The position numbers were made by a program, and so were the translations under genes. Below the pieces are notes generated by a model. It was not told the origin of the DNA. It saw only the letters and a list, made by a program, of their open reading frames with translations, and searched no databases. Below are positions 1-64,000 of a DNA stretch of 64,000 bases, piece after piece. The stretch spans positions 1 through 64,000 of the forward strand of contig JACOST010000024.1 in the NCBI GenBank assembly GCA_016178705.1, in the 5' to 3' direction. How positions within the stretch are numbered: the first letter of the stretch is position 1; every line of letters starts with the position of its first letter. The stretch is from Deltaproteobacteria bacterium. GTDB taxonomy: Bacteria > Desulfobacterota > Binatia > HRBIN30 > JACQVA1.

Positions 1-256
1 GGTCGCAAAACGAGGGGAGCTGCGCATCGACGTAAAAGCAGTGGACGTGCACCATCTGCTGTGACCGGTTGGTGATCTGAATGATCGTGTCGGTAGCCGG
101 GTGACCGTTGCCAGTCGTGTTGAGCACCTTCGGGAAGATCAAGATGGACGCCCCTTGCTCGGTCACGACATCCGCGCGCGCGATCGTGGCCATACCAAGC
201 GCCATCGCGAACCCGCACAGGCTTGAGAGAACCGCAGTCCACTTCACCATACGCAT
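1..256 (-). CDS. Exported protein of unknown function (N-terminal part)
   Basis: The gene runs off the left edge, leaving the first 85 codons. The start at 256 follows a strong Shine-Dalgarno (AGGAGGAGGGCA before ATG). The protein opens with Met-Arg-Met-Val-Lys, then about 18 hydrophobic residues and an Ala-Arg-Ala site near residue 28, which is a typical Sec signal peptide, so the product should be secreted or periplasmic. The mature part begins near DVVTEQGASILIFPKV and later contains QITN and HCFYVDAQ. I do not recognise the family. It has its own ribosome site 150 bp downstream of the GHMP kinase gene, so it may be a separate unit. Confidence 0.7.
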   Translation of the reverse strand, partial: MRMVKWTAVLSSLCGFAMALGMATIARADVVTEQGASILIFPKVLNTTGNGHPATDTIIQITNRSQQMVHVHCFYVDAQLPSFCD

Positions 257-405
257 TGCCCTCCTCCTTTCAAAAACGACCGAGACTCATCGCCGCGCTG
301 GAGGCGCGATTCGCAACGAGCGTGACCACAGATTCGGAGATATTCGATCGAAGCGTGCAGCCCTTCATCCAACCCATTGACCCTCACCACCATCCTCTGC
401 CCACG
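257..405. other. Spacer between GHMP kinase and exported-protein genes
   Basis: A 149-bp non-coding gap between two minus-strand genes. It should hold the end of the long polysaccharide transcript and the leader of the exported protein at 256. I see the Shine-Dalgarno near 257-270 but no convincing GC hairpin with a T-run, so no terminator is called. Confidence 0.4.
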
Positions 406-1494
406 CTACGGCTCCCCCAGCGTGTCGGTAGCGCACAATCTCACAAAACGCCACAAGCTTCCACCCCGTCCGCTCGCATCGAAGAACGGGTCGTTGTAGA
501 CCACTTTCGCCCCCTGGTCGTCAAACGCGAAAGACATCTCCCGCGCCCCGGCCGCCGCCAAGGCGGTGCGCAGGCCGGTCTGCCACACCTCGGGACAATC
601 GAGGAGCAGAAACCCGCCGCCGCCCGCGCCGGTGATTTTCCCCCCGGTGGCACCGTTGGCGCGCGCCAGCGCGTAGAGTTCATCGATCCGCGGCGAGCTG
701 ACCCGCGGCGACCACCGCTTCTTGATCTCCCAGTCTTCGTGCAGCAAGCGCCCGCAGTGTTCCAACTCGCCACGCACGAGGCAGTCGTGAAACTCGTCGG
801 CCACCTGGCGCAGGCCGTCCGGCGTCCCCATCCCGTTGCTTCCCACCGTGCGCATGGCCTCGTCCATCTCGCGCAAGATCGCCTCGGAGTTGCGCGCGCT
901 GCCGGTGAAAAACAGCAGCAAGCGCGCCTCGAACGCGCGCAGGGTCTCGCGATCAACCGGCACCGGCTCGATGCGCACGCCGGCACGCGTGAAGCGGAAG
1001 CGGTTGAGTCCACCGAAGGCGGCGGCGTACTCATCTTGCTTGCCCACCGGCTTGCCCAAGCGCTCGCTGGCGATGTGAAAGGCACGCTCGGCCAACTCGG
1101 TGCGACTCAGCGACTGCCCCAGCAGCGTGCTCAGCGCTTTGATGACGTTGACGCACACCGACGCCGACGAGCCCAAGCCCGTCCCGGGGGGCACCTCCGA
1201 CGCCAAAAACAAATTCAACCCGCGCGGCGGCCGCAACTCGCGCAGCACTTGCAGCGGAATGTCCAACTCGCTCTGTCCCGCCGGTAACTCGTCGAGTCGC
1301 GCCACGTTAGTCAGCGTTTGCAAGTCGGCCGAAATCACCTGCACGTTGTCATCGTCGCGCTCGGTCAAGATCGTGTAGAAATATTTGTTGATGGTGGTGC
1401 TGATCACCATCCCTTCGTGTTGCGAATAGTACGCGGGCAGGTCGGTACCTCCACCGGCGAAGCTCACGCGCACGGGAGTTCGCACGATCAGCAT
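406..1494 (-). CDS. GHMP-family sugar kinase
   Basis: A 362-residue GHMP kinase, probably phosphorylating a sugar used in the polysaccharide. The N-terminus has VRVSFAGGGTDLPAYY, the ATP-binding loop reads GTGLGSSASVCVN near residue 110, and the C-terminal motif KITGAGGGGFLLL is near residue 290. The GGGTD start and overall order resemble D-glycero-D-manno-heptose-7-phosphate kinase (HddA) and fucose-kinase-like GHMP enzymes, so heptose or fucose derivatives are possible substrates, but sequence alone does not decide. The last ~20 residues extend past the usual family end. It is the last gene of the long operon and overlaps the upstream sugar transferase by 7 bp. Confidence 0.85.
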   Translation of the reverse strand: MLIVRTPVRVSFAGGGTDLPAYYSQHEGMVISTTINKYFYTILTERDDDNVQVISADLQTLTNVARLDELPAGQSELDIPLQVLRELRPPRGLNLFLASEVPPGTGLGSSASVCVNVIKALSTLLGQSLSRTELAERAFHIASERLGKPVGKQDEYAAAFGGLNRFRFTRAGVRIEPVPVDRETLRAFEARLLLFFTGSARNSEAILREMDEAMRTVGSNGMGTPDGLRQVADEFHDCLVRGELEHCGRLLHEDWEIKKRWSPRVSSPRIDELYALARANGATGGKITGAGGGGFLLLDCPEVWQTGLRTALAAAGAREMSFAFDDQGAKVVYNDPFFDASGRGGSLWRFVRLCATDTLGEP

Positions 1495-2912
1495 GGCAGT
1501 CGGCGCGGATCGCCCGGCAACGCCGTCGTCGGTGCGGTCGACGTATGCGTGGTGGACTCCGGCGGTGGATCAACGCGCTGGCGACCGCGCTGCGCCAGCG
1601 TCCAGACGGTCTGCAGCAGTAGCTTGAGATCGAACAGCAGCGATTGCCGCTCGATGTATTGCAGATCGAAGCGCGTCTTCTCGTCGGTCGAGTCGAAGCC
1701 ACGCAAGCCGTTGACCTGCGCCAGGCCGGTGATGCCGGGCGGCACCAGCAAACGCCGCCGATGCCACGCGCTGTAGCGCTCGGCGCGCTCGGGCTCTTCC
1801 GGCCGCGGGCCGACGAGACTCATCTCGCCACGTAAAACATTCAACAGTTGCGGTAGCTCGCTCACGCTGTAGCGCGCCAACCAGGTCGGCGCGCTCGCCG
1901 GCACGGCGAAGCGCAGCAACGTAAACGGCCGTCCCATCCGCCCCACCCGCGCGTGACGCTCCAGCGCCGCTTGACCCGTCCGTCGACGCAACATCAGCGC
2001 GACCGCCGACCACAGCGAACACGTCGCCACCAGCAGCAGCGCCGCCACACTCACATCCAACGCGCGCTTGGCCGCCCGTTCCCATCCCCGCATCGAGGCG
2101 CGGCGAAACGCCAGCAGCGGAATGCCTTCGATGCCATCGAGGTGCATGCTGCTGGAGTACAGCTCGTACAGATCGGGCACCAAGCGCACCTCGATGCCGG
2201 CCGTCTGACAGGCGGTGATGAACTCGCGCAGCTCTTCGTTCTGCCCGACCGGCACGGTAAGCACGATATCGCGCACCTGCTCGCGTGCGAGCACGGCCAG
2301 CGTGTCACGCAACCCCCAATGATCCGCGCTCGCGCGCGCGCCATCGCCGCTCGACTCCTGTTGCAGCGCCCCGACCACGCGATAACCCAACTCCGGATGC
2401 AGCGTGGCGGTCTTCACCAGACTCGCCGCTGCTTCGGTGTCGCCCACCACCACCATCCGACGCACGCCGATGCCCCGCCGATACGCCCACATCAACGCGC
2501 GCTTCATCCCGACGCGCACCACCACCATGGCGATGATGTTCACCAGCCACAGGTAGAGCAGCAGCAAGCGCGAGTAGAAGAACCACTTGAGCAAGTACGA
2601 CAGCGCCAGGAAGAACACCATGCCGAGGGTGACCGCGGCGAAACCGGTGAACAGCAGATCGCTGACGCGCCAGCCGCGGCGCAGTTCGTAGAGCCCGAAG
2701 TACGCGAAGATGGCGACCCACGTGCCACTCACCAGCAACACCGCCTGAGCATAGGCGAGCAACCCGGGACCGGCGCCGATGTCGCCAATGCCAGGGGCGC
2801 GGTAGCGCAGCCAGTAGGCGGTGGCGAAGCAGATGAAGATGCTGAGCACGTCACCCGCAACCAGTGCACCGACGAACAGCGTCTGCCGCCACTCACGCGT
2901 GCGACCGTTCAT
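1488..2912 (-). CDS. Polyprenyl glycosylphosphotransferase-like protein (WcaJ type), degenerate catalytic motif
   Basis: A 474-residue membrane protein with the layout of WcaJ/WbaP-type phosphoglycosyl transferases. There are four predicted N-terminal membrane segments (residues ~10-125), a Rossmann-like CoA-binding-like domain (RMVVVGDTEAAA), another membrane helix near 275, and the C-terminal transferase domain with LLNVLRGEMSLVGPRP and GITGLAQVNG. Family members normally attach the first sugar-1-phosphate to undecaprenyl phosphate. Here the usual K-x-R-T-M segment and the following ~30 residues are missing, and the conserved Asp-Glu pair reads Ser351-Glu352 (SVSELPQL). It may therefore be inactive, altered or structural. 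A canonical transferase sits at 5049-5984. ATGA overlap with the epimerase gene upstream. Confidence 0.8.
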   Translation of the reverse strand: MNGRTREWRQTLFVGALVAGDVLSIFICFATAYWLRYRAPGIGDIGAGPGLLAYAQAVLLVSGTWVAIFAYFGLYELRRGWRVSDLLFTGFAAVTLGMVFFLALSYLLKWFFYSRLLLLYLWLVNIIAMVVVRVGMKRALMWAYRRGIGVRRMVVVGDTEAAASLVKTATLHPELGYRVVGALQQESSGDGARASADHWGLRDTLAVLAREQVRDIVLTVPVGQNEELREFITACQTAGIEVRLVPDLYELYSSSMHLDGIEGIPLLAFRRASMRGWERAAKRALDVSVAALLLVATCSLWSAVALMLRRRTGQAALERHARVGRMGRPFTLLRFAVPASAPTWLARYSVSELPQLLNVLRGEMSLVGPRPEEPERAERYSAWHRRRLLVPPGITGLAQVNGLRGFDSTDEKTRFDLQYIERQSLLFDLKLLLQTVWTLAQRGRQRVDPPPESTTHTSTAPTTALPGDPRRLPC

Positions 2913-4021
2913 GACGCCACCCGGCGCACCACGCCCTGTGCGCGCATCTGGCGATCAGCTTCCGCGAAGTACGCGCCCACCTCGCCGTGCTCGCGAATCC
3001 ATCCCAAGAAGTCGCGGAAAATGTCGTCCAGCGTGCATCGCGGGCGCCAGCCCAACGCTTCCAGTCGCGTGATGCTCGACACGCTGTGACGATTGTCGCC
3101 CAAGCGATACTCACCCGGCAGCACCGGCTCGATGTCCGCGCCGATCGCCCGGAGCAACGCGGCGGCATACTCGCGCACGGTTGTCGCGCGGCCGCTGCCG
3201 ACGTTGAACGCCTGATAGTCCGCGCGCGCGTCGTTGAGCACCAGCCAATTGGCGTCGACGACATCGGCAATGTGGACATAATCGCGCCGCTGCGCGCCGT
3301 CCTCGAAGATCACCGGCGGCTGGCCGTTGAATGCGCGCGCCGAAAAAATGCGACAGATCCCCGAATAGCCGTTGAACAATGACTGTCGCGGCCCCTGCGT
3401 GATCGAGTAGCGTAGCGCCACCGCCGGGATGTCGTGCAACTGCCCCAACCGCAGCGCGGTCAACTCTTCGGCCAGCTTCGACACCGCGTACGCATTGCAC
3501 GGGTTGTGGTCTCGCTCGTCGAGCCACAACGCTTCCGCAGGCAGTCCGCACTGCGCACAGACGACATCCCACTGCCCCGCGGCCAATCGCTCGGCTTCGC
3601 GGCCGAGCGGTTGGAAGTCCCCGTGGCGCGCGCAGCGATACTGCCCTTCGCCATAGACGGCCTGCGACGAGGCGACGATGAGTTTACGAAGCGGCCAGCG
3701 TTCTTCGACGAGGATCTCGAGGATCAGCGCCGTGCTCACCGCGTTGGTCGAAAAGAACGTGCTGAAGTCCGGCATGTAGTCTTGATACGCCGCCTCGTGA
3801 AAGACCACGTCGACGCCGCGCAGCGCGGCACGCAGGGTCGGCTTATCGCGCACGTCACCTTCAACGAACTCCACCTCGCGCGACACATGACGCGGCTTTC
3901 CCAACGGATGGACGCGCGGTTGCAGGTTGTCGAGGACGCGCACGGCGTAGCCCTCAGCCAGCAGGCGATCGCTGATGTGCGAGCCGATGAAGCCCGCGCC
4001 GCCTGTCACGAGCGCGCGCAT
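2909..4021 (-). CDS. NAD-dependent nucleotide-sugar epimerase/dehydratase with zinc-knuckle-like insert
   Basis: A 370-residue extended SDR acting on a nucleotide sugar. It has VTGGAGFIGSH at the N-terminus for NAD binding and YAVSK as the catalytic Tyr/Lys motif. Between the VYGEGQYRC segment and that motif lies an insert with Cys-Arg-His-type and Cys-x2-Cys residues (YRCARHG, VVCAQCG). This is typical of a subgroup that I recall being annotated dTDP-L-rhamnose 4-epimerase-like. Substrate is not certain. The open frame extends 153 bp upstream, but ATG 4021 overlaps the upstream stop as TGATG and begins directly at the Rossmann strand, so it is taken as the start. Confidence 0.85.
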   Translation of the reverse strand: MRALVTGGAGFIGSHISDRLLAEGYAVRVLDNLQPRVHPLGKPRHVSREVEFVEGDVRDKPTLRAALRGVDVVFHEAAYQDYMPDFSTFFSTNAVSTALILEILVEERWPLRKLIVASSQAVYGEGQYRCARHGDFQPLGREAERLAAGQWDVVCAQCGLPAEALWLDERDHNPCNAYAVSKLAEELTALRLGQLHDIPAVALRYSITQGPRQSLFNGYSGICRIFSARAFNGQPPVIFEDGAQRRDYVHIADVVDANWLVLNDARADYQAFNVGSGRATTVREYAAALLRAIGADIEPVLPGEYRLGDNRHSVSSITRLEALGWRPRCTLDDIFRDFLGWIREHGEVGAYFAEADRQMRAQGVVRRVAS

Positions 4022-5049
4022 CACACCGACCCCACTTCGCTCAAGCTCACGCTGACCGAACCCCGCGCGAGCGACTGTTCGGCGGCAGCCAGCACGCGCA
4101 CCACGCGCACGCCGCTGGCGCCGTCGGCAAGCGGCGCGCTGCCGGTGCGAATGGCGCGGGCGAACTCTTCGCACTCCAGACGCAGCGGCTCGTCGTTGCT
4201 GAGCAGCGGCACTTCGACCTTCGCCGGCCGGTAGAACAACGCGTGCGCGTCGTCGTCTGTGGCCCCCGCGCGGCTGTCGAAACCCTGATCGAAGATGCGT
4301 ACCTTCTCCGGCACCGTGTCGTCGTACAGCATCGAGCCCCGCGTCCCCATCACGAACAGCCGGCGGGTCTTGTGCGGCGACAGCCAGCTCACATGCACGT
4401 GGCCCATGCGGCCACTGGCGAAACCGAGGTGAACGAACGCCGCATCGAGCAAGCCATCGCGCGTGAAGCTACCGGCAAACGCAGTCACCGTTTGCGGCGC
4501 CTCACCCGCCAAGAGGATCTGCATCGAGAGGTCGTGCGGCGCGAGATCCCACAGAACGTTCACCTCGCTCGTGGGCGGGCCCAAGTTGATGCGCACCGCG
4601 TCCATGTACGCGAGATCCCCGATCAGGCCGTCGGCGAGAGCGGTGCGCAGTGCGGTCACCGCCGGGTGATATTCGAACAGGTGGCCGACGCCGACGACGA
4701 GTCCCCTCTGCGCCGCGAGCGCGACAATCTCCTCGGCCTCGGCCGCGGTCATCGCCAACGGCTTCTCGATGAACACGTGCTTGCCGGCGCGCAACGCCGC
4801 CAGCGCCAGCTCATGATGCGTCGACACGGGGGTTACGACACAGACCGCGTCGATGGCGGGATCGCTCAGGATCGGCTGATGATCCTCCGACAACGTGACG
4901 TCGGGAAACTGCTCCGCCACGAAACGCCGCCGCCCGGCGCGGCGATCGGCAGCACGGAGTACGCGACACCCCTGCACCGTGTTGAAACTGCGCAGCACGT
5001 TCGGCCCCCAGTAGCCGCAACCGATCACGCCGATGCCGAGCTCGCGCAT
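4021..5049 (-). CDS. Gfo/Idh/MocA-family oxidoreductase (WlbA/WbpB-like role)
   Basis: A 342-residue NAD(P)-dependent sugar oxidoreductase. The N-terminus GVIGCGYWGPNVLRSF is the dinucleotide fold, followed by TPVSTHHELA and the family signature HVFIEKPLA. Homologues with the GYWGPN start include UDP-N-acetylglucosaminuronate 3-dehydrogenases (WlbA). That fits the neighbours, a canonical aminotransferase and a WbpD-like acetyltransferase, plus the 6-dehydrogenase at 36028-37362. I infer oxidation at C3 of UDP-GlcNAcA. Start ATG 5049 overlaps the upstream stop as TGATG; longer in-frame starts fall inside the upstream gene. Confidence 0.82.
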   Translation of the reverse strand: MRELGIGVIGCGYWGPNVLRSFNTVQGCRVLRAADRRAGRRRFVAEQFPDVTLSEDHQPILSDPAIDAVCVVTPVSTHHELALAALRAGKHVFIEKPLAMTAAEAEEIVALAAQRGLVVGVGHLFEYHPAVTALRTALADGLIGDLAYMDAVRINLGPPTSEVNVLWDLAPHDLSMQILLAGEAPQTVTAFAGSFTRDGLLDAAFVHLGFASGRMGHVHVSWLSPHKTRRLFVMGTRGSMLYDDTVPEKVRIFDQGFDSRAGATDDDAHALFYRPAKVEVPLLSNDEPLRLECEEFARAIRTGSAPLADGASGVRVVRVLAAAEQSLARGSVSVSLSEVGSV

Positions 5050-5984
5050 CACGTGCCCCCACGGCCGCCGACCACCACGCGCACTGTTTCCCACAGCACG
5101 CGCAGATCGGTGCGCCACGTCCGTCCGAGCGCGTAACAGATATCCATGAAGGCCATCTCGTCGGCCAGCACGTGCCCGCGGCCGCGCACCTGCCACAAGC
5201 CGGTCAGGCCCGGCCGCACCGCCAAGCGGGCGCGCTGCCACCGCTTGAGCAATTCGTACTCGTACACCAGGCACGGACGCGGCCCGATCAGCGTCATGTC
5301 GCCGACCAGCACCGAGAACAACTCCGGCAACTCATCGAGACTGTGTCGCCGCAAGACACGCCCGATCGCGGTCACGCGCGACTCATCGACAATCTTGCCC
5401 GCCACGTTGTCTCCATCAACAAACTCCGCGAAGCGTTGACGCCGCTGCGCTTCGTCTTCACCCTCCAGTCGCATCGTGCGGAACTTGTACCACGTGAACC
5501 GCCGCCCGTCTTGCCCGACCACCTCCGCCCGGTGCAGCGCGGAGCCGGACGACGACATTCTGACTAGCAGCGCGATCAACAGCAGCGCCGGCGAGAGCAG
5601 CAGCAGCCCCATGGCCGCCACGACGATGTCGAGACCACGAGTAAGTGAGCCCGGGACGCGCGCGCCCGAGAACACCACACCGGCGAGTCCGCCAATGGAT
5701 TCGTTGCGCAGCAAATCACTGATCGTCGGCAGCGCGGAGGCTTCCAACCACACCGACACGCCGCGCTCGGCGCAACGTCGCGCCAGTTGCGCCAGCCGGT
5801 CGCGCGAGATTCCAGTGGCAGCCACCAGCACACGATCGACACCAGGCGGCGGGTCCATCGCGATCGAATCGGGTGCAAGCACGTCGCCCACTACCTCGAA
5901 ATTTGCCGCGCGTGCCGCGCGCATGACCGCGTGCGCTGCGTCCCCCACTCCCACGATCACAACCGCGGACACCGAGTCGCTCAA
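5049..5984 (-). CDS. Phosphoglycosyl transferase (undecaprenyl-phosphate sugar-1-phosphate transferase)
   Basis: A 311-residue sugar transferase that should start lipid-linked repeat-unit assembly at the inner membrane. Residues 1-105 form a nucleotide-binding-like domain without the usual four membrane helices. A single membrane segment lies at about 118-142, followed by the catalytic domain with WYKFRTM near 165-171, the Asp217-Glu218 pair in HSLDELPELF, IGPRP, and RPGLTGLWQVRG. All expected catalytic positions are present, unlike the relative at 1488-2912. ATGA overlap upstream and TGATG overlap downstream indicate translational coupling. Confidence 0.88.
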   Translation of the reverse strand: MSDSVSAVVIVGVGDAAHAVMRAARAANFEVVGDVLAPDSIAMDPPPGVDRVLVAATGISRDRLAQLARRCAERGVSVWLEASALPTISDLLRNESIGGLAGVVFSGARVPGSLTRGLDIVVAAMGLLLLSPALLLIALLVRMSSSGSALHRAEVVGQDGRRFTWYKFRTMRLEGEDEAQRRQRFAEFVDGDNVAGKIVDESRVTAIGRVLRRHSLDELPELFSVLVGDMTLIGPRPCLVYEYELLKRWQRARLAVRPGLTGLWQVRGRGHVLADEMAFMDICYALGRTWRTDLRVLWETVRVVVGGRGGT

Positions 5985-7150
5985 CCTCCGCAGGCATCCC
6001 GCACGGCGGCGATCACCGCATCACTGTGCGCTTCGGTCATGTGCGCCCACAGCGGCAGCGACACGACTTCGCGCGCGCAGCGCTCGGCCACCGGGAACGT
6101 GCCCTCGAGTAACTCCAGGTATGCGAACCCGGGCTGACGGTGCACCGGGACCGGATAGTGCACGCCTGTCGCAATCCCACGTGACGCGAGCGCATCGCGG
6201 AAGTGTTCGCGATCCGGCACGCGCACGACGTATTGATGATAGACCGACTCGCGACCCTCGGCGTGGCGAGGCAACTGGACGCGCAAGCCGGCCAGCCGCT
6301 CGTCATAGCGCTGCGCCCAACGCCGACGCGCCACGTTCCACTCATCGAGTCGGCGCAACTTGACGCGCAACACTGCCGCTTGCAGCGCGTCGAGCCGCGA
6401 GTTGCCGCCGTCGGGCAGCACGTGGGTGTACTTCTCCGTCTGCCCGTGATCGGCGAGCAAGCGGATTTGTTCGGCGACGGCGGCATCGTTGGTCGTCACT
6501 ATGCCGGCGTCGCCCATCGCACCGAGATTCTTTGACGGGAACAAACTGAAGCCGGCAACGTCGCCGAGCCGACCGACACGACGCGACGCGCCCGCCACTA
6601 TGCAGCGCGCGCCGACCGCTTGCGCGGCGTCTTCGATGATCCGCAGCCCGTGCTGCCCGGCCAAGCGCATCAGCCCCTGGATGTTCGCCGGCAAGCCATA
6701 CAAATGGACCGGCATGATGGCGCGCAACGTCGCACCGCTGCCCTTGACCACGCGCCGGCCCCCGCGCGCTTCGGTCTGCTCGCGTACGAAGCGCTCGGCG
6801 GCAACGACATCGAGCGTGAAGTCGGCGTCGGCGATGTCGACGAATACCGGCTGCGCACCGACTTGGATGATCGCCTCGACGCTCGCGACGAACGTGAACG
6901 GTACCGTGAGCACCGCATCGCCGCGGCCGATGCGGCAGGCTTGCAGCGCCAAGCGTAACGCATCAGTGCCGTTGCCGACGCCGACCGCGAAGCGCGCTCC
7001 GCAGTAGTCCGCGAATTCTTCCTCGAAGCCCGCAACCTCCTCGCCGCCGATGAATCGCGAAGAGCGCAGTACGCCGGCGATCGCGGCGTCGATCTCAGTG
7101 CGCAATTCTTCGTACTGCGCGTGCAAGTCGGTGATGGGGACGTGCGTCAT
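5981..7150 (-). CDS. DegT/DnrJ/EryC1/StrS sugar aminotransferase (WbpE-like)
   Basis: A 389-residue PLP-dependent nucleotide-sugar aminotransferase. Visible motifs are ITDLHAQYEEL at the start, GNGTDALRLAL for cofactor phosphate binding, PVHLYGLPAN, and IIEDAAQAVGAR. FSLFPSKNLGAMGDAG contains the lysine expected to form the Schiff base. Family members put an amino group on a keto-sugar. Next to the Gfo oxidoreductase and the hexapeptide acetyltransferase, the likely reaction is transamination of UDP-3-keto-GlcNAcA, as done by WbpE/WlbC. ATGA overlaps join it to both neighbours. Confidence 0.88.
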   Translation of the reverse strand: MTHVPITDLHAQYEELRTEIDAAIAGVLRSSRFIGGEEVAGFEEEFADYCGARFAVGVGNGTDALRLALQACRIGRGDAVLTVPFTFVASVEAIIQVGAQPVFVDIADADFTLDVVAAERFVREQTEARGGRRVVKGSGATLRAIMPVHLYGLPANIQGLMRLAGQHGLRIIEDAAQAVGARCIVAGASRRVGRLGDVAGFSLFPSKNLGAMGDAGIVTTNDAAVAEQIRLLADHGQTEKYTHVLPDGGNSRLDALQAAVLRVKLRRLDEWNVARRRWAQRYDERLAGLRVQLPRHAEGRESVYHQYVVRVPDREHFRDALASRGIATGVHYPVPVHRQPGFAYLELLEGTFPVAERCAREVVSLPLWAHMTEAHSDAVIAAVRDACGG

Positions 7151-7782
7151 CGCCGGGCCTCTTCAATCCCACCGCGAATCTTCCGATACTGCCGGCCACA
7201 CTCACACAGGGCGCGCTGGCGCACAAACCGCAACGGTGCGGCGCAACGACAGACCGAGCCACGGCTGCGTGCAGGGTTGCCGATCACCAACGTGAAGGCC
7301 GGCACCGACTTGGTGACCACGGCGCCGGCACCCACCAGCGCGTAGCGCCCGACTTCGAGTCCGCTCAGCAACGTGGCATTCGCGCCGATGCTGGCGCCCT
7401 CGCGCACCACCGTGCGGCTCGGCTCATGGTGGTACACGCGGCTGCGCGGTCGCGTGTCATTGGTAAACGCCACGTTGGGACCGATGAAGGCTGCGGATTC
7501 GATCGTGACCCCGGCCCAGATCGACACGCCATTCTTGATCACGACGCCGTCACCGATCGTCACCCCCGTTTCGACAAAGCACTGTTCGCCAATGTTGCAA
7601 TCGGCGCCGATCCGCACGCCGGCCTGGACGTGGGCGAAAGCCCACACTCGTGTGCCCGCGCCGATCGTGCTCGACTCCACCAGCGCGCGCGGATGCACAT
7701 ACGGCGCCGCGGAGCGCGCGGCTACCAGCCCAACTCGCCGCGGTCCAGTCGGATTACGCCGGGTCGCAACTCGTTGCGCCAT
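7147..7782 (-). CDS. Hexapeptide-repeat N-acetyltransferase (WbpD/WlbB-like)
   Basis: About 210 residues dominated by left-handed beta-helix hexapeptide repeats (IGAGTRVWAFAHV, IGADCNIGEQCFV, IGANATLLSG, VGAGAVVTKSVP). The FTNDTRPRS segment is typical of the WbpD/WlbB branch, which acetylates the 3-amino group of UDP-GlcNAc3NA. A cysteine-bearing tail (VCRCAA, ALCECG) follows the helix. The start is uncertain. ATG 7791 or 7782 would overlap the upstream gene by 60-70 bp, while GTG 7698 begins close to the conserved VHPRALVE segment. ATGA overlap with the aminotransferase downstream. Confidence 0.85.
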   Translation of the reverse strand: MAQRVATRRNPTGPRRVGLVAARSAAPYVHPRALVESSTIGAGTRVWAFAHVQAGVRIGADCNIGEQCFVETGVTIGDGVVIKNGVSIWAGVTIESAAFIGPNVAFTNDTRPRSRVYHHEPSRTVVREGASIGANATLLSGLEVGRYALVGAGAVVTKSVPAFTLVIGNPARSRGSVCRCAAPLRFVRQRALCECGRQYRKIRGGIEEARR

Positions 7783-8858
7783 GTACCCCATTCAATCGTC
7801 GTGTCGATCGTCCCATCCGTCTGCCAATGCGCCGCGGCGCGGGCGCGCCACCATTGGGCGACCTCGCGCGGCAACGCGTGCCAGCACTTTGCTTGTTTGG
7901 CGACCCATTGCAAGGTGCGCGCGTAGGCGTCACGTCGCTCAGGCCGATTCAGATAGTCGGGATGCGTCAGCATCAGCGCCATGCCGCGATAGCGCTCGAT
8001 CAGCTCCAGCTTCTCGATCCACAGCGCCGCCGCATCGAGCCGCAACTTCTCGAACAGCGTAAAATCCTGCGGCAACGTGTACGGCAACTCGACCAGCCGG
8101 CCGAGGAAGAACGGCCACCAACTGCACGTGCCGCCCGGCTGCGGTTCGAACGGGTCGGTGTCGAAGTATGAGGCGTCGTAGTCGACCGCAATCTCCTGCA
8201 GCCAATCGGCGCGCCGCAGCGTCGCCGGACTGCGGAAGCCGACAGCGCCACAGCGGCGAACGTATTCGTTGATGCGCGGCAGACGGGCGTCGAAGATTGC
8301 GCGCGACGCGAACAGCCGGCCATCGTGCCTGAGTCCGTGAACGCCGACCTCGAATCCGTCTTCCACCAAGCGCGCCAACTTCTCCCAATCGACCGGATAC
8401 AGTTCCGGCACCACGAACCACGCCGAGCGAAAGCCGAGGTCGCGCTCGATGCGCGCGATCTCGCCGATGCGCGCAAAGCCGTCGGCACTATCCACGTCGT
8501 GGGTGAGGACGAAGGCGAACTGACGATCGCCCGGCCACAATCCGATGTACCGCAGTTCCGCGCGATCGGCCATCACCGAACTCAACGCGCGCTGATGAAA
8601 TCGGATCAGACTCAGCTCGACCGGCCAGCGCGGGAAACGCGTCACATCGCAACGCCGCGCTTGCCAACGCTGCAGCGCGCGCCGCAGCGCCACGGGAATG
8701 ATCGGCCGCAGCCGATAGTACGCATGACGCAGCGACGGCATCGGCGGCACGTGACGTTCGAGCAAGTAACCCTCGAACGCATCGTCGACCTCCGATCCGA
8801 ACGGCCCCCCGTCGCGCACCTTCCAAAAGCCCGCGAGCGTGTTCGCGTCTTCAGGCAT
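7722..8858 (-). CDS. Polysaccharide deacetylase-family protein (NodB-like)
   Basis: 378 residues. The central domain has the NodB-fold signatures LTHDVDS (metal-binding Asp pair, residue ~113) and HGLRHDGRLF (His-x3-His, ~173), then GFRSPATLRRADWL and LTHPDYL. Such enzymes remove N-acetyl groups from polysaccharides or glycolipids, or act on sugar intermediates. No signal peptide is visible, so it may work in the cytoplasm on a lipid-linked or nucleotide sugar. The first ~100 residues are a helical extension I do not recognise. It overlaps the DUF354 gene by 8 bp. Confidence 0.8.
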   Translation of the reverse strand: MPEDANTLAGFWKVRDGGPFGSEVDDAFEGYLLERHVPPMPSLRHAYYRLRPIIPVALRRALQRWQARRCDVTRFPRWPVELSLIRFHQRALSSVMADRAELRYIGLWPGDRQFAFVLTHDVDSADGFARIGEIARIERDLGFRSAWFVVPELYPVDWEKLARLVEDGFEVGVHGLRHDGRLFASRAIFDARLPRINEYVRRCGAVGFRSPATLRRADWLQEIAVDYDASYFDTDPFEPQPGGTCSWWPFFLGRLVELPYTLPQDFTLFEKLRLDAAALWIEKLELIERYRGMALMLTHPDYLNRPERRDAYARTLQWVAKQAKCWHALPREVAQWWRARAAAHWQTDGTIDTTIEWGTWRNELRPGVIRLDRGELGW

Positions 8859-9876
8859 GGCTCAGAATCCGCGCGACAACGACCTCGACCAAGTCGCTCC
8901 GTCGTGGTGGCAGTGTACGTTGCGCTCGCGCCGCGACGATCGGCGTCGAGTTCAATTCGCTCGCGGCGCGAATACGCCGCAGCCGCCCGAGCGATTCGAG
9001 ATGCGCATCGAGCACACCTGGCGTTCCTCGAAAGATGCTGATCGCCGGGACGCCGAGCAACGCGGCTTCGCGCGCCATTGTGCCGCCACCGGAAATCACC
9101 AGATCGGAGTGCCAGATCAGATTGAGCCCGTCCACTGGCCGCTCGGGAGTGCGCACGCTCGGATCTCCGCCACACACCGACGCGATCTGGGCGCGCTGCG
9201 TCGCATCGCGGGCGGTGATCACGAGTTGCGTCTCCGGATTGCGGCGCAGTGTCACCAACACATCGAAGAACAACGCATTGCCTTCATCGCTGGCGTAGTG
9301 CGCATGAAACGACGGCGGACGGATCGTCACGATCGGACGCGTCGGATCGAGGGTCAGCGCCGCGTAGATCGCGTTGTCAGGACTGAAGTCGGTGAGGTAC
9401 AGCTCCTCCTTGAAGCCATCGTACGGCGTGACCTTGGTGAGATCCGCGCCGACTGGACGGAGGTACTGTTCCAACAACACGCGCGGCACCAACACTTCGC
9501 AGGCGAGCCGATGCACCAGCAACTTCGACGCGTGTTCGTAGTCGTAGCCGGTGAGACACGGAATGCGCAGCAGCGCCGCCGCCGCCAGATGCGGGCGGAC
9601 GCCATGGCTGACCGCGACGTCGACCCCGCGGCCGCGCGCGAAGCGCGCAAGGGCCAGTGCCCGCGTCGCCACCGCCGCCGTGCGCGCCAACCGCGAGCCG
9701 CCGGCAACGCCGCCCACGACCGTGAACCGTTCACTCGCCGCCTCCAGCAGCGCCACCGCCTCGCCATAGTCACGAACCGTGATCAGCGTTTCGGCGCCAC
9801 GCGCCCGCAAGGCTGGCAGCAGCGGCCGAAAGAACCACGCCTGTGGCGCGTTCTCGATGTCGATCCAGACTCGCAG
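8851..9876 (-). CDS. DUF354 protein (GT-B-like fold), probable CTG start
   Basis: A 341-residue member of the DUF354 family, a GT-B-fold group related to UDP-GlcNAc 2-epimerases and glycosyltransferases. The conserved N-terminus RVWIDIENAPQAWFF is encoded upstream of the first standard start codon (TTG at 9810). Reading back, the frame stays open to a stop at 9921-9919 with no ATG, GTG or TTG, and CTG at 9876 precedes the conserved strand exactly, 2 bp after the upstream stop. Later motifs are SHGVRPHLAAA, TGYDYEHASK, and SDLVISGGGTMAREAALLGVP, a donor-site-like GGG loop. It may be a glycosyltransferase or a 2-epimerase for the diacetamido uronic acid. Confidence 0.8.
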   Translation of the reverse strand: MRVWIDIENAPQAWFFRPLLPALRARGAETLITVRDYGEAVALLEAASERFTVVGGVAGGSRLARTAAVATRALALARFARGRGVDVAVSHGVRPHLAAAALLRIPCLTGYDYEHASKLLVHRLACEVLVPRVLLEQYLRPVGADLTKVTPYDGFKEELYLTDFSPDNAIYAALTLDPTRPIVTIRPPSFHAHYASDEGNALFFDVLVTLRRNPETQLVITARDATQRAQIASVCGGDPSVRTPERPVDGLNLIWHSDLVISGGGTMAREAALLGVPAISIFRGTPGVLDAHLESLGRLRRIRAASELNSTPIVAARAQRTLPPRRSDLVEVVVARILSHA

Positions 9877-9878
9877 GG

Positions 9879-10310
9879 CTACACCAACGGTTTCGCCGGC
9901 ACGCCGGCCACCACCGCTTCATCCGGGACGTCCTTCGTCACCACCGCACCTGCGCCCACAATCGCGGCGCGACCGATCGTCACGTTGGGCAGGATGATCA
10001 CGCCGGTGCCGATCCACGCGTCGTCTTTGATCTCGATGCGGCCGCGAATCGGCTTGAGGCGCTCCATCAGGCGCGAGAAGTTGGCGTCGGACGAGGTGAC
10101 CAGCGTGACGCGTGGTGCGATGGCCACGCGATCGCCGATGACGAGCTTCTCCGAGAAGTCGGAGAGTTCTTCGATGACCAACAATTCCTCGCCGATGTAG
10201 ACGTCACGGCCGATGCGATGACCGCACGCGCGCAGCAATGCGATGCGCAGCCGGAAGCCAGGCAACCAGCGCGCCATCCACTTGCAGAGTCGTTTAACGA
10301 AGACGCTCAT
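9879..10310 (-). CDS. Small hexapeptide acyltransferase
   Basis: A 143-residue trimeric left-handed beta-helix acyltransferase (VYIGEELLVIEE, VIGDRVAIAPRVTLV, WIGTGVIILPNVTIG, VGAGAVVTKDVPDEAVVAGVPAKPL). It probably O- or N-acetylates a sugar during repeat-unit synthesis. The open frame continues upstream through a heptamer repeat that would encode a nonsense tail of Met-Arg-Ile-type repeats, so ATG 10310 (MSVFVKRLCKW) is the better start. Confidence 0.8.
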   Translation of the reverse strand: MSVFVKRLCKWMARWLPGFRLRIALLRACGHRIGRDVYIGEELLVIEELSDFSEKLVIGDRVAIAPRVTLVTSSDANFSRLMERLKPIRGRIEIKDDAWIGTGVIILPNVTIGRAAIVGAGAVVTKDVPDEAVVAGVPAKPLV

Positions 10311-10345
10311 CGTGGTCCGTGCTCGTGGCTCGTGGTCGTCCGAAG

Positions 10346-10419
10346 TTCCCATTCCGCAATCCCCAATCCGCATTCCGCAATTCCGCAACATTCCGCATTC
10401 CGCAATCCGCAATCCGCAC
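10346..10419. repeat. Short tandem repeat tract, TTCCGCA-type heptamers
   Basis: About 75 bp of imperfect heptamers (CATTCCGCAATCCGC and variants) fill the only sizeable gap between the beta-helix and acyltransferase genes. The same heptamer on the opposite strand recurs at 17302-17341 inside a glycosyltransferase gene. Confidence 0.85.
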
Positions 10420-10426
10420 TGGCAAA

Positions 10427-12772
10427 CTATTTCACCACCACATCCGTCGCGCCGGTGTTGTACACGTCATCCGTGCGGGCGTTCCACTCGTTGCCATCGA
10501 GGTGCACGTCAGTGATGGCACCGGGACGCTCGGCGTCGAAGATGACGCCGTAGCGCAGGTGCGGCGGCGCGCTCTCGTCGGTCACTTGATTGGAGCGCAG
10601 GCGATGGCCGGCGCTGGTCGTGCCGATGCCGTCGATCATGAAGCGAAACGCGGCCCCCACGGGGTGACGCCCGTCCATCCAGCGGTCAGAGAGATTCAAG
10701 TTGCGGAACACGTTGTCGCTGGCGGTGAGCCGCTGCGGCACCGGCACGCCGACCATACTGAAGTCGGTCACCAACACGCCGTCGCCGCCGCAATCGCCGA
10801 TCACGTTGCCGTGCAGCACCGTGTCGGTCACGTCGCCCGACAGATGAACGCCGAGACTATTCGGCGTGCGCTCGCAATCGATGCGATTGTGCGCCAGCGT
10901 CAGCGACGTGATCGGTGCGGCCCCATTGACGTATACACCGACGGGCGGCTGCGCGTGGGTCGCGGCGCCGAGGGCGATGACGTTGTCGGCAACGAGCAGG
11001 TTGCGCGTGCCCGCCCGCGTTGCGGCGCCGGACGGGCGCGGCGGCGTGATCAGGATGCAGCCGCTCGCGGTCCCATCGAACTGGCAACCATCGACGACGT
11101 TGCCGCTGACTGTGGTATTGCTCGAACTCACGGCGATGCCCGCGGCGCGACTTGCACTGACGGTGTTACCGGTGATTGTCACCGCGCGCATCTCGGTGTC
11201 CGCCAGTCCGCCGCTCGCGTTGTCACTGATGATCCCACCGGTGTCGCTGCAGGTGTTGCCGCTGATCGTTGTGCGACCGCTGTCGTGCGCGTTCTGCCCT
11301 TCGAGCGCGATGCAGGCACCACGCAGATGGCTGATGGTGTTGCCGGTGATCGTGTTCTCACTGGCGCCGCCGGCGGCCACGACGATGCCGTACATCTCGC
11401 CGTAGCCGTCGCCGACGATCAGATTGTTGGCGATGATCGTGCGAGTCTGTTGCGCGTCACCGACTGGATCGGAAAACGGCGCGTTGCGCGCCACGTTGAT
11501 GGCGTTACCGACGCCGCGACCCGGGAGCAATCGGCCGTGATCATCGCTCTGCGCGCGGCCGCGGGTGCGCTCGATGCGAGAGTCCTCGATCCGCACATCG
11601 GAGCAACTCAGCGCACTGAGCCCGCCGCGCAAATTGTTGCGGATCGTCAGACCGCGCAACGTCAGCTCGTCGGTGCTCCAGGCCATGATGGAAAAATTCC
11701 TCACGTCATCGGGCGGCGGCGTGGCTGCGGTTTCGATCTGTCCGCTCATGTCCCAGGTACACCCTTCGATCGTCACATCGTGCAAGCGATGGATGCCTAC
11801 GTTGTCGCCACTCCCGCCAAGAATCGCAGGGTTCACCAGCACCGCCGCCTGACTAAAGCCGTGCGTCACCCGAATCGTCGTCGGAGTCGCGCAGGCCAGC
11901 GTGACCTCGGGTCGATCGATGACGATCATCGTCGCCTGCTCGTAGTCGCCCGGCGCAATCTCAATGCGCTGGGCGGGTGACGGCAGCAGCTCGCCGTCGT
12001 CATGCAACGCGCCGAGCGTGTACGCGCTCCCCGGCGGCAGCCCATGCACCTGCAAGCGTTCGCGGTTCGGACCCGTGCTCGCAAACACAGCGAACGTCAG
12101 CCCGGACAGGTCCGGCGGCGCGACGCGCAGGCTCTGCATCGCGGCAACGTGGAGTTCTTGTTCCGCGCCTAGCATCACTAGCCGCTCGCCGGAGTAAGCC
12201 GCCACGAGAACGCGGACGATCACCGGCGGGCCCGGTCCGTTAGGATAGTAGGGCACCTCGCTGGTGCGGCGATTGAAGAACTCCGTCGGATCAATCAGCC
12301 GGACGATCGCGCCCGGCGCGAGTTCTTGCGCTTGCAGCGTCTCTGCGCCAGCGCGGCCGGCGTAGACCGTGTAGCTGCTCACCGTTGGCGTCGCCGGCGG
12401 CAGCGTGATCTCTACTACTTGATCGACCCCAACCGTCACCCCCAGCGGCGCCCCAGCAGCAACCTCCGTCCCATCAACTGCGACACCGGCGATGATCACG
12501 CTGTACTCACCAGGCTGCAGTGCCGTCACGTTCTTCGGCACCGCGCGCACCGTCGCATTCGCCGGAAGTTGCGCGATCAGCGCGCCACCCATCACGTCCA
12601 TCGTCGCGTCGGGAGCTAACACGCCCGGCATCGCCGTCAGCGCCTGATTCACCGCCGCCCCGAGATCGTGGCCGGCATGGGTGCGATCGATTGCGGTCAC
12701 GTTCGCCGATGCAGCGGATGCCACCTGCACCGCGAGCATTGCCGCAATCATTGCCACAATCTTGGCAATCAT
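10427..12772 (-). CDS. Secreted right-handed beta-helix repeat protein
   Basis: 781 residues. ATG 12772 opens a signal peptide (MIAKIVAMIAAMLAVQVASA), so the product is exported; longer starts only add upstream residues. The first ~250 residues are beta-rich and look like a Pro/Val-rich immunoglobulin-like segment. From about residue 300 there are many parallel beta-helix turns with Asn-ladder features (NNLIVGDGYGEMYGIVV, ITGNTISHLRGACIAL, ISGNTCSDTGG, ITGNTVSASRAAGIAV). Such proteins are polysaccharide lyases, C5-epimerases or binding proteins. Its position in the polymer operon suggests it modifies or trims the exported glycan. Catalytic residues cannot be assigned. Confidence 0.85.
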   Translation of the reverse strand: MIAKIVAMIAAMLAVQVASAASANVTAIDRTHAGHDLGAAVNQALTAMPGVLAPDATMDVMGGALIAQLPANATVRAVPKNVTALQPGEYSVIIAGVAVDGTEVAAGAPLGVTVGVDQVVEITLPPATPTVSSYTVYAGRAGAETLQAQELAPGAIVRLIDPTEFFNRRTSEVPYYPNGPGPPVIVRVLVAAYSGERLVMLGAEQELHVAAMQSLRVAPPDLSGLTFAVFASTGPNRERLQVHGLPPGSAYTLGALHDDGELLPSPAQRIEIAPGDYEQATMIVIDRPEVTLACATPTTIRVTHGFSQAAVLVNPAILGGSGDNVGIHRLHDVTIEGCTWDMSGQIETAATPPPDDVRNFSIMAWSTDELTLRGLTIRNNLRGGLSALSCSDVRIEDSRIERTRGRAQSDDHGRLLPGRGVGNAINVARNAPFSDPVGDAQQTRTIIANNLIVGDGYGEMYGIVVAAGGASENTITGNTISHLRGACIALEGQNAHDSGRTTISGNTCSDTGGIISDNASGGLADTEMRAVTITGNTVSASRAAGIAVSSSNTTVSGNVVDGCQFDGTASGCILITPPRPSGAATRAGTRNLLVADNVIALGAATHAQPPVGVYVNGAAPITSLTLAHNRIDCERTPNSLGVHLSGDVTDTVLHGNVIGDCGGDGVLVTDFSMVGVPVPQRLTASDNVFRNLNLSDRWMDGRHPVGAAFRFMIDGIGTTSAGHRLRSNQVTDESAPPHLRYGVIFDAERPGAITDVHLDGNEWNARTDDVYNTGATDVVVK

Positions 12773-12783
12773 GTCCTGTAACG

Positions 12784-13842
12784 TCACGCCAACGCGCGGT
12801 ATACCAAGCCGCCGACCAGTCGCGTCACTGGCAGCGGCAGGTGGCGCCACACGGCCCGCACCGCACGCAGACGCGGCGAGTCTTCCGATTCCGCACCGAC
12901 CCCGACGACACGCGGAAAGTAACTATGCGGCAGCGCCACCGCCTGCGCACCCCAACTGCGCTTGAAGCGCACCAAACCGGCGTTCTCGCGCACCGTCTTT
13001 CCCAAATCGATCTCCGTCAGACCCGCCGCGTGGGCCCACTCGATCGCATTCCACAACACCAAACTGTTCGGCTGTGACGCCAATGCGCCCGGATCGCTGG
13101 CGCTGAACTTGTAGTAGAGTCGGCTTCCATGGCGCAGAAACACTGCGCTGGCGATCACGCGCCCCGCAGCCGTTGCCTGCACGACAAATCCCGCGTCGCG
13201 CGCGAAGAATTCCCGCCACAACAGTTCGAAGAAGCGCCACGGCTGCACCGGCACGCCGAGCTTGCGACGCGTCAGTTGGTGCAAGCGATAGAACTCCGCC
13301 AGCGCCGCCTCGCTACTGGCGCGCGCCGCCGTCACACCATCGCGCAACGCCCGCTTGCGTCCCCAGCGCACCGAATCGGAGAAACCGCGCACGAGATCGC
13401 ACAGCGACTGATCGAGAGGCAACAGATAGAGATCGTTGTGCGTGACCGTGGTGAAGTCGGCCGGCTGAACCGTCGCGCCGCGAACCTCCACTGTGCGCCA
13501 GGCCTGTCGTTTGGCATCGCCCACAACCATCGCCAAGATGGCCGGCATCGCCTCCGGCGCCCCCACCGGCGCAGCAAGATCAGAAAACGGCAACGCAACG
13601 AAGCGCCTCCCGCGCCACGCGCTGCCAACTTCGAAACCAGGCAGCCCACCGACGACCCGTGCCCCTTCGACCGCGAGATAGTATCGCGACGGGAAGCCGT
13701 AGGTCTGCGCTAACACGCGCGCCCACGCGGTCGAGTGATAGAGCGTGGCTCCCGGCAGGGTCTCGACGTCGCGCCACCGCGGGTCACTGAGCGGATCAAT
13801 GTTTTCGACCGTGATCATGCGGTCGCCAGTGCGCGTGCTCAT
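12784..13842 (-). CDS. FemAB/GNAT-like acyltransferase of polysaccharide locus
   Basis: A 352-residue protein of the FemAB-related GNAT group (Acetyltransf_6/BioF2-like). Motifs include YHSTAWARVLAQTYG near the start, FSDLAAPVG, VRWGRKRA, and YYKFSASDP followed by LDLGKTVRENAGLVRFKRSWG. Similar proteins are common in exopolysaccharide loci, where they are thought to transfer an aminoacyl or acyl group to an amino sugar. The start at 13842 makes an ATGA overlap with the asparagine-synthase gene, which decides it over a start 24 bp upstream. Confidence 0.8.
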   Translation of the reverse strand: MSTRTGDRMITVENIDPLSDPRWRDVETLPGATLYHSTAWARVLAQTYGFPSRYYLAVEGARVVGGLPGFEVGSAWRGRRFVALPFSDLAAPVGAPEAMPAILAMVVGDAKRQAWRTVEVRGATVQPADFTTVTHNDLYLLPLDQSLCDLVRGFSDSVRWGRKRALRDGVTAARASSEAALAEFYRLHQLTRRKLGVPVQPWRFFELLWREFFARDAGFVVQATAAGRVIASAVFLRHGSRLYYKFSASDPGALASQPNSLVLWNAIEWAHAAGLTEIDLGKTVRENAGLVRFKRSWGAQAVALPHSYFPRVVGVGAESEDSPRLRAVRAVWRHLPLPVTRLVGGLVYRALA

Positions 13843-15704
13843 CCCTTCACAAACTCGCGATGCCATAACTCAAACGTCAGCAGCCCAAACACCTGCCGCT
13901 CGTAGTTCTCCGCGCCCGAGTCGTGCGCGGCCAGAATGGCATCGACACCTTCAGCCGCGAAGTGCGCACGCCAGACGGCGTTCGGCGCCAGCAACGTGTC
14001 GCGCACGACGTCGCGCAACTCGTGCCGAAACCAACGTGCTGTCGGCACGCCAAAGCCCATCTTGCGCCGCTGCACGATGCGCTCCGGCAGCCACGCCGAC
14101 ACCGCACGCTTGTGGATGTACTTGCGCTCCATGCCCTTGAGCTTCAGTTCCGCCGGTACGCTCTCGGCCAATGCCATCAGATCGAGATCGAGAAACGGCA
14201 CGCGCGCTTCGAGCGACCAGGCCATCGCCATCTTGTCGCCATAGAGCAGCAGATCGTCGGCCAGCGACAAGCGCGCGTCGATGTACATCAACTGCGACAA
14301 CGGATCGAGGTGCTGCACACCGTCGCGCCAGCGCGCGATCGGCGCTATCAGTTGCTCGCGCGCCAGTCGCGGACGGTCGCCGTGCAGCTTCGCCATCATC
14401 GGCTCCGGCAGCAGCGCGTAGAGGGCCAGAAACCGCGTCGCGTCTTCCGCGTTGCCGAGCGAACGCACCGCGCGCTTCAGCCGTTGCTGCCCCGGCAAGC
14501 GCTCCACCAGCGGCGCCACCACGCCGTCACGCACAAGCGCCGGCAGGCGGCGGTACCAAGCACCGTAACGCTCGCCGAGGTAGCGATGATAGCCACCGAA
14601 CGGTTCGTCGGCGCCCTGCCCGGTCAGCACCACCTTCACCACACTGCCGGCCAAGCGGGCCAACGCGAACAGCGGCACGATCGACGTGGTCGTTGTCGGC
14701 TCTTCGAGGTGGCGGACGCAGACCGGCAGCAGATCGCCAAACTCTCGCGCCGACAGCGTCACCTCGTGATGCTCGGTGCCAAGCCACTCGGCGACCTCGC
14801 GCGCCGCGCCCAATTCGCTGAGCGGTTCATCACCAGCAAAGCCGACGCAGAAGGTTTGCACGCGGGCACCGGCGCGCGCCATCAACGCGGTGATCGCTGA
14901 TGAGTCAACTCCGCCGCTGAGCAGCGCGCCGACGGGGACGTCGCTGACCAGTTGCCGATTCACCGCGGTAGTGATGCGCTCGCGCAACGCGTCGACATAG
15001 TCGCTCTCGCTCGCACCGTTCTTCGCCTGCGGCACCGGCGACCAGAAGCGCTCGCAGCGCACCCCGCGACGGTCGCAGACAACGCGGTGCCCCGGTGGCA
15101 CACGCCGGACGCCGCGCAGCAATGTTTGCGGCGACGGCACGAAGCGGTAGTGCAGGAACAACTCGAGCGCGTCGGCATCGACCGCCGCCGTGATCCGCCG
15201 CGATGCCAGCAGCGCCTTGATCTCTGAACCGAACACCACCTCGCCACCGGTGTCGGCGAAATACAACGGCTTAATGCCGAAGTGATCGCGCGCCAGCAGC
15301 AGCCGCTCTCGCACCTCATCCCACAGCGCGAACGCAAACATGCCGTTGAAGCGCGTGACGCACTCATCGCCCCACTCTTCGTAGCCGTGGACAATCACCT
15401 CGTTGTCGCTGCGGCTGCGAAAACGGTGGCCGTGCGACTCGAGTTCCGCGCGCAACTCGCGGAAGTTGTAAATCTCTCCGTTGCAGACGAGCCAGACGCG
15501 CTCGCTCTCGTTGGTCATCGGCTGATGCCCGCCGGCCGGATCGATGATGCTCAAGCGGCGATGACCGAGCGCCACCGGCGCGAGCACCCGGTAACCTTCA
15601 TCGTCAGGTCCGCGATGCACGAGCGTGTCGGTCATCCGCCGAACGAGAGACAGGTCCGGCGGTGGCGCTTCGCCGTAGGCGAACACGCCGGCGATTCCGC
15701 ACAT
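13839..15704 (-). CDS. asnB: Asparagine synthase (glutamine-hydrolysing)-like amidotransferase
   Basis: 621 residues. The N-terminus MCGIAGVF places the nucleophile Cys2 of a class II glutaminase domain, supported by LVHRGPDDEG, LGHRRLSIID and CNGEIYNFREL. The C-terminal synthetase domain has the ATP-pyrophosphatase loop LLSGGVDSSAI near residue 255 and LTGQGADEPFGGY. Full-length AsnB homologues in polysaccharide clusters often amidate uronic acids or other carboxylates rather than making asparagine. With a UDP-uronic acid pathway in the same locus, amidation of the diacetamido uronic acid is a fair inference. Start overlaps the upstream glycosyltransferase stop as TGATG. Confidence 0.88.
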   Translation of the reverse strand: MCGIAGVFAYGEAPPPDLSLVRRMTDTLVHRGPDDEGYRVLAPVALGHRRLSIIDPAGGHQPMTNESERVWLVCNGEIYNFRELRAELESHGHRFRSRSDNEVIVHGYEEWGDECVTRFNGMFAFALWDEVRERLLLARDHFGIKPLYFADTGGEVVFGSEIKALLASRRITAAVDADALELFLHYRFVPSPQTLLRGVRRVPPGHRVVCDRRGVRCERFWSPVPQAKNGASESDYVDALRERITTAVNRQLVSDVPVGALLSGGVDSSAITALMARAGARVQTFCVGFAGDEPLSELGAAREVAEWLGTEHHEVTLSAREFGDLLPVCVRHLEEPTTTTSIVPLFALARLAGSVVKVVLTGQGADEPFGGYHRYLGERYGAWYRRLPALVRDGVVAPLVERLPGQQRLKRAVRSLGNAEDATRFLALYALLPEPMMAKLHGDRPRLAREQLIAPIARWRDGVQHLDPLSQLMYIDARLSLADDLLLYGDKMAMAWSLEARVPFLDLDLMALAESVPAELKLKGMERKYIHKRAVSAWLPERIVQRRKMGFGVPTARWFRHELRDVVRDTLLAPNAVWRAHFAAEGVDAILAAHDSGAENYERQVFGLLTFELWHREFVKG

Positions 15705-16762
15705 CAGCGGTGCTCCTCGGCGCTGATGGCTGATGGCTGATCGCTGATGGCCGGATGGCGCTGAGCCGCCGCCGATTTCGGCTGCCCCGCCACCGATTCG
15801 TACACGGCGACCAGTCGCTCCGCGATGCGCGGCAGCGCCACTAGCTCCGCGCGCGCGCGGCCGTTGCTCCGGCGCGGCGGATCGAGCACAGCCTGCAACC
15901 CCACCGCCACCGCCGCCGCATCGCGGGCGACGATGGAACAGTCGGCGGTGTCGCCGATCATCTCGCGTACGTCGCCGACATCAACCGACACGATCGGCAG
16001 ATTGCACGCCAGCGCTTCCTTCACCACCACCGGCCCGCCCTCCCAATACGCCGTCACCACCAACGCATCGGCGGCCGCCATGTACCACGGTACCTCGTCG
16101 TACGGCACGACCGCTTCCGGTTGCGAGTGGGTACAGACCAACTCGATCGGATCGTGACACGAACGATTCAATTGATCGACGGCGGCCCGCGCGACGGGAA
16201 AACACTTTCGCGGGAACGTAGGATTGGCGGCGAAGAAGACGTAACGCTTCGCCGGATCCCAACCGAGGCGCGCGCGCGCCGCGTCGCGATCGCGCGGCAC
16301 GAACAGGCTGGTGTCGACTCCGCACGGGATGACGTGAACGTCGGCGCGATCCAGCACGTCGGCCATCTCGCGCGACACCGCGATCACCGCATCGACGGAG
16401 CGCGCCATGCGGCGGTGGATCTGCACCCACAACCGGCTCCACGCGGTCGCGTGGCCGTGGGCGTCGGGCGTGCCGAGCAAGTCGTCGCCATGAAAGGTCA
16501 CCACCGACGGGCAGCGCGACTGCGCCGCGGCGACGATACCGGCATAGCCGTAGTGCGCGTGGACGACATCGTATTCATGCTGCGCGAGGTACGCACGCAG
16601 GCGCGGAATCGCGCGCGCGTACTTGCCGCGCTCGGCTCGGTGAATCACGAACGAGTCGACGGTCAGCCCCGCTTCTCTCAACGACGCGATCTGCGACTGC
16701 AACCACGGATCGAAGCCGCTCTCGTCGAGCGTGCGCGAGCCACCGATGACCAGCAGTTTCAT
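15704..16762 (-). CDS. Glycosyltransferase, GT4 family
   Basis: A 352-residue GT-B glycosyltransferase that should add a sugar to the lipid-linked repeat unit on the cytoplasmic face. Seen are VVHAHYGYAGIVAA and VTFHGDDLLGT in the acceptor domain, VDAVIAVSREM, PCGVDTSLFVPRDR at the linker, and a C-terminal donor site with EGGPVVVKEALACNLPIVSVDVGDV. The last ~15 residues come from a tandem repeat and are unlikely to matter for the fold. ATGA overlap with the next GT4 gene upstream. Confidence 0.88.
   Translation of the reverse strand: MKLLVIGGSRTLDESGFDPWLQSQIASLREAGLTVDSFVIHRAERGKYARAIPRLRAYLAQHEYDVVHAHYGYAGIVAAAQSRCPSVVTFHGDDLLGTPDAHGHATAWSRLWVQIHRRMARSVDAVIAVSREMADVLDRADVHVIPCGVDTSLFVPRDRDAARARLGWDPAKRYVFFAANPTFPRKCFPVARAAVDQLNRSCHDPIELVCTHSQPEAVVPYDEVPWYMAAADALVVTAYWEGGPVVVKEALACNLPIVSVDVGDVREMIGDTADCSIVARDAAAVAVGLQAVLDPPRRSNGRARAELVALPRIAERLVAVYESVAGQPKSAAAQRHPAISDQPSAISAEEHR
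15712..15754. repeat. Short tandem repeat, GCTGATG-type
   Basis: Heptamers of GCTGATG (GCTGATGGCTGATGGCTGATC) lie at the junction of the amidotransferase and glycosyltransferase genes. They are read through, encoding the last residues (AISDQPSAISAEE) of the glycosyltransferase at 15704-16762. Confidence 0.8.
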
Positions 16763-17856
16763 ACGCGCCGCCCCGCCACCACCGCGTCGTACACCTGCGC
16801 AACTTCGTCGGCCATGCGCGTGGCGGTGAACCGCTGTGCAACGCGCTCGCGCGCGCGCGCAGCGAGCGCCTGCCGCCGGCCCGGATCGCGCAATAGCTCG
16901 ATCACGACGTTCGCCAATCCGGTCACATCGCCCGCCGCGACCGACTCGCCCGCGCCGGCCGCGATCAGTTCGGTCACGCCACCGACGCGAAAGGCCGCGA
17001 CCGCAACCCCCGCTGCCATCGCTTCGAGAATCGCCAGCCCAAACGTCTCACGTTGCGAGGTCGAGACCAACACATCGAGCGTTGGATAGACTCGGTCGAT
17101 ATCCGCGACGGCACCGAGCATCTGCACACGGGCGCTCAAGCCCGCCGCGACCACGTCCGCCGCGACACGATCGCCTTGCGATCCATCGCCGACAATGACG
17201 AAGCGCGCGTCGGGCACGGCGGCGGCAACCTGGGACGCCATGCGCACGAAGTCGCGGCAACCTTTCTCCGGTTCGAGCCGACCGACGAAGCCGACGGTTG
17301 AGCGCAATGCGGAATGCGGAATGCGGAATGCGGAATGCGGAGTCGATAACAGGCCGTGATGGATTAGCCGTAGCTTCGCGTCTGGAATGCCGAGGGTGAG
17401 CAGTTCGCTGCGGGTGGCGTTGGAGTTGGCGATGAAGCAGTCCACGAAGCGCGACAATAGCCGATAGCTGGCGCGCTGGTCGAGTCGCCGTTGCGCCAGC
17501 GAGAGATGCTCGGTGACCACGAGCGGCACGCGCGCCAGCCCGAGCGCGAGAATCGGTGCCGCCGCCATCGTCGAATGATCGTGGACGAGCGCGAAGTCGC
17601 CCGCGCGAACCACGCGCAGCAAGCGAAGCGCACCGAGAGGATCGTAGCTGCGCCGCATACCGAGAACGTGAATCGGGATGCCTTCCGCCGCAAGCTCGTC
17701 CGCGATCGGCCCGCCGCGCGAAAGGAACGCGACGGTCTTGGTGAAGCGCTCCGGCAGCGCGCGCACGAGAGTCGCGAGGTGGCGTTCCATGCCCGCCCGC
17801 GCCCCTTGCCAGGCGAGAAAGAGGACGCGCACCCGCGCCGAGTCAGGCGGCGGCAT
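16759..17856 (-). CDS. Glycosyltransferase, GT4 family, with in-frame repeat insertion
   Basis: A 365-residue GT-B glycosyltransferase. The N-domain starts RVRVLFLAWQGARAGMERHL and includes LVHDHSTMAAAPIL and VTEHLSLAQRR; the C-domain has VGFVGRLEPEKGCRDFV and GLAILEAMAAGVAVAAFRVGG. Between IHHGLLS and VGFVG, where family members have a variable linker, a heptamer repeat encodes alternating PHSAFRI units. ATG 17856 (MPPPDSARVRVLF) is chosen because it begins just before the first strand. A longer start at 18075 would lie deep inside the upstream gene. It overlaps the GT2 gene by 14 bp. Confidence 0.87.
   Translation of the reverse strand: MPPPDSARVRVLFLAWQGARAGMERHLATLVRALPERFTKTVAFLSRGGPIADELAAEGIPIHVLGMRRSYDPLGALRLLRVVRAGDFALVHDHSTMAAAPILALGLARVPLVVTEHLSLAQRRLDQRASYRLLSRFVDCFIANSNATRSELLTLGIPDAKLRLIHHGLLSTPHSAFRIPHSALRSTVGFVGRLEPEKGCRDFVRMASQVAAAVPDARFVIVGDGSQGDRVAADVVAAGLSARVQMLGAVADIDRVYPTLDVLVSTSQRETFGLAILEAMAAGVAVAAFRVGGVTELIAAGAGESVAAGDVTGLANVVIELLRDPGRRQALAARARERVAQRFTATRMADEVAQVYDAVVAGRRV
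17302..17341. repeat. Heptamer repeat inside GT4 gene
   Basis: About five and a half copies of ATGCGGA/GCGGAAT, in frame within the glycosyltransferase at 16759-17856. It is the reverse-complement class of the TTCCGCA tract at 10346-10419. Confidence 0.85.
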
Positions 17857-18748
17857 CGGAGACGTTGACTGCACGTTGCAGCGCCCCGCCCAGCCACTTC
17901 GCTCCACGGACCGCGGCCACCAACGCGAGGTCGAGCATGCTCGCGACTGCCAGCACGCAGAATGCGCCGAGGCCGTGGTATCGGCGTGCATAGGTGAGCA
18001 GATCCTGAACAGTGAGCCAGCGCAGCCACAGCCGCGGTGCCTTGCGCGTGCTGGTCGAGCCGTGATGGCACACACGCGTCACCGGACAGTATTGGACACG
18101 CCAGCCGGCCGCCCACAGGCGATGACAGATATCGTCCTCGGTGAAGTAGAGACGGTAGCGCTCGTCGTACCAACCGATGCTCTCGATCGTGGACCGGCGC
18201 GCGAACATGCATGCGTCCGAGATCACGTCGACGTCTATCGTCTGAGTCGGACTCTTCGTCGCCGCGGGCACGCGGCGTTCGCCCCACCATAGCCACGGCT
18301 GCAGCGAACCGAGCAGATGAAAGAACCCGCGCCGACTCCACCAGTGCGGCACCTCGGTTGTGCCATCGGCGGCATCGCCGACGATGGTGCAGATCGCCGC
18401 GCCCACGTCGGGTCGCGCACGTAGCTCGGCAACCATCGTCGGCGCAGTGTCGGGTTCGAGGACGGTATCGGGATTCAGCACCAGTACGAACTCGCCGCGC
18501 GCGGCGCGCAGGGCTTGATTGTTCGCCGGCGCGAAGAACACATTGCTCGGATTGCGAATCACGCGACAGAACGGAAACGCTTCGGCCCGCAACGCGCTGT
18601 CATCGCGCGAGGCGTTGTCGACGACGATCGCTTCGACCGCAATCCCGCGCTGGCGTCCGACCGACTCGAGACACTCGGCGATGGTATCCCCCGAATTGAA
18701 GGTGACGATGCATACGGACAGCGTCGGCGCCAGGTCGGCCATTGTCAT
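17843..18748 (-). CDS. Glycosyltransferase, GT2 family (rhamnosyltransferase-like)
   Basis: A 301-residue GT-A enzyme. The N-terminus TLSVCIVTFNSGDTIAECLES is the nucleotide-binding strand. VDNASRDDS, NPSNVFFAPANNQALRAA and LVLNPDTVLEPD (DxD-like) follow, then the acceptor part with ISDACMFARRSTIESIGWYDERYRLYFTEDDICHRL. This arrangement matches rhamnosyltransferase-type GT2 proteins. A C-terminal hydrophobic stretch (GAFCVLAVASMLDLALVAAV) suggests membrane contact. ATGA overlap with the membrane protein upstream. Confidence 0.87.
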   Translation of the reverse strand: MTMADLAPTLSVCIVTFNSGDTIAECLESVGRQRGIAVEAIVVDNASRDDSALRAEAFPFCRVIRNPSNVFFAPANNQALRAARGEFVLVLNPDTVLEPDTAPTMVAELRARPDVGAAICTIVGDAADGTTEVPHWWSRRGFFHLLGSLQPWLWWGERRVPAATKSPTQTIDVDVISDACMFARRSTIESIGWYDERYRLYFTEDDICHRLWAAGWRVQYCPVTRVCHHGSTSTRKAPRLWLRWLTVQDLLTYARRYHGLGAFCVLAVASMLDLALVAAVRGAKWLGGALQRAVNVSDAAA

Positions 18749-20235
18749 GCGCCGCTACTCGCGGCGCGCGAGAACCTGTACTGCCGCTCGATCATCGCCA
18801 TCAGGAGCGTTGTCACCATCACATACGGCGCGTATGCGAACGACAGCGAACTGAGACTGAGAAATTGCACGGTGAAGCACACGTGGCAGCCGGCCAGCGC
18901 CGGACCGAGCGTGCGGCCATTGTGATCGCGCGCGCGCGTCGCCAGCCACCAGCCGCGACGCACTACCAACCAAGTGAACCACGCCACCGCGATCATCCCC
19001 ACTCCGCCGAGTTCGGCGAGCACTGTCGCGACCCCGTTCTCGCCGCCGAGCAGTGTGAACTCGCCGGCGGGTGCTTCGGCGGCCATGGCCAGATCGATTG
19101 CATGCGCCTGGGTCGTGACGAAGCCGAGTCCCCAGATGAATGTGAGCGGATCGTCGGTCATCAGACCCACACGCGAGGTCAAGATGTCGACGCGTTGACC
19201 GAAAGTGCCGCCGACCTCGCTGAGATCGGCGAACGTGGAGGTGAAGCGATCGCCAAACACCTTCAACGCATCGCCGAGGTCGCGGCTGGCGACCTGGGCT
19301 TCGAACACGCTCAGCACCGCCAGCGCCACGCCAGCGCCGAAGGCGAGTTGGGCCGCGCGCCAGCGCGGGAACTGCCGGCCGCGACGCATCGCCCACCACA
19401 GCCACGCCGAACCGACGATCACCGCGAGCCAGCCGTTGCGCGACAGATCGACGAGAATCCCGACCGCGGTCACACCGAGTACGGCGGTGGTCCATCCGCG
19501 TGCGCGCCCACCAGCCGCGAGCGTGCGCGCCAGCGCGTCGAAGAACGCCAGGATGATGAGCGGAAACGCCGGCGAGTACGGCCGCGTGAATTCCTCCGCG
19601 GTGGGAAACAGTCCCGTCACCATGCCGCCCGACAACCACTCGGAGCCGGTGAAGAACACGCCGATGACAACCAGCGCCGCCGCGGCGCCGGCGGCCTGAC
19701 AGCCGCGCATCACCAGTTGCAGCCGCCGCGGGTCGGTCAACACGTAGAAGGCGACGAAGAACGTTCCATAGAAGAGGTAGCGACGGCCGGCGCGAAAGCC
19801 GAGACCGAGCGGCACACCATCGCGGAGATTCGGCACGACGATGTTGAACAGCGCGAGCGCGATGATCAGCGCCACTGGCCACACGAACGGCGACCGCAAA
19901 CGCGCGATGCGGAAGCGGCCGGTGGCGAGATCTTCGAGAAATGGGATCGCCAGCAACACGAACGCCAGGTCACTGACTTTGAAGAGCCCGGGGATACTGA
20001 ACAGCTCAGGGTCGATGAGGCCGAGAAAATTCGTCTGGGCAAGAATCGCGAAGCCGAGCGCGAATTCCGGGCTGAGACAGATCGCGGCGAGCACGACGAG
20101 AAACAGGAGTAACAAGATCGCCGACCAGGTGCTGAAGCGGCCGACGATTCCGCCGACGATCACCGCCGCACCAATCGCCAGTGCGGCGTGTGTCAGCAGC
20201 CGCCGCCGCGGCATCACTGGTTCGAGGATCGTCAT
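18745..20235 (-). CDS. O-antigen ligase/polymerase-family membrane protein (Wzy-like)
   Basis: A 496-residue multi-spanning protein with about ten to twelve hydrophobic helices, beginning THAALAIGAAVIVGGIVGRF. The large periplasmic-loop region and the LVDLSRNGWLAVIVGSAW segment, with an Arg-Asn-Gly at a helix start, resemble the Wzy_C/O-antigen ligase fold. It is a candidate polymerase or ligase of the repeat unit in the inner membrane. A second ligase-like protein with TPRs is encoded at 32931-36019, so roles may be divided. ATG 20235 gives an ATGA overlap with the methyltransferase; the longer start at 20349 is inside it. Confidence 0.8.
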   Translation of the reverse strand: MTILEPVMPRRRLLTHAALAIGAAVIVGGIVGRFSTWSAILLLLFLVVLAAICLSPEFALGFAILAQTNFLGLIDPELFSIPGLFKVSDLAFVLLAIPFLEDLATGRFRIARLRSPFVWPVALIIALALFNIVVPNLRDGVPLGLGFRAGRRYLFYGTFFVAFYVLTDPRRLQLVMRGCQAAGAAAALVVIGVFFTGSEWLSGGMVTGLFPTAEEFTRPYSPAFPLIILAFFDALARTLAAGGRARGWTTAVLGVTAVGILVDLSRNGWLAVIVGSAWLWWAMRRGRQFPRWRAAQLAFGAGVALAVLSVFEAQVASRDLGDALKVFGDRFTSTFADLSEVGGTFGQRVDILTSRVGLMTDDPLTFIWGLGFVTTQAHAIDLAMAAEAPAGEFTLLGGENGVATVLAELGGVGMIAVAWFTWLVVRRGWWLATRARDHNGRTLGPALAGCHVCFTVQFLSLSSLSFAYAPYVMVTTLLMAMIERQYRFSRAASSGA

Positions 20236-21356
20236 GTCGCACCGATTCCGCGCGGTCGCCACACGCGCTTGAGCGCGCGCTGTGCCAGCGTGAGATTCAC
20301 TACCGGTTTCTGCACGCACGCGCCGCACACCAGCGCGGCAAAGCCCCAATCATCGAAGTGCGGATCCGGCACGTACACGCCGCCACAAATCGAGCAAGCC
20401 GAGGCGAGCGTCGGATACTCACGCTGCAAATGCTGCCAGTAGACACTTCCGATGCGCGCCGGGTTGTAGGCCGCGATGACATCGCCGGGCAGCGCCGCGC
20501 GGCAGCCTTCGCACAATCCGACGGCAACATCCGCACACGGTGCCGACGGCGTACCGCAAACGAAGCACGCCATCTGATGCGGCGTGGTTTTGATTCCCAC
20601 GGCGATCGCTAGTCCACCCCACCGACGCAGCCCCGTCTGTTCTGCGTGGTGCAACGCAGCGTACCAGCGCGGGCCGACACCGAGCGCCCACCCTGGATAG
20701 ATCAGATCGACAGCGCCGCAGAAGAGCAGCGTGAATCCCGCGCGCCGCAGCACGTCGCCGAGGGCAGCCGGCGCGAGCGGCTCTTCGTGCATCGTCTCAT
20801 CGGGCCGGCGCGCGCGCCCGATCAATGACGCGACCGCGCGCTTCGCGTGATGAACGTAGCCATCAAACGCGCACGCGCTCGGCACTTCGACGATTGCAAT
20901 CCCACCAGGTTGCAACACACGGTACGCCTCGCGGATCGCGCCGTCGGGACCTTCCGGAAAGTGCTCGACCACGCCGAGCGAGATGTAGCCGGCCAGCGAA
21001 TCGTCGCGATACGGCAACGCGCGCACGTCGGCCGCGTTGAACGCGCCGGAACCCACCGCCCGCGCACGCCGCGCCCAGCGCTTTGCCGCTTCCAGTGCGG
21101 GCAGCAACCGCTCGCAGCCAATCGCGCGCAGGCCAAGACCACGCAGATAGAAGACGTAGCGACCGAGCCCGCAGCCGGCTTCGACAATGGTGCCGTGGCG
21201 CGGCAGGAACTTCAGCAACACATGGCGCAGGCCGTAGAAGTCGGCCATCGCAATTTCGCTGTCGACACTGTGGCCGCGCCAGAATTCGTCCCACTCGGCA
21301 TCGGCCGGTGCGGCAACACCGCGCGGCTCCGCTCGATGCATCGCGGAGGAGGCCAT
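20232..21356 (-). CDS. SAM-dependent methyltransferase with C-terminal cysteine-rich (zinc-ribbon-like) domain
   Basis: 374 residues. The N-terminal half is a class I methyltransferase: IVEAGCGLGRYVFYLRGLGL (motif I), DVRALPYRDDSLAGYISLGVVEHFPEG (motif IV region) and AYRVLQPGGIAIVEVPS. The last ~110 residues hold four Cys-x2-Cys-type pairs (ACFVCG, LCEGC, ACSICGGVY, VCGACVQ) expected to bind two zinc ions. Such a tail is unusual for a sugar methyltransferase. The start at 21356 follows the aminotransferase stop by 2 bp. It may methylate the glycan or its terminal sugar as a chain stop. Confidence 0.82.
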   Translation of the reverse strand: MASSAMHRAEPRGVAAPADAEWDEFWRGHSVDSEIAMADFYGLRHVLLKFLPRHGTIVEAGCGLGRYVFYLRGLGLRAIGCERLLPALEAAKRWARRARAVGSGAFNAADVRALPYRDDSLAGYISLGVVEHFPEGPDGAIREAYRVLQPGGIAIVEVPSACAFDGYVHHAKRAVASLIGRARRPDETMHEEPLAPAALGDVLRRAGFTLLFCGAVDLIYPGWALGVGPRWYAALHHAEQTGLRRWGGLAIAVGIKTTPHQMACFVCGTPSAPCADVAVGLCEGCRAALPGDVIAAYNPARIGSVYWQHLQREYPTLASACSICGGVYVPDPHFDDWGFAALVCGACVQKPVVNLTLAQRALKRVWRPRGIGAT

Positions 21357-21358
21357 TT

Positions 21359-22480
21359 TCACACCTGACGACGGAAGTCGCGCACCGCCGCGATCACGCG
21401 ATCCTGGTCGGCGTCGGATAGATCGGGGAACAACGGCAAGGTCACCACTCGCAACCACACTTCCTCGGTAACCGGCAACGCCACGCGGTAGGGTTCGTAG
21501 AGACGGTAGAGATGGCTCGGCATGTAGTGCACGCCGGCGGCGATCTCACGCGCCCGCAGAAAATCGACCAGCCGATCCCGCCACGGCGCCCGCGCCACCT
21601 TGATCACATAGTTGTGCCACGAACTCTGCGCGTATGATTCCTCACGCGGCACTTCCACTCCATCGAGGTCCCGCAGCGCAGCGCTATAGCGTGCGGCGAG
21701 CGCCCGCCGGCGGCCGTTGGTGCGGTCGAGTTTGCGGAGCTGAACCAAGCCGATTGCCGCCGCGATATCGTTCATCTGATACTTCAACTCGACTTCAGTG
21801 ACGTCGTACTCCCAGTTGTAACCCCCACTGCTCGATCGCGCCCAGGTGTCGCGGCTGATGCCGAGCCAGGTCATGCGCCGCAGACGTTCGGCCACGGCCG
21901 CGTCGCTCAGGGTGATCATCCCGCCGTCGCCGGTGGCGACGTTCTTGATCGCTTGGAAGCTGAAGCAGCCGAACGCGCCGAGCGAGCCGAGTGGCCGCTC
22001 GCGGTAGCGCCCGCCGGTGGCGTGAGCGCAATCTTCGATGAGCGGGATGCCGCGGGCGCGGGTGATCTCCAACAACTCGTCGAGCCGGCAGGAGTGCCCG
22101 CCGTAGTGCATCGCGATCACCGCGCGCGTGCGCGGCGTGATGCGCTGGGCGACATCGTGCGGATCGACGTTGAGCGTGGTCGCCTCGATGTCGACAAACG
22201 CCGGCGTCGCTTTGGCCGCCAAGATCGCGTGATTGGTGGCAACGAAGGTCATCGCCGGGGTGATCACCTCGCCACCTTCGACACCGGCGGCGCGCAGCGT
22301 GAGATACAACGCCGAGGTGCATGAGTTGACCGCCACCGCGTGCGCGACATGAGTGAACGCCGCGAACTGTTCTTCGAACTGCTTGGTCTTCGGCCCGGTG
22401 CCGACCCAGCCGGTCGCGAATGGTTCGCGCAAGGCCTCGATCTCTTCGTGGTCGAACGACGGGCGGAAGACGGGAATCAT
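21359..22480 (-). CDS. DegT/DnrJ/EryC1/StrS sugar aminotransferase
   Basis: A 373-residue PLP aminotransferase. It has GWVGTGPKTKQFEEQFA, NSCTSALYLTLRAAGVEGG, and IEDCAHATGG with the PLP aspartate, and the Schiff-base lysine in FSFQAIKNVATGDGGM. The GTGPKT and HYGGHSC features resemble ArnB/WecE/PseC-type VioA-like enzymes, which act on 4-keto sugars. It differs from the WbpE-like enzyme at 5981-7150, so the repeat unit probably contains two different amino sugars. ATGA overlap with the flippase gene upstream. Confidence 0.87.
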   Translation of the reverse strand: MIPVFRPSFDHEEIEALREPFATGWVGTGPKTKQFEEQFAAFTHVAHAVAVNSCTSALYLTLRAAGVEGGEVITPAMTFVATNHAILAAKATPAFVDIEATTLNVDPHDVAQRITPRTRAVIAMHYGGHSCRLDELLEITRARGIPLIEDCAHATGGRYRERPLGSLGAFGCFSFQAIKNVATGDGGMITLSDAAVAERLRRMTWLGISRDTWARSSSGGYNWEYDVTEVELKYQMNDIAAAIGLVQLRKLDRTNGRRRALAARYSAALRDLDGVEVPREESYAQSSWHNYVIKVARAPWRDRLVDFLRAREIAAGVHYMPSHLYRLYEPYRVALPVTEEVWLRVVTLPLFPDLSDADQDRVIAAVRDFRRQV

Positions 22481-23799
22481 GCCGGCCTCGCCTGCGGCCA
22501 GAGTTGCCGCAATGGCGTCAGCACGATCGCCAGATCACTGCGGCGCGGCAGCAACGCATCGATCAATCGGCAACCGGACAAGCGCGTGAAGATCAGTAAA
22601 TTGACTGCAATCGCCACGCCGCGCCCGATCGAAACCGCCGCGGCGATGCCCGCCAATCCATAGCGCGGCGCGAGCAGCACACTCGCCACCAACCCAACCA
22701 CCAACGAGATCAGAGCCACGAGGCCGTTTAGCATGGGCCTTCCGGCTTGACCATAGAAGTAGCTCGTCGTCACATGCGCCAGCGCGTAGAGAACGACGCC
22801 GGGCAGCAGCCACAGCAACGGGACGACCGCGGGTTCGAAGGCGGCACCGAAGAGCAATCGAATCAGCGGCCGCGCCACCAGCGCGAGCACCAGCGCGAAC
22901 GCGGCGCTGCTCCACAAGCTGATGCGACACCCGACGCCGGCGAGGCGGGCTGCGTCGGCGCCGGTCGCCGTCGCCATTCGCGGCAATACACCGGTGCCGA
23001 TCGCCGACGGCAGATGGAAGAGCAAGTTCGTGATGCTGACCGCGACTGAATAGTAGCCAACTCCTTCCACGCCGCCGAAGAACGCCGCGACGTAGTTGTC
23101 GAAGCGCCAGTTGGCTTCACCAATCAGTTGCACGCACCACACCGCCAGACCAAATTCCAGCGAGGCGCGAAGCAACGCCGCGTTAGGCCCGCTCGACCGA
23201 TCACCGCGCGTCCACCGCCACGCGAGCGTAGATGCCACCACGTGCCCCAGCCACCACGCAGCCAGCGCAGCATGAACACCGCCGACGCTGAACACCAACA
23301 CCGCGGTCGCCACTGGAATCACCAGCCACAGGACCAGCCCCACCGAATTGTACTCACCGAAACGCCCTTCGCCTTGAAAAATCCCGGCGAGATTTTTCAT
23401 CAGCAGACCCGCCGGCACCGTCGCAATCACCCACACCATCGGTACCGCCGATACGTCCAAAGTACCGCTCAGCCACACCAGCGCGCCGAACAGCGCCATC
23501 ATCAGCGAACCGAGGACAGCGCACACTAGCGCGTTGCGGCGCAGCGCGGCGCGCGAGAACTCGCCTTTGCCGGCAACGCAGCCGTGGTACATCGGCACGC
23601 CCAAACCGCCGAACGTGATGGCGAGTCCACCGGTCAACGTGACCAGTGATACGATGCCCTTGCCCGCCGGTCCCAGCAGCCGTGCGATCAGCACCGCAGT
23701 GACCGTTCCCGCTGCGAGCTGCGCGATCTGCGAGGCGAAGGTGAGGAGCGCGGCGCTACTCACTGGCATTGGCTGCCGATCAGCTTCGAGGTCGTTCAT
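22477..23799 (-). CDS. Polysaccharide flippase (Wzx/MOP superfamily)
   Basis: A 440-residue membrane protein with about 12-14 hydrophobic helices. It starts with LLTFASQIAQLAAGTVTAVLIARLLGPAGKGIVSLVTL, which is diagnostic of polysaccharide-biosynthesis MOP transporters. It should flip lipid-linked repeat units to the periplasm. Start choice is open: ATG 23799 overlaps the upstream acyltransferase by 20 bp and ATG 23769 lies 10 bp after its stop. Neither has a clear Shine-Dalgarno. Confidence 0.87.
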   Translation of the reverse strand: MNDLEADRQPMPVSSAALLTFASQIAQLAAGTVTAVLIARLLGPAGKGIVSLVTLTGGLAITFGGLGVPMYHGCVAGKGEFSRAALRRNALVCAVLGSLMMALFGALVWLSGTLDVSAVPMVWVIATVPAGLLMKNLAGIFQGEGRFGEYNSVGLVLWLVIPVATAVLVFSVGGVHAALAAWWLGHVVASTLAWRWTRGDRSSGPNAALLRASLEFGLAVWCVQLIGEANWRFDNYVAAFFGGVEGVGYYSVAVSITNLLFHLPSAIGTGVLPRMATATGADAARLAGVGCRISLWSSAAFALVLALVARPLIRLLFGAAFEPAVVPLLWLLPGVVLYALAHVTTSYFYGQAGRPMLNGLVALISLVVGLVASVLLAPRYGLAGIAAAVSIGRGVAIAVNLLIFTRLSGCRLIDALLPRRSDLAIVLTPLRQLWPQARPA

Positions 23800-24391
23800 C
23801 GGACGGGTGCGCATCAATCTTCGCCGCCGGGACGCCAGCGACGACGGTTCCGGGTGCGACATCACGCACGACCACCGCGCCCGCGCCGACGATGGCCGCG
23901 GCACCGATCGTCACACCCGGCAGCACTGTCGCGCCCGCGCCGATGTATGCGCCAGCACCGATGCGCAGCCGCGCGGTGGTGCGCGGGTAGCGATCGCTCA
24001 CGGGACTGTGCCCGGCGTCGGTGTGGGTTAGCAGTATCGCTCGCATCGAAATCGTCACGCGATCTTCGATCACGATGGGAGCGCGCAAATCGAGAAACGT
24101 CTGCTTGCCAATGTGACTGTGCGCGCCGACGGTGAGATTGCGGAAGTCCGGGTCGGCGTTGTGGACGACGAGAAACATCTCGACATCCGTGTCGTCGCCG
24201 ATCAGCGCACCGAACGCGCGCAGCAGCGGAATCACCGAGCGCTTGGGCGCGCGGGCAAGGAGGCGGCAGACGCCGTTCATCCCTTCCAAGCCGAACAGTA
24301 CGCGGCCGTAGGCGCAGACGGCGGTATCGAACAGCTTACCCAGTTCACCTCGCATCGAGCCATTCCATATTTCGATTCGTTTCCCTTCCAT
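23780..24391 (-). CDS. Serine-acetyltransferase-like hexapeptide acyltransferase
   Basis: About 203 residues. The first ~95 are a helical extension, followed by hexapeptide repeats (VGAHSHIGKQTFLDL, IEDRVTISMRAILLTHTDAGHSP, IGAGAYIGAGATVLPGVTIG, VGAGAVVVRDVAPGTVVAGVPA). LTHTDAGHS is the expected active-site His region of maltose/galactoside-type acetyltransferases. It is the first gene of the minus-strand run and lies back to back with the plus-strand gene at 24410. ATG 24391 or 24355 are both possible starts; I see no strong Shine-Dalgarno at either. Confidence 0.8.
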   Translation of the reverse strand: MEGKRIEIWNGSMRGELGKLFDTAVCAYGRVLFGLEGMNGVCRLLARAPKRSVIPLLRAFGALIGDDTDVEMFLVVHNADPDFRNLTVGAHSHIGKQTFLDLRAPIVIEDRVTISMRAILLTHTDAGHSPVSDRYPRTTARLRIGAGAYIGAGATVLPGVTIGAAAIVGAGAVVVRDVAPGTVVAGVPAAKIDAHPSDERPRS

Positions 24392-24409
24392 AGCGCGGCG
24401 AGTATACGG
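24392..24409. promoter_or_regulatory. Divergent gene start region
   Basis: The minus-strand acyltransferase and the plus-strand membrane protein start within about 20-60 bp of each other, so any promoters must overlap the coding starts or lie inside the neighbouring genes. No clear -35/-10 pair was seen. Confidence 0.3.
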
Positions 24410-25942
24410 ATGCGCGGCCGGCTCATAAAGCCCGCTGACCAAATGATCGACCACCGCTCCCAACGCCCGTTCGCAAATGTCATTCTGAACGAAGCGAGGA
24501 ATCCCTCTTCGATCGCATGGTCACTGATCCTCGGGGTTCTCGGCACCACCATCGCTCTCATCTTCGCCCACGCCGCCGCCGGCTTGATCGACGACGATGC
24601 CTACATCTTCCTGCGCTACGCGGAACATCTCGCCAACGGCGACGGGCTCGCGTTCAACGTGGGAGAGCCGAGCGCTGGCGTCACGAGTGTGCTGTGGGTG
24701 GGTGTGCTCGCCGGGGTACGCTGGCTCACCGACGCCGACCTGATCGTCATCGCTCAAACCGTCGGCGCGGTGTGTTTCGGCGGCGCGCTGGCGATCATGA
24801 CCTGGACCGTCGAGGCCGATGGACAGGCGCCCGTCGCGCGTGTCGCCGGCGTAGTCGCCGCGCTCTCCCCTGTGTTCATTTGCCAAGCGATCAGCGGGAT
24901 GGAGGTTGCGCTGAACATGTTGTTGGTCGCGGCCGCGATCGCCGCAATCAGTCGCGCCGGCCTGTTGGCAAGCGTCACAACCGGGCTGGCGTATCTAACG
25001 CGCCCCGACAACCTCGTGCTCGCGCCGGTGCTGCTGGCATTGCGCCCGCGCCGGCGAGCCCTCGCAACGATCGGCGCGTGCGTGATCGTGTGCGCGCTGC
25101 CGTGGGCGCTCTACTGCCATCACGTCAGCGGTTCGTTCCTGCCGCCGACGCGGATTGGCAAGCTACTCGTATTTCTACCCGGCTGGTACGGGATCACGCT
25201 CGCCGAGTTCTCTGCGCTGCCGATCGTCGCACGGCTCGCATTCACGCTGCGCGCGTTGGAACGGGTGGCCTTGCTGTTCACCGAAGGCCAGGCGCGCGTC
25301 CTGGTTCCGTGGCTCCTGCTACTCCCGTTCGGTCTCGCGCACGTGAAGCGGGCCGTACGAGCGCCGCTGGTGTTGTTGGTTTTGTCGGCAATCGCCTACG
25401 CGCTGTTCTTCCCGCTGGTGAAGCTGCGGTACTTCGTCCATCTGTTGCCCTGGTTGATCCCAATTGCGCTCGCCGCGATCACTCGACTGACGCAGCGATC
25501 GCGGCGGGTGCTCTTTGTTTTGATTCTGTTCGCGCAAGTCGCGCTCTGCTGGCGTGCGCTGCCGCGCTATCGCGACTGGGTCACGTGCGAAGGCACGAAA
25601 ACGCGGGCCGGCAAATGGCTCGCCGAGCACACGGCACCCGACGCGCGGCTGGCGCTCGAACCGATCGGCGCGATCGGCTACTACAGCCATCGGTACATCG
25701 TCGACCTCGGCGGCCTCATCAGCGCCGATGTCTGGCCGGTGATCCGCAACGGTCCCGATTTCGATCCCAACGAGCTGCTCGCGTATCTAAGGATGCGCCA
25801 CGCCGACTACCTCATCGACGCCGTCGACGGCCCGTGGGCGGGGCGACTCCTGCGCGCCTTGCCTGACGCCCTTCATCTCGAAGCCACCATTCGCGGCCTC
25901 GAAGGCTGCGGCGCTGTCGGCGTGTACGCGGTGCAACGCTGA
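24410..25942 (+). CDS. Multi-spanning membrane glycosyltransferase-like protein
   Basis: About 510 residues with roughly ten hydrophobic helices from SLILGVLGTTIALIF onward. An early acidic motif IDDDAYIFLRYAEHLANGDGLAFNVGE sits at the first periplasmic loop. A DD-x-Y/F-I-x-x-R-Y pattern there is typical of polyprenyl-phosphate-dependent GT-C mannosyl/arabinofuranosyl-type transferases. The C-terminal ~120 residues (KWLAEHTAPDARLALEPIGAIGYYS) form the usual soluble tail. It probably adds a sugar from a polyprenyl-phosphate donor in the periplasm. Residues ~23-31 are encoded by a dispersed repeat (24478-24508), so the true start may be later; ATG 24410 and 24443 are the candidates. Confidence 0.75.
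   Translation: MRGRLIKPADQMIDHRSQRPFANVILNEARNPSSIAWSLILGVLGTTIALIFAHAAAGLIDDDAYIFLRYAEHLANGDGLAFNVGEPSAGVTSVLWVGVLAGVRWLTDADLIVIAQTVGAVCFGGALAIMTWTVEADGQAPVARVAGVVAALSPVFICQAISGMEVALNMLLVAAAIAAISRAGLLASVTTGLAYLTRPDNLVLAPVLLALRPRRRALATIGACVIVCALPWALYCHHVSGSFLPPTRIGKLLVFLPGWYGITLAEFSALPIVARLAFTLRALERVALLFTEGQARVLVPWLLLLPFGLAHVKRAVRAPLVLLVLSAIAYALFFPLVKLRYFVHLLPWLIPIALAAITRLTQRSRRVLFVLILFAQVALCWRALPRYRDWVTCEGTKTRAGKWLAEHTAPDARLALEPIGAIGYYSHRYIVDLGGLISADVWPVIRNGPDFDPNELLAYLRMRHADYLIDAVDGPWAGRLLRALPDALHLEATIRGLEGCGAVGVYAVQR
24478..24508. repeat. Dispersed repeat GTCATTCTGAACGAAGCGAG type
   Basis: Near-consensus copy of a short repeat that I recall from many unrelated bacterial genomes. It overlaps the 5' coding part of the membrane glycosyltransferase and is read in frame as VILNEARNPS. 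Confidence 0.6.
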
Positions 25943-26024
25943 GTCGAGAACCACCGGCGCCCTGTGCAAAGAACCGACTCGCCGCTTGACAACGCGGTGA
26001 TCGATCTGGAACACAAACACACTC

Positions 26025-29000
26025 ATGCAGTGTCCCCAGTGTCAGCACGAGAACCCACCAGGCGCCAAGTTCTGCCTCGAATGCGGCGCGCGGCTCGCGC
26101 TCGCGTGCGGCCAGTGCGGCGTACAGCTCCCGCCAGGTGCGAAGTTCTGTTTGGAATGTGGCGCTTCATTGGCTGCAAGCGACAAGCTGAAAGCTGAAAG
26201 CCAGACTGCCTCCGAACCCCGAACCCCTAACCCCCTTGCTCCTTCCGAAGTCGGCGAGCGCCGGCAGCTCACGGTGCTGTTCTGCGATCTCGTCGGTTCC
26301 ACGGAGATCGCCGCGCAACTCGATCCGGAGGACTGGCACCGCATCTCGAAGGAGTACCAGCAGGTCGCCGCGGCGGCGGTCACCCGCTTCGGCGGTCACG
26401 TCGACAAATTTCTCGGCGACGGCCTGGTGTGTTTCTTCGGTGTGCCCGAAGCGCACGACGATGACGCCGAGCGCGCCGTGCGCGCGGGGTTGGCGATTGT
26501 CGATGCGGTGCAGACGTTGAACAAGAGCCTCCTCCCTAGCCCTCCTCCGTTGCCGGAAATGGCAACAGAGGAGGGAATCCTGATCCCCTCCTCTGCGAGC
26601 ATCTCCGCGAGCGGAGGAGGGTTAGGGTGGAGGCCGATCCTCTCCGTCCGCGTCGGCATGCACACGGGATCGGCCGTTGTTGCTCACGGCGGGGGCGCGG
26701 CGCAGGACGTCTTCGGCGACACCCCGAACATCGCGGCCCGTGTGCAAGGCGCCGCTGAGCCCGACACCGTCGTGATCACGGCGGCGACCCAGCGCCTGGT
26801 GGCCGGGCTCTTCGTCGTGGAAGATCGCGGGCCACACGCGCTCAAGGGGATCGCGGCCCCCGTCGGGCTCTACCGCGTGGTCCAGGCAAGCGGTGTGCGC
26901 GGCCGCTTGGCGGCGGCAGCCGCCAGCGGTCTGACGCCGTTTGTCGGCCGCGAGCGCGAGCGGCAGACGGTGGCGGAGGCGTGGGAGCGGGCACAGGACG
27001 GCGAGGGGCAGGTGGTGCTGCTCAGCGGCGAGGCCGGGATCGGCAAGTCGCGCCTGGTGCAGGAGTTCAAGGCCAGTCTCGCGCAGACGCCGCACACCTG
27101 GATCGAGAGCGGCGGCTCGGCCTACTACGACACCACGCCGTTCCACGTCGTCGCCGATCTCCTGCGCCAGGGGTTTGGCTTTCTGGCGGATCTCTCCACC
27201 GAGGCCCGGCTCGACGCTCTCGACCGGTCGCTCGCGGCGGTGGGCCTGAAGCCGGCGGAGGCGGTGCCGGTGGTCGCACCGCTCCTCGACCTGCCGCTCC
27301 CCGAGGGCCGCTATCCGCCCCTGTTTCTCTCTCCCGAGCAGCAGCGCAAACGCTTGCTGGCGACCTTGGTGGCGTGGGTGTGCGGCGCGGCACGGCTGCA
27401 GCCGAGCGTGATCGTGATCGAGGATCTCCACTGGGTCGATCCCTCGACGCTCGAACTGCTCGGACTCATGGTCGAGCAGGGAGCGCGCGAGCAGTTGCTG
27501 TTGGTGCTGACGGCGCGACCCGAGTTCCGCGCGCCGTGGCCGCTGCGGTCGCATCACACGCAGCTCACGCTGAACCGGCTGACCAAGCGGCAGGTGCACG
27601 AGATGATCGTGCGCGTCGCCGTGCGCGTAATCCCGCCGGGGGAGATGCTGGAGGCGCTGGCTGTGCGCACTGACGGCGTGCCGCTGTTCGTAGAAGAATT
27701 GACCCGCGCCGTGCTGGAGGCGGAAGGCGCCGCCCTGATGACGCGGGAGATTCCGGTGACGCTGCAGGACACGCTCATGGCGCGGCTCGACCGGCTCGGA
27801 CCGGCGAAGGAGACCGCGCAGATCGCGTCGGTGCTCGGGCGCGAGTTCTCGTATGCGCTGCTGCACACCGTCAGCGGACTCGCCGACGACCCGCTGCAAG
27901 CGGTGCTCGCGCAGCTCACCGACGCCGAGCTGATGTATGTGCGCGGACTGCCGCCCGAAGCGACATACACCTTCAAGCACGCGCTGATCCAGGACACGGC
28001 GTACGAGTCGCTGCTGAAGAGCCGGCGCCGGGAGCTGCACCGCGCGGTGGCGGAGGCATTGACGGGCCGGTTCGCCGCCCTGGCCGCGGCGCAGCCGGCG
28101 GTCGTGGCGCAGCACTGGGAGACGGCGGGCGACGCGGAGCGCGCGACGAGCGCGTGGCAGGAGGCGGGCGACCGCGCCAAGGAGCGGAGCGCCATGGTCG
28201 AGGCGGAGGGGCACTACCGGCGCGCGCTGTCGGTGCTGGCGACGCAGCCGGACACGCCCGCGCGTGCCTCGCAAGAGTTGGCGCTGCAGATCGCGCTCGA
28301 TGCCGTTGTGAGTGTCACCCGCGGTTATGTGTCGGCCGAAACCGAGCCGACCAGGAAGCGAGTGCGCGAGCTGAGCGCGCAAACTGGCGATACGCGACAA
28401 CTCGTGTTTTCGCTCATACTTGCATGGGCGCTGCCGATCGCGCGCGGCGAACCGCGTGCAGCCCTGGTCTTCGCTGAACAGGCACTCGCGGCGGCCCGCA
28501 ACGACGGCTCCAACTTCGCGCTCGCCTGGGCACATATGGCGGTCGGGCAGACGCAATTCGAGCTCGGCGACCTCGAGTCCGCAGGCGAGCACGCCGCGGA
28601 GGCCCTGCGATTCTATCGCGAGGAAGACCATCGCGACTGGCCAACCGAGCCTGGGGCGGTGGCCCAAGCGATTCTGGCGTGGGTCTCGGCGCACAAGGGC
28701 TTTCTCGAGCGTGCCCACGGCGAGATCGAGAAGTTGCTCGGGCACGGTCAGCGACTGACGCTCGCATCGCAGGGCTGTTTCGTGCACGTGTGTGCGGCTG
28801 CCGCGCACGCATACCTCCGCGAGATCACTGGCGTCACGGTGCACGCGAATCAGAGCCTCGCCTCTGCGCTGGAAAACGATCTGCCACAATTCACCGGATG
28901 GAGCCGCATCTTCTGCGGCTGGGCGCTCGCCCTTCAAGGTAAGCGAGAAGACGGGATCGCCGAACTGCGAGAGGGTCTCGTGGGCTGCGCCGCCACAGGG

Positions 29001-29408
29001 ACTCGCGCGACGGCGGGGCAGTACCTCGGCTGGCTCGCCGAGGCGCAGCTCCTGGCCGGGCAGGTCATCGACGGCCTGAGCACCATTGAGGAAGCGCTGA
29101 CAGCGGTTCCCGAGCAACGCATACACATCCCGGAGTTGCTGCGCCTACGCGGCGAGCTGCGCGCCGCCGCCGGCGCCGATGTCGCCACCGTCGAGGCAAG
29201 TTTCAATGAATCGGTCGCCCTCGCGCGCGACATCGGCACCAAGCTCATCGAGCTGCGCGCCACCACTAGCCTGGCGCGCTTTCTCGCCCGCCACGGCCGC
29301 ACGGACGAAGCGCGCGCCCGCCTCGCCCCGCTCTATGCTTGGTTCACCGAAGGCTTCGACGCGCCCGACCTGCAAGATGCCAAGGCGCTGCTGGAAGAGT
29401 TGAAATGA
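26025..29408 (+). CDS. Zinc-ribbon / class III nucleotide cyclase / AAA-type ATPase / TPR regulator
   Basis: 1127 residues. Two zinc ribbons (Cys3-x2-Cys..FCLECG and CGQCG..FCLECG) come first. A class III cyclase domain follows (~79-285) with metal Asp88 (LFCDLVGST), Asp132 (FLGDGLV), and Asn235/Arg239 (PNIAARV) present, so it could make a cyclic nucleotide. Next comes a large ATPase domain with Walker A GEAGIGKS (335-342) and IVIEDLHWVD, then TPR-like helices to the end. This is the adenylate-cyclase/LuxR-MalT-like architecture common in soil bacteria. Residues ~167-204 are an insertion encoded by a palindromic element, between the helix after AIVDAVQTLN and the SVRVGMHTG strand. A TTGACA lies at 25986, with no good -10. 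Confidence 0.9.
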   Translation: MQCPQCQHENPPGAKFCLECGARLALACGQCGVQLPPGAKFCLECGASLAASDKLKAESQTASEPRTPNPLAPSEVGERRQLTVLFCDLVGSTEIAAQLDPEDWHRISKEYQQVAAAAVTRFGGHVDKFLGDGLVCFFGVPEAHDDDAERAVRAGLAIVDAVQTLNKSLLPSPPPLPEMATEEGILIPSSASISASGGGLGWRPILSVRVGMHTGSAVVAHGGGAAQDVFGDTPNIAARVQGAAEPDTVVITAATQRLVAGLFVVEDRGPHALKGIAAPVGLYRVVQASGVRGRLAAAAASGLTPFVGRERERQTVAEAWERAQDGEGQVVLLSGEAGIGKSRLVQEFKASLAQTPHTWIESGGSAYYDTTPFHVVADLLRQGFGFLADLSTEARLDALDRSLAAVGLKPAEAVPVVAPLLDLPLPEGRYPPLFLSPEQQRKRLLATLVAWVCGAARLQPSVIVIEDLHWVDPSTLELLGLMVEQGAREQLLLVLTARPEFRAPWPLRSHHTQLTLNRLTKRQVHEMIVRVAVRVIPPGEMLEALAVRTDGVPLFVEELTRAVLEAEGAALMTREIPVTLQDTLMARLDRLGPAKETAQIASVLGREFSYALLHTVSGLADDPLQAVLAQLTDAELMYVRGLPPEATYTFKHALIQDTAYESLLKSRRRELHRAVAEALTGRFAALAAAQPAVVAQHWETAGDAERATSAWQEAGDRAKERSAMVEAEGHYRRALSVLATQPDTPARASQELALQIALDAVVSVTRGYVSAETEPTRKRVRELSAQTGDTRQLVFSLILAWALPIARGEPRAALVFAEQALAAARNDGSNFALAWAHMAVGQTQFELGDLESAGEHAAEALRFYREEDHRDWPTEPGAVAQAILAWVSAHKGFLERAHGEIEKLLGHGQRLTLASQGCFVHVCAAAAHAYLREITGVTVHANQSLASALENDLPQFTGWSRIFCGWALALQGKREDGIAELREGLVGCAATGTRATAGQYLGWLAEAQLLAGQVIDGLSTIEEALTAVPEQRIHIPELLRLRGELRAAAGADVATVEASFNESVALARDIGTKLIELRATTSLARFLARHGRTDEARARLAPLYAWFTEGFDAPDLQDAKALLEELK
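26183..26235. repeat. Short tandem repeats (GCTGAAA and CCGAACCCC types) in cyclase linker
   Basis: Two different simple repeats, AAGCTGAAAGCTGAAAGC and then CGAACCCCGAACCCCTAACC, run in frame between the second zinc ribbon and the cyclase domain. They encode a low-complexity linker (residues ~53-72). Confidence 0.8.
26523..26637. repeat. Palindromic element inserted in frame in cyclase domain
   Basis: About 115 bp with nested inverted repeats. CCCTCCTC pairs with GAGGAGGG around an inner GTTGCC/GGCAAC hairpin. A second CCCTCCTC..GGAGGAGGG pair follows, and outer arms CCCTAGCCCTCC / GGAGGAGGGTTAGGG close the unit. No stop codon is introduced in the host reading frame. Confidence 0.8.
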
Positions 29409-29440
29409 GTCCGTCAGAAGCGGCGCCGGTACGAGTTGCT

Positions 29441-29887
29441 CTACGTCGATGAGACGTGGACCTGCGCGGGAAACACCTCTGCATTGCTTGAAACCCGACC
29501 AGCCGAGTGCAGCCATACGACTCGCGCCAGGGCGTAGATTACCGAAAGAACGATGGCCACCGTAGCGGTGAGCATGGTCGCGGGCGCGAGCCGGAGAGAG
29601 TGGAACGCCACCCCGGTTTGCAGGATGTCGCCCGAGAGCATCGCCAGCAGCACCCATCGCATCGTACGTTGATCGCGCCCCTGCAACACCGCCAGCTGCA
29701 TCGCGCTCATGATGAAGAGCGTCACGCCGTACCAGCGACCCATTTCGACGCTGCTCGGTGTGAGCACATGGCCAAGAAAGTGACCTGCGAACAAGGCCGG
29801 TGCGGCCATGAACACCACGCCCGCGGCGATGTTCGAGAGAGCCTCGAGGTACAATACGAAGAGAGCGATGCGGAGCCGGAGGGTCAC
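29441..29887 (-). CDS. Small membrane protein of unknown function, four helices
   Basis: 148 residues with four hydrophobic segments: LFVLYLEALSNIAAGVVFMA, YGVTLFIMSAMQLAVL, WVLLAMLSGDILQTGVAF, and TATVAIVLSVIYALARVVWL. No family recognised. It starts with GTG (MTLRLRIAL) 67 bp after the SRPBCC gene on the same strand, so the two probably share a transcript. It faces the cyclase gene tail to tail. Confidence 0.65.
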   Translation of the reverse strand: MTLRLRIALFVLYLEALSNIAAGVVFMAAPALFAGHFLGHVLTPSSVEMGRWYGVTLFIMSAMQLAVLQGRDQRTMRWVLLAMLSGDILQTGVAFHSLRLAPATMLTATVAIVLSVIYALARVVWLHSAGRVSSNAEVFPAQVHVSST

Positions 29888-29954
29888 GACAAACCGCTAC
29901 GCGATTTCACCGCTGCTCGCAATGTCACGCGCACGGGACGGCCGTCGTGTGCCG

Positions 29955-30422
29955 TCACGCACGCGACTCCGGCTCGCGTCGGGCGCGAAGATCTTCGGCA
30001 CGACGTTGGATCGCGAACGACATGGCCTCGAAGCCGTGTCGGAGACGTCCGCCGAGGAGGAGGCGCACCACGCCGCCCATCCAGCCGGAGAGCTCGAAGT
30101 GCGATTGATAACGGGAGCGTTCGCGCCCGAGCGGTTGCAGCTCGTGGCAACGACGACTGACGATGGCCCCGACCGCGCCGCCCTCGACGCCGTAGCACAG
30201 CTTCTCGCCGGGAATGTGATCGAGGACCGTCTCAGTCTGCGGCTGGGCGAACCACGGGAATACGCGGACCTGCATCGCGATCGGAGCGCCGACGCCGAGC
30301 GTCGACCGGCACCCGACGACGAACGGATTCCACTCCCCGTACGCGCGCAGGTCGGTGATGACCTCCCAGACGACGGACGCCGGCGCGTCGATCTCGATCA
30401 CGTGGTCGATGACGAACGGCAC
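29955..30422 (-). CDS. SRPBCC-family (polyketide cyclase/START-like) protein
   Basis: 155 residues of the SRPBCC ligand-binding fold. It begins FVIDHVIEIDAPASVVWEVITDLRAYGEWNPFV, the standard signature of this family, and ends with a helix near residue 115-140. Such proteins bind hydrophobic ligands or act as small cyclases; no specific role can be given. Its GTG start lies 7 bp after the stop of the broken methyltransferase-like gene, so the three minus-strand genes here were probably one operon. Confidence 0.8.
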   Translation of the reverse strand: MPFVIDHVIEIDAPASVVWEVITDLRAYGEWNPFVVGCRSTLGVGAPIAMQVRVFPWFAQPQTETVLDHIPGEKLCYGVEGGAVGAIVSRRCHELQPLGRERSRYQSHFELSGWMGGVVRLLLGGRLRHGFEAMSFAIQRRAEDLRARREPESRA

Positions 30423-30429
30423 CGGCGGC

Positions 30430-30780
30430 TCAGCTTCCCGCCCGACGACCCCACGCCTGTACCAGCCGCGGAGTGCTCACGACCGCGCGCGGGTCCCCAG
30501 CGAGTACGTACAGCTCGCGCACCACGTCGTCGACCTCTTCCCGAGATGCCAGGCGCTCGGTCACCACGGTTTCGCCGATGTTCTGCATGGTGAGCGGCGC
30601 GATCAGCTTGACGTCGTCTTCCATCCCCGCCCGCTGCACGACGTTCATGTGGATGCTCTCGCATTCCGTGTCATGTAGGAGCCCCGGCAGCCGCAGCCTG
30701 ATGTCGAGAGCGCCGCCGCACGACCTGCGAGTACAGGTAGCGCCGGAACGCGGGGATGTCCAGGTGGAAGAAGTGACCGC
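30430..30780 (-). pseudogene. Broken gene, probable methyltransferase C-terminus
   Basis: From about 30710 down to 30430 one frame encodes a protein-like tail (LDIRLRLPGLLHDTECESIH..MNVVQRAG..APLTMQNIGETVV..VVSTPRLVQAWGRR). The closing PR-x-VQ-x-WGRR motif and preceding ARDP-type segment recall the end of class I SAM methyltransferases. Just upstream, another frame reads HFFHLDIPAFRRYLYSQVV before hitting a stop, so a frameshift near 30712 has broken the gene. The homology stops abruptly near 30785, where a remnant of a different gene begins on the other strand. Family assignment is tentative. Confidence 0.55.
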
Positions 30781-30788
30781 GGAGGCCG

Positions 30789-30959
30789 CGCCTGCGCGGC
30801 GAGCTGCGCGCCACCACCAGCCTCGCGCGCTTCCTCGCCCGTCACGGCCGTACGGACGAAGCGCGCGCGCGACTCGCCCCGCCTTACGCCACCTTCACCG
30901 AAGGCTTCGACACGCCCGATCTGAACGACGCCAAGGTGCTGTTAGAGGAACTGCGATGA
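30789..30959 (+). pseudogene. Truncated paralogue of the cyclase/TPR gene 3' end
   Basis: 57 codons ending in TGA that match the C-terminus of the protein at 26025-29408. LRGELRA is followed by TTSLARFLARHGRTDEARARLAP and then FTEGFD, PDL, DAK, LLEEL, with about six substitutions in the last 48 residues. Relative to the intact gene, 32 codons are missing exactly between two copies of the 13-bp sequence CGAGCTGCGCGCC (29153-29165 and 29249-29261). This looks like a deletion by recombination between short direct repeats. There is no start codon or upstream domain. Confidence 0.8.
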
Positions 30960-30962
30960 AGC

Positions 30963-31036
30963 GAGTCGAGGGTTCAGAGTCGAGCATCCCCGCGCTGCCC
31001 CTATCGACTCTCGATCTCCTTGAACCCTCGCGTGGT
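30963..31036. repeat. Imperfect inverted repeat of GAGTCGA/TCGACTC units
   Basis: The left arm CGAGGGTTCAGAGTCGAG and right arm TCGACTCTCGAT..TTGAACCCTCG pair imperfectly. It lies between the cyclase remnant and the MNT/HEPN module and could form a hairpin, but it lacks a T-run. It belongs to the same style of dispersed repeats seen elsewhere in the window. Confidence 0.6.
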
Positions 31037-31058
31037 GCGGCGTAGCATCTGCCCTGCG

Positions 31059-31352
31059 ATGAATCCTTTGGCCGTCATAGAAAGTCACCTCGCCGAAGTT
31101 CGTGCCCTCGGAGCACGACGCATCGGTGTGTTCGGCTCCTTCGCACGCGGTGAGGCACGCGACGACAGCGACGTAGACATATTCGTCGAGTTCGAGGACG
31201 AGAAGCGCACCTACAACAACTTCTTCGCCTTGCACGAACTGTTGGAAACACTACTCGGACGCCGCGTCGACTTGGTGACCGACAAAGCCCTCGTCGAGAC
31301 CAAGGCACGGCTGATCCTCCCGACGGTTCGCTATGCTTCCATCCACGTCTGA
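31059..31352 (+). CDS. mntA: MNT-type nucleotidyltransferase antitoxin (MntA-like)
   Basis: 97 residues. It carries the minimal nucleotidyltransferase motif GSFARGEARDDSDVD, which fits GS-x10-D-x-D exactly. In type VII toxin-antitoxin systems this enzyme AMPylates a Tyr of its HEPN partner and so blocks it. ATG 31059 begins right at the domain. It overlaps the HEPN gene by 20 bp, the usual arrangement of the pair. Confidence 0.88.
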   Translation: MNPLAVIESHLAEVRALGARRIGVFGSFARGEARDDSDVDIFVEFEDEKRTYNNFFALHELLETLLGRRVDLVTDKALVETKARLILPTVRYASIHV

Positions 31353-31680
31353 GTTGTTGCGCGACATCTTGCGCGAAGCGGAGTTTCTGGAGAGCGAAGC
31401 GCGGCGGACCAACCAAGTGGCGTTCCTCGACAACGAAGTCCTCAAACGCGCCTTCGTGCGAAGCGCGGAGGTCATCGGCGAAGCCGCCAAACAAGTCCCC
31501 GAGGATACGCGCGCGCAGTTCCCGAATTTCGAGTGGAAGAAAATGGCCGGCATGCGCGATCGCCTCATTCACGGCTACGCCGGCGTGGACTACCTAATCG
31601 TCTGGGACGTCGCGGTCACCCATGCTTCGGAACTTGCCGCGAAACTCCGCCCTATCCTCAAGGGGCTGAGCGACGCATAG
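31333..31680 (+). CDS. hepT: HEPN-domain toxin (HepT-like, DUF86)
   Basis: 115 residues of the HepT/DUF86 family, a four-helix HEPN RNase. The catalytic motif R-x4-H-x-Y is present as RDRLIHGY, and NEVLKRAFVRSAEVIGEAAKQVP is the typical conserved helix. The motif tyrosine is the expected target for AMPylation by the MNT partner encoded just upstream. All key residues are intact, so the module looks functional. Confidence 0.9.
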   Translation: MLPSTSELLRDILREAEFLESEARRTNQVAFLDNEVLKRAFVRSAEVIGEAAKQVPEDTRAQFPNFEWKKMAGMRDRLIHGYAGVDYLIVWDVAVTHASELAAKLRPILKGLSDA

Positions 31681-31851
31681 TCCGTCGTTCTGTTGGCGGT
31701 TGAGCGGCATCGTCAACGGCTCGTCACGGTTACGCGACTACCAACGGCTGCCTCTGAAAGACAGGCAAGACAGTCGCGTGATCCGCGGCGCGTGTATCGA
31801 AAACTCCTTTCGCACCGTAGCGCGGGCATCCGCCATCGACATCGTGCCCGC
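31681..31851. other. Spacer with no recognised gene
   Basis: About 170 bp between the HEPN gene and the duplicated polymerase tail. Short frames cross it on both strands, but none has a recognisable domain or a ribosome site. Confidence 0.5.
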
Positions 31852-32108
31852 TTACGACCCGAAGTACGCCAAGAACTCCTTCGCTTCACTATTTCCCGGG
31901 TCGGCTTGGAGGACGAGATTGTAGAACTCGCGCGCTTCGCTGCCCATTTCGAGTTGGCGGTAGTTGCGCGCCAGCGCGAGTAGAATCTCGCCGCGGTGGT
32001 CGTGGACGAACGGAGTCGGCGGGTCGGCGAGTAGGCGGCGATACTGTTCGTTGGCTTTGCCGTACTCTCGACCACCTTCGTACAAACGCGCCAAACGATA
32101 GCGGTACT
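31852..32108 (-). pseudogene. Second copy of the 3' end of the O-antigen-ligase/TPR gene
   Basis: 85 codons nearly identical to the last 85 of the gene at 32931-35396 (YRYRLARLYEGG..EYGKANEQYRRLL..LALARNYRQLEMGS..LAYFGS). I count about 15 mismatches in 257 bp, only two of which change the residue, and the stop codon differs (TAA versus TAG). The homology starts 2 bp after the VapC stop codon and ends at the ligase stop. There is no plausible start for the fragment by itself. Confidence 0.85.
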
Positions 32109-32110
32109 TC

Positions 32111-32539
32111 TCAGCACCTCTCACGATTCGGCACGATCCGGAAGCGACGGCGGCCATCGATTCGATAGGTCTCGAAGTCGTCGTAGTCGATGGTGAAGAT
32201 TGTATTCAACGACTCCCGGCGCGCAAGGTGCACCAGCGTCGCATCGGCGAAGTCCATTGGCCGGTCATGGTAGCGCGCCATCAACGCGTCGAGCGCCGCC
32301 AGATCCGCGTCGTCGATCGTCGCGACGGTGACTGCTCCGGAGCGGACAAATCTCCATGCGGCCGCAACATCGCGTCGTTGATCGCCAATGAGATGGAACA
32401 GCTCGGCCAGAACCGCCGCCGAGGTCAGCAGCGGCAATCGAAGATACGAGAACGCGGCAACACATGCTTCATGCCATTTGTCGTCGCGGTCGAGCAGCGC
32501 GAGCAACGCGCCGGTATCGACCAGCACGCTAGCGGGCAC
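32111..32539 (-). CDS. vapC: PIN-domain ribonuclease toxin (VapC-like)
   Basis: 142 residues with the PIN-fold acidic residues: Asp8 in VLVDTGALLALLD, the Glu in AVLAELFH, the Asp pair in MDFADATLV, and IDYDDFETYR near the end. It should be an RNase toxin of a VapBC-type module. Its ATG overlaps the end of the antitoxin gene by 11 bp. It ends immediately before a duplicated piece of the polymerase gene, which marks a recombination junction. Confidence 0.85.
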   Translation of the reverse strand: MPASVLVDTGALLALLDRDDKWHEACVAAFSYLRLPLLTSAAVLAELFHLIGDQRRDVAAAWRFVRSGAVTVATIDDADLAALDALMARYHDRPMDFADATLVHLARRESLNTIFTIDYDDFETYRIDGRRRFRIVPNRERC

Positions 32540-32816
32540 GGCGCTCAGCCAACCGCCGCCGGATCAGTTCACGCGCCTCCTCGGAGCGACGCTGATTGCC
32601 GCTGCGGATGACCCCGAGTGTTCGCACGGCCGCCGCGTGCAAGCGCGCTTGTTCTGATCCGTCGCCGCCTGATCTCACCCGAAGATCGGCCAACCACTCA
32701 TGCACGACACGATCCAGCAGACGCCCGATGGAGCTGCGTTCGCGACGGGCGGCGTGCTCGAGCGCGGCCTTGGTCTCCGGCGCAACCCGCCAACTGTACA
32801 CTTCGCTCTTCGCCAT
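32529..32816 (-). CDS. Ribbon-helix-helix-like antitoxin for VapC
   Basis: 95 residues starting MAKSEVYSWRVAPETKAALEHAARRE. This is a short beta strand followed by two helices (SSIGRLLDRVVHEWLADL), as in ribbon-helix-helix DNA-binding antitoxins. The basic C-terminus (EARELIRRRLAERRAR) would wrap VapC. ATG 32816 is chosen over 32852 because the extra residues are not domain-like. RHH antitoxins normally repress their own operon through palindromes near the start; none is obvious here. Confidence 0.7.
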   Translation of the reverse strand: MAKSEVYSWRVAPETKAALEHAARRERSSIGRLLDRVVHEWLADLRVRSGGDGSEQARLHAAAVRTLGVIRSGNQRRSEEARELIRRRLAERRAR

Positions 32817-32930
32817 GCACCACACCGTAGTGCATCCAGAGCAGCCGGTCAATTTTCCCGTGCCTCGCCGTTCCGCGGATCGTTCTTGAGCACCAGCTCG
32901 TAGCCATGGGCGGCGGACGACACCTCCCCC

Positions 32931-35396
32931 CTACGATCCGAAGTACGCCAAGAACTCCTTCGCTTCGCTGTTGCCCGGGTCGGCTTGGAGGACGAGGTTG
33001 TAGAACTCGCGCGCTTCGCTGCCCATTTCGAGTTGGCGGTAGTTGCGCGCCAGCGCGAGCAGGATTTCGCTGCGGTGGTCGTGGACGAATGGGGTCGGCG
33101 GGTCGGAGAGCAGGCGGCGGTACTGTTCGTTGGCTTTGCCGTACTCTCGACCACCTTCGTACAAACGCGCCAAACGATAGCGGTACTCCGACGCGCCCGG
33201 TGGCGCCACCGCGACGGCGTCGCGCACCAAACGCGCCGCGGCGGCGAAGTCGCCGCGGCGCTCGTAAATGGCGCTGAGTCCGGTGAGCACGTCGGGATCG
33301 CGACCGCCGTAGCGGCGGGCGGCGCTGAGCGCTTGCTGCGCCTTCTCCGGTTCGTTCGCGCCGAGCCAGTTGTAGCCGGCGTGTTTGAGCATCTCGGCGC
33401 GCATGAGATCATCCTCGGCCAGGATGCCGGCGCGACCGTACGCTTCCGCCGCGCCGCGCGGATCGCCGCGGAACTCGCGCACGCGCCCGAGCAATCGCGC
33501 GTCGCCGAGGCGCGCATCGTTCGACTTCAGCGCGCGGCCCAACTCGTCGTCGAGCGCTTGCGCCACGCGCGCCGAGTCGTCGAGACGGCCGGCGTCCTTG
33601 TAGGCCAGCGCAAGATAGAGGCGCACTTCCGGATCGGGCGGCAGCAACCGCTGCGGCAGATCTGGGTCCCAGATGATCGCGGTGCGCAGCAATTCGCGGC
33701 CACGTTCGGGATCGAGGGTGAGTGCTTGCTGCGTCCACTTGGCCGCGCGCGCTTGATCCACGGCCGACAGCAGCCCCCAATGCGTCAACGCCCATTCGGC
33801 CGCGACGCGGGTCCAGCCGCGATCGCGCGGCTGCAACCACACCGCGCGGTCGAAGATGTCGACCACGGCGTGGACGACTTCGACCGGGAGATAAAACCCG
33901 TAGCGCACCTCGGCGAGCCCCGACAGCGCCTCGCCGAGGTGCAGGTGCGCCGGCGCGTTGCTCGGCCGCAATTCGACCATGCGGGTAAACCCCTGCACCG
34001 CAGCCGCCCACGCATCAGCGATCTGCTGGCGCCGCGCCTCGCTGCTCAGATACGCGCGGTCGCGCATGGCGTCGTGACCAATCTGCAGCGCGAACGTAGC
34101 GGCGGCTTCGACCAACTCGACTTGCCCGCTCGCCATTCGCAACGCTGTGCCGACCTTGTGTACCTGCACCGGTCGCGGGTCCGGCGGACCGGCCAGCGGA
34201 TTCACCAGCGTCGTGTTGGGGAAGATGCTCCGCACCAGCGACTCGACCCAGTAGTTGCGGACGACGATCACCATCGCCACACCCGCCGCGACGATCGCCG
34301 CGATCGCCACCGCGCGCCGCCGCAGCGGCACGACACCTTGCAGACCCAATTCGGAACCGCGATCGAGCAAGCGCACGGTGATGCCAAACGCGACGGTGAA
34401 CAGCAGCCCGTTGGACGGGATGTGGAGATTGAAGTCGGTGAAGGAATGAAACAGCAGCGCGGTCATCGCCGTGATCAGACCGAGCGCGATCAGAACTTGC
34501 ACGTCTTGTGCGTCGCGCACGCGCCGGCGCAGCAAGCCGATGAAGCGAACGAACAGCCAGGCAAAGCAGATGGTACCGAGCACGCCGCTCTCGACCAGCA
34601 GCTGGAAGTAGTCGTTGTGAGCGCGATCGAAGTAGGTGCGCGTACCTTCAGGTTGGTAACGCGGGAACAGCCATTCGAAGTTTCCGAGGCCAATGCCGAA
34701 GACTGGAAAGTCGCGCGCCATCACCAGCGTCTCGCGCCACAAACTCGGGCGCGAGTAGGGCGTGAGCTGCATCTCGCCACCGAAGCGCGCCATCATCTGC
34801 GGCGACTGCAACCACAGCAGAGCGAGCGCCGCGAGCGCGACGGCGCCGATTGCCACGCGTCGGAGCGTCAATTGCCGGCGCCAGGCACCGAGCGCGAGTG
34901 AGCCGACCGCGAGGCCGCCCAGCGACGACAACACGCCGCCGCGGCTCTGCGTCATGCCCATCGCCATCAGCATGATCGCGGTCGCACCGAGCAGCAGCAA
35001 ACCGATCGCGCTCGCACTGCCCTGTCCGCTGCGCGGCGGCGCGGCTTCGCGACGACTCTGCGCGGAGCGCCGGCGGCGACGGCGGGCCGGAATGAAACTC
35101 AGCGCGAGTGCAATAGTGATCGGAATCGCCAACTCGAAATAGCCGGCGAGATGACCGCGGTTGACGAACGTGCCGGTGGCCGAATCAACGTAGACGGTTT
35201 TGCGCAACCAGAAGATCTGCGGATGGCGCGCCACCACTTGATAGATGCCGTAGAGCGCTTCGACGATGCCGATGGCGGCGACTACCGCGAGCCAGGCGCG
35301 GACGCGGGAGAAAAAGACGTCGCGTGATGACGAGTCGGAGCCGGCTACACGTTGCTCACCGCGCTGCCCAAGCCTCCACGGATATGCGATGAGCAA
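32931..35396 (-). CDS. O-antigen ligase/polymerase-TPR protein, main part (frame 2 of a split gene)
   Basis: 821 codons in frame after a homopolymer, giving membrane helices (RAWLAVVAAIGIVEALYGIYQVV), the Wzy_C-type segment GTFVNRGHLAGYFELAIPI with its periplasmic Arg/His, and MTQSRGGVLSSLGGLAVGSL. From about residue 390 a TPR region runs to the end (RLARLYEGGREYGKANEQYRRLL). The first frame is at 35345-36019, and joined they give about 1030 residues. Ligase-TPR fusions of this kind polymerise or transfer exported glycans. The apparent TTG start at 35396 is inside the T-run and is unlikely to be used by itself. Confidence 0.8.
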   Translation of the reverse strand: MLIAYPWRLGQRGEQRVAGSDSSSRDVFFSRVRAWLAVVAAIGIVEALYGIYQVVARHPQIFWLRKTVYVDSATGTFVNRGHLAGYFELAIPITIALALSFIPARRRRRRSAQSRREAAPPRSGQGSASAIGLLLLGATAIMLMAMGMTQSRGGVLSSLGGLAVGSLALGAWRRQLTLRRVAIGAVALAALALLWLQSPQMMARFGGEMQLTPYSRPSLWRETLVMARDFPVFGIGLGNFEWLFPRYQPEGTRTYFDRAHNDYFQLLVESGVLGTICFAWLFVRFIGLLRRRVRDAQDVQVLIALGLITAMTALLFHSFTDFNLHIPSNGLLFTVAFGITVRLLDRGSELGLQGVVPLRRRAVAIAAIVAAGVAMVIVVRNYWVESLVRSIFPNTTLVNPLAGPPDPRPVQVHKVGTALRMASGQVELVEAAATFALQIGHDAMRDRAYLSSEARRQQIADAWAAAVQGFTRMVELRPSNAPAHLHLGEALSGLAEVRYGFYLPVEVVHAVVDIFDRAVWLQPRDRGWTRVAAEWALTHWGLLSAVDQARAAKWTQQALTLDPERGRELLRTAIIWDPDLPQRLLPPDPEVRLYLALAYKDAGRLDDSARVAQALDDELGRALKSNDARLGDARLLGRVREFRGDPRGAAEAYGRAGILAEDDLMRAEMLKHAGYNWLGANEPEKAQQALSAARRYGGRDPDVLTGLSAIYERRGDFAAAARLVRDAVAVAPPGASEYRYRLARLYEGGREYGKANEQYRRLLSDPPTPFVHDHRSEILLALARNYRQLEMGSEAREFYNLVLQADPGNSEAKEFLAYFGS

Positions 35397-36019
35397 AAAA
35401 AAACCGCGCTGTAGGTCAGCATGCGCAGCAGTTCTTCGACGTCGCGATAGCGATAGATCGACAACGGGCGCCAGCGGCTCATCGCGGGCATTCGCTGCAC
35501 CAGCGCGGTCAACTCAGCCACCACCGGCGCCGCGCTCGCCACCGCCGCGTCCGGTTGGTCACTCACCGAGGCGAGCGGCCCGACCTGCGGCGGCCGGCCG
35601 GCATTGTCGCGCAACGCGGCGACGATCGAATCAAGTTGGCTGAACGGCTTGTCGTCAGGCCAGCCCAGCAGGTGATCGCGATAGAGCGCGTAGGTGTTGG
35701 GGCTCAGCACTCGGAGCACTGCCGGCGGCAACGGCAGCAACTGCACCACGGCGAGCGCACCGAAGCACAGCATTGGAAGACTCCAACCGCGGAGGCGGTC
35801 GTTGGCCGCGGTGGTGCTGCCACACACCAGCGCCTTGCTGCCCCACACGATCACGAGCGCTGCGGTGAGCAGCTCCATGATCGCCTGCGCCCACGCGTGT
35901 ACCGAGCCAAAGGCGAGCGGCGTGAACACCAAGAGCGCGATGACGCCGCCGTGAACGAGGGCATCGCACCGGCGGCCGAAGCGCTCGCGTTGAATGGGCG
36001 ACGACGTCAAGGTTTGCAA
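35345..36019 (-). CDS. O-antigen ligase/polymerase-TPR protein, N-terminal part (frame 1 of a split gene)
   Basis: 224 codons. The N-terminus has VIALLVFTPLAFGSVHAWAQAIMELLTAALVIVW, the first helices typical of this ligase family, then LPMLCFGALAVVQLLPLPPAVLRVLSP. It ends with RPLSIYRYRDVEELLRMLTYSAVFF, after which the reading frame leaves the family and stops. The other frame continues naturally with LLIAYPWRL. The gene follows the UDP-sugar dehydrogenase by 8 bp. One inserted T (ten instead of nine) or two deleted would restore the reading frame. Confidence 0.8.
   Translation of the reverse strand: MQTLTSSPIQRERFGRRCDALVHGGVIALLVFTPLAFGSVHAWAQAIMELLTAALVIVWGSKALVCGSTTAANDRLRGWSLPMLCFGALAVVQLLPLPPAVLRVLSPNTYALYRDHLLGWPDDKPFSQLDSIVAALRDNAGRPPQVGPLASVSDQPDAAVASAAPVVAELTALVQRMPAMSRWRPLSIYRYRDVEELLRMLTYSAVFFCSSHIRGGLGSAVSNV
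35395..35403. other. Nine-base A/T homopolymer at the frameshift point
   Basis: Nine A on the plus strand (nine T in the mRNA sense) exactly where the two ligase frames meet. It could be a sequencing or assembly error, a true mutation, a phase-variable tract, or a site of transcriptional slippage. Confidence 0.85.
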
Positions 36020-36027
36020 CCGAACTC

Positions 36028-37362
36028 TCAGGCGGGAACGATCTTCTCGCGACCGCGGGTGACGCGGCGGGTGGCGTTGCGGGTATCGACCACCAGCGCG
36101 CTGGCATCGACGATGAATTGAGAGTCGTACGAGCTATGATCAGTGGCGATCACCACAACATCGGCCCCGGCGAGTTCCGGCTTGGTTAACTCCACCGACT
36201 TCAACTGGAAGTCGTACTGTCGCGAACGCTTCAACACCGGCACGTACGGATCGTTGTAGCTGACGACGGCACCCTTCGCTTGGAGCAGCTCGATCAATTT
36301 GAGCGCGGGCGATTCGCGGGTGTCGTCGAGATCTTTCTTGTACGCGACCCCGAGCACCAACACGCGCGCGCCCCGCAAGCTGCGGCTGCGTTCGTTGAGC
36401 GCGTCCATCACCTTGGCCACGACAAACGCCGGCATCGCGTGATTGATTTCGCCCGCCAACTCGATGAAGCGCGTGGTCAGTTCGTACTGACGCGCTTTCC
36501 ACGTGAGATAGAACGGATCCACCGGAATGCAGTGTCCGCCCAAACCGGGACCGGGATAGAACGGCGTGAAGCCGAACGGCTTGGTGGCGGCCGCATCGAT
36601 CACCTCCCAGACGTCGATCTGCATGCGGTCGAACAGCACCTTCAACTCGTTGACCAGCGCGATGTTGACGCTGCGATAGATATTCTCCAGCAGCTTGGCG
36701 GCCTCGGCGACTTGCGTGGAGGACACCGGCACGACTCGTTCCACAACCGCGCCGTAGAGCGCCGCCGCCAGCTCGCCGCAGCGGCGCGTATGACCACCGA
36801 TCAGCTTCGGGATGGTGCGCGTGTTGAAGTGCGCGTTGTTCGGGTCCTCGCGCTCGGGGGAATACGCGAGGAAGAAATCGGCGCCGGCGCGCAGCCCGCC
36901 GTGCTCCAGAATCGGCCGCACGACTTCGTCCGTCGTGCCGGGATAGGTCGTGCTCTCCAGCACCACCAGTTGCCCGGCGCGCAGATGGGCGGCGACGCTT
37001 TCGGTGGTCTTCACGACGTAGGAGAGATCCGGTTCGCGATTCTCGGTGAGCGGCGTCGGCACACACATGAGGATGGCGTCGCACTGGCGCAGCAGCGCGA
37101 AATCGAGCGTCGGATTGAACGCGGCTTTGCCGGCGGTCAGCGTGGCGGTGGTGAGCAGCGGCGCCAGCCGGCTGGGGGGCAAATGATGGATATAGCTACG
37201 GCCGCCGCGCAGGGCATCGACTTTGACGGGATCGACGTCGAACCCGTAGACCGCGCAGCCCGCCTCGGCGAAAGTTGCCGCCAGCGGAAGTCCGACGTAG
37301 CCGAGGCCGATGATGCCAACAATGCCGCGTCGACCGGTGAAGGCGGCTAACAAATCTGCCAT
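36028..37362 (-). CDS. wbpA: UDP-N-acetylhexosamine 6-dehydrogenase (WbpA-like)
   Basis: A 444-residue nucleotide-sugar dehydrogenase. It has GIIGLGYVGLPLAATFAEAG (NAD fold), CVPTPLTENREPDLSYV, and ESTTYPGTTDEVV. The catalytic Cys lies in PGPGLGGHCIPVDPFYL and the C-terminal domain has LGVAYKKDLDDTRESPALKL. The STTYPGTT and SPERED-type features fit the UDP-GlcNAc/UDP-GalNAc branch rather than UDP-glucose dehydrogenase. The product, a UDP-N-acetylhexuronic acid, would feed the WlbA/WbpE/WbpD-like enzymes at 4021-7782. ATG 37362 begins just before the fold and 10 bp after the kinase stop. Confidence 0.9.
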   Translation of the reverse strand: MADLLAAFTGRRGIVGIIGLGYVGLPLAATFAEAGCAVYGFDVDPVKVDALRGGRSYIHHLPPSRLAPLLTTATLTAGKAAFNPTLDFALLRQCDAILMCVPTPLTENREPDLSYVVKTTESVAAHLRAGQLVVLESTTYPGTTDEVVRPILEHGGLRAGADFFLAYSPEREDPNNAHFNTRTIPKLIGGHTRRCGELAAALYGAVVERVVPVSSTQVAEAAKLLENIYRSVNIALVNELKVLFDRMQIDVWEVIDAAATKPFGFTPFYPGPGLGGHCIPVDPFYLTWKARQYELTTRFIELAGEINHAMPAFVVAKVMDALNERSRSLRGARVLVLGVAYKKDLDDTRESPALKLIELLQAKGAVVSYNDPYVPVLKRSRQYDFQLKSVELTKPELAGADVVVIATDHSSYDSQFIVDASALVVDTRNATRRVTRGREKIVPA

Positions 37363-37372
37363 GCGCGGGCGC

Positions 37373-39673
37373 TCAGATCTCAACGTCGGCGACGTGCTCG
37401 CCGTCTTGGGCGCCGTAGTACGAATAGGTGTCGCGGCTCTGGTAGTAATAGTCGCCACTGTTCACGTTCACGTTGTTGAGCACGACCCCGAGGATCTTGG
37501 CGCGCGCGTACTGCAGGCGGTCGCGCGCCCGCTGCACGACGTCCTTCGGCGTGTGTTGTCCGCGCGTCACCAGCACCACGCCATCGACCATCGTCGACAG
37601 CAACACCCCGTCGCTCACCGGCAACACCGGCGGCGAATCGATCAACACGTAATCGAAACCTTCGCGCAGCAGTGCCAGGGTCTCGCGCATTTTGACTGAG
37701 CCAACCAGCTCGGCGGGGTTCGGCGGCACCGGCCCGCTCGATATGAGGAACAGGTTTTCGATCTTGGTCGGCCGCACCGCATCGCGAAGTTCGCCCTGGC
37801 CGGTCAGCAACGTGCTCAGGCCGTGGCCGTTCTCGGTGCCGAGCACGCGATGACAGCGCGGCCTGCGCATGTCCGCATCGACCACCAGCACGCGCGCGCC
37901 GGACTGCGCCAGCGTGATCGCCGTGTTGATGGCGGTGATCGTTTTGCCCTCGCCGGCCTGGCCACTGGTGATTAGCATCAGGCGCGGCGCGTTGTCGGCG
38001 CTGGACAACAAGATGGCGGTGCGAATGGTGCGATAGGCTTCCGAAACCACCGAGCGGCCGTGATGCAGTGTGACCAGCTCGCGCGGGAGTCCGTCGTGAG
38101 CGGCGATCGCCGGAACGTGGGCGGCGGACGGTTCGCGCGGCGTCGCGCTCGACGCGAACGTCGGCACGATGCCGAGCGCCGGCACCCGCACGAACCGTTC
38201 GACCTCTTCCGGTGTCTTCAACGTGTTGTCGAGATACTCGAAAAAGAACGCCAGCGCCGTCCCCAGCGTCAGACCCGCCACCAGGCTCAGCAGCAGGTTG
38301 AGCGTGCGCTTCGGGCGCGAGGGATACAGCGGACTTTCGGCCTTGTCGACAATGGTGACGTTGGAGACCCGCAAGCTGTCGGCAACGGTCGTCTCCTTCA
38401 TGCGCGCCAGCGTACTCTCGTAGAGCGCGTGACTGGTATCGACGTCGCGCTTGAGCATGTTGTAGTCGACCGAATTCTCCTTCTGATCGAGCGCGGTGTT
38501 CTTCTGCGCTTCAAGCTGGACGCGCAGCTCCTCCTCGCGCCCCTTTGCGGCCATGTAGCCCGACTCGATGCCGCCGACGACCTTCTTGATCTCAGCGTCG
38601 ATGCGAGCATGTGCGGCCTCGACTTCACCCTTGAGCTGCTGCATCGTCGGGTACGCGGGTTTGAACTTTTCGCCCATCTGGGCGTACTTGGCTTCTAGTT
38701 CCGAAGCCGTTTGCTTGAGGTGTTGGATCAACGGGCTGTCGATCACCGCCGGCAACGCCTCGTAGTTGCGTGTCTTGATGAGTAAGTACTGCGACTCGTA
38801 TTGGATGCGGTCGGCCTGCGCGGTGGTGAGACGCTTGTTCAAGTCGTCGAGGCGGCCGACGACGATGTTCTCGCGATTGTCGAGGGAGATGATGTGGTGC
38901 TCTTTGCGATAGCGATTGAGCGCGCCTTCGGTGGTTTCGACCTTTTGCTTCAACTCGGTGAGTTTGGTTTCGAGAAACTGCTGCGCGTCGCCGGTCGCAT
39001 GATAGCGGCCCTCCATCCCTTGCTGGATGTAGGCATTGGCGTGCGCGTTGGCGATCTGCGCCGAGAGGCCGGGATCGTGCGTACTGAAGCGCACGCGCAC
39101 CAGGCGCGAGTTCTTGACCGGTTCGACTTCGAATAGTTCGAGATAGAGATCGATCAAGCGCGGATCGACCCCGAGCTCTTGGCTCTCGGGCTCGCTTGCC
39201 GGCGCGGTGCTGAACCAGCCGCGCACGGCAGCCATTGCGCGTCGCAACATGCCGGGTTGGCTGCCGCTGAGGAAACGCGGATCATTTTCGAGTGCCAAGT
39301 CGCGCAGCACGCGCGCCGCCAAGGTGCGACTCTCGAGGATGCGGAACTGGGTCTGGTAATAGTCGTACTTCTCGGGGCCGAAGACGTCGGGCTGGGTCAC
39401 CTCCTCGATCTTCACGACGTGCGGCGCCTGCTTCTCGATCTGCAGCGTCGCCTCGGCCGTGTAAGTGCGTTCGGTGGTGAACGTGATGAACGCCGTGGTC
39501 GTCACCACGACCAAGGTGAACAGCGCGATCACCCAACGATGCTTGAGGATCACCTGCCAGTAATCGCGCAGGTGGGTGTCGTTCGCATCGGCGAACGGAG
39601 CCATCGGAGGCGGCATCTCGTTCGGCGTGATGCGGTAGGGCGACAACTGATTCATCGATGCGGTGTCACTCAT
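37373..39673 (-). CDS. wzc: Wzc-type chain-length determinant and tyrosine autokinase
   Basis: 766 residues. After a cytoplasmic N-tail the Wzz domain starts at HLRDYWQVILKHRWVIALFTLVVV (first membrane helix) and a long periplasmic coiled coil follows. The second helix lies near residue 445 (LLLSLVAGLTLGTALAFFF). The cytoplasmic BY-kinase has Walker A SGQAGEGKTITAIN near 574, Walker A' VLVVDADMRRP, and YVLIDSPPVLPVSD. A C-terminal tyrosine cluster (GDYYYQSRDTYSYYG, six Tyr) is the autophosphorylation site. It controls polymer length and export with the OPX protein encoded upstream. ATG 39673 is used; the longer frame lies inside the OPX gene. Confidence 0.92.
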   Translation of the reverse strand: MSDTASMNQLSPYRITPNEMPPPMAPFADANDTHLRDYWQVILKHRWVIALFTLVVVTTTAFITFTTERTYTAEATLQIEKQAPHVVKIEEVTQPDVFGPEKYDYYQTQFRILESRTLAARVLRDLALENDPRFLSGSQPGMLRRAMAAVRGWFSTAPASEPESQELGVDPRLIDLYLELFEVEPVKNSRLVRVRFSTHDPGLSAQIANAHANAYIQQGMEGRYHATGDAQQFLETKLTELKQKVETTEGALNRYRKEHHIISLDNRENIVVGRLDDLNKRLTTAQADRIQYESQYLLIKTRNYEALPAVIDSPLIQHLKQTASELEAKYAQMGEKFKPAYPTMQQLKGEVEAAHARIDAEIKKVVGGIESGYMAAKGREEELRVQLEAQKNTALDQKENSVDYNMLKRDVDTSHALYESTLARMKETTVADSLRVSNVTIVDKAESPLYPSRPKRTLNLLLSLVAGLTLGTALAFFFEYLDNTLKTPEEVERFVRVPALGIVPTFASSATPREPSAAHVPAIAAHDGLPRELVTLHHGRSVVSEAYRTIRTAILLSSADNAPRLMLITSGQAGEGKTITAINTAITLAQSGARVLVVDADMRRPRCHRVLGTENGHGLSTLLTGQGELRDAVRPTKIENLFLISSGPVPPNPAELVGSVKMRETLALLREGFDYVLIDSPPVLPVSDGVLLSTMVDGVVLVTRGQHTPKDVVQRARDRLQYARAKILGVVLNNVNVNSGDYYYQSRDTYSYYGAQDGEHVADVEI

Positions 39674-39687
39674 AGGATCGGCGTCGC

Positions 39688-40818
39688 TCACAAAATGGGG
39701 ATAGTTCCGGCGACCCGGAAGACATTGGTCACCACGTAATAGAGCGCGTAAAGCGGCACCTTCAAGGCGTTGGCGGGCACGTAGACGATATCGCCGGCCT
39801 CGAGTGGAATGTCCTGTCCTCTGCCGTCCATGATTCCTTTCAAATCTGCGCTCAGCGTCATGCGCGTACCGTTGCGCTGCGTGCGCACCACCTGCACCTC
39901 GCTGGTCGCCGCCGGATAGAGCGGGCCGCCGGCGGCGGTCACCGCGCCGAGCACGCTGACGCCGCGGGTCAGCGGATAGGAACCAGGCTTCTCGACCCAC
40001 CCATCGACGAGGAACTGTCCGCCTTCGGGAACGACAATCACATCACCCGCGCGCGACGGCAAGGTCAGCGCGGTCTGAGTGCCGGCGTCAAGGATGTCGC
40101 GCACATCGATGACGATTGGATCGCTGCTGGCGTCGAGCGCGTCACTGACCACAGCGCGATCGCCGACACCGAGGCGCTCGGCGCTGGCCAGCATGGCGAT
40201 CTTCGCATGGTCGATGCGCTCGCCGGGCAACAGATAGATGCGACTGCCGGCGTCGCGCGCCAGTCCACCCGCCTCGGACAGCATGTCGAGGATGGTGTTC
40301 TTGTCCTTGGTAAGGCTGTACTGACCCGGCCGCAGGACCGCGCCCATGACCGAAACCTTCTGGCTGCCGTAGTCCTGCACGAAGACGTTGACCTGCGGGT
40401 TTCTGATGAACTTCGCCTCGAGGTGCTGAGTGATGTCGGCTTCGAGTTCGCGTTCAGTGAGGCCGTCGGCCTTGATCGCACCGATCAGCGGCAACGTTAC
40501 GTAACCTGCGCCAGAGACGCGCACGGTGCGGTCGAGGTCCTCGGTATCGAAGACGTTGATCTCGACCAAGTCGCCGGGGCCGATGTGGTAGTCGCGGCCG
40601 ATGCCGGCGGCTTCGCGTTCGCGGCGCAAGTCTTCGAGTCGTTGGCGACTGGCGCGCACGTCTTCATCGGCGGGCGTGATCACGCCGGGGCCGGTGTTCA
40701 TGCCGGCCATCCAGCGCTGCTGTGGCGGCGGACAGCCGAGCAAGGCGATCGTAGCGGACACCATGAGGGCGAGGCCGATCAGGCGCGGTGTGCGGTGGAA
40801 TATGTCTCTTTGATTCAC
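39688..40818 (-). CDS. wza: Polysaccharide export outer-membrane lipoprotein (Wza/OPX family)
   Basis: 376 residues with GTG start at 40818. The signal peptide ends at a lipobox (ATIALLGCPPP), so the protein is a lipoprotein. The export domain begins YHIGPGDLVEINVFDTEDLDRTVRVSGAGYVTLPLIG, followed by SLBB domains (VSVMGAVLRPGQYSL and FLVDGWVEKPGSYPLTRG). It should form the outer-membrane or periplasmic exit channel paired with Wzc. The frame remains open to 40908, but that stretch overlaps the upstream terminator, so a start there is unlikely. First gene of its operon. Confidence 0.88.
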   Translation of the reverse strand: MNQRDIFHRTPRLIGLALMVSATIALLGCPPPQQRWMAGMNTGPGVITPADEDVRASRQRLEDLRREREAAGIGRDYHIGPGDLVEINVFDTEDLDRTVRVSGAGYVTLPLIGAIKADGLTERELEADITQHLEAKFIRNPQVNVFVQDYGSQKVSVMGAVLRPGQYSLTKDKNTILDMLSEAGGLARDAGSRIYLLPGERIDHAKIAMLASAERLGVGDRAVVSDALDASSDPIVIDVRDILDAGTQTALTLPSRAGDVIVVPEGGQFLVDGWVEKPGSYPLTRGVSVLGAVTAAGGPLYPAATSEVQVVRTQRNGTRMTLSADLKGIMDGRGQDIPLEAGDIVYVPANALKVPLYALYYVVTNVFRVAGTIPIL

Positions 40819-40860
40819 GTTCTCAAGTCCGGTCACGCTGCATACTGCCCGATCCGACAG

Positions 40861-40895
40861 AAAAAAAACAGGGAGGCCAACTGCGCCTCCCTGTT
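40861..40895 (-). terminator. Intrinsic terminator of the 40938-41780 gene
   Basis: On the minus strand AACAGGGAGGC pairs perfectly with GCCTCCCTGTT around a 7-nt loop, followed directly by eight T. It lies 43 bp after the stop of the anchored Thr/Pro-rich protein and 43 bp before the OPX start, so the OPX operon must have its own promoter in 40819-40860. Confidence 0.9.
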
Positions 40896-40937
40896 GATTG
40901 CGGGACAAGGGGCCGGCTGAGCCGGCGCCACTCGCGA

Positions 40938-41780
40938 CTACCGATTACACGTCTCACATGTCGGTGATGCCGTTGGCCCAACCGGGGTGGTAGGCGTCAG
41001 CGTCGGCACCAAGGTGAGCGTTGCCGTCGGTGGCGTCGTCGCCGTCGGGCTCGGTGGCACGCTGCCAGTCGGGGTCGGCGACGTCCGTGTGCCCGTCGCA
41101 GTCGGTGGTGTAGTGCTCGTAGGGGTCGCCTCCACTGGGCGTGTGCCGGTGATCGTTGCGGTTGGCCGTGTGCCGGTGATCGTTGGGGTCCCATGGCCCT
41201 CTCCCCCGGTGGGCGTCAGAGTTGCATTGCCCTCTCCGCCGCCACCGCCACCGCCGCCGCCGCTCAATCCGACGCCGAGGCCGACGCCGAGACCAACCAA
41301 CGCCACGCCGCCAATCAAGTAGCAGCGATTGATTTCGTACTCGCCGATTTGCACCGGGGAGCACAACTCGCTCTCTTCGCCGCCGACTTTGCCGGGAACC
41401 GCGATCGCCGCAGCCTTGTCGTTGGCCGATAGACGCCAGTTGACGATCAGGCCCTTCTCGCCCAATTCGGCCTTTACCGTGTCGCCGCGTAGGGGGGCGG
41501 GAGCTACGACCTTCACGTTGTAGGTACCAACGGCGACACCCTCAACAGCGTACAGCCCGTTGTCTCCGCTGGTGGTGGAGAACAGCACCGAATCGGAGCC
41601 CGGCCGCAGCACGAGCACCGTGGCACCACCCACCGGCTTTCCCGCGGCGTTGACAATCTTGCCGCCCAGAGTCGCCCGGCTCGCGGCGAGCGCCGGGGCG
41701 CCCACCATGGCGCACGACACTGCAACCGCAAGCAGCCGCATCCCGAATCCAGTCCGTTGACCGTGCATTCCTATCGACAT
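40938..41780 (-). CDS. Exported protein with carboxypeptidase-regulatory-like domain and Thr/Pro-rich tail
   Basis: 280 residues. ATG 41780 has a strong Shine-Dalgarno (GGAGGAGAGG). A signal peptide (MRLLAVAVSCAMVGAPALA) leads into a small beta domain resembling CarboxypepD_reg (GGKIVNAAGKPVGGATVLVL, TSGDNGLYAVEGVAVGTYNVKVV). Next is a membrane helix ending in a poly-Gly run (GGVALVGLGVGLGVGLSGGG) and about 90 residues of Thr/Pro repeats (TPTITGTRPTATITGTRP), ending CETCNR. It is probably membrane-anchored with an extended surface segment. It is terminated before the export operon, so it is an independent gene, perhaps tied to the cell surface. Confidence 0.75.
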   Translation of the reverse strand: MSIGMHGQRTGFGMRLLAVAVSCAMVGAPALAASRATLGGKIVNAAGKPVGGATVLVLRPGSDSVLFSTTSGDNGLYAVEGVAVGTYNVKVVAPAPLRGDTVKAELGEKGLIVNWRLSANDKAAAIAVPGKVGGEESELCSPVQIGEYEINRCYLIGGVALVGLGVGLGVGLSGGGGGGGGGEGNATLTPTGGEGHGTPTITGTRPTATITGTRPVEATPTSTTPPTATGTRTSPTPTGSVPPSPTATTPPTATLTLVPTLTPTTPVGPTASPTCETCNR

Positions 41781-41886
41781 AGCCTCTCCTCCGCGAGTCG
41801 GCCGCCCAAAACCCCAAAAGCGGGCGGATGGTCTCACCTTCACTTCTGGAAGTCAAGGATTCATCAGCGAGAGTAGGGGCATTCGC

Positions 41887-42669
41887 TCAACTTGCGGCAG
41901 GGAACGCCGCAAACACCGCCAGCGTAAGCGTGAGCGTGATGTCAGCACTGGCGCGCACGGAAGCCTCGGTGAGTCCGTCGAGCCAACCGTGCAGCCCGAC
42001 TCGAATTCCCACGATTGCCGCCCCGACGACGACCCCAACCAAAATCCCGACGGCCTGCGATAGCGAGAACAGCACGCCGAACGTGATCACGCTGGCCACG
42101 GCGAACTCGCGGAAGCTGACGGCCGGCGCGTACTTCACACGCCGGCCGTCCGTCCGAGCGGCACGCGAGCCATGCACCAACACGACGACGCTCCACGCCG
42201 CCAGCATCGGTGCATACAATAGCGCCGGCAAACGCAAGCGATCCAGCGCCACTAAGCTCCACAATTGCGCCGCAAGCATCCCCAGCATCCCGATGCAGCC
42301 AGGCAGCGTGAGAGCTGGGCCTGCCATCGATTCGAGCCCTCGTTGCCGGTTGCCGCCGACCACTGCTGCGCAGGTGCGCGCGACACCCGCCGCATAGCGT
42401 CCGCCGGTCGCGACCAGCCACACTCCGAGCACTAGCAGCGCACGTGGGAACGCGGGCACAAACTCAACCGCTGCGCGATCGCACAACGCCCAGCACGCAC
42501 CAATGGCCAAGCCGACGATCGGATAGAATAGCGCTGCGGTCCCCTGACGAACGGGAGCCATGACTCCAACTGGCAGCGCGGTCAGCCACGCGATTGCCGC
42601 CAGCAGATCACGCCACGATGGGCGCTCGCCACCGAGCCACCATTCTTCTTCGCGCTCGTCGTCGCTCAC
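41887..42669 (-). CDS. CobS-like membrane protein lacking the conserved aspartates
   Basis: A 260-residue membrane protein that follows the CobS (adenosylcobinamide-GDP ribazoletransferase) pattern. It has AIAWLTALPVGV at the start, LFYPIVGLAIGACWALCD, RGLESMAGPALTLPGCIGML (where CobS has the RALEIM..IGxFG segment), and YAPMLAAWSVVVLVHGSRAAR. The catalytic His-x-Asp-Gly-x-x-Asp motif of CobS is replaced by GGRYAAGVARTCAAVVGG, and the C-terminal LTGD is changed to LDGLTE. It is therefore probably not a working CobS. No other cobalamin gene is nearby. Confidence 0.6.
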   Translation of the reverse strand: MSDDEREEEWWLGGERPSWRDLLAAIAWLTALPVGVMAPVRQGTAALFYPIVGLAIGACWALCDRAAVEFVPAFPRALLVLGVWLVATGGRYAAGVARTCAAVVGGNRQRGLESMAGPALTLPGCIGMLGMLAAQLWSLVALDRLRLPALLYAPMLAAWSVVVLVHGSRAARTDGRRVKYAPAVSFREFAVASVITFGVLFSLSQAVGILVGVVVGAAIVGIRVGLHGWLDGLTEASVRASADITLTLTLAVFAAFPAAS

Positions 42670-42724
42670 GGCGCGAGCGCTTAGCGTAGGGCGATCAACG
42701 CGGCAACTCCCGTTAGTGCTCCCA

Positions 42725-43402
42725 TCACCGCGTGTCGGCGTAAATGCGGCGCAAACGCGCCGGCGAGACGCCGCAGAAGTACAGCAAGCGCAGCCACCAC
42801 ATCAGTACGATGGTGCGGATCACGCCGCCCCTGACCCAGCGCCGCGACGAGGTCACAACCTTCAGCCGGATACAGGCAACGCGGCCGCAGCGCTTCAGCG
42901 TGCGGCTGAAGGCGAGATCCTCCATCAGCGGAATCAATGGAAACCCGCCCAGCTCTTCGAACACACAACGGCGGACGAATATCGCTTGATCACCGGTGGC
43001 GATACGGCTGAGGCGCGAACGCAGATTGATCAGTGCGCCAACGATTCGGAGCAACGGAGTGCTGGGCATCAGCGCGACGTCAAAGCGGCCACCGACGACA
43101 GCGTCGTTCGCGAGCGCCGCTACGACGGCGGCATCGAACCCCGCCGGCAGCAACGTGTCGGCGTGTAGAAACAGCAGCACCTCCCCAGCGGCAACCGCGG
43201 CGCCGGCGTTCATCTGCGCGGCGCGGCCACGCGGCGCGTTCAAGACACGGTCCGCAGCAGCGGCGGCAACGACACCCGTCGCGTCGGTGCTGCCACCATC
43301 GACGACGATGATCTCGCGCACCGCCGGCGCGCGGGCATGCGCCAGCGTTGCCGCAAGGGTAGCTTCTTCGTTCAGCGTCGGGACGACAATCGAGATGTCC
43401 AC
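42725..43402 (-). CDS. TIGR04283-type GT2 glycosyltransferase
   Basis: 225 residues. It begins ISIVVPTLNEEATLAATLAH, with VDGGSTDATGVVA and the highly characteristic PRGRAAQMNAGAAVAAGEVLLFLHADT, then GDQAIFVRRCVFEELGGFPLIPLMEDLAFSRTLKR and VTSSRRWVRGGVIRT. This set of motifs marks the TIGR04283 family, named after proposed arsenosugar biosynthesis although the substrate is rarely proven. No arsenic genes are visible here. Confidence 0.88.
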   Translation of the reverse strand: MDISIVVPTLNEEATLAATLAHARAPAVREIIVVDGGSTDATGVVAAAAADRVLNAPRGRAAQMNAGAAVAAGEVLLFLHADTLLPAGFDAAVVAALANDAVVGGRFDVALMPSTPLLRIVGALINLRSRLSRIATGDQAIFVRRCVFEELGGFPLIPLMEDLAFSRTLKRCGRVACIRLKVVTSSRRWVRGGVIRTIVLMWWLRLLYFCGVSPARLRRIYADTR

Positions 43403-43439
43403 TTGGCGACTGGGCGAAGGGCTCGGAGGACGCGGTCCT

Positions 43440-44372
43440 TCACCGGCACGCGGGTGCGACCTTTTCCGCGAACAGCTCCAAGGTCTCTGGCCGATGAAAA
43501 TCCCCGAACAGCATAGTGAAGAACGTCACGCCTTGTTCGCGGCGTTTGTGAAGCTGGTCGATGACCTGCTGCGGCGTACCGCGGAAGGCGGTCTTCTCGA
43601 GATCGAAGACGCGGCCGAGCGCGCGGGTGGCGAATTCCCACTTCTGCTTGAAGTCGGCGTCGTCTTTGCCGAGCACCACGACGCACTGCTCGGAAACCTC
43701 AATCTCGTTGGGATCGCGCTTGATGGTCGCGCAGTGCTCGCGCAGCACGTCGAGCTTGTGGGGCAATTCGGTGGCGACATTGTTGGGGCAGTTCCAGATG
43801 TCTGCGTGGCGTGCGACGACGCGCAGCAGGCGTTTCTCTCCGGCACCACCAATCAGGATCGGCGGATGCGGCTGCTGCGCCGGCTTCGGATTGTTCGCGG
43901 CATCCGCGACCGCGTAGTACTTGCCCTGAAACGTCGCGCGAGGTTCGCGGAACATCCGCGTGATGATCTCCAGGCCTTCGTCGAGTTGCTCGATGCGCGT
44001 GCGCACTGATGGGAATGGATAGCCGTACGCCCGATACTCTTCATCCATCCAACCGGCGCCGATACCGAAGATCAAGCGGCCGTTGCTGACGGCGTCGAGG
44101 CTCGCCGCCATCTTCGCCAACAAGGCCGGGTTGCGGTAGGAGTTGCACAACACCAGCGTGCCGATTTTCAAGCGTTCGGTGATCGCCGCGGTTGCCGCCA
44201 TCACCGTCCACGCTTCGAGGTGGTCCATGTCCGGCAACCCGCGGCTCCACATATGATCGACGAAGAAGATCGAATCGTAGCCGAGGCGGTCGGCGAGTTG
44301 CGCGCGCTGCCGAATGAGCGGGAACGGAATCCCGACTTGCGGAAAGAACAGCCCGAACTTCATTGCTGGCAT
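43440..44372 (-). CDS. LLM-class F420/flavin-dependent oxidoreductase
   Basis: 310 residues of the luciferase-like TIM barrel. It begins MKFGLFFPQVGIPFPLIRQRAQLADRLGYDSIFFVDHMWS, typical of F420-dependent LLM enzymes. RLKIGTLVLCNSYRNPALLAKMAASLDAVSNGRLIFGIGAGWMDEEY and PHPPILIGGAGEKRLLRVVARHADIWN follow, both family signatures. Substrate unknown. ATG 44372 has a near-perfect Shine-Dalgarno (AGGAGGAG). Confidence 0.88.
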   Translation of the reverse strand: MPAMKFGLFFPQVGIPFPLIRQRAQLADRLGYDSIFFVDHMWSRGLPDMDHLEAWTVMAATAAITERLKIGTLVLCNSYRNPALLAKMAASLDAVSNGRLIFGIGAGWMDEEYRAYGYPFPSVRTRIEQLDEGLEIITRMFREPRATFQGKYYAVADAANNPKPAQQPHPPILIGGAGEKRLLRVVARHADIWNCPNNVATELPHKLDVLREHCATIKRDPNEIEVSEQCVVVLGKDDADFKQKWEFATRALGRVFDLEKTAFRGTPQQVIDQLHKRREQGVTFFTMLFGDFHRPETLELFAEKVAPACR

Positions 44373-44418
44373 CGCACTCCTCCTGTCACGTCACGTGGCC
44401 GGGGACGAGTCGGCGAGA

Positions 44419-44736
44419 TCAGCCCCAGAAGCAACCCCAGCGATCGCTATCGATCTCCTTCAGACAGCCGTCGAGTGAATCGACAAACGGCCCGTGGGCG
44501 TTGCTCTCGTACGCGGTCCACCGTCCGTTCGCACGCTTCCAATAGAGTTGCATCCGCATACCGTTGGCGCGCAACTGCGCGATCGGCATCGAGACCTCGC
44601 GACCGTTCCACTCGCTGACGTAGCGGTGCACGATCGTGACCCCCCACTGGCCGGACTTCTTCACCTCGATGGTGCCGTGTCCCTGCAATCGCGGCTCGAG
44701 CGCACGACGTACGTACGCGGCGGTGAAATCGCCCAT
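44419..44736 (-). CDS. DUF3024-like protein
   Basis: 105 residues. The closing pattern PIAQLRANGMRMQLYWKRANGRWTAYE..SLDGCLKEIDSDRWGCFWG corresponds to the end of DUF3024 proteins (Pro-Ile-Ala..LYW..RW..Y..FWG), whose function is unknown. ATG 44736 is preceded by GGAGCAGG, while the upstream ATG at 44817 has no ribosome site. It lies 46 bp upstream of the LLM oxidoreductase on the same strand. Confidence 0.65.
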   Translation of the reverse strand: MGDFTAAYVRRALEPRLQGHGTIEVKKSGQWGVTIVHRYVSEWNGREVSMPIAQLRANGMRMQLYWKRANGRWTAYESNAHGPFVDSLDGCLKEIDSDRWGCFWG

Positions 44737-44888
44737 GACTGCCTGCTCCCTATCCGATCCGTCGCGCCGCACCGCGGGCGCCGGTTGAAGTTGCGATTGG
44801 GTCAAAGCGTCGCGCATCTAAACAGAATCGTTTTCGCTTGTCGAGAAAAGTTCCGACCGGTCACAGACTCAGTTTCAACAATGCCTCG

Positions 44889-45638
44889 TTACTGCGCGGT
44901 GAACCCGCCGTCAATGACGAAGGCGGCGCCGGTGACGAACGCCGCCTGATCGCTGGCGAGAAACACGGCGGCCGCCGCGACCTCGTCGGCGGTACCAACG
45001 CGGCCGAGCGGCTGCAATGTAGCGAACTGCTGCATCGCCAGGTCACCCGCCGCGCGCGCCATTGGCGTGTCGATCATACCGGGGCAAATGCAGTTCACAC
45101 GAATACCGTGCTGCGCATATTCCACCGCGGCGGTGCGCATGAGTTGGATCACACCACCCTTTGCCGCCGAGTAGCCCGGCGTGCGCGGCAGGCCGACGAG
45201 TCCCAAGACTGAGGCGATGCTGACGATGGCGCCCTGCCCCGCTCGCTGCATCGCCGACAGCGCATATTTCATGGTGAGGAACACACCGCGCAAGTTGACG
45301 GCAATCACATGATCGAAGTCAGCCTCGCTGCAGTCGACGGTCGTCGCACTGCCACCGCCGATACCCGCTGCGGCTACCAGCACATCGAGACGGCCGTGGC
45401 GCGACTCAGTCGCCGCGATCAACGCACGCACTTGCGCGCTGTCGGTGACATCCGTGCGGAGGAAGAACGCGTTGCCATCCGCAGCGGTGATATTCTCCAC
45501 CACCGCTGCTCCATCTGGCTCTCGCACATCGCCGATCACCACCGCCGCACCTTCCGCGGCAAATCGTTCCGCGATTGCACGGCCGATTCCCGACGCCGCA
45601 CCGGTGATCACGGCGACCTTGTTCTGCAGCGCACGCAT
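44889..45638 (-). CDS. Short-chain dehydrogenase/reductase (classical SDR)
   Basis: A 249-residue SDR. AVITGAASGIGRAIAERFAAEGA is the cofactor site, followed by VLVAAAGIGG. A Ser in IVSIASVLG and the catalytic Tyr/Lys in YSAAKGG come next, then RVNCICPGMIDTPM and TGAAFVIDGGFT. Asp at the end of the second strand (VVIGDVRE) favours NAD(H). Substrate unknown. The start at 45638 lies 5 bp after the lumazine synthase stop, so the two are co-transcribed. Confidence 0.87.
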   Translation of the reverse strand: MRALQNKVAVITGAASGIGRAIAERFAAEGAAVVIGDVREPDGAAVVENITAADGNAFFLRTDVTDSAQVRALIAATESRHGRLDVLVAAAGIGGGSATTVDCSEADFDHVIAVNLRGVFLTMKYALSAMQRAGQGAIVSIASVLGLVGLPRTPGYSAAKGGVIQLMRTAAVEYAQHGIRVNCICPGMIDTPMARAAGDLAMQQFATLQPLGRVGTADEVAAAAVFLASDQAAFVTGAAFVIDGGFTAQ

Positions 45639-45643
45639 CGCGC

Positions 45644-46093
45644 TTACGCGACAGCGGCAAGTTTCTCGATGATCGACACGCACGCATCCGCGAGTTCGCG
45701 GCCCTTCGTCGCCATATGCTCGCGGAAGAAATCCTGATGCACGGCGTGCTCGTGGAAATCGTGCGGTGTGAGGACGGCCGAGAGGATGGGAACTTCCGTT
45801 TCGAGCGACGTCTGCATGATCCCTTGCAGGACCGCTTGCGCGACGAACTCGTGGCGATAAACCCCACCGTCGATCACGAAGCCGCTCGCGCACACCGCCG
45901 CGAAGCGGCCGGTCTTGGCGAGCTTCTTGGCCATGAGCGGAATCTCGAGGCTGCCGGGCGTGGAAAAGAACTCGATGCCGGTCTCGTCGTAGCCATGCGT
46001 CGCGAGTTCCGCGACGAACGCCTGCTTGCAGCGGTCGGTAATATCGGTGTGCCAGGTGGCCTGCACGTAGGCGATCTTCTTTTCTGCAGTCAT
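45644..46093 (-). CDS. ribH: 6,7-dimethyl-8-ribityllumazine synthase, type II (RibH2-like)
   Basis: 149 residues. It reads IAYVQATWHTDITDRCKQAFV, GSLEIPLMAKKLAKTGRFAAVCASGFVIDGGVYRHEFVAQAVLQGIMQ, LETEVPILSAVLTPHDFHEH, and HQDFFREHMATKGRE. The His in VYRHEFV is the catalytic base position, and LTPHxFHE is the mark of the decameric RibH2 branch known from Brucella and Mesorhizobium. It condenses a pyrimidinedione with dihydroxybutanone phosphate in riboflavin synthesis. No other rib gene is present. Strong Shine-Dalgarno AAGGAGGAG. Confidence 0.88.
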   Translation of the reverse strand: MTAEKKIAYVQATWHTDITDRCKQAFVAELATHGYDETGIEFFSTPGSLEIPLMAKKLAKTGRFAAVCASGFVIDGGVYRHEFVAQAVLQGIMQTSLETEVPILSAVLTPHDFHEHAVHQDFFREHMATKGRELADACVSIIEKLAAVA

Positions 46094-46368
46094 GGTCTCC
46101 TCCTTTTCCGTTCCTCACGTTCACGCGCGGCCGCAAAGGTGGCGATGCCGGCGAGGTCGAAGCTCTGCTGCTGCCTCGCGTCTGTACGACCCGCGCCGCA
46201 GTGAGTCAACGTGGTGCTTTCACCGCTGCGGTTTCACGGCGGCTGCCTGGACATCCCTCGTGGGGCGCGCTCGTGCCAACTCTCGTAGAACGTCGCGCGA
46301 TTCCCGTTGACAACGGCACAGCGGTCGCGTTTATCCTGGCAGCAGAATTGGTGGGAGGAGCATCGCTC
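46094..46368. promoter_or_regulatory. Divergent intergenic region between ribH and asd
   Basis: About 275 bp separate the two divergent start codons, so promoters for both directions should lie here. An open frame runs through it toward asd but looks non-coding. I see no riboswitch-like FMN element or clear promoter boxes. Confidence 0.4.
46353..46360 (+). promoter_or_regulatory. Ribosome-binding site fixing the asd GTG start
   Basis: GGGAGGAG lies 8 nt before GTG 46369. It supports that start over ATG 46201, which would add 56 residues without domain character. Confidence 0.75.
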
Positions 46369-47448
46369 GTGAAAAAGAAAGTCGCCGTAGTTGGCGCCAC
46401 CGGCATCGCCGGACAACAATTCCTGGTCGCGCTCGATCGGCACCCGTGGTTCGAGGTGGCGGCGCTCGCCGCCTCATCGCGCTCGGCCGGCAAGACGTAC
46501 GCGCAAGCCATCCGCGACCCCGCCACCGGCGCCCGCCGTTGGTGGTGCAACGAGGAACCGCCCGACGCGATGATGCAACTGTCGGTGCAAGACGCCGCCG
46601 AACTGAATCTGAGAGGAATCGATCTCGTCTTCAGCGCCGTCGAGTCCGACGTTGCTCGCGAACTCGAACCGAAGTATGCCGCCACCACGCCGGTGGTGAG
46701 CAACGCCTCGGCGTTCCGCTATCACGACGACGTGCCCATTCTCGTGCCCGGTGTGAACCTCGACCACATCGGGCTGCTCGACTTGCAGCGCCGCCACCAT
46801 GGTTGGAAGGGGTTCATCACGCCGCTGCCGAACTGCACCACCATCGGGATGGTGATCGCGATCAAACCGCTCTACGACGCGTTCGGCATTACACGCTGCT
46901 TCATGACGTCTATGCAAGGGCTGTCGGGTGCCGGCCGTTCGCCCGGCGTGATCGGGCTCGACATCGTCGACAACATCATCCCATATGTTCACGGCGAAGA
47001 AGAAAAGGTGTCGAAGGAGACCGGCAAGATTCTCGGCCGCCTGGTCGAGGGCGGGATCGTGGCCGCGCCGTTCCCGGTCAGCGCCACCTGTACGCGCGCG
47101 GCAGTGATCGAGGGCCACACCGAATCGGTGGTGATCGCGACCGAGCGGCCGTGCAGCGTCGACGCCGCGAAGCAAGTGATGCGGGAGTTCGGTGGCGACT
47201 TCGCGAAGCTTGCTTTGCCGTCGGCGCCGCGCAATTTGATCATCGTCCACGACGATCCCTTTCGGCCGCAGCCGCGGCTGGATCGCGATGTCGATGGCGG
47301 CATGGCCACCAGCGTCGGTCGCGTGCGCGCCGACCACGCCATCGAGAACGGCCTCAAGTTCGTCCTGGTCTCGCACAACACCAAGATGGGCGCAGCCAAG
47401 GGTTCGGTGTTGGTCGCCGAGCACTTGGCTTCCGCCGGTTACGTGTGA
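46369..47448 (+). CDS. asd: Aspartate-semialdehyde dehydrogenase, archaeal/fungal-type
   Basis: 359 residues. KKVAVVGATGIAGQQFLVAL is the NADP fold; LVFSAVESDVARELEPKYA and NASAFRYHDDVPILVPGVN follow. The catalytic Cys is in LPNCTTIGMVIAIKPL, the substrate-binding segment is GLSGAGRSPGV, and the active-site His is within HTESV. The SxxPNCTT form belongs to the archaeal/fungal branch of ASADH. It reduces aspartyl phosphate on the route to lysine, threonine and methionine. GTG start with a good ribosome site. Confidence 0.88.
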   Translation: MKKKVAVVGATGIAGQQFLVALDRHPWFEVAALAASSRSAGKTYAQAIRDPATGARRWWCNEEPPDAMMQLSVQDAAELNLRGIDLVFSAVESDVARELEPKYAATTPVVSNASAFRYHDDVPILVPGVNLDHIGLLDLQRRHHGWKGFITPLPNCTTIGMVIAIKPLYDAFGITRCFMTSMQGLSGAGRSPGVIGLDIVDNIIPYVHGEEEKVSKETGKILGRLVEGGIVAAPFPVSATCTRAAVIEGHTESVVIATERPCSVDAAKQVMREFGGDFAKLALPSAPRNLIIVHDDPFRPQPRLDRDVDGGMATSVGRVRADHAIENGLKFVLVSHNTKMGAAKGSVLVAEHLASAGYV

Positions 47449-47460
47449 GGCCCTGTCCGC

Positions 47461-47465
47461 GGAGG
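47461..47465 (+). promoter_or_regulatory. Ribosome-binding site ahead of a CTG start
   Basis: GGAGG five bases before CTG 47471. No ATG, GTG or TTG in the same frame lies between inside-asd codons and the conserved N-terminus, so the site decides the proposed start. Confidence 0.5.
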
Positions 47466-47470
47466 CTCAC

Positions 47471-48085
47471 CTGACGCGTTCCGAAGACATTCCCGCCGTT
47501 ACGCTGCTGGAAGGCGAGCGGGTGCGCTTGCGCTCGTTTAGCCTGACGGATGTCGAAGCCGTCTTCGCCTACGCCTCCGATCCGGAGATCACGCGCTACG
47601 TCGAGTGGGATCCCCATCGCAACCGGCGCGACAGCGCGCTCTACATCCGCCGCTGCATGGAAGAACGCGACGGGTTGCGCACGTTTGCTGTCGAACTGTG
47701 CGACATCGGGCGCGTCATCGGCGCCATCGACTTGCGCCTGGTCAGTCGACTGTGGCGCGTCGGCGAGATTGGCTACACGATCGCGCGCCCCTATTGGGGA
47801 CAGGGCTTGAATGTCGAAGCCAGTCGCCTGGCCATCAACTATGGCTTCCTGGTGCTGGCGATGCGCCGCATTCAGGCGATCTGCGACGTAGCCAATCGAC
47901 GCTCGTACCGCACGATGGAAAAGCTCGGCATGATTCGCGACATGATTCTGTATCGCGCGCGCTTCGAGCATGGGCGTCCGATCGACCGCTATCGATATTC
48001 GATCCGGCGCCGCGAATGGGAAAACCATTCCCTCTATTGCGCGACGGGCAACGGCGCAGCGGCGGAGTCGATCCCTCAGGGTTGA
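47471..48085 (+). CDS. GNAT acetyltransferase (RimJ/RimL-like), probable CTG start
   Basis: About 204 residues. LLEGERVRLRSFSLTDVEAVFAYASDPEITRYVEWDPH is the standard start of RimJ/RimL-type N-acetyltransferases. IGYTIARPYWGQGLNVEASRLAINYGF is the acetyl-CoA loop, and NRRSYRTMEKLGM is the closing motif. Targets may be a ribosomal protein or a small amine. The only ATG codons upstream in frame lie within asd (47288), with non-domain residues between; CTG 47471 follows GGAGG by five bases. The 3' end overlaps mutY tail to tail by 10 bp. Confidence 0.8.
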   Translation: MTRSEDIPAVTLLEGERVRLRSFSLTDVEAVFAYASDPEITRYVEWDPHRNRRDSALYIRRCMEERDGLRTFAVELCDIGRVIGAIDLRLVSRLWRVGEIGYTIARPYWGQGLNVEASRLAINYGFLVLAMRRIQAICDVANRRSYRTMEKLGMIRDMILYRARFEHGRPIDRYRYSIRRREWENHSLYCATGNGAAAESIPQG

Positions 48086-48780
48086 GTCACCCCAATCCGC
48101 TTCGCACCTTCTTTACAAATCCCTCGCACCGGACAGCGCACGCACTCGGGTTGGCGCGCGCGGCAAATCGTCGCGCCGAGGTCCATGATCGCCTGATTGA
48201 AATCCGCAGCCTTGCCGGCTGGCGTGACCGCTTCGGCCACCAGCCACAAGCGGCGCTGCTGCCGACTCTTCGAGCCGCGGCGAGCAATGCCGAACACGCG
48301 GGCAAGGACGCGGGCAGCGTTGGTGTCGAGAATCGCCGCATCTTTTCCATACGCGATACTGAGCACGGCGCCAGCCGTGTAGCGCCCGATGCCGGGGAGT
48401 TGGCGGATGGTGTCGGCATCGTCGGGCAGGCGGCCGCCGTGCTGTCGCACCACTTGCCGCGCGGTGCGGTGCAGATTGCGTGCGCGGGCGTAGTAGCCGA
48501 GGCCGTCCCAGGCTTCGCGCACTTCGCCGGCGCCGGCATCGGCGAGTTCCTCGAAGTTCGGGTAGCGGCGCAGGAAGCGATGATAGAAGTCGCGCACGCG
48601 ATCCACCTGGGTCTGTTGCAACATGATCTCGGAGACCAGAATGCGATACGGATCACGCGTACGGCGCCACGGCAAATCGCGTCCGGCGCGTTGGTACCAG
48701 CGCAGCAAGCGGCGCTGAAACGCCGCCACTTGTGGGACGGGCAAGCGCACCGATCGCAGCGGCGAGCGCGACGCAGCCAT
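48076..48780 (-). CDS. mutY: A/G-specific adenine glycosylase (MutY), short form
   Basis: 234 residues. It has LPWRRTRDPYRILVSEIMLQQTQVDRV (catalytic Glu), the helix-hairpin-helix LPGIGRYTAGAVLSIAYG, and Asp in ILDTNAARVLARVFG. The iron-sulfur loop is Cys-x6-Cys-x2-Cys-x5-Cys (CRARQPECVRCPVRGIC). It removes adenine mispaired with 8-oxoguanine. The protein stops just after the cluster, so the C-terminal NUDIX-like domain of typical MutY (about 350 residues) that helps read 8-oxoG is absent. ATG 48780 is preferred; the longer frame lacks domain character. Confidence 0.85.
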   Translation of the reverse strand: MAASRSPLRSVRLPVPQVAAFQRRLLRWYQRAGRDLPWRRTRDPYRILVSEIMLQQTQVDRVRDFYHRFLRRYPNFEELADAGAGEVREAWDGLGYYARARNLHRTARQVVRQHGGRLPDDADTIRQLPGIGRYTAGAVLSIAYGKDAAILDTNAARVLARVFGIARRGSKSRQQRRLWLVAEAVTPAGKAADFNQAIMDLGATICRARQPECVRCPVRGICKEGAKRIGVTQP

Positions 48781-48885
48781 GGCGTGTCCTGCTACAAGGA
48801 AGTGCGGTGACAAGAAAGACCACACGTTGCTGTGCGCGATGCGAGGGTTTTCCTCATTGCAAGCCGGTGCTAGAAGCCGCCCCAC

Positions 48886-50790
48886 ATGACGCAAGCGGGA
48901 AGGAGCTTGTGGCGCACGCTGCTAGACCGCGAAGGCGAGGAGTCGGCGGCGGCCGACGACGTCACCATCGCCGGGTATAGGTCGGCACGCATCCGCTCGA
49001 TTGCCGACCGCGTACCGCTGATGTCGCTGCTGTTCGTGTTCTTCATCGGCAGTGCCAGCCTGATCGAAGCCTGGTTTTTTCGCGGGCGCCGCCACGCACT
49101 CTTGCTGGTGCTTCCTGTCGAACTCGTAGTGTGCACGCTACAGGTCGTGAGTGCACGCCACCGCGCGGGCGCGGCCTGGCCGATCACCATCGCCGCCACC
49201 GCCGCGTTGATCAGCTGCATTGGCTGGTACTTCATCCTCACCCACGGCAGCACCGAGATGCATGCGATCGGTCTGATCCTGTTTCTTGCCGGCACGGCGG
49301 TCGTCTACCCGTGGGGCGCCCTCGGACAGTCGTGCGCCAGTGTGGCGGCGGTCGTGACCTTTGTCCTTGCACTGGTGAGCAGCACCGTCCCTTCTCTTCC
49401 GGTGGTCTACGGACTCTTCTCGCTGACAACGGCGGCACTGCTCACCACGTTGGGTGCGCACTTGCTCGATCAGCATCGCTGGCTCGCGTTTCGTCACGAT
49501 GCCGAGTTGCGTCACGCCAATGAGTTGCAACGGCAGGAGGCGGAGTTTTCCAACGCGCTGCTCAATCTCACGCAAGCGTTGAACGCGGCGCTGCACGACC
49601 CGCGGGCCACTGCCGAGCAGCTCACTACCCAGTTCCATCAGGCGCTCGGCGTTGATTTCGCCGGCACCTATCTGCTCGATGAGACGCGCAACGTGTTCCG
49701 CATGGCGGCCCTCAGCGGAGGTCGCCAAGGCGACGATGTGACTGACGAGATCCGCGCCGTCGAGCTCGTGCGCGGCGCATTTCCGCTGCACGCCGTATTG
49801 GAACGCGAGGGCGTGGTTGAAATCGCCGACCGCGACACCCAGGATCTCGTCCCCCGCGCCCTGTTGGAGCGCTGGCGGATTCGCTCGATCCTCTTCGCCA
49901 CCATCGCCAGCGGCCGACACTTGATCGGCGCCATCATGGGGGGCTACGGCGAACAGCGCGGGCCATTCAGTGCCGCGCAACACCGCTTGTTGCGCGGCTT
50001 TGCTCAGCACGCGGCGGCGGCATTGGAGAACGCTCGCTTGATGGAAGCCGCGCGCGCGGCGAACCAGATGAAATCCGAGTTCGTCGCCACCGTGTCCCAC
50101 GAGTTGCGCACGCCCCTCAACGTCATCCTCGGCTACACCGACCTGCTGATCGACCGCACGCTGGGCGACCTCAACTCCGAGCAAGACGACGCGCTGACAC
50201 GGCTGCGCGCACGCTCGCTCCACCTGCTCGACCTGATTCAGGACATCCTCGACATCAATCGTCTCGAGAGTGGGCGCGTGCCGCTGACGATCGAAGATTT
50301 CACCATCGGCGAAGTGCTCCGTAGCGTGCAAAATGCCATCCCCGCCGCGTGGCGGCTCAGCGACGTCGAACTCGACTTCGACAGTACGCACGATCACATT
50401 GTCATTCGTAGCGATCGCGCCAAAGTCGAGATGATCGTGCGCAACCTGGTCCACAACGCGCTGAAATACACCGGGCGGGGCTGCGTCAGCATCGCTGTCA
50501 CCTCGCGGCCGGCGACGCGCGCACTCGATCTCGTCGTGCGCGATACCGGGCCTGGCATCCCGGAAGCCGAGCTGCCACGCATCTTCGAAATGTTTCATCA
50601 GATCAACGGCCAGTCACGGCCGCTGCAGAGCGGTGGCGTCGGGCTCGGCCTCTACATCGTGCGGCGATTGATCGAAGCGCTCGGCGGCACGATCGCGGTC
50701 CACAGTGAGATCGGCCGCGGCTCGGAATTCATCGTCTCTCTGCCGCTCGAACCGACGCCGGCCGTCACTCTCCGCGAAGCGGGCGAGTAG
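48886..50790 (+). CDS. Membrane sensor histidine kinase with GAF domain
   Basis: 634 residues. Five to six membrane helices (residues ~45-195: LLFVFFIGSASLIEAWFF and others) are followed by a short coiled coil and a GAF-like domain (~225-380). Then come HisKA with the phosphorylated His in ATVSHELRTPLNVILGYTD, and a HATPase with NLVHNALKYTG (N box), VVRDTGPGIPEAELPRIFEMF (G1) and GVGLGLYIVRRLIEALGG (G2). No response regulator is adjacent, so it is an orphan kinase here. Signal unknown. Confidence 0.88.
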   Translation: MTQAGRSLWRTLLDREGEESAAADDVTIAGYRSARIRSIADRVPLMSLLFVFFIGSASLIEAWFFRGRRHALLLVLPVELVVCTLQVVSARHRAGAAWPITIAATAALISCIGWYFILTHGSTEMHAIGLILFLAGTAVVYPWGALGQSCASVAAVVTFVLALVSSTVPSLPVVYGLFSLTTAALLTTLGAHLLDQHRWLAFRHDAELRHANELQRQEAEFSNALLNLTQALNAALHDPRATAEQLTTQFHQALGVDFAGTYLLDETRNVFRMAALSGGRQGDDVTDEIRAVELVRGAFPLHAVLEREGVVEIADRDTQDLVPRALLERWRIRSILFATIASGRHLIGAIMGGYGEQRGPFSAAQHRLLRGFAQHAAAALENARLMEAARAANQMKSEFVATVSHELRTPLNVILGYTDLLIDRTLGDLNSEQDDALTRLRARSLHLLDLIQDILDINRLESGRVPLTIEDFTIGEVLRSVQNAIPAAWRLSDVELDFDSTHDHIVIRSDRAKVEMIVRNLVHNALKYTGRGCVSIAVTSRPATRALDLVVRDTGPGIPEAELPRIFEMFHQINGQSRPLQSGGVGLGLYIVRRLIEALGGTIAVHSEIGRGSEFIVSLPLEPTPAVTLREAGE

Positions 50791-50793
50791 CGG

Positions 50794-52920
50794 CTATGAG
50801 ACTGGCCGCGCCTGCGCGGCTAGCGGTTCAACGCTGACCGGCACACCCGTCATGCGAGTCATGTTGCCCAGCGGTTCGTAACTGCCTGGTCCGCTGCGTA
50901 ACAGGCGGTTCGGATTCACGCCCGGTCGTTCCTGCGCAACGCGCATACCGCTGACGCCGGCGTGCCCCCAGCCGTGCGTCACCGCCACCACGCCGGGCAT
51001 GAGATCGGGATCGCTACGCACGGGCAGTTCGATCGCATCGATATCGGTCGCGACACGCACGACCTCGCCGTCGCGAAATCCCAGCCGCGTGACATCATCG
51101 GGATGCATGAACACCCAGTTTCGCGCGCGCGCGCCGTGCTTCATCTTCTCCACGTTGTGGAACCACGAGTTGTGCATGAAGCGGTCGCGCTTGGTGATCA
51201 TCCGCAACTGCTCGCGCGATTCCGACGCCAACTCGGCGAACTGTTGCGCGGCGGCGCGCAACGCGTCGGCGAACAACGGTGGGCAACAATCCACCCGCTG
51301 ATCGGGAGTTTGAATGATCGCGTCGAAGAAGTGCCCCGGCTCGTGCGCGGGCAACACGACGCCGCCGGGCGCGGCTTTGAGCTGTTCGAGCGTGAGGTCA
51401 CGCTTCTCCAACATGCGTTCGATACGCGCAAAGACGTGCGGTTCGTCCCCTTCGTCGAGCGGACCTTTGAAGCCCATCTCGCGGCACAGGCGTGCGAAGA
51501 TCCACCACTCTTCGCGCCGCTCGCCGGCCGGCGGCACGACACGGTCGGTGTACTGCACGTGCGGCCGATGTTGCAGGCCAAGACCAGCGTAGGTCACGTC
51601 GGGGCGTTCGAACTGATCGGTGGCGGGCAACACGTAGTGCGCGAGTTCAGCGGTCGCGTTGCGATAGATGTCGACGCACACGAGCAGTTCGAGCGACTCC
51701 AGCGCGGCGTGCAGACGCCGCTCGTTCGGCATCGACAGCAACGGATTGCCCGCCACCACGAACAGCGCGCGCACCTGACCCGCTCCGGGCGTGAGGATCT
51801 CTTCGGCCAACAGCGTACCCGGCAGCGAACCACGCACGTGACGGATGCGGCCGAAGCGACTGTCGAAGAACGCCCGCGCTGGATCGGCGCGGCCCGCGCG
51901 CGGAGCGCTCGGATAGTAGCCGATCGATTCGAGGTTGCCACCGCGGCGATCGAGGTTGCCGGTGACGAACGACAACATCTGCACCAGCCAATAACAGAGC
52001 GTGCCCTGGCGTCCCATGTTAAGGCCGGTCGACATCGTCACCGACGCCCCGTCGGCGGCTTTCCAGTCGCGCGCAATTTCTCGCATCGTTGCCGCCGACA
52101 CGCCGGTGACCCGCGCCACCTGTTCGGGTGCATACGGCGCGATGAACGCGCGCAGCCCTTCGATGTGTTGGCCGTGCGCCGCGATCACCGCTTCGTCGAA
52201 CCCGCCGATGCGGTCGAGCTCGTGGAGCAGCGCGGCCAGAAAGTACACGTCGGTGTCGGGCTTGATTTGAATCAGCTCGCCGACGCCCGACTTCACCGAC
52301 TCGATGCGACGCGGATTAACGAAGCGAATCTTGCAACCGCGCGCTTGCGCCGCGCGCAGGACGTTCATCGGATCGGCGATCGCGATGAAGCTCATGTGCG
52401 ACACCGCCGGATTCGAGCCTAGGATCAGCACGTAGTTGGTGTGATCGAAGTCGGGCAGCGGATGGATCGTGCTCGATCCGTAGACGAACTCGCTGCCGGC
52501 GAATTTGTTGGAGCAGTCCTGCGTGCCGGCGCTGTAGATCTGGCGCGTGCCGAGGCCGCCGAAGAACGCACCGATGCCATCGCCGGCGAGTGCGTTGAAC
52601 GCGGTCGGGTTACCGATATACGCGGCGGTCGCCGACTCGCCGTGCGCCGCGCGCAGCGCACGCAGCTTGTCGGCGATCTCGCGCATCGCCTGATCCCACG
52701 AGATGCGTTCGAAGCCGCCGGCAGTGCGCTTCAACGGATACGACAACCGATCCGGATCCTGATGAATGTCGAACGTGGCGATGCCCTTGTTGCACGCCCA
52801 GCCCTGCGAAATCGGATGCTCGCGATCAGGTTTGACGGCAATCAAGCGATCGTTCTCAACCGTCGCGACCAATCCACAGGCCGGTTCACACACGCGGCAG
52901 AAGGTTCGGATGTCAGGCAT
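50794..52920 (-). CDS. Molybdopterin oxidoreductase (DMSO-reductase family) with N-terminal 4Fe-4S site
   Basis: 708 residues. The N-terminal cysteines CRVCEPACG and a fourth in GWACNKG form a 4Fe-4S site. It shares the family landmarks RISWDQAMREIADKL, GTQDCSNKFAGSEFVYGSS (Cys likely the Mo ligand), LILGSNPAVSH, VMSTGLNMGRQGT-like segment, ALFVVAGNPLLSMPNERR, and VLPATDQFERPDVTY. No Tat signal is seen at ATG 52920, so it may be cytoplasmic. It sits directly downstream of a quinoprotein dehydrogenase and a class II aldolase. Reaction not assignable from sequence. Confidence 0.85.
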   Translation of the reverse strand: MPDIRTFCRVCEPACGLVATVENDRLIAVKPDREHPISQGWACNKGIATFDIHQDPDRLSYPLKRTAGGFERISWDQAMREIADKLRALRAAHGESATAAYIGNPTAFNALAGDGIGAFFGGLGTRQIYSAGTQDCSNKFAGSEFVYGSSTIHPLPDFDHTNYVLILGSNPAVSHMSFIAIADPMNVLRAAQARGCKIRFVNPRRIESVKSGVGELIQIKPDTDVYFLAALLHELDRIGGFDEAVIAAHGQHIEGLRAFIAPYAPEQVARVTGVSAATMREIARDWKAADGASVTMSTGLNMGRQGTLCYWLVQMLSFVTGNLDRRGGNLESIGYYPSAPRAGRADPARAFFDSRFGRIRHVRGSLPGTLLAEEILTPGAGQVRALFVVAGNPLLSMPNERRLHAALESLELLVCVDIYRNATAELAHYVLPATDQFERPDVTYAGLGLQHRPHVQYTDRVVPPAGERREEWWIFARLCREMGFKGPLDEGDEPHVFARIERMLEKRDLTLEQLKAAPGGVVLPAHEPGHFFDAIIQTPDQRVDCCPPLFADALRAAAQQFAELASESREQLRMITKRDRFMHNSWFHNVEKMKHGARARNWVFMHPDDVTRLGFRDGEVVRVATDIDAIELPVRSDPDLMPGVVAVTHGWGHAGVSGMRVAQERPGVNPNRLLRSGPGSYEPLGNMTRMTGVPVSVEPLAAQARPVS

Positions 52921-52951
52921 TGGCAACTCTCCCAGTCCACATACTGCCATG

Positions 52952-54916
52952 TCAAGGCAAGGTGTACGCGATCACGAAGTCACCGAGCTGCGAGCCTAGG
53001 CCGACATGACCGCCGGGCGCGATCACCAAGTACTGCTTGCCATCCGGGCGCAGCTTGTACGTCACCGGACCGGCGTGCAAGCCGGCCGGCAAGTCGAAAC
53101 GCGCCAGCACCGCACCGCTTTGCGCGTCGTGGGCGCGCAGATGCAGTTCTCGCGTCCCGGCGTGAAACACCAGGCCGCCAGCGGTGACCAATACCGGTCC
53201 GTAGCCGAACAAGCCTTGCACGCCTTTGTCCTCGCCGCTCGGCACCTTCCACTCCAGCGTGCCGCGATCGAGATCGAGCGCGGCCAGATACCCCCAGGGC
53301 GGCTTGTTGCAGGGCACGCCATCGACCGCAAATGTGCGGCGTCCGCGAATCGGATCGGTCCAGTACCGCAGCCCCGTGCCGCGCCCAGTGAATGCCCACC
53401 ACAGTCCCTCTAGTGTGTGCAGCGGACGGGTCGTGTCGGGCGCGGTCACGTTCGCCGCCGGCAGTTGTTTGAGGCGGAGGACGTGGGCGAGGTTGCCGAC
53501 CGGCACGTAGAGGCGATGTGATGCGGGATCGAAGCCGGCACCCGACCAGTTCACACCACCGCCAGTCATCGGATAGAGCAGCGTACCCTGCAGGCTCGGC
53601 GGCGTGAACACACCTTCGTTGCGAAAGCTGCGCAACTCCGCCCGGCAGCGTTCCAAGCGCTTTGCATCGACGTCCCAGAGATCGCGCTCGTCGAGTTTCG
53701 ACGGCAGCAGCGGCGGCGGCAGGACCGGGAACGGTTGAGTCGGCCACGCCTGCTCGCCCGGCAAGTCGGATGGCGGCACCGCGCGCTCTTCGATCGGAAA
53801 CAGTGGCGCGCCGGTGTCGCGATCAAGCACGAAGACAAAGCCCGTCTTGGTCGTCTGCACGACCGCGTCGACGTCGCGCCCATCGCGCGCAATTCGCACC
53901 AACACCGGCGGCGCGGCGAGATCGTAGTCCCACAGATCGTGGTGCACCGTCTGGAAGTGCCACACGCGCTCGCCGGTGGCGGCGCGCAGTGCGACGACCG
54001 AGTCCGAAAACAAATTGGCGCCCGGGCGATCGGCCCCGTCGAAGTCGGGGCTCGGCGTACTCACCGGAAGGAAGACGAGGCCGCGAGCTAGATCGGCAGT
54101 GATCGTCGACCACACATTCGCCGCGCCAGAGTTGTGTCCACTAGCGTGCTCCCAGGTATCGCTGCCGAACGCTCCCGGATGCGGGATGGTATTGAACGTC
54201 CAGACCAGGCGGCCGCTGCGCACGTCGAAGGCGCGAACGTCACCGGGCGGCGCGACGCGGCGCAGCGTGTCGGCGATCGACGAGCCGACGATCACAACGT
54301 CGCCGACGACCGTTGGCGGCGATGTGATGTTGTACTCCCAGGCGTCGACGACGGGCGTGAGACCGGCGAGTAGATCAACCGTACCGTTGGCGCCGAAGTC
54401 CGCGCACGCATGGCCGCTCGCCGCATCGAGCGCAATCAGCCGCGCGTCGAGCGTGGCGAGGAAGACGCGGCGCGCGCACGGGGTGTCGGCCGCTGCGTCG
54501 CTCCAATAGGCGGCGCCGCGATTGATCATCATGTTGGCGAAGCGCCGATCTCGGTCGATCTTCGGATCGAACGTCCACAACTCGCGCCCGCTCTCGGGGT
54601 CGAGCGCGATCACGCGGTTGTACGGCGTGGTAAAGATGAGCCGGCCGTCGACGACAAGGGGTGTCGACTCGAACGCCGTGCCCTTGTTGGGGGCGTCGGG
54701 TAGCCAGCCGCCGTCGTAGACATCACCGTGGCGGTAGGTCCAGGCGACGCGCAGCGACGCCACGTTGGTTCGATTGATGTCGGCGAGCGGCGAGTAGCGC
54801 CCGCCACCCGGTGCACCCTCCGTCCAGCGCCATTCGACCGGGGCGAAGTCCGCGGCGATCGCCGCGCGCGACGCCGCCAGCACGATCACGGTCACGATGA
54901 CGACAAGTTCGCGCAT
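52952..54916 (-). CDS. PQQ-dependent dehydrogenase (quinoprotein glucose dehydrogenase-like), periplasmic
   Basis: 654 residues with a signal peptide (MRELVVIVTVIVLAASRAAIA) but no N-terminal membrane domain. The eight-bladed propeller is shown by repeated tryptophan-docking segments (RVAWTYRHGDVYDGG, ALDPESGRELWTFDP, LWDYDLAAPPVLV, TLEWKVPSGEDKG). FQTVHHDLWDYDL and YEYNITSPP-like stretches fit the glucose/quinate dehydrogenase subgroup, which uses PQQ and Ca2+. It oxidises sugars or alcohols in the periplasm and would need a quinone or cytochrome partner, none of which is adjacent. It follows the aldolase gene by 21 bp. Confidence 0.86.
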   Translation of the reverse strand: MRELVVIVTVIVLAASRAAIAADFAPVEWRWTEGAPGGGRYSPLADINRTNVASLRVAWTYRHGDVYDGGWLPDAPNKGTAFESTPLVVDGRLIFTTPYNRVIALDPESGRELWTFDPKIDRDRRFANMMINRGAAYWSDAAADTPCARRVFLATLDARLIALDAASGHACADFGANGTVDLLAGLTPVVDAWEYNITSPPTVVGDVVIVGSSIADTLRRVAPPGDVRAFDVRSGRLVWTFNTIPHPGAFGSDTWEHASGHNSGAANVWSTITADLARGLVFLPVSTPSPDFDGADRPGANLFSDSVVALRAATGERVWHFQTVHHDLWDYDLAAPPVLVRIARDGRDVDAVVQTTKTGFVFVLDRDTGAPLFPIEERAVPPSDLPGEQAWPTQPFPVLPPPLLPSKLDERDLWDVDAKRLERCRAELRSFRNEGVFTPPSLQGTLLYPMTGGGVNWSGAGFDPASHRLYVPVGNLAHVLRLKQLPAANVTAPDTTRPLHTLEGLWWAFTGRGTGLRYWTDPIRGRRTFAVDGVPCNKPPWGYLAALDLDRGTLEWKVPSGEDKGVQGLFGYGPVLVTAGGLVFHAGTRELHLRAHDAQSGAVLARFDLPAGLHAGPVTYKLRPDGKQYLVIAPGGHVGLGSQLGDFVIAYTLP

Positions 54917-54937
54917 GATCGCCCAGCGGCTTGCTTC

Positions 54938-55573
54938 TCAGATGAAGTTCGCGATGCTCGCCAGTTGCTCGATCCATTCGTCCGGCAGCACACTGACCGT
55001 GCCACCGAACTGCTTCACGTACAGCACGATCTTGGCGGTCTCTTCCAACATCATTGCGCGCGTCGAGGCGTCGCGCAGCGTCTTGCCAACCGTGATCAAT
55101 CCGTGATTCTGGAGAATCGCGCCGCGGCTTTGCTTGAGCGCTTCGGCAACCGCGTCGGCCAATTCACGCGAGCCCGGCATGAACCACGGCACGGTCACCG
55201 TGTCACGCAAGAACACGGCATCGGTGTTGATTGGCGGGAACTTCTGATTGCAAATCCCGAAAGCGGTCGCGATCGGCGCATGCGTGTGGACGGCGCCGGT
55301 TGACTCCGGGCGCACGCGGTAACACTCGCCGTGCATTTGATACTCGACCGACGGCGGCCGTTCGCCTTCGAGCACGGTGCCGTCGGCTTTGACGCGCACA
55401 AGATCCGCTTCGGTCAATCCGCCCTTGTACATGCGGCTCGGCGTGATCCAGTACGACTCGTCGTCGCTCGAACGCGCGCTGATGTTGCCACCGGTCGCGG
55501 TGAGCAAGCCCATCGCGAACAGTTCGTTGGTGATCTGAATGATTTGCTCTTTGGCTTCTGCGTCGGTGAGCAT
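54938..55573 (-). CDS. Class II aldolase/adducin-family protein (FucA/AraD-like)
   Basis: 211 residues. LTATGGNISARSSDDESYWITPS is the family start, YQMHGECYRVRPESTGAVHTHAPIATAF supplies two zinc-binding His (HTH), and ILQNHGLITVG a third. These metal aldolases or epimerases act on sugar phosphates such as L-fuculose or L-ribulose 5-phosphate; some are decarboxylases. It is the first gene of a three-gene minus-strand unit with the PQQ dehydrogenase and the molybdopterin enzyme. It diverges from the dynamin-like gene at 55694. Confidence 0.85.
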   Translation of the reverse strand: MLTDAEAKEQIIQITNELFAMGLLTATGGNISARSSDDESYWITPSRMYKGGLTEADLVRVKADGTVLEGERPPSVEYQMHGECYRVRPESTGAVHTHAPIATAFGICNQKFPPINTDAVFLRDTVTVPWFMPGSRELADAVAEALKQSRGAILQNHGLITVGKTLRDASTRAMMLEETAKIVLYVKQFGGTVSVLPDEWIEQLASIANFI

Positions 55574-55693
55574 ACTCGATTTCCCCCCGCGCCTCGTCTT
55601 AGAGGCTACACGTGTCTAGCCGAAAGCAGCGCCCTCGCGCCAGCCGCAACCCTAGTTGAACTGGCGTCGATCAGCCCGTATGAGTGGCGACCC

Positions 55694-57376
55694 ATGCCGG
55701 ACGCAATCCAAGTCAGCAACTCGATCGCCCCCACGCGTGTGTGGGGCACGGCGGCCACCGGGCTCAACCAGGCGATCGGCCGCGCTCGCGCGGCGATCGC
55801 CCCGCACGCTGCTCGTCTGCCCGACACAACGCTCACTGATCTCGATACGCTGCTCGCCGAGTTCGCGCGCCGGCGGGTCCGCATTGCTCTCTACGGCGAA
55901 GTGAAGGCCGGCAAGTCGACGCTGCTCAACGCGATCGCGGGGGCGGTGCTGTCGCCGGTCGCCTTCGATCCGTTGACGTCGGTGCCGGTACGCGTCACCT
56001 ACGGCGTCAGCACGGCTTGGCGCGTCGGCGAACAATGGATCGAGCGGGTCAGCGATCTCGAACGCATGATGCGCGACGGCGGCACCACCGTCGACGAGGT
56101 GGTGGTGGAGACACCGCTCGATCTGCTGCAGATGGGCGGACAAGTCGATCTGCTCGACACGCCAGGCGTCGGCAGCGAAGCGCAGTTCGACGTCGTCACC
56201 GCCGACGCGCTGCGCTCGCTCGACGCGGTGGTGCTGGTGGTGCGCTATCCGGCCCTCTTCACGCAGTTCACGCGGCATCTCATGGGCGACTTGCAGACCG
56301 ACATCAGCAAATTGATCGTGGTGTGGAACCTCGACGCCGCGTGTGTCGAGCTCACCGCGGACGAGCGAACGCGTCACGGCGATACCTTGCGCGCCAAGGT
56401 GGCGGGCGCGCACGATCTATTTCTAGTCGACGCGCGCGCCGCCTTGCGTGCGACGCAGGCGGGCGATGCGGCGGCGCGCGAAGCCAGCGGGCTCACGGCG
56501 CTCACCGCAGCGTTGGCGCGCTTCGCAGCGTCCACCGATCGCGATCTCGCCGCCCTGCGCGAAGCCGCCAAGCGCGTCGTGCAGCAATTGACGGCCGCCG
56601 AACTGATCCTGACCGAACGGCGCGCGACACTCGATCGCGCCCTCGCCGACGCGCGCGCACAGATGGACACCGCGCGGGCCGCAACCGACCGCGAGTCCGC
56701 CGGCGAGCGCGCGCGACGGGCCGAACTCGATACGGCACTGACGCGCATTGCGCAGGATTACGGCGCGGCAGCGGCGCAGCATGCCACCGCCCTCCGCCGC
56801 GGGCTGCGAGCCGCGCGGCGGCGTTGGGCGCGCCGCGGCGACTTCGTCGACTTGCACGCCGCCGTGCAGCGCGCGCTCGACGCTTATGCGGAAGCCGTCG
56901 CGGCGAGTAGCCGCACCGCGCACCAAGCCACTCACGCGGAGATCGCGGCGTTCGGGACAAGCGCAGCGACTGCCGCGCGCCCGCGCACCGAGTTGCCGCT
57001 CGGCGAACTCGCGCCGGACGACCGCAGCCGTCGCGCTCTCGATGGCCGCGCGCAGTGGCTGCGCCGTTCGCTGTGGCATCGCTGGTACGTGCCCGGACTC
57101 GCCGCGCTGGATGCCAGCATCACGCACGATGTCGCAACTCAGATCGCGTGGTGCGAGTCGCTCGTCGCCGCCGTGAGCGCCGCCGCCACTGCCACGCTCG
57201 CCGGCCGACTGCGCGAGATCAGCGAGCGCGCCGAGCGCGAAGAGCAGCAGATCAAGGAGACCACCAATTTCGGCGCCAACGAAGCAGAGGCCGCGCGCTT
57301 GAACGAAGATCTGCCGATTCTCACCGCCCAGATCGCCGCCATTCGGCAGATTAGTGCGGAGACGCGCGCGACCTAA
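55694..57376 (+). CDS. Dynamin-like/large GTPase
   Basis: 560 residues. G1 P-loop GEVKAGKSTLLNAIAG (~70), switch Thr in DPLTSVPVRVTYG, G3 DLLDTPGVGSEAQ, and a G4-like VVWNLDAA. The rest is long alpha-helical, Ala/Arg-rich coiled coil (320-470) with a central LWHRWYVPGLAALD segment that could contact membrane, and more coiled coil at the end. This matches bacterial dynamin-like proteins that remodel membranes. Usual DLPs are longer or come in pairs; here it is single. TAATG overlap couples it to the hydrolase downstream. Confidence 0.8.
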   Translation: MPDAIQVSNSIAPTRVWGTAATGLNQAIGRARAAIAPHAARLPDTTLTDLDTLLAEFARRRVRIALYGEVKAGKSTLLNAIAGAVLSPVAFDPLTSVPVRVTYGVSTAWRVGEQWIERVSDLERMMRDGGTTVDEVVVETPLDLLQMGGQVDLLDTPGVGSEAQFDVVTADALRSLDAVVLVVRYPALFTQFTRHLMGDLQTDISKLIVVWNLDAACVELTADERTRHGDTLRAKVAGAHDLFLVDARAALRATQAGDAAAREASGLTALTAALARFAASTDRDLAALREAAKRVVQQLTAAELILTERRATLDRALADARAQMDTARAATDRESAGERARRAELDTALTRIAQDYGAAAAQHATALRRGLRAARRRWARRGDFVDLHAAVQRALDAYAEAVAASSRTAHQATHAEIAAFGTSAATAARPRTELPLGELAPDDRSRRALDGRAQWLRRSLWHRWYVPGLAALDASITHDVATQIAWCESLVAAVSAAATATLAGRLREISERAEREEQQIKETTNFGANEAEAARLNEDLPILTAQIAAIRQISAETRAT

Positions 57377-58206
57377 TGAGCGACGCCGCTGAACGCTTCG
57401 TCAACCTGAACGGTCTACGCCTCCACTATCTGGAGTGGGGCGATACCGGCGCGCCGCCGCTGTTGCTACTGCACGGCGGCTCAGCGCACGCGCACTGGTG
57501 GGACTGGTTTGCACCCACGGTCGCCGATCGCTTTCGCGTCATCGCGCTCGATCTGCGCGGCCACGGCGACAGCCAATGGGCGGACCCGCCGGCGTACGAA
57601 GTCGAGGACTACGTGCGCGACGTAGTCGCCTTCGTCGAGCGCTTCGATCTGCGCGCGCTGCGCCTGATCGGCCATTCCCTCGGCGGCACCATCGCCGCGA
57701 TGGCCGCAGTCGAGATCGCCGACCGCTTGGCCGCGTTGGTGATCGTCGACTCGCGCACCAAAGCCAGCCCCGACGGCTCGCGCTTCATGAAGCGCCTGGC
57801 GCAGATGCCGCAGCCGCGCTACCGCACACTCGAGCAAGGCGTTGCACAGTATCGCTTGTTGCCGGTGGACAGCTCCGCGCGGCCCGACATTCTCGTCGCC
57901 GTCGCCACGCACGCGCTCAAGCCGACCAGCGACGGCACGCACTGGACGTTCAAATTCGATCGCGCCGCGCTCGCCGCCATCCGCTCGCACGATGTCGCCC
58001 CCGCGCTGGCGCAATTGCACTGTGCCATCTTAGCGGTGCGCGGCGGAGCCAGTCCGCTGATGTCGGAGAAATCCATCGCTGCACTACGGGTTGCCGCGCC
58101 GCAACTCGAAGTGGTCACGGTCGAGGGTGCGAATCACCATATCATGCTCGACCGTCCGGAGGAGTTTGCCGAAGTGGTGGCGAGTTTTCTCGATCGAGCG
58201 ACGTAG
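57376..58206 (+). CDS. Alpha/beta hydrolase
   Basis: 276 residues. LLLLHGGSAHAHWWDWF carries the oxyanion-hole HGG; LDLRGHGDSQWADPP follows. The nucleophile elbow GHSLGGTIAA gives the catalytic Ser, and the His is in GANHHIMLDRPEEF. This is an esterase/lipase-type or haloalkane-dehalogenase-like fold; the substrate is not readable. Its start overlaps the dynamin-like gene stop (TAATG), so the two are translated together. Confidence 0.85.
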   Translation: MSDAAERFVNLNGLRLHYLEWGDTGAPPLLLLHGGSAHAHWWDWFAPTVADRFRVIALDLRGHGDSQWADPPAYEVEDYVRDVVAFVERFDLRALRLIGHSLGGTIAAMAAVEIADRLAALVIVDSRTKASPDGSRFMKRLAQMPQPRYRTLEQGVAQYRLLPVDSSARPDILVAVATHALKPTSDGTHWTFKFDRAALAAIRSHDVAPALAQLHCAILAVRGGASPLMSEKSIAALRVAAPQLEVVTVEGANHHIMLDRPEEFAEVVASFLDRAT

Positions 58207-58376
58207 GGGCGACGCATGCGTCGCCTCCTACTGCTTGCACAATATGATTGCACGCTGGCGGCGGGGAATCGAATTTCCCGGCTGAGTTTCCCCAAGTCGG
58301 CTCGGAGCCGACCTGCCCTGAGAAGTCCACTTCAGTGGACTTGATCTCGATTCAGCCAGGGAATTTATTCCCTGGC
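58203..58376. repeat. Chain of perfect palindromes (dispersed hairpin repeat)
   Basis: Hairpins in order: GGCGACGCATGCGTCGCC with GTAGG/CCTAC outer arms (58203-58231); GGGAA/TTCCC (58264-58279); GTCGGCTC/GAGCCGAC (58296-58312); AAGTCCACT/AGTGGACTT (58323-58342); and GCCAGGGAAT/ATTCCCTGGC (58355-58376). Fills most of the 237-bp gap between two hydrolase genes. It has no T-run typical of a terminator. Confidence 0.85.
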
Positions 58377-58443
58377 GCTACTGAGTGTCGCTTCGTGCAC
58401 GCTCCCTTGCCGCCTGCAATCCTCGGGTGTAATCAGCAGCGCG

Positions 58444-59220
58444 ATGGCGCATCGGTCGGAGTTCGTCTCGGTTCGCGGCGTGCGCACGCACTTGCTGCAC
58501 GGCGGGCGCGGTGAGCCACTGCTGGTGCTGCACCCGGAATATGCCGCCAACTTGTGGCCACCCTATCTCGACCGCTTGGCCATGCACTTCCGCGTGCTCG
58601 CGCCCGACCATCTTGGCTTCGGAGACAGCGAGCGTCCCGACTGGCTCGACGGCATCGATGATCTCGTCCTCCACTACGCCGACCTCCTCGATGCGATGGA
58701 GATCCCACGTTGCGCCGTGCTCGGCAGCTCACTTGGCGGATGGATTGCGGCGGCGTTGGCGATGACGTATCCCGCCCGCGTCACGCGCTTGGTGTTGGTC
58801 GGCGCGGCGGGACTCAAAGTCGACGGCGTGCCCCGCTACGATGTCTTTCTCAACCAAGTGGAGGATACTCTGCGCCATCTCTTTCACGACGAGTCGCGCG
58901 CGGCGCAGTTGCTGCCGACCGAGTACGGCCCGGAGGTTTTGGTGCGCGGATATCGTGAAGCGACCACGCTCGCGCGCCTCGCGTGGAATCCATATCTCTA
59001 CGATCCGAAGTTGGAGCGCCGGCTCGCGCGCATTACCGCGCCGACGCTGGTCGTCTGGGGCGAGCAGGACACCTTTCTCCCGCCCGCGTATGGCGAGGCG
59101 TATGCGCGCGCGATCCCGGGCGCAACGCTGCGCACGGTAGCCGAGTGCGGCCATCTCGTCGCATTCGAACAGACTGCGGCCTTCATCGAACTGACAACCG
59201 AGTTCCTGCTCCGGCCATAA
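58444..59220 (+). CDS. Alpha/beta hydrolase (second)
   Basis: 258 residues. LLVLHPEYAANLWPPYLDRL replaces the usual HGG by His-Pro at the oxyanion region. APDHLGFGDSERPDW follows, then the nucleophile elbow GSSLGGWIAAALAM, the acid in WGEQDTFLPPAY and the His in ECGHLVAFEQ. The overall pattern is like meta-cleavage-product (C-C) hydrolases or epoxide-hydrolase relatives. It lies just upstream of an LLM oxidoreductase on the same strand with a 34-bp repeat-filled gap, so a shared catabolic role is possible. Confidence 0.84.
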   Translation: MAHRSEFVSVRGVRTHLLHGGRGEPLLVLHPEYAANLWPPYLDRLAMHFRVLAPDHLGFGDSERPDWLDGIDDLVLHYADLLDAMEIPRCAVLGSSLGGWIAAALAMTYPARVTRLVLVGAAGLKVDGVPRYDVFLNQVEDTLRHLFHDESRAAQLLPTEYGPEVLVRGYREATTLARLAWNPYLYDPKLERRLARITAPTLVVWGEQDTFLPPAYGEAYARAIPGATLRTVAECGHLVAFEQTAAFIELTTEFLLRP

Positions 59221-59250
59221 GCCATCAGCCACAAGCCATTAGCCAACCGC
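59217..59250. repeat. Short tandem repeat, AGCCATC/AGCCA type
   Basis: Imperfect units of about ten bases (AAGCCATCAGCCACAAGCCATTAGCC) fill the gap between the hydrolase stop and the LLM start. Reverse-complement relatives (GCTGATGGCTGATG) occur at 15712-15754. Confidence 0.75.
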
Positions 59251-59254
59251 GCCC

Positions 59255-60397
59255 ATGCAATTCTTCTACTTCCATCTCATGCCGTGGCCGGATTTGCCGG
59301 CGGACTTCGATCGCCGTCACAAGTCGGCGTGGGTGACGCTGCCGAATCGCATCTACGATCCCAAGCGCGGCCAGCATCTCTACAATGAGTATCTCGACGA
59401 ACTGGAGCGCGCCGAAGCGCTCGGGTTCGACGGCATCGGCGTCAACGAGCATCATCAGAACGCCTACGGTACGATGCCATCGCCGAACCTGATGGCGGCG
59501 GCGTTGGTGCGGCGCACAACCACGGTGAAGATCGCCATCCTCGGCAACGGCATAGCGCTGCACGACCATCCGCTGCGCGTCGCCGAAGAGATCGCGATGC
59601 TCGACGTGATGTCGGGCGGTCGCATCATTTCGGGTTTCGTCCGCGGCATCGGTTGCGAATATCTCTCCCTCGGCGTGAATCCGACCTACTCGCGCGAGCG
59701 CTTCTACGAAGCCCACGACCTGATCGTGCGCGCGTGGACCGAGGAAGGGCCGTTCGCGTTCGAGGGCAAACACTTCCGTGTGCGCTACGCCAACATTTGG
59801 CCACGGCCGCTGCAGCAGCCGCACCCGCCGATTTGGCTACCGTCGCAAGGCAGCACGGAGACGATTCGTTTCGGCGTGCAGCATCGCTACCCATTCGTGA
59901 CGGTGTTCACCTCGTACAAACAAACGAAGCGGCTGCTTGAAGAGTACAAGGCTGAGGCCGAGCGCGTCGGCTACGCGGCGCCACCCGAACAGATTGGCTT
60001 CGCCCTGCCCGTCTATGTTGCCGAGACCGACGCCCGTGCACGCGAAGAGGCCAAGGCGCACGTGATGTGGCTGTTCCGCCGCGGCCTCAAGATGCCGCCA
60101 CACTTTCTGCTCCCGCCGGGGTACGTGACGGAAGAGTCGCTGCGGAAGTTCATCGCGGTCGGACTGCGGCCGGTGTCGGACCTCAGCTTCGAAGAGTTGG
60201 AACGCGAAGGGTACGTACTGCTCGGCAGCGCCCGCACGGTGTTGGATCGCTTGAAGGAATGCCGCCGTGATCTCGGCTTCGGTCTATTCATCGGCGGCGG
60301 CCGCATCGGCGACATGCCGCACGACAAGGCAAGCAAGAGTCAAGAACTGTTCGCGCGCGAGGTCATCCCCGCGTTGCGATCGGAGGCGAGTCAATGA
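59255..60397 (+). CDS. LLM-class flavin-dependent monooxygenase (bacterial luciferase-like)
   Basis: 380 residues. FFYFHLMPWPDLPADF opens the barrel. AEALGFDGIGVNEHHQNAYGTMPSPNLMAAALVRRT, ALHDHPLRVAEEIAMLDVMSGGRIISGFVRGIGCEYLSLGVNP and PHPPIWLPSQGSTETIRF are typical of alkanal-monooxygenase-like LLM proteins, and the EHH motif is common in this branch. It probably uses reduced FMN to oxidise an organic substrate. It is coupled by an ATGA overlap to the small protein at 60394. Confidence 0.87.
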   Translation: MQFFYFHLMPWPDLPADFDRRHKSAWVTLPNRIYDPKRGQHLYNEYLDELERAEALGFDGIGVNEHHQNAYGTMPSPNLMAAALVRRTTTVKIAILGNGIALHDHPLRVAEEIAMLDVMSGGRIISGFVRGIGCEYLSLGVNPTYSRERFYEAHDLIVRAWTEEGPFAFEGKHFRVRYANIWPRPLQQPHPPIWLPSQGSTETIRFGVQHRYPFVTVFTSYKQTKRLLEEYKAEAERVGYAAPPEQIGFALPVYVAETDARAREEAKAHVMWLFRRGLKMPPHFLLPPGYVTEESLRKFIAVGLRPVSDLSFEELEREGYVLLGSARTVLDRLKECRRDLGFGLFIGGGRIGDMPHDKASKSQELFAREVIPALRSEASQ

Positions 60398-60594
60398 CCC
60401 TTCGTTCGGTTGCCGTCACTGTCGTCGTCGCACTGTTCGCCGGCTTCGTCGCGCACGCCGCGTACCGTGAAAGTACGACCTGTCCGATCGTCGGGCCGTG
60501 TGCGTCGATTCACTTGAAGCTGATGCAGACGGTCGATTGGGCGCGTACGCAGCGCGGCGCGGCGCCAGAATTGATGCGGCTGGCGAGTCACTAG
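60394..60594 (+). CDS. Small exported or membrane protein coupled to LLM monooxygenase
   Basis: 66 residues. The N-terminus TLRSVAVTVVVALFAGFVAHAAY is a signal peptide or membrane anchor, followed by a short tail with two cysteines (TCPIVGPCAS). No family recognised. The ATG overlaps the LLM stop as ATGA, and the helix is well formed, which argues for a real gene rather than chance. Confidence 0.5.
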   Translation: MTLRSVAVTVVVALFAGFVAHAAYRESTTCPIVGPCASIHLKLMQTVDWARTQRGAAPELMRLASH

Positions 60595-60615
60595 TGTTAA
60601 TCTGAAGGGAAACGA

Positions 60616-60760
60616 AACCGCCGATGCACGCCGATGCACGCAGATCCGGAATTGGACACAATCCAGGCTGGATCACCACGCGTCTTTCGCCGAGGTGTGC
60701 CGATAGCCGCTGTCCTTGCAGAACTCTCTCATCGGCGTGGATCGGCGTCCATCGGCGGTT
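60616..60760. repeat. 30-bp inverted repeats of CGCCGATGCA-type units
   Basis: The left arm 60616-60645 and the reverse complement of the right arm 60731-60760 match at 27 of 30 positions; both arms are themselves built of ~10-bp units (ACCGCCGATG, CACGCCGATG). The 85 bp between hold no gene. The right arm ends 21 bp before the GTG start of the FAD oxidoreductase. Confidence 0.8.
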
Positions 60761-60781
60761 CCAATCAAGGGACCGAGAATC

Positions 60782-62050
60782 GTGATCGACTTCATCGACG
60801 AACCCGCGCGCCGCACGCCGGTGCTGGCCGAAACGCAGGTGTTGGTGGTCGGCGGCGGATCGGCGGGCGCGGCGGCCGCCATTGCGGCGGCGCGCACCGG
60901 CGCCGACGTGATGCTGGTCGAACGTAGCGGCTCACTCGGCGGACTCGCCACCAGCGGCCTCATCATCCTATTGCTCACGCTCGACGACGGCGACGGCCAT
61001 CAGGTCATCGGCGGACTGTGCCAAGAAGTGGTGGACCGACTCGCCGCGCGCAACGCCGCATTCTTTCCATCACGCGACACCTGGGGTTCGAGCGACGAAT
61101 CGCTTGTCGAACAGAACCGACGTTGGGGCTTGGTGTGGGGCGCCGGCCCGCATCGCGTGCGTTACTCGGTCGCGTACGACCCCGAAGAGTTTCGCTTCGC
61201 GCTCAACCGATTGTGCGAGGCGAGCAAGGTCCGGCTGCTGTTTCATTCCTGGGCATGCGAGGCGATACGCGACGGCGAGCGCGTGCGTGGTGTCACCTTC
61301 CAGAGTAAGTCGGGCCGCTTTGCCGTTTTGGCCGACGTCGTGATCGACACCACCGGTGACGGCGACATATTCGCTTCGGCGGGCGTGCCGTTCGAGTTGG
61401 AAAAGGTCTTGCCGTGGCTGTGGTTCCGCATGGGCGGTGTCAAGAACATCGACGCGGCGATCGCCGACGGCGGTTGGTTCTTCAAGACCATCGGTGTCGA
61501 TCAAGTCTTGTTGCCCTGGGGCGCAACCGATCGCGTGATCCGCAAGATCGACGCCACCGATCCGCGCGATCTCACGCTCGCCGAGATCGAGTGCCGCAAG
61601 AAGGTGATGGACGCGGTCGATCAATTGCGGCGCGACGTGCCGGAGTTCAAGGACGCACACCTGTGCGACATCGCCACGCAGCTCGGCATCACTGAAAGCC
61701 GCCGCATGATCGGCGAATACGTCCTGACGCGTGAGGACATGGACAAACCCCTGCCCGAAGCGATTGCGCTCACGGGGCATTGGACCAAGTACGGCGCGCT
61801 GTACTGGATTCCGTATCGCTCGTTGTTGGCGAAGGAATACACGAACCTGATGGCGGCGGGTCGTTGCATCTCAGTGGATCACCGCACCCATCACGCCACC
61901 AAAGAGATCCCGTCGTGCATGGCCACCGGCGAAGCCGCCGGCACCGCCGCCGCATTGGCGTTGTCGGCGGGGGTGCCCTTGAAGCAGCTCGACGTGTCGA
62001 CGTTGCAGCAGCGATTGCGAGATCAGGGCGCGATTTTGGAACGCAGATAG
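60782..62050 (+). CDS. FAD-dependent oxidoreductase (FAD_oxidored family)
   Basis: 422 residues. After a short lead, VLVVGGGSAGAAAAIAAARTGADVMLVERSGSLGGLATSGLI is the FAD-binding fold, VIDTTGDGDIFASAGVPFE the second dinucleotide motif, and NLMAAGRCISVDHRTHHATKEIPSCMATGEAAGTAAALAL the C-terminal FAD site. Members are annotated as FAD-dependent dehydrogenases of unknown substrate. GTG 60782 with AAGGGA upstream is taken as the start, because ATG 60716 is inside the repeat. Confidence 0.86.
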   Translation: MIDFIDEPARRTPVLAETQVLVVGGGSAGAAAAIAAARTGADVMLVERSGSLGGLATSGLIILLLTLDDGDGHQVIGGLCQEVVDRLAARNAAFFPSRDTWGSSDESLVEQNRRWGLVWGAGPHRVRYSVAYDPEEFRFALNRLCEASKVRLLFHSWACEAIRDGERVRGVTFQSKSGRFAVLADVVIDTTGDGDIFASAGVPFELEKVLPWLWFRMGGVKNIDAAIADGGWFFKTIGVDQVLLPWGATDRVIRKIDATDPRDLTLAEIECRKKVMDAVDQLRRDVPEFKDAHLCDIATQLGITESRRMIGEYVLTREDMDKPLPEAIALTGHWTKYGALYWIPYRSLLAKEYTNLMAAGRCISVDHRTHHATKEIPSCMATGEAAGTAAALALSAGVPLKQLDVSTLQQRLRDQGAILERR

Positions 62051-62084
62051 AAATGCGGGTGCGGCCGGCTTTGCCCAAGGTGTG

Positions 62085-62280
62085 CCCCTCGATACGCAAC
62101 CCTTCGATACGAAGCCTTCGGCTTCTACTCAGTGCCGCTACTCGGGGAGGCGGATGTCTTCAGGTCATGCGAAATCCGTTTGCCCGAGGTCTCACCCCCT
62201 TGCTGTTCGAGGCGCGCTCGATTAACAAATGTTCACGCAGCCAATGCGTGAAAGGGATCGCACGCGAAAGGGATCGCACC
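62085..62280. repeat. Intergenic repeats ahead of acyl-CoA dehydrogenase
   Basis: Contains two TCGATACG copies, a perfect GAAGCC/GGCTTC hairpin (62111-62125), and a 14-bp direct repeat GAAAGGGATCGCAC at 62250-62263 and 62266-62279. The second copy provides AAAGGG as the ribosome site for the gene at 62282. No coding potential seen in the 230-bp gap. Confidence 0.7.
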
Positions 62281-62281
62281 G

Positions 62282-63508
62282 ATGGATCTGAGCTACAGCG
62301 CTGAGTACGAACAGTTCCGCAACCAAGTCCGCCAATTTCTGAAAGAGAATTGGCGTCCGGAAGACGCCGATGGCGGCCCGCCACCGGAGAGTCAGGCCGC
62401 GATGATGGGCGCGGTGATCCGCACCGACGAGCGCGCCACGCAGTTCCGCTTGAAGGCGATCGAGCGCGGTTACCTCTACCGCCACGTTCCCAAACAGTAC
62501 GGCGGCGGCGAGCAGCCGGCCAACGCGCTCCAGGCGCAGATCATCGCCGACGAATTCCGCAAGGTGAAGGCGCCACACGAAGTGATGGGCCAAGGTCCCA
62601 GCATGCTGGTGCCGACGCTGGTCGAACACGGCACCGAAGAGCAGAAACAGTTCTTCGTCCGCGACACGTTGCTCGGCAAGATCCTGTGGTGCCAGGGCTA
62701 CAGCGAGCCGGGATCGGGCAGCGACCTCGCGTCACTGCGCACCCGCGGCGTGCTCGACGGCGATCACTGGGTCATCAACGGGCAGAAAATTTGGACGTCG
62801 AACGCCGACACCGCGCATTGGATGTTCTGTCTCGTGCGCACCGAACCCGACGCGCCGAAGCACGAGGGCATCAGTTACATCCTCGTCGACATGAAGACCC
62901 CTGGGCTCGATGTCCGTCCGTTGCGCCAGATGACCGGCGAAGCCGACTTCAACGAAGTCTTCTTCGACAACGTGCGCGTGCCGGCGAGCAACCTCGTCGG
63001 CAAACGCGGCCTGGGCTGGATCGTCAGCCGTTCGACACTCAAGCACGAGCGCGCGTTGATCGGCGGCTCGATGATCCACCGCCGTACCTTCGATGGCTTG
63101 ATGATGCTGGCGCAGGCGGTCAATTTGCGCGGCGAGCCGGCGAGCAAGAACAAAGTGATCCGCAACCGGATGGTCGAGATCGAGTCGAAACTGCTCGCGC
63201 TCGAGTACAACCAATATCGCTTGCTCACTACCGGCGCGCGCGGCGAGGATCCGGGCCTTGCCGGCATGGTGACCAAGCTCTACGGCACGCAGCTCAACTA
63301 CGACATCGGCCGGCTGGCGATGGACATCCTCGCCGATCGCGGCCTGATGGCGCCCGGCGAAGGCAGCGCCCCGGCGATGGGCATGTTCGTCACCGCGTAC
63401 ATGTGGTCGCTCGGCGTCCTGATCGCCGGCGGCACCGCGAACATTCAACGCAACGTCATCGGTGAACGCGGCCTGGGCTTGCCGCGCGACGCGGCAACGA
63501 AACGGTAG
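62282..63508 (+). CDS. Acyl-CoA dehydrogenase
   Basis: 408 residues. WCQGYSEPGSGSDLASLRTRGVLDGDHWVINGQKIWTSNADTAHW is the FAD and substrate-binding core. EADFNEVFFDNVRVPASNLVG follows, with the C-terminal four-helix domain ending IAGGTANIQRNVIGERGLGLP. The catalytic base position cannot be fixed by eye; the subgroup resembles steroid/terpenoid-type ACADs (FadE26/34-like), which work as heteromers of two different subunits. A second ACAD begins 100 bp downstream, which supports a paired enzyme. Confidence 0.88.
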   Translation: MDLSYSAEYEQFRNQVRQFLKENWRPEDADGGPPPESQAAMMGAVIRTDERATQFRLKAIERGYLYRHVPKQYGGGEQPANALQAQIIADEFRKVKAPHEVMGQGPSMLVPTLVEHGTEEQKQFFVRDTLLGKILWCQGYSEPGSGSDLASLRTRGVLDGDHWVINGQKIWTSNADTAHWMFCLVRTEPDAPKHEGISYILVDMKTPGLDVRPLRQMTGEADFNEVFFDNVRVPASNLVGKRGLGWIVSRSTLKHERALIGGSMIHRRTFDGLMMLAQAVNLRGEPASKNKVIRNRMVEIESKLLALEYNQYRLLTTGARGEDPGLAGMVTKLYGTQLNYDIGRLAMDILADRGLMAPGEGSAPAMGMFVTAYMWSLGVLIAGGTANIQRNVIGERGLGLPRDAATKR

Positions 63509-63522
63509 CAAGAATCGGAAAC

Positions 63523-63596
63523 TTACCGCCGAGACGCGGAGACGGAAGCGAATCTCCGAGTCTCCAAATCCGCGCAATCCGCGTAATCCGCGGTAA
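63523..63596. repeat. Repeat tract with TTACCGC/GCGGTAA ends
   Basis: Inverted ends TTACCGC (63523-63529) and GCGGTAA (63590-63596) bracket GAGACGCGGAGACGG units, an internal GGAGAC/GTCTCC pair, and AATCCGCGCAATCCGCGTAA tandem units. It fills the gap between the two acyl-CoA dehydrogenase genes. Confidence 0.75.
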
Positions 63597-63608
63597 AGGA
63601 TCATCTTC

Positions 63609-64000
63609 ATGGACTTTGGATTGTCAGCCGATCAATTGATGTTGAAGGACACCATCAAGCGCTTCCTCGACAAGCAGTGCCCAACCACTCGCGTGCGTGC
63701 GGTGATGGAGAGCGACACCGGTCACGACCCGAAACTGTGGCAGGAACTCGTCGACCTCGGCGTTGCGGGCCTGATCGTTCCTGCGGCGCAGGGCGGAGCG
63801 GGACTGGAACTGCTGGACTTGGCGCTGGCGGCCGAAGAGTTGGGTCACGCCTGCTGCCCCGGACCTTTCCTCGGCTCGGCTTTGGCAACCATCGCACTCG
63901 TGGAAGGCGCCGACGCGGCGCAGCGCGAGCGCTGGCTGCCGAAGATTGCCGGCGGTGAGATTCTCGCGACCATCGCCATCGGCGAGGACGACAGCCGCTG
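63609..64000 (+). CDS. Acyl-CoA dehydrogenase, second subunit (N-terminal part)
   Basis: 130 codons before the right edge. MDFGLSADQLMLKDTIKRFL is the usual ACAD N-terminal helix, followed by LWQELVDLGVAGLIVPAAQGGAGLELLDLALAAEELGHACCPGPFLGSALA and RWLPKIAGGEILATIAIGED. No stop in the window. With the preceding ACAD it may form an alpha2beta2 enzyme of the steroid/long side-chain type. Confidence 0.85.
   Translation, partial: MDFGLSADQLMLKDTIKRFLDKQCPTTRVRAVMESDTGHDPKLWQELVDLGVAGLIVPAAQGGAGLELLDLALAAEELGHACCPGPFLGSALATIALVEGADAAQRERWLPKIAGGEILATIAIGEDDSR

Follow-up and report, generated by a model that had tools for sequence, protein, structure and literature searches.

A VapBC module between two diverged copies of an O-antigen ligase 3′ end, and duplicated gene ends at other toxin–antitoxin loci

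The ligase locus and the module between its copies

The window (the whole stretch of DNA analysed, 64,000 nucleotides) contains an O-antigen ligase gene whose 3′ end occurs twice in the same orientation, with a toxin–antitoxin (TA) pair between the two copies. The features of the locus and its surroundings are the following:

29249–29408, forward: 3′ end of an adenylate cyclase/AAA gene (26025–29408), the region's second gene with a copied end
30800–30959, forward: copy of the cyclase 3′ end (85%)
31062–31352, forward: MNT-type nucleotidyltransferase antitoxin gene (PF01909, E 8.9e-14), adjoining copy B
31333–31680, forward: HepT-like (HEPN) toxin gene (PF01934, E 2.7e-22)
31852–32108, reverse: copy B, a shortened spare ligase 3′ end with the open frame kept and a TAA stop
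32111–32539, reverse: vapC, PIN-domain toxin (PF01850, E 8.3e-10, above the model's cut-off)
32529–32816, reverse: vapB, antitoxin, overlapping vapC
32817–32835, reverse: conserved stretch 5′ of vapB, with a putative operator- or promoter-like role
32849–32925, reverse: possible third gene-end fragment (uncertain), a TPR-like peptide and stop between the ligase stop and vapB
32931–33187, reverse: copy A, the last 257 bp of the ligase gene as delimited by direct-repeat comparison
32931–35396, reverse: O-antigen ligase (Wzy_C) gene with C-terminal TPRs and an intact 3′ end (PF04932, E 1.8e-21; TPR models)

The same-orientation repeat around a TA pair, described in a first-pass annotation of this DNA, was recovered by direct-repeat comparison. 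The full repeat covers 31847–32108 and 32926–33187 (262 nt, 94%), and its 257-bp coding part has 15 mismatches and no gaps. Thirteen mismatches fall at third positions (12 synonymous codons and the TAG/TAA stop) and two are non-synonymous (S/A and S/G), which matches the earlier count of about 15 mismatches, two residue changes and a different stop. In a self-BLAST of the 64-kb window the ligase repeat has E = 5e-112, and the sole further direct repeat of >100 bp reported is the cyclase 3′ end (29249–29398 and 30800–30949, 85%). A DNA search with 31700–33200 returned no further copies elsewhere in the genome, in which the ligase has three matches (the gene itself, copy B and a weak TPR match); blastn of 31700–33300 against plasmid records gave 0 matches. 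The earlier reading of the gene as a ligase with TPRs stands, whereas its alternative label of polymerase does not, PF04932 being the Wzy_C O-antigen ligase family. The ligase protein is 66% identical to its homologue in another genus (genome G001), and a contig scan of genomes with the ligase query gave six distant relatives (28–33% in the best segment) of no use for the 3′ end. The possible third fragment resembles the 3′ end of the G001 ligase weakly at the DNA level (76% over 49 bp, E 0.011), and its peptide has no Pfam match at E ≤ 1.

The best PDB match of vapC is VapC26 (chain 5x3t, E 9.3e-10), and its relatives in other genomes are 66–72% identical. Its TGA ends 2 nt short of copy B, as had been observed before. 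The vapB gene precedes vapC in relatives too, and comparison with the gene in that place in seven of them shows it to be conserved (44–55%). By the PIN domain and the co-conserved, overlapping small gene the pair is classed as a predicted type II VapBC module. The toxin was thus correctly named a PIN protein, but the description of its partner as RHH-like is unsupported because searches of Pfam and NCBIfam (both at E ≤ 0.01) and of PDB (E ≤ 1) gave no match for the antitoxin; the VapB of another locus, L117, matches RHH_1. DNA similarity of the module to its relatives begins at about 32835 (four relatives align from module position 91). Between copies A and B lies vapBC only, with no integrase, transposase or att-like site.

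Two further features lie beside the locus. The product of 31062–31352 scores E 3.7e-13 against the MntA_antitoxin model, below the cut-off. The cyclase 3′ copy was considered as a second instance of the same event and is retained only as a parallel because the family has 91 matches in this genome; a cyclase paralogue is a possible source of the copy at 30800–30959.

Duplicated gene ends at other toxin–antitoxin loci of the class

A tight repeat was defined as a direct repeat of at least 40 bp lying close against both sides of the module. Such repeats flank 9 of the 65 vapC loci examined elsewhere in the class, compared with 29 of 2520 mock placements at the same loci (nominal Fisher P 2e-7, a value that is too small because the mock placements overlap). 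Counting any tight repeat as an event was abandoned once repeat content had been inspected: six of the nine, classified by hand, are duplicated gene 3′ ends, and the other three (L129, L155, L161) are interspersed, array-like or unassigned repeats. The six involve a luciferase-like gene (L117), ABC_sub_bind genes (L120, and L158, where the longer copy is interrupted by the contig end), NMT1 (L149), ExbD (L141, with 3′ ends on both sides and the intact gene absent) and a glycosyltransferase (GT; L176). Among MNT-HEPN loci, 10 of the 40 fetched carry tight repeats (mock placements, 15 of 1467). Three of these ten are gene ends (L205, L223, L224), the longer copy of L223 being a 200-aa frame without the family's N-terminal third; the other seven comprise interspersed, array-like or unassigned repeats (L199, L200, L203, L207, L211, L235) and a pair of whole ABC_sub_bind paralogues flanking the TA pair (L214). 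Outside the class, one of 14 vapC loci (L268) has spanning repeats, and on this small sample the arrangement may be less common there than within the class.

A scan for copies of gene 3′ ends over the 939,924 fetched bases gave 41 raw rows; 16 were retained by hand, and the other 25, being shadow frames, arrays or pairs of paralogues, were discarded. The same scan of 800,000 bases chosen regardless of TA genes gave 13 raw rows, of which two were kept (L290, L291); here L273, L290, L291 and L295 were inspected, and L270, L282, L292 and L303 were left out. Seven events lie outside the index modules (the window cyclase, L137, L160, L174, L226, L290 and L291). They include HigB between ABC_sub_bind ends (L174), BrnA between dioxygenase ends (L226), a DUF4160-DUF2442 pair behind an ispD end (L291, genome G061) and a CobW end around an oxidoreductase with the copy out of frame (L290). 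The insert holds a TA gene by Pfam name in two of the seven and is clearly non-TA in three (SRPBCC, PPOX, oxidoreductase); the remaining two hold DUF pairs, which we take to be linked to TA systems. A more complex case (L179, genome G031) consists of an HsdS end, vapBC and another small gene, followed by second copies of both the HsdS end and the vapC end. The paralogue-rich ABC_sub_bind family supplies four of the genes.

Across junctions the repeats are 62–262 bp long with variable 5′ borders, and the copies have diverged by 1–21%. At the gene ends whose substitutions were compared the repeats finish 0–49 nt short of the gene stop, or 20–24 nt beyond it (L149, L176, L179). Inspection of nine repeat pairs by eye revealed no short core common to the junctions. 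Since the same layout surrounds some TA pairs in related genomes, it looks like a footprint of their entry into the chromosome. The distance from the vapC stop to the spare copy is 0 nt in L176 and 2 nt in the window, and these two vapC stops sit nearer copy B than random fragment ends would predict.

Divergence of the copies and the resident side

The substitution pattern was compared with a null in which the copies start out identical and the spare drifts afterwards. Pooling 11 gene ends gives 141 synonymous changes out of 204, where 76.7 are expected, which suggests that in many pairs both members had a history as functional gene ends before they were brought together. The excess persists when the paralogue-rich families are left out (56 of 82, 30.6 expected), and single-pair tests give P < 0.05 in 7 of 11; L176 (2 coding changes), L224, L174 and L226 are compatible with copies identical at birth. 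For the window, the proposal that both copies evolved as working ends gains from the silence of 13 of the 15 differences, and when G001 serves as a distant outgroup, the six changes that can be assigned to the spare are, as judged by eye, all synonymous. The window copies also resemble a mosaic of A- and B-derived changes with a crossover near codon 41, a pattern seen by eye and of insufficient significance.

An empty-site form, which the first-pass annotation had asked for at the ligase locus, was found for L176 in a genome of the same genus, G027. There the GT gene is followed directly by the gene MT, whereas in L176 the order is GT, vapBC, copy, MT, and the shared downstream gene MT is joined to the truncated copy. 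At L205, native DNA continues behind copy B in only one of five relatives (G029). As the truncated copy is joined to shared downstream DNA in both cases, the spare looks resident and the intact end incoming. At these two loci this turns round the earlier suggestion of a related genome as the source of the extra copy; its premise of two ends that diverged apart is supported by the window copies. The G027 state could also have arisen later, by recombination between the copies with loss of the module; in L176 the copies differ at 4 of 167 sites. The two L205 copies group as sisters (support 0.916), the spare having the longer branch. The nearest relative shares the state of copy A at 14 of the 20 sites that differ between them and that of copy B at 4, a pattern that in part resembles drift of the spare copy. 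G001, the only family relative of the window compared, carries a single ligase end, and vapC finds no match there at E ≤ 1e-15; it would fit an empty form of the ligase locus, with no direction given.

Origin of the arrangement

We infer, with about even confidence, that the ligase locus arose by homology-anchored insertion of a circularised donor fragment through a single crossover. A short fragment from a related bacterium, carrying the donor ligase 3′ end with vapBC directly behind it, would have entered the cell; its ends would have been joined into a small circle, and a single RecA-type crossover within the ligase 3′ end would have integrated that circle. The outcome would be an intact gene (5′ part resident, 3′ end donor), then vapBC, then the resident 3′ end as copy B. 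The anatomy expected of such an event (gene end, insert and partial end copy in direct orientation) is present and recurs around several TA families. The synonymous bias fits copies that are resident and donor alleles, but L205 leans towards drift. Further points against this reading are the closeness of the vapC stops to copy B, the four pairs compatible with copies identical at birth, the tight repeats at TA loci that are no duplicated gene ends, the share of genes from the paralogue-rich ABC_sub_bind family and, at L205, the single relative with native DNA behind copy B. The earlier idea of an element carrying a replacement 3′ end draws partial support from the recurrence with other genes and TA modules and from the counterpart of L176 in G027, but no integrase or att-like site accompanies it. 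Any small cassette right behind a conserved gene could use the same route; TA modules would be frequent in such events because they are located behind conserved genes and persist.

A staggered break or similar repair at the gene end could instead have copied 60–260 bp, giving copies that were identical at birth and later diverged, while related alleles at times took the place of the working gene. The few differences in L176 and the sister copies of L205, with the longer branch on the spare, speak for such a long target duplication, as does a published TA module fenced by identical, non-coding 152-bp repeats (described in the available part of PMC7935541). It nevertheless appears unlikely given the pooled synonymous excess and the wholly synonymous assignable changes of the window's spare copy; moreover, the repeats stop near the gene stop, whereas random duplications would extend further into intergenic DNA. 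We find it rather improbable that copy B is left over from a tandem or paralogous gene, its 5′ part having been exchanged when vapBC arrived. The ABC_sub_bind, NMT1 and cyclase genes are multi-copy, and both the whole paralogues at L214 and the abundance of cyclase relatives are in keeping with this origin, but the genome has no second close ligase relative, and the copies at L176 and L205 occupy the place of a single gene end in relatives.

Integrase-type genomic islands often bring a replacement gene 3′ end, and like the loci described here they leave the gene intact with the displaced 3′ end at the far border. Placement of vapBC by such a site-specific element, or by plain homology-facilitated illegitimate recombination, which relies on one homologous side, is nonetheless very doubtful. 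The TA pair stands alone between the copies, and repeats of 62–262 bp with variable 5′ borders are unlike att sites; the likeness to genomic islands drawn in the first-pass annotation is not borne out, with no integrase between the copies and no short common core at the junctions inspected. Illegitimate events gave deletions in the E. coli experiments of PMC3240628, as far as its available text goes, and the duplications arose from single crossovers. A transposon with target-site duplication was rejected on the length and divergence of the repeats and the lack of a transposase between the copies. Misassembly of a metagenome bin is highly improbable: many of the assemblies are split into hundreds of contigs and strain mixtures can yield false joins, but at the junction of vapC and copy B the sequences share no word of a length that could cause a graph misjoin, and the occurrence of the same anatomy in single-contig assemblies (L179, L291) speaks against it.

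Known systems and wider occurrence

The closest experimental likeness is the Campbell-type integration of linear DNA with one homologous end at lacZ in E. coli, where 56 of 60 recombinants duplicated part of the locus, the duplications spanned 109–950 bp (14 sequenced), and recircularisation with a single crossing-over was invoked (PMC3240628, available part). There as here the insert is flanked by a partial duplication of the gene end, with the repeats of the present loci towards the shorter sizes; however, that case was the RecA-dependent integration of a plasmid in the laboratory, whereas these are natural TA loci for which circularisation is only a proposal. The module behind MaOC1 in Microcystis aeruginosa likewise lies directly behind a gene between direct repeats of similar length (PMC7935541, available part), but those begin 14 bp past the stop codon, whereas here the coding 3′ end itself is repeated and has diverged. 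In Streptococcus pneumoniae, merodiploids also arise from uptake of short homologous DNA, but the available text describes tandem duplications of ~100 kb and more between chromosomal repeats (PMC3784515). A 2020 review holds that the mechanisms of TA movement and integration remain unelucidated (PMC7167474, available part). It describes ccd between folA and apaH, a lone TA pair between conserved genes as here, and the available passage does not mention a duplicated gene end.

Solo TA modules between conserved genes are found in many chromosomes. A duplicated gene 3′ end would be a readable scar of their entry, marking the insertion point and the resident side and, through its codon changes, dating the event, so that the question of TA integration becomes testable by ordinary comparative genomics and a simple recombination assay. 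It would also give a plain reason why TA modules sit directly behind genes and the genes are unbroken.

A broader and rather speculative extension is that TA modules of several families in the class spread as integrase-free gene-end circles. The module and a gene 3′ end would be excised by recombination between the copies and could re-enter any genome or paralogue with that end, repairing the gene on entry. The clearest case would be the ABC_sub_bind group, in which vapBC lies beside 3′ ends at five loci in five genera (L120, L158, L124, L122, L132); in the pairs compared, the outer DNA differs save for the ABC_sub_bind gene and short matches.

Duplicated ligase 3′ end in the window

The 257-bp 3′ end of a Wzy_C ligase gene with TPRs occurs twice in direct orientation, and a PIN toxin gene (vapC) and the small gene preceding it (vapB), a predicted toxin–antitoxin (TA) pair, lie between the copies.

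31062-31352: MNT protein of a second TA pair (MNT-HEPN) adjoining copy B; matches PADLOC candidate PDC-S09 models (E 1e-24)
31852-32108, minus strand: copy B, the spare ligase end
32849-32925: TPR-like gene-end fragment between the ligase stop and vapB
32931-33187, minus strand: copy A, the intact gene's own end
35389-35406, minus strand: nine-T run (CGGTTTTTTTTTGCTCAT) splitting the ligase gene into two overlapping frames

The first-pass annotation had described about 15 mismatches, two of them non-synonymous, differing stop codons and a copy starting 2 bp past the vapC stop. The alignment bears this out, with 15 mismatches and no gaps (13 third-position and silent, TAG/TAA included; two residue-changing) and 2 nt between vapC and copy B. 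A DNA search of the same genome located the ligase end at this place only, with no third copy, and a protein search with the ligase found, besides the gene and copy B, just a weak TPR match. Seven vapC relatives in other genomes (66–72% identity) all have the same gene pair. Because DNA similarity begins at 32835, just before vapB, in the four relatives whose match reaches the upstream side, the insert consists of the TA pair and about 90 bp from the ligase stop to 32835. The TPR-like fragment within these 90 bp, which weakly resembles the ligase end of the relative G001 (E 0.011), may be left over from an older event.

The annotation had proposed searching related genomes for the ligase gene with and without the TA module; G001, the only other family member compared, fits an empty form. 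Its whole polysaccharide cluster is syntenic with the window; its ligase (66% identical) has a single end, behind which lies an unrelated gene in convergent orientation, and vapC had no match in G001 at E <= 1e-15. Polarised by eye against this outgroup, which is 26% diverged and may mislead at individual sites, the 15 differences fall as six on copy A (two non-synonymous), six on copy B, which has no replacement change of its own, and three undecided. G001, of a different genus, also has the identical nine-T run, position and frame change (L038, near 6800-6815); this match is a hint of programmed slippage or frameshifting, as opposed to a sequencing error.

Recurrence at other toxin–antitoxin loci

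A search of 148 genomes of the class found 66 vapC places, spread over 44 of the genomes, and all 65 besides that of the window were scanned for tight repeats, defined as direct repeats spanning 40 bp or more (E <= 1e-4) and lying no more than 350 bp from both module edges. These were found at 9/65 loci versus 29/2520 mock modules at the same loci; the nominal P of 2e-7 overstates the evidence because mock sites overlap. Hand inspection assigned six of the nine to gene 3′ ends, and L129, L155 and L161 were dropped. Tight repeats also occur at 10 of 40 MNT-HEPN loci (fetched from 51 other places) versus 15/1467 mock modules, and only three of these ten are gene ends.

Duplicated gene ends at TA loci
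L117: luciferase-like; vapC
L120, L158: ABC_sub_bind; vapC
L149: NMT1; vapC
L141: ExbD, both copies fragments; vapC
L176: glycosyltransferase; vapC
L205: 2-hydroxyacid dehydrogenase; MNT-HEPN
L223, L224: ABC_sub_bind; MNT-HEPN

An HsdS end at L179 lies slightly beyond the distance limit. This locus is nested (4257-5663): the HsdS end is followed by vapBC, a small HTH-like gene, and copies of the HsdS end (62 bp) and of the vapC end (209 bp, 93%). The direct repeats in which the TA loci at L199, L200, L207, L211, L155 and L161 are embedded are non-coding or of low complexity and do not represent gene ends.

The same anatomy is used by small non-TA cassettes too, and TA genes are frequent in it. 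A gene-end scan of 939,924 fetched bases gave 41 raw rows, of which 16 were retained by hand, and 800,000 bases chosen irrespective of TA genes gave 13 raw rows and two retained events (L290, L291). Non-TA inserts appear in both scans; therefore, the anatomy extends past TA pairs. Outside the vapBC and MNT-HEPN modules used to pick loci, TA genes by Pfam name occur in 2/7 events, a small unbiased sample.

Inserts between gene-end copies outside the index modules
L174: HigB toxin
L226: BrnA antitoxin
L137: DUF5677 and DUF2283 genes
L160: PPOX flavoprotein
Window 29249-29408 and 30800-30959 (85%), 3′ end of the convergent adenylate cyclase gene and its downstream copy: SRPBCC gene
L291: ispD, then a DUF4160-DUF2442 pair, then a 126-bp ispD-end copy
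L290: CobW end flanking an oxidoreductase

The cyclase family has 91 matches in its own genome, and 108 bp within the cyclase gene (26527-26634) match their own reverse complement at 78%.

Divergence of the copies

Pooled over 11 gene ends, 141/204 codon changes are synonymous, versus 76.7 expected under a model of birth-identical copies and a drifting spare; with paralogue-rich families left out, the count is 56/82 versus 30.6. The excess is individually significant (P < 0.05) in seven of the 11 pairs (window, L117, L120, L149, L205, L223, L291) and not in L174, L176, L224 and L226. Mismatches are unevenly spread in the window, where the first 67 nt of the repeat have none (P 0.009), and in L117, where the 3′ half holds 16/18 (P 0.0007), both tests being picked post hoc; this may be the trace of a crossover within the repeat. 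At L205 the copies are sisters with most changes on the spare, which speaks against the simple picture.

Uninterrupted counterparts

L176 (G054) reads glycosyltransferase, vapBC (701-bp insert), a 167-bp glycosyltransferase-end copy and methyltransferase. In G027, of the same genus, glycosyltransferase and methyltransferase are directly joined, and its DNA continues as does that of L176 from copy B onward; G027 may, however, have lost the module. Compared with G029 (gene 95% identical), the one informative relative as the other four are too diverged behind the gene, the L205 match (G135) extends 61 nt beyond the stop behind copy B and ends at the stop for copy A. G049 has the luciferase-like gene of L117 and lacks the module. 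In the L117 sister genome G135 (L183, 3374-3830) this gene is still followed by the same vapB, but both an intact vapC and a spare copy are missing; the gene after vapB is presumably a TIR-like NTPase.

Route of entry

In a study of E. coli (PMC3240628), DNA with one homologous end yielded 60 recombinants. In 56 of them part of the homologous locus was duplicated, over 109–950 bp in the 14 that were sequenced, which was attributed to degradation, recircularisation and a single crossover; the other four arose by illegitimate recombination and carried deletions. Natural loci share the form of the recombinants with duplications, with repeats of 62–262 bp; the inserts in the TA cases are about 0.7–1.1 kb. 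Because of this shared form, the likeliest route would be that a donor fragment circularises and enters by a single crossover. The vapC stop lies 0–2 nt from copy B (L176, window), tighter than random fragment ends predict.

At L120, L158, L124, L122 and L132, an ABC_sub_bind 3′-end piece is joined to the vapB side, starting ~152, ~153, ~135, 36 and ~17 nt before the stop (the last two by eye), and a further ABC_sub_bind end lies within about 60 nt on the vapC side, L124 excepted. Pairwise DNA matches stop near the unit; beyond it, only short matches and the ABC_sub_bind gene are shared. Given these junctions and limits, a bold reading would be a gene-end circle moving between paralogues; the group may instead descend from a single old event followed by gene movement.

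For one TA module, flanking direct repeats that lie outside the coding region are described (PMC7935541), and TA integration is called unelucidated in PMC7167474. Searches of literature mostly outside subscription journals turned up no description of duplicated gene 3′ ends on both sides of a TA module.
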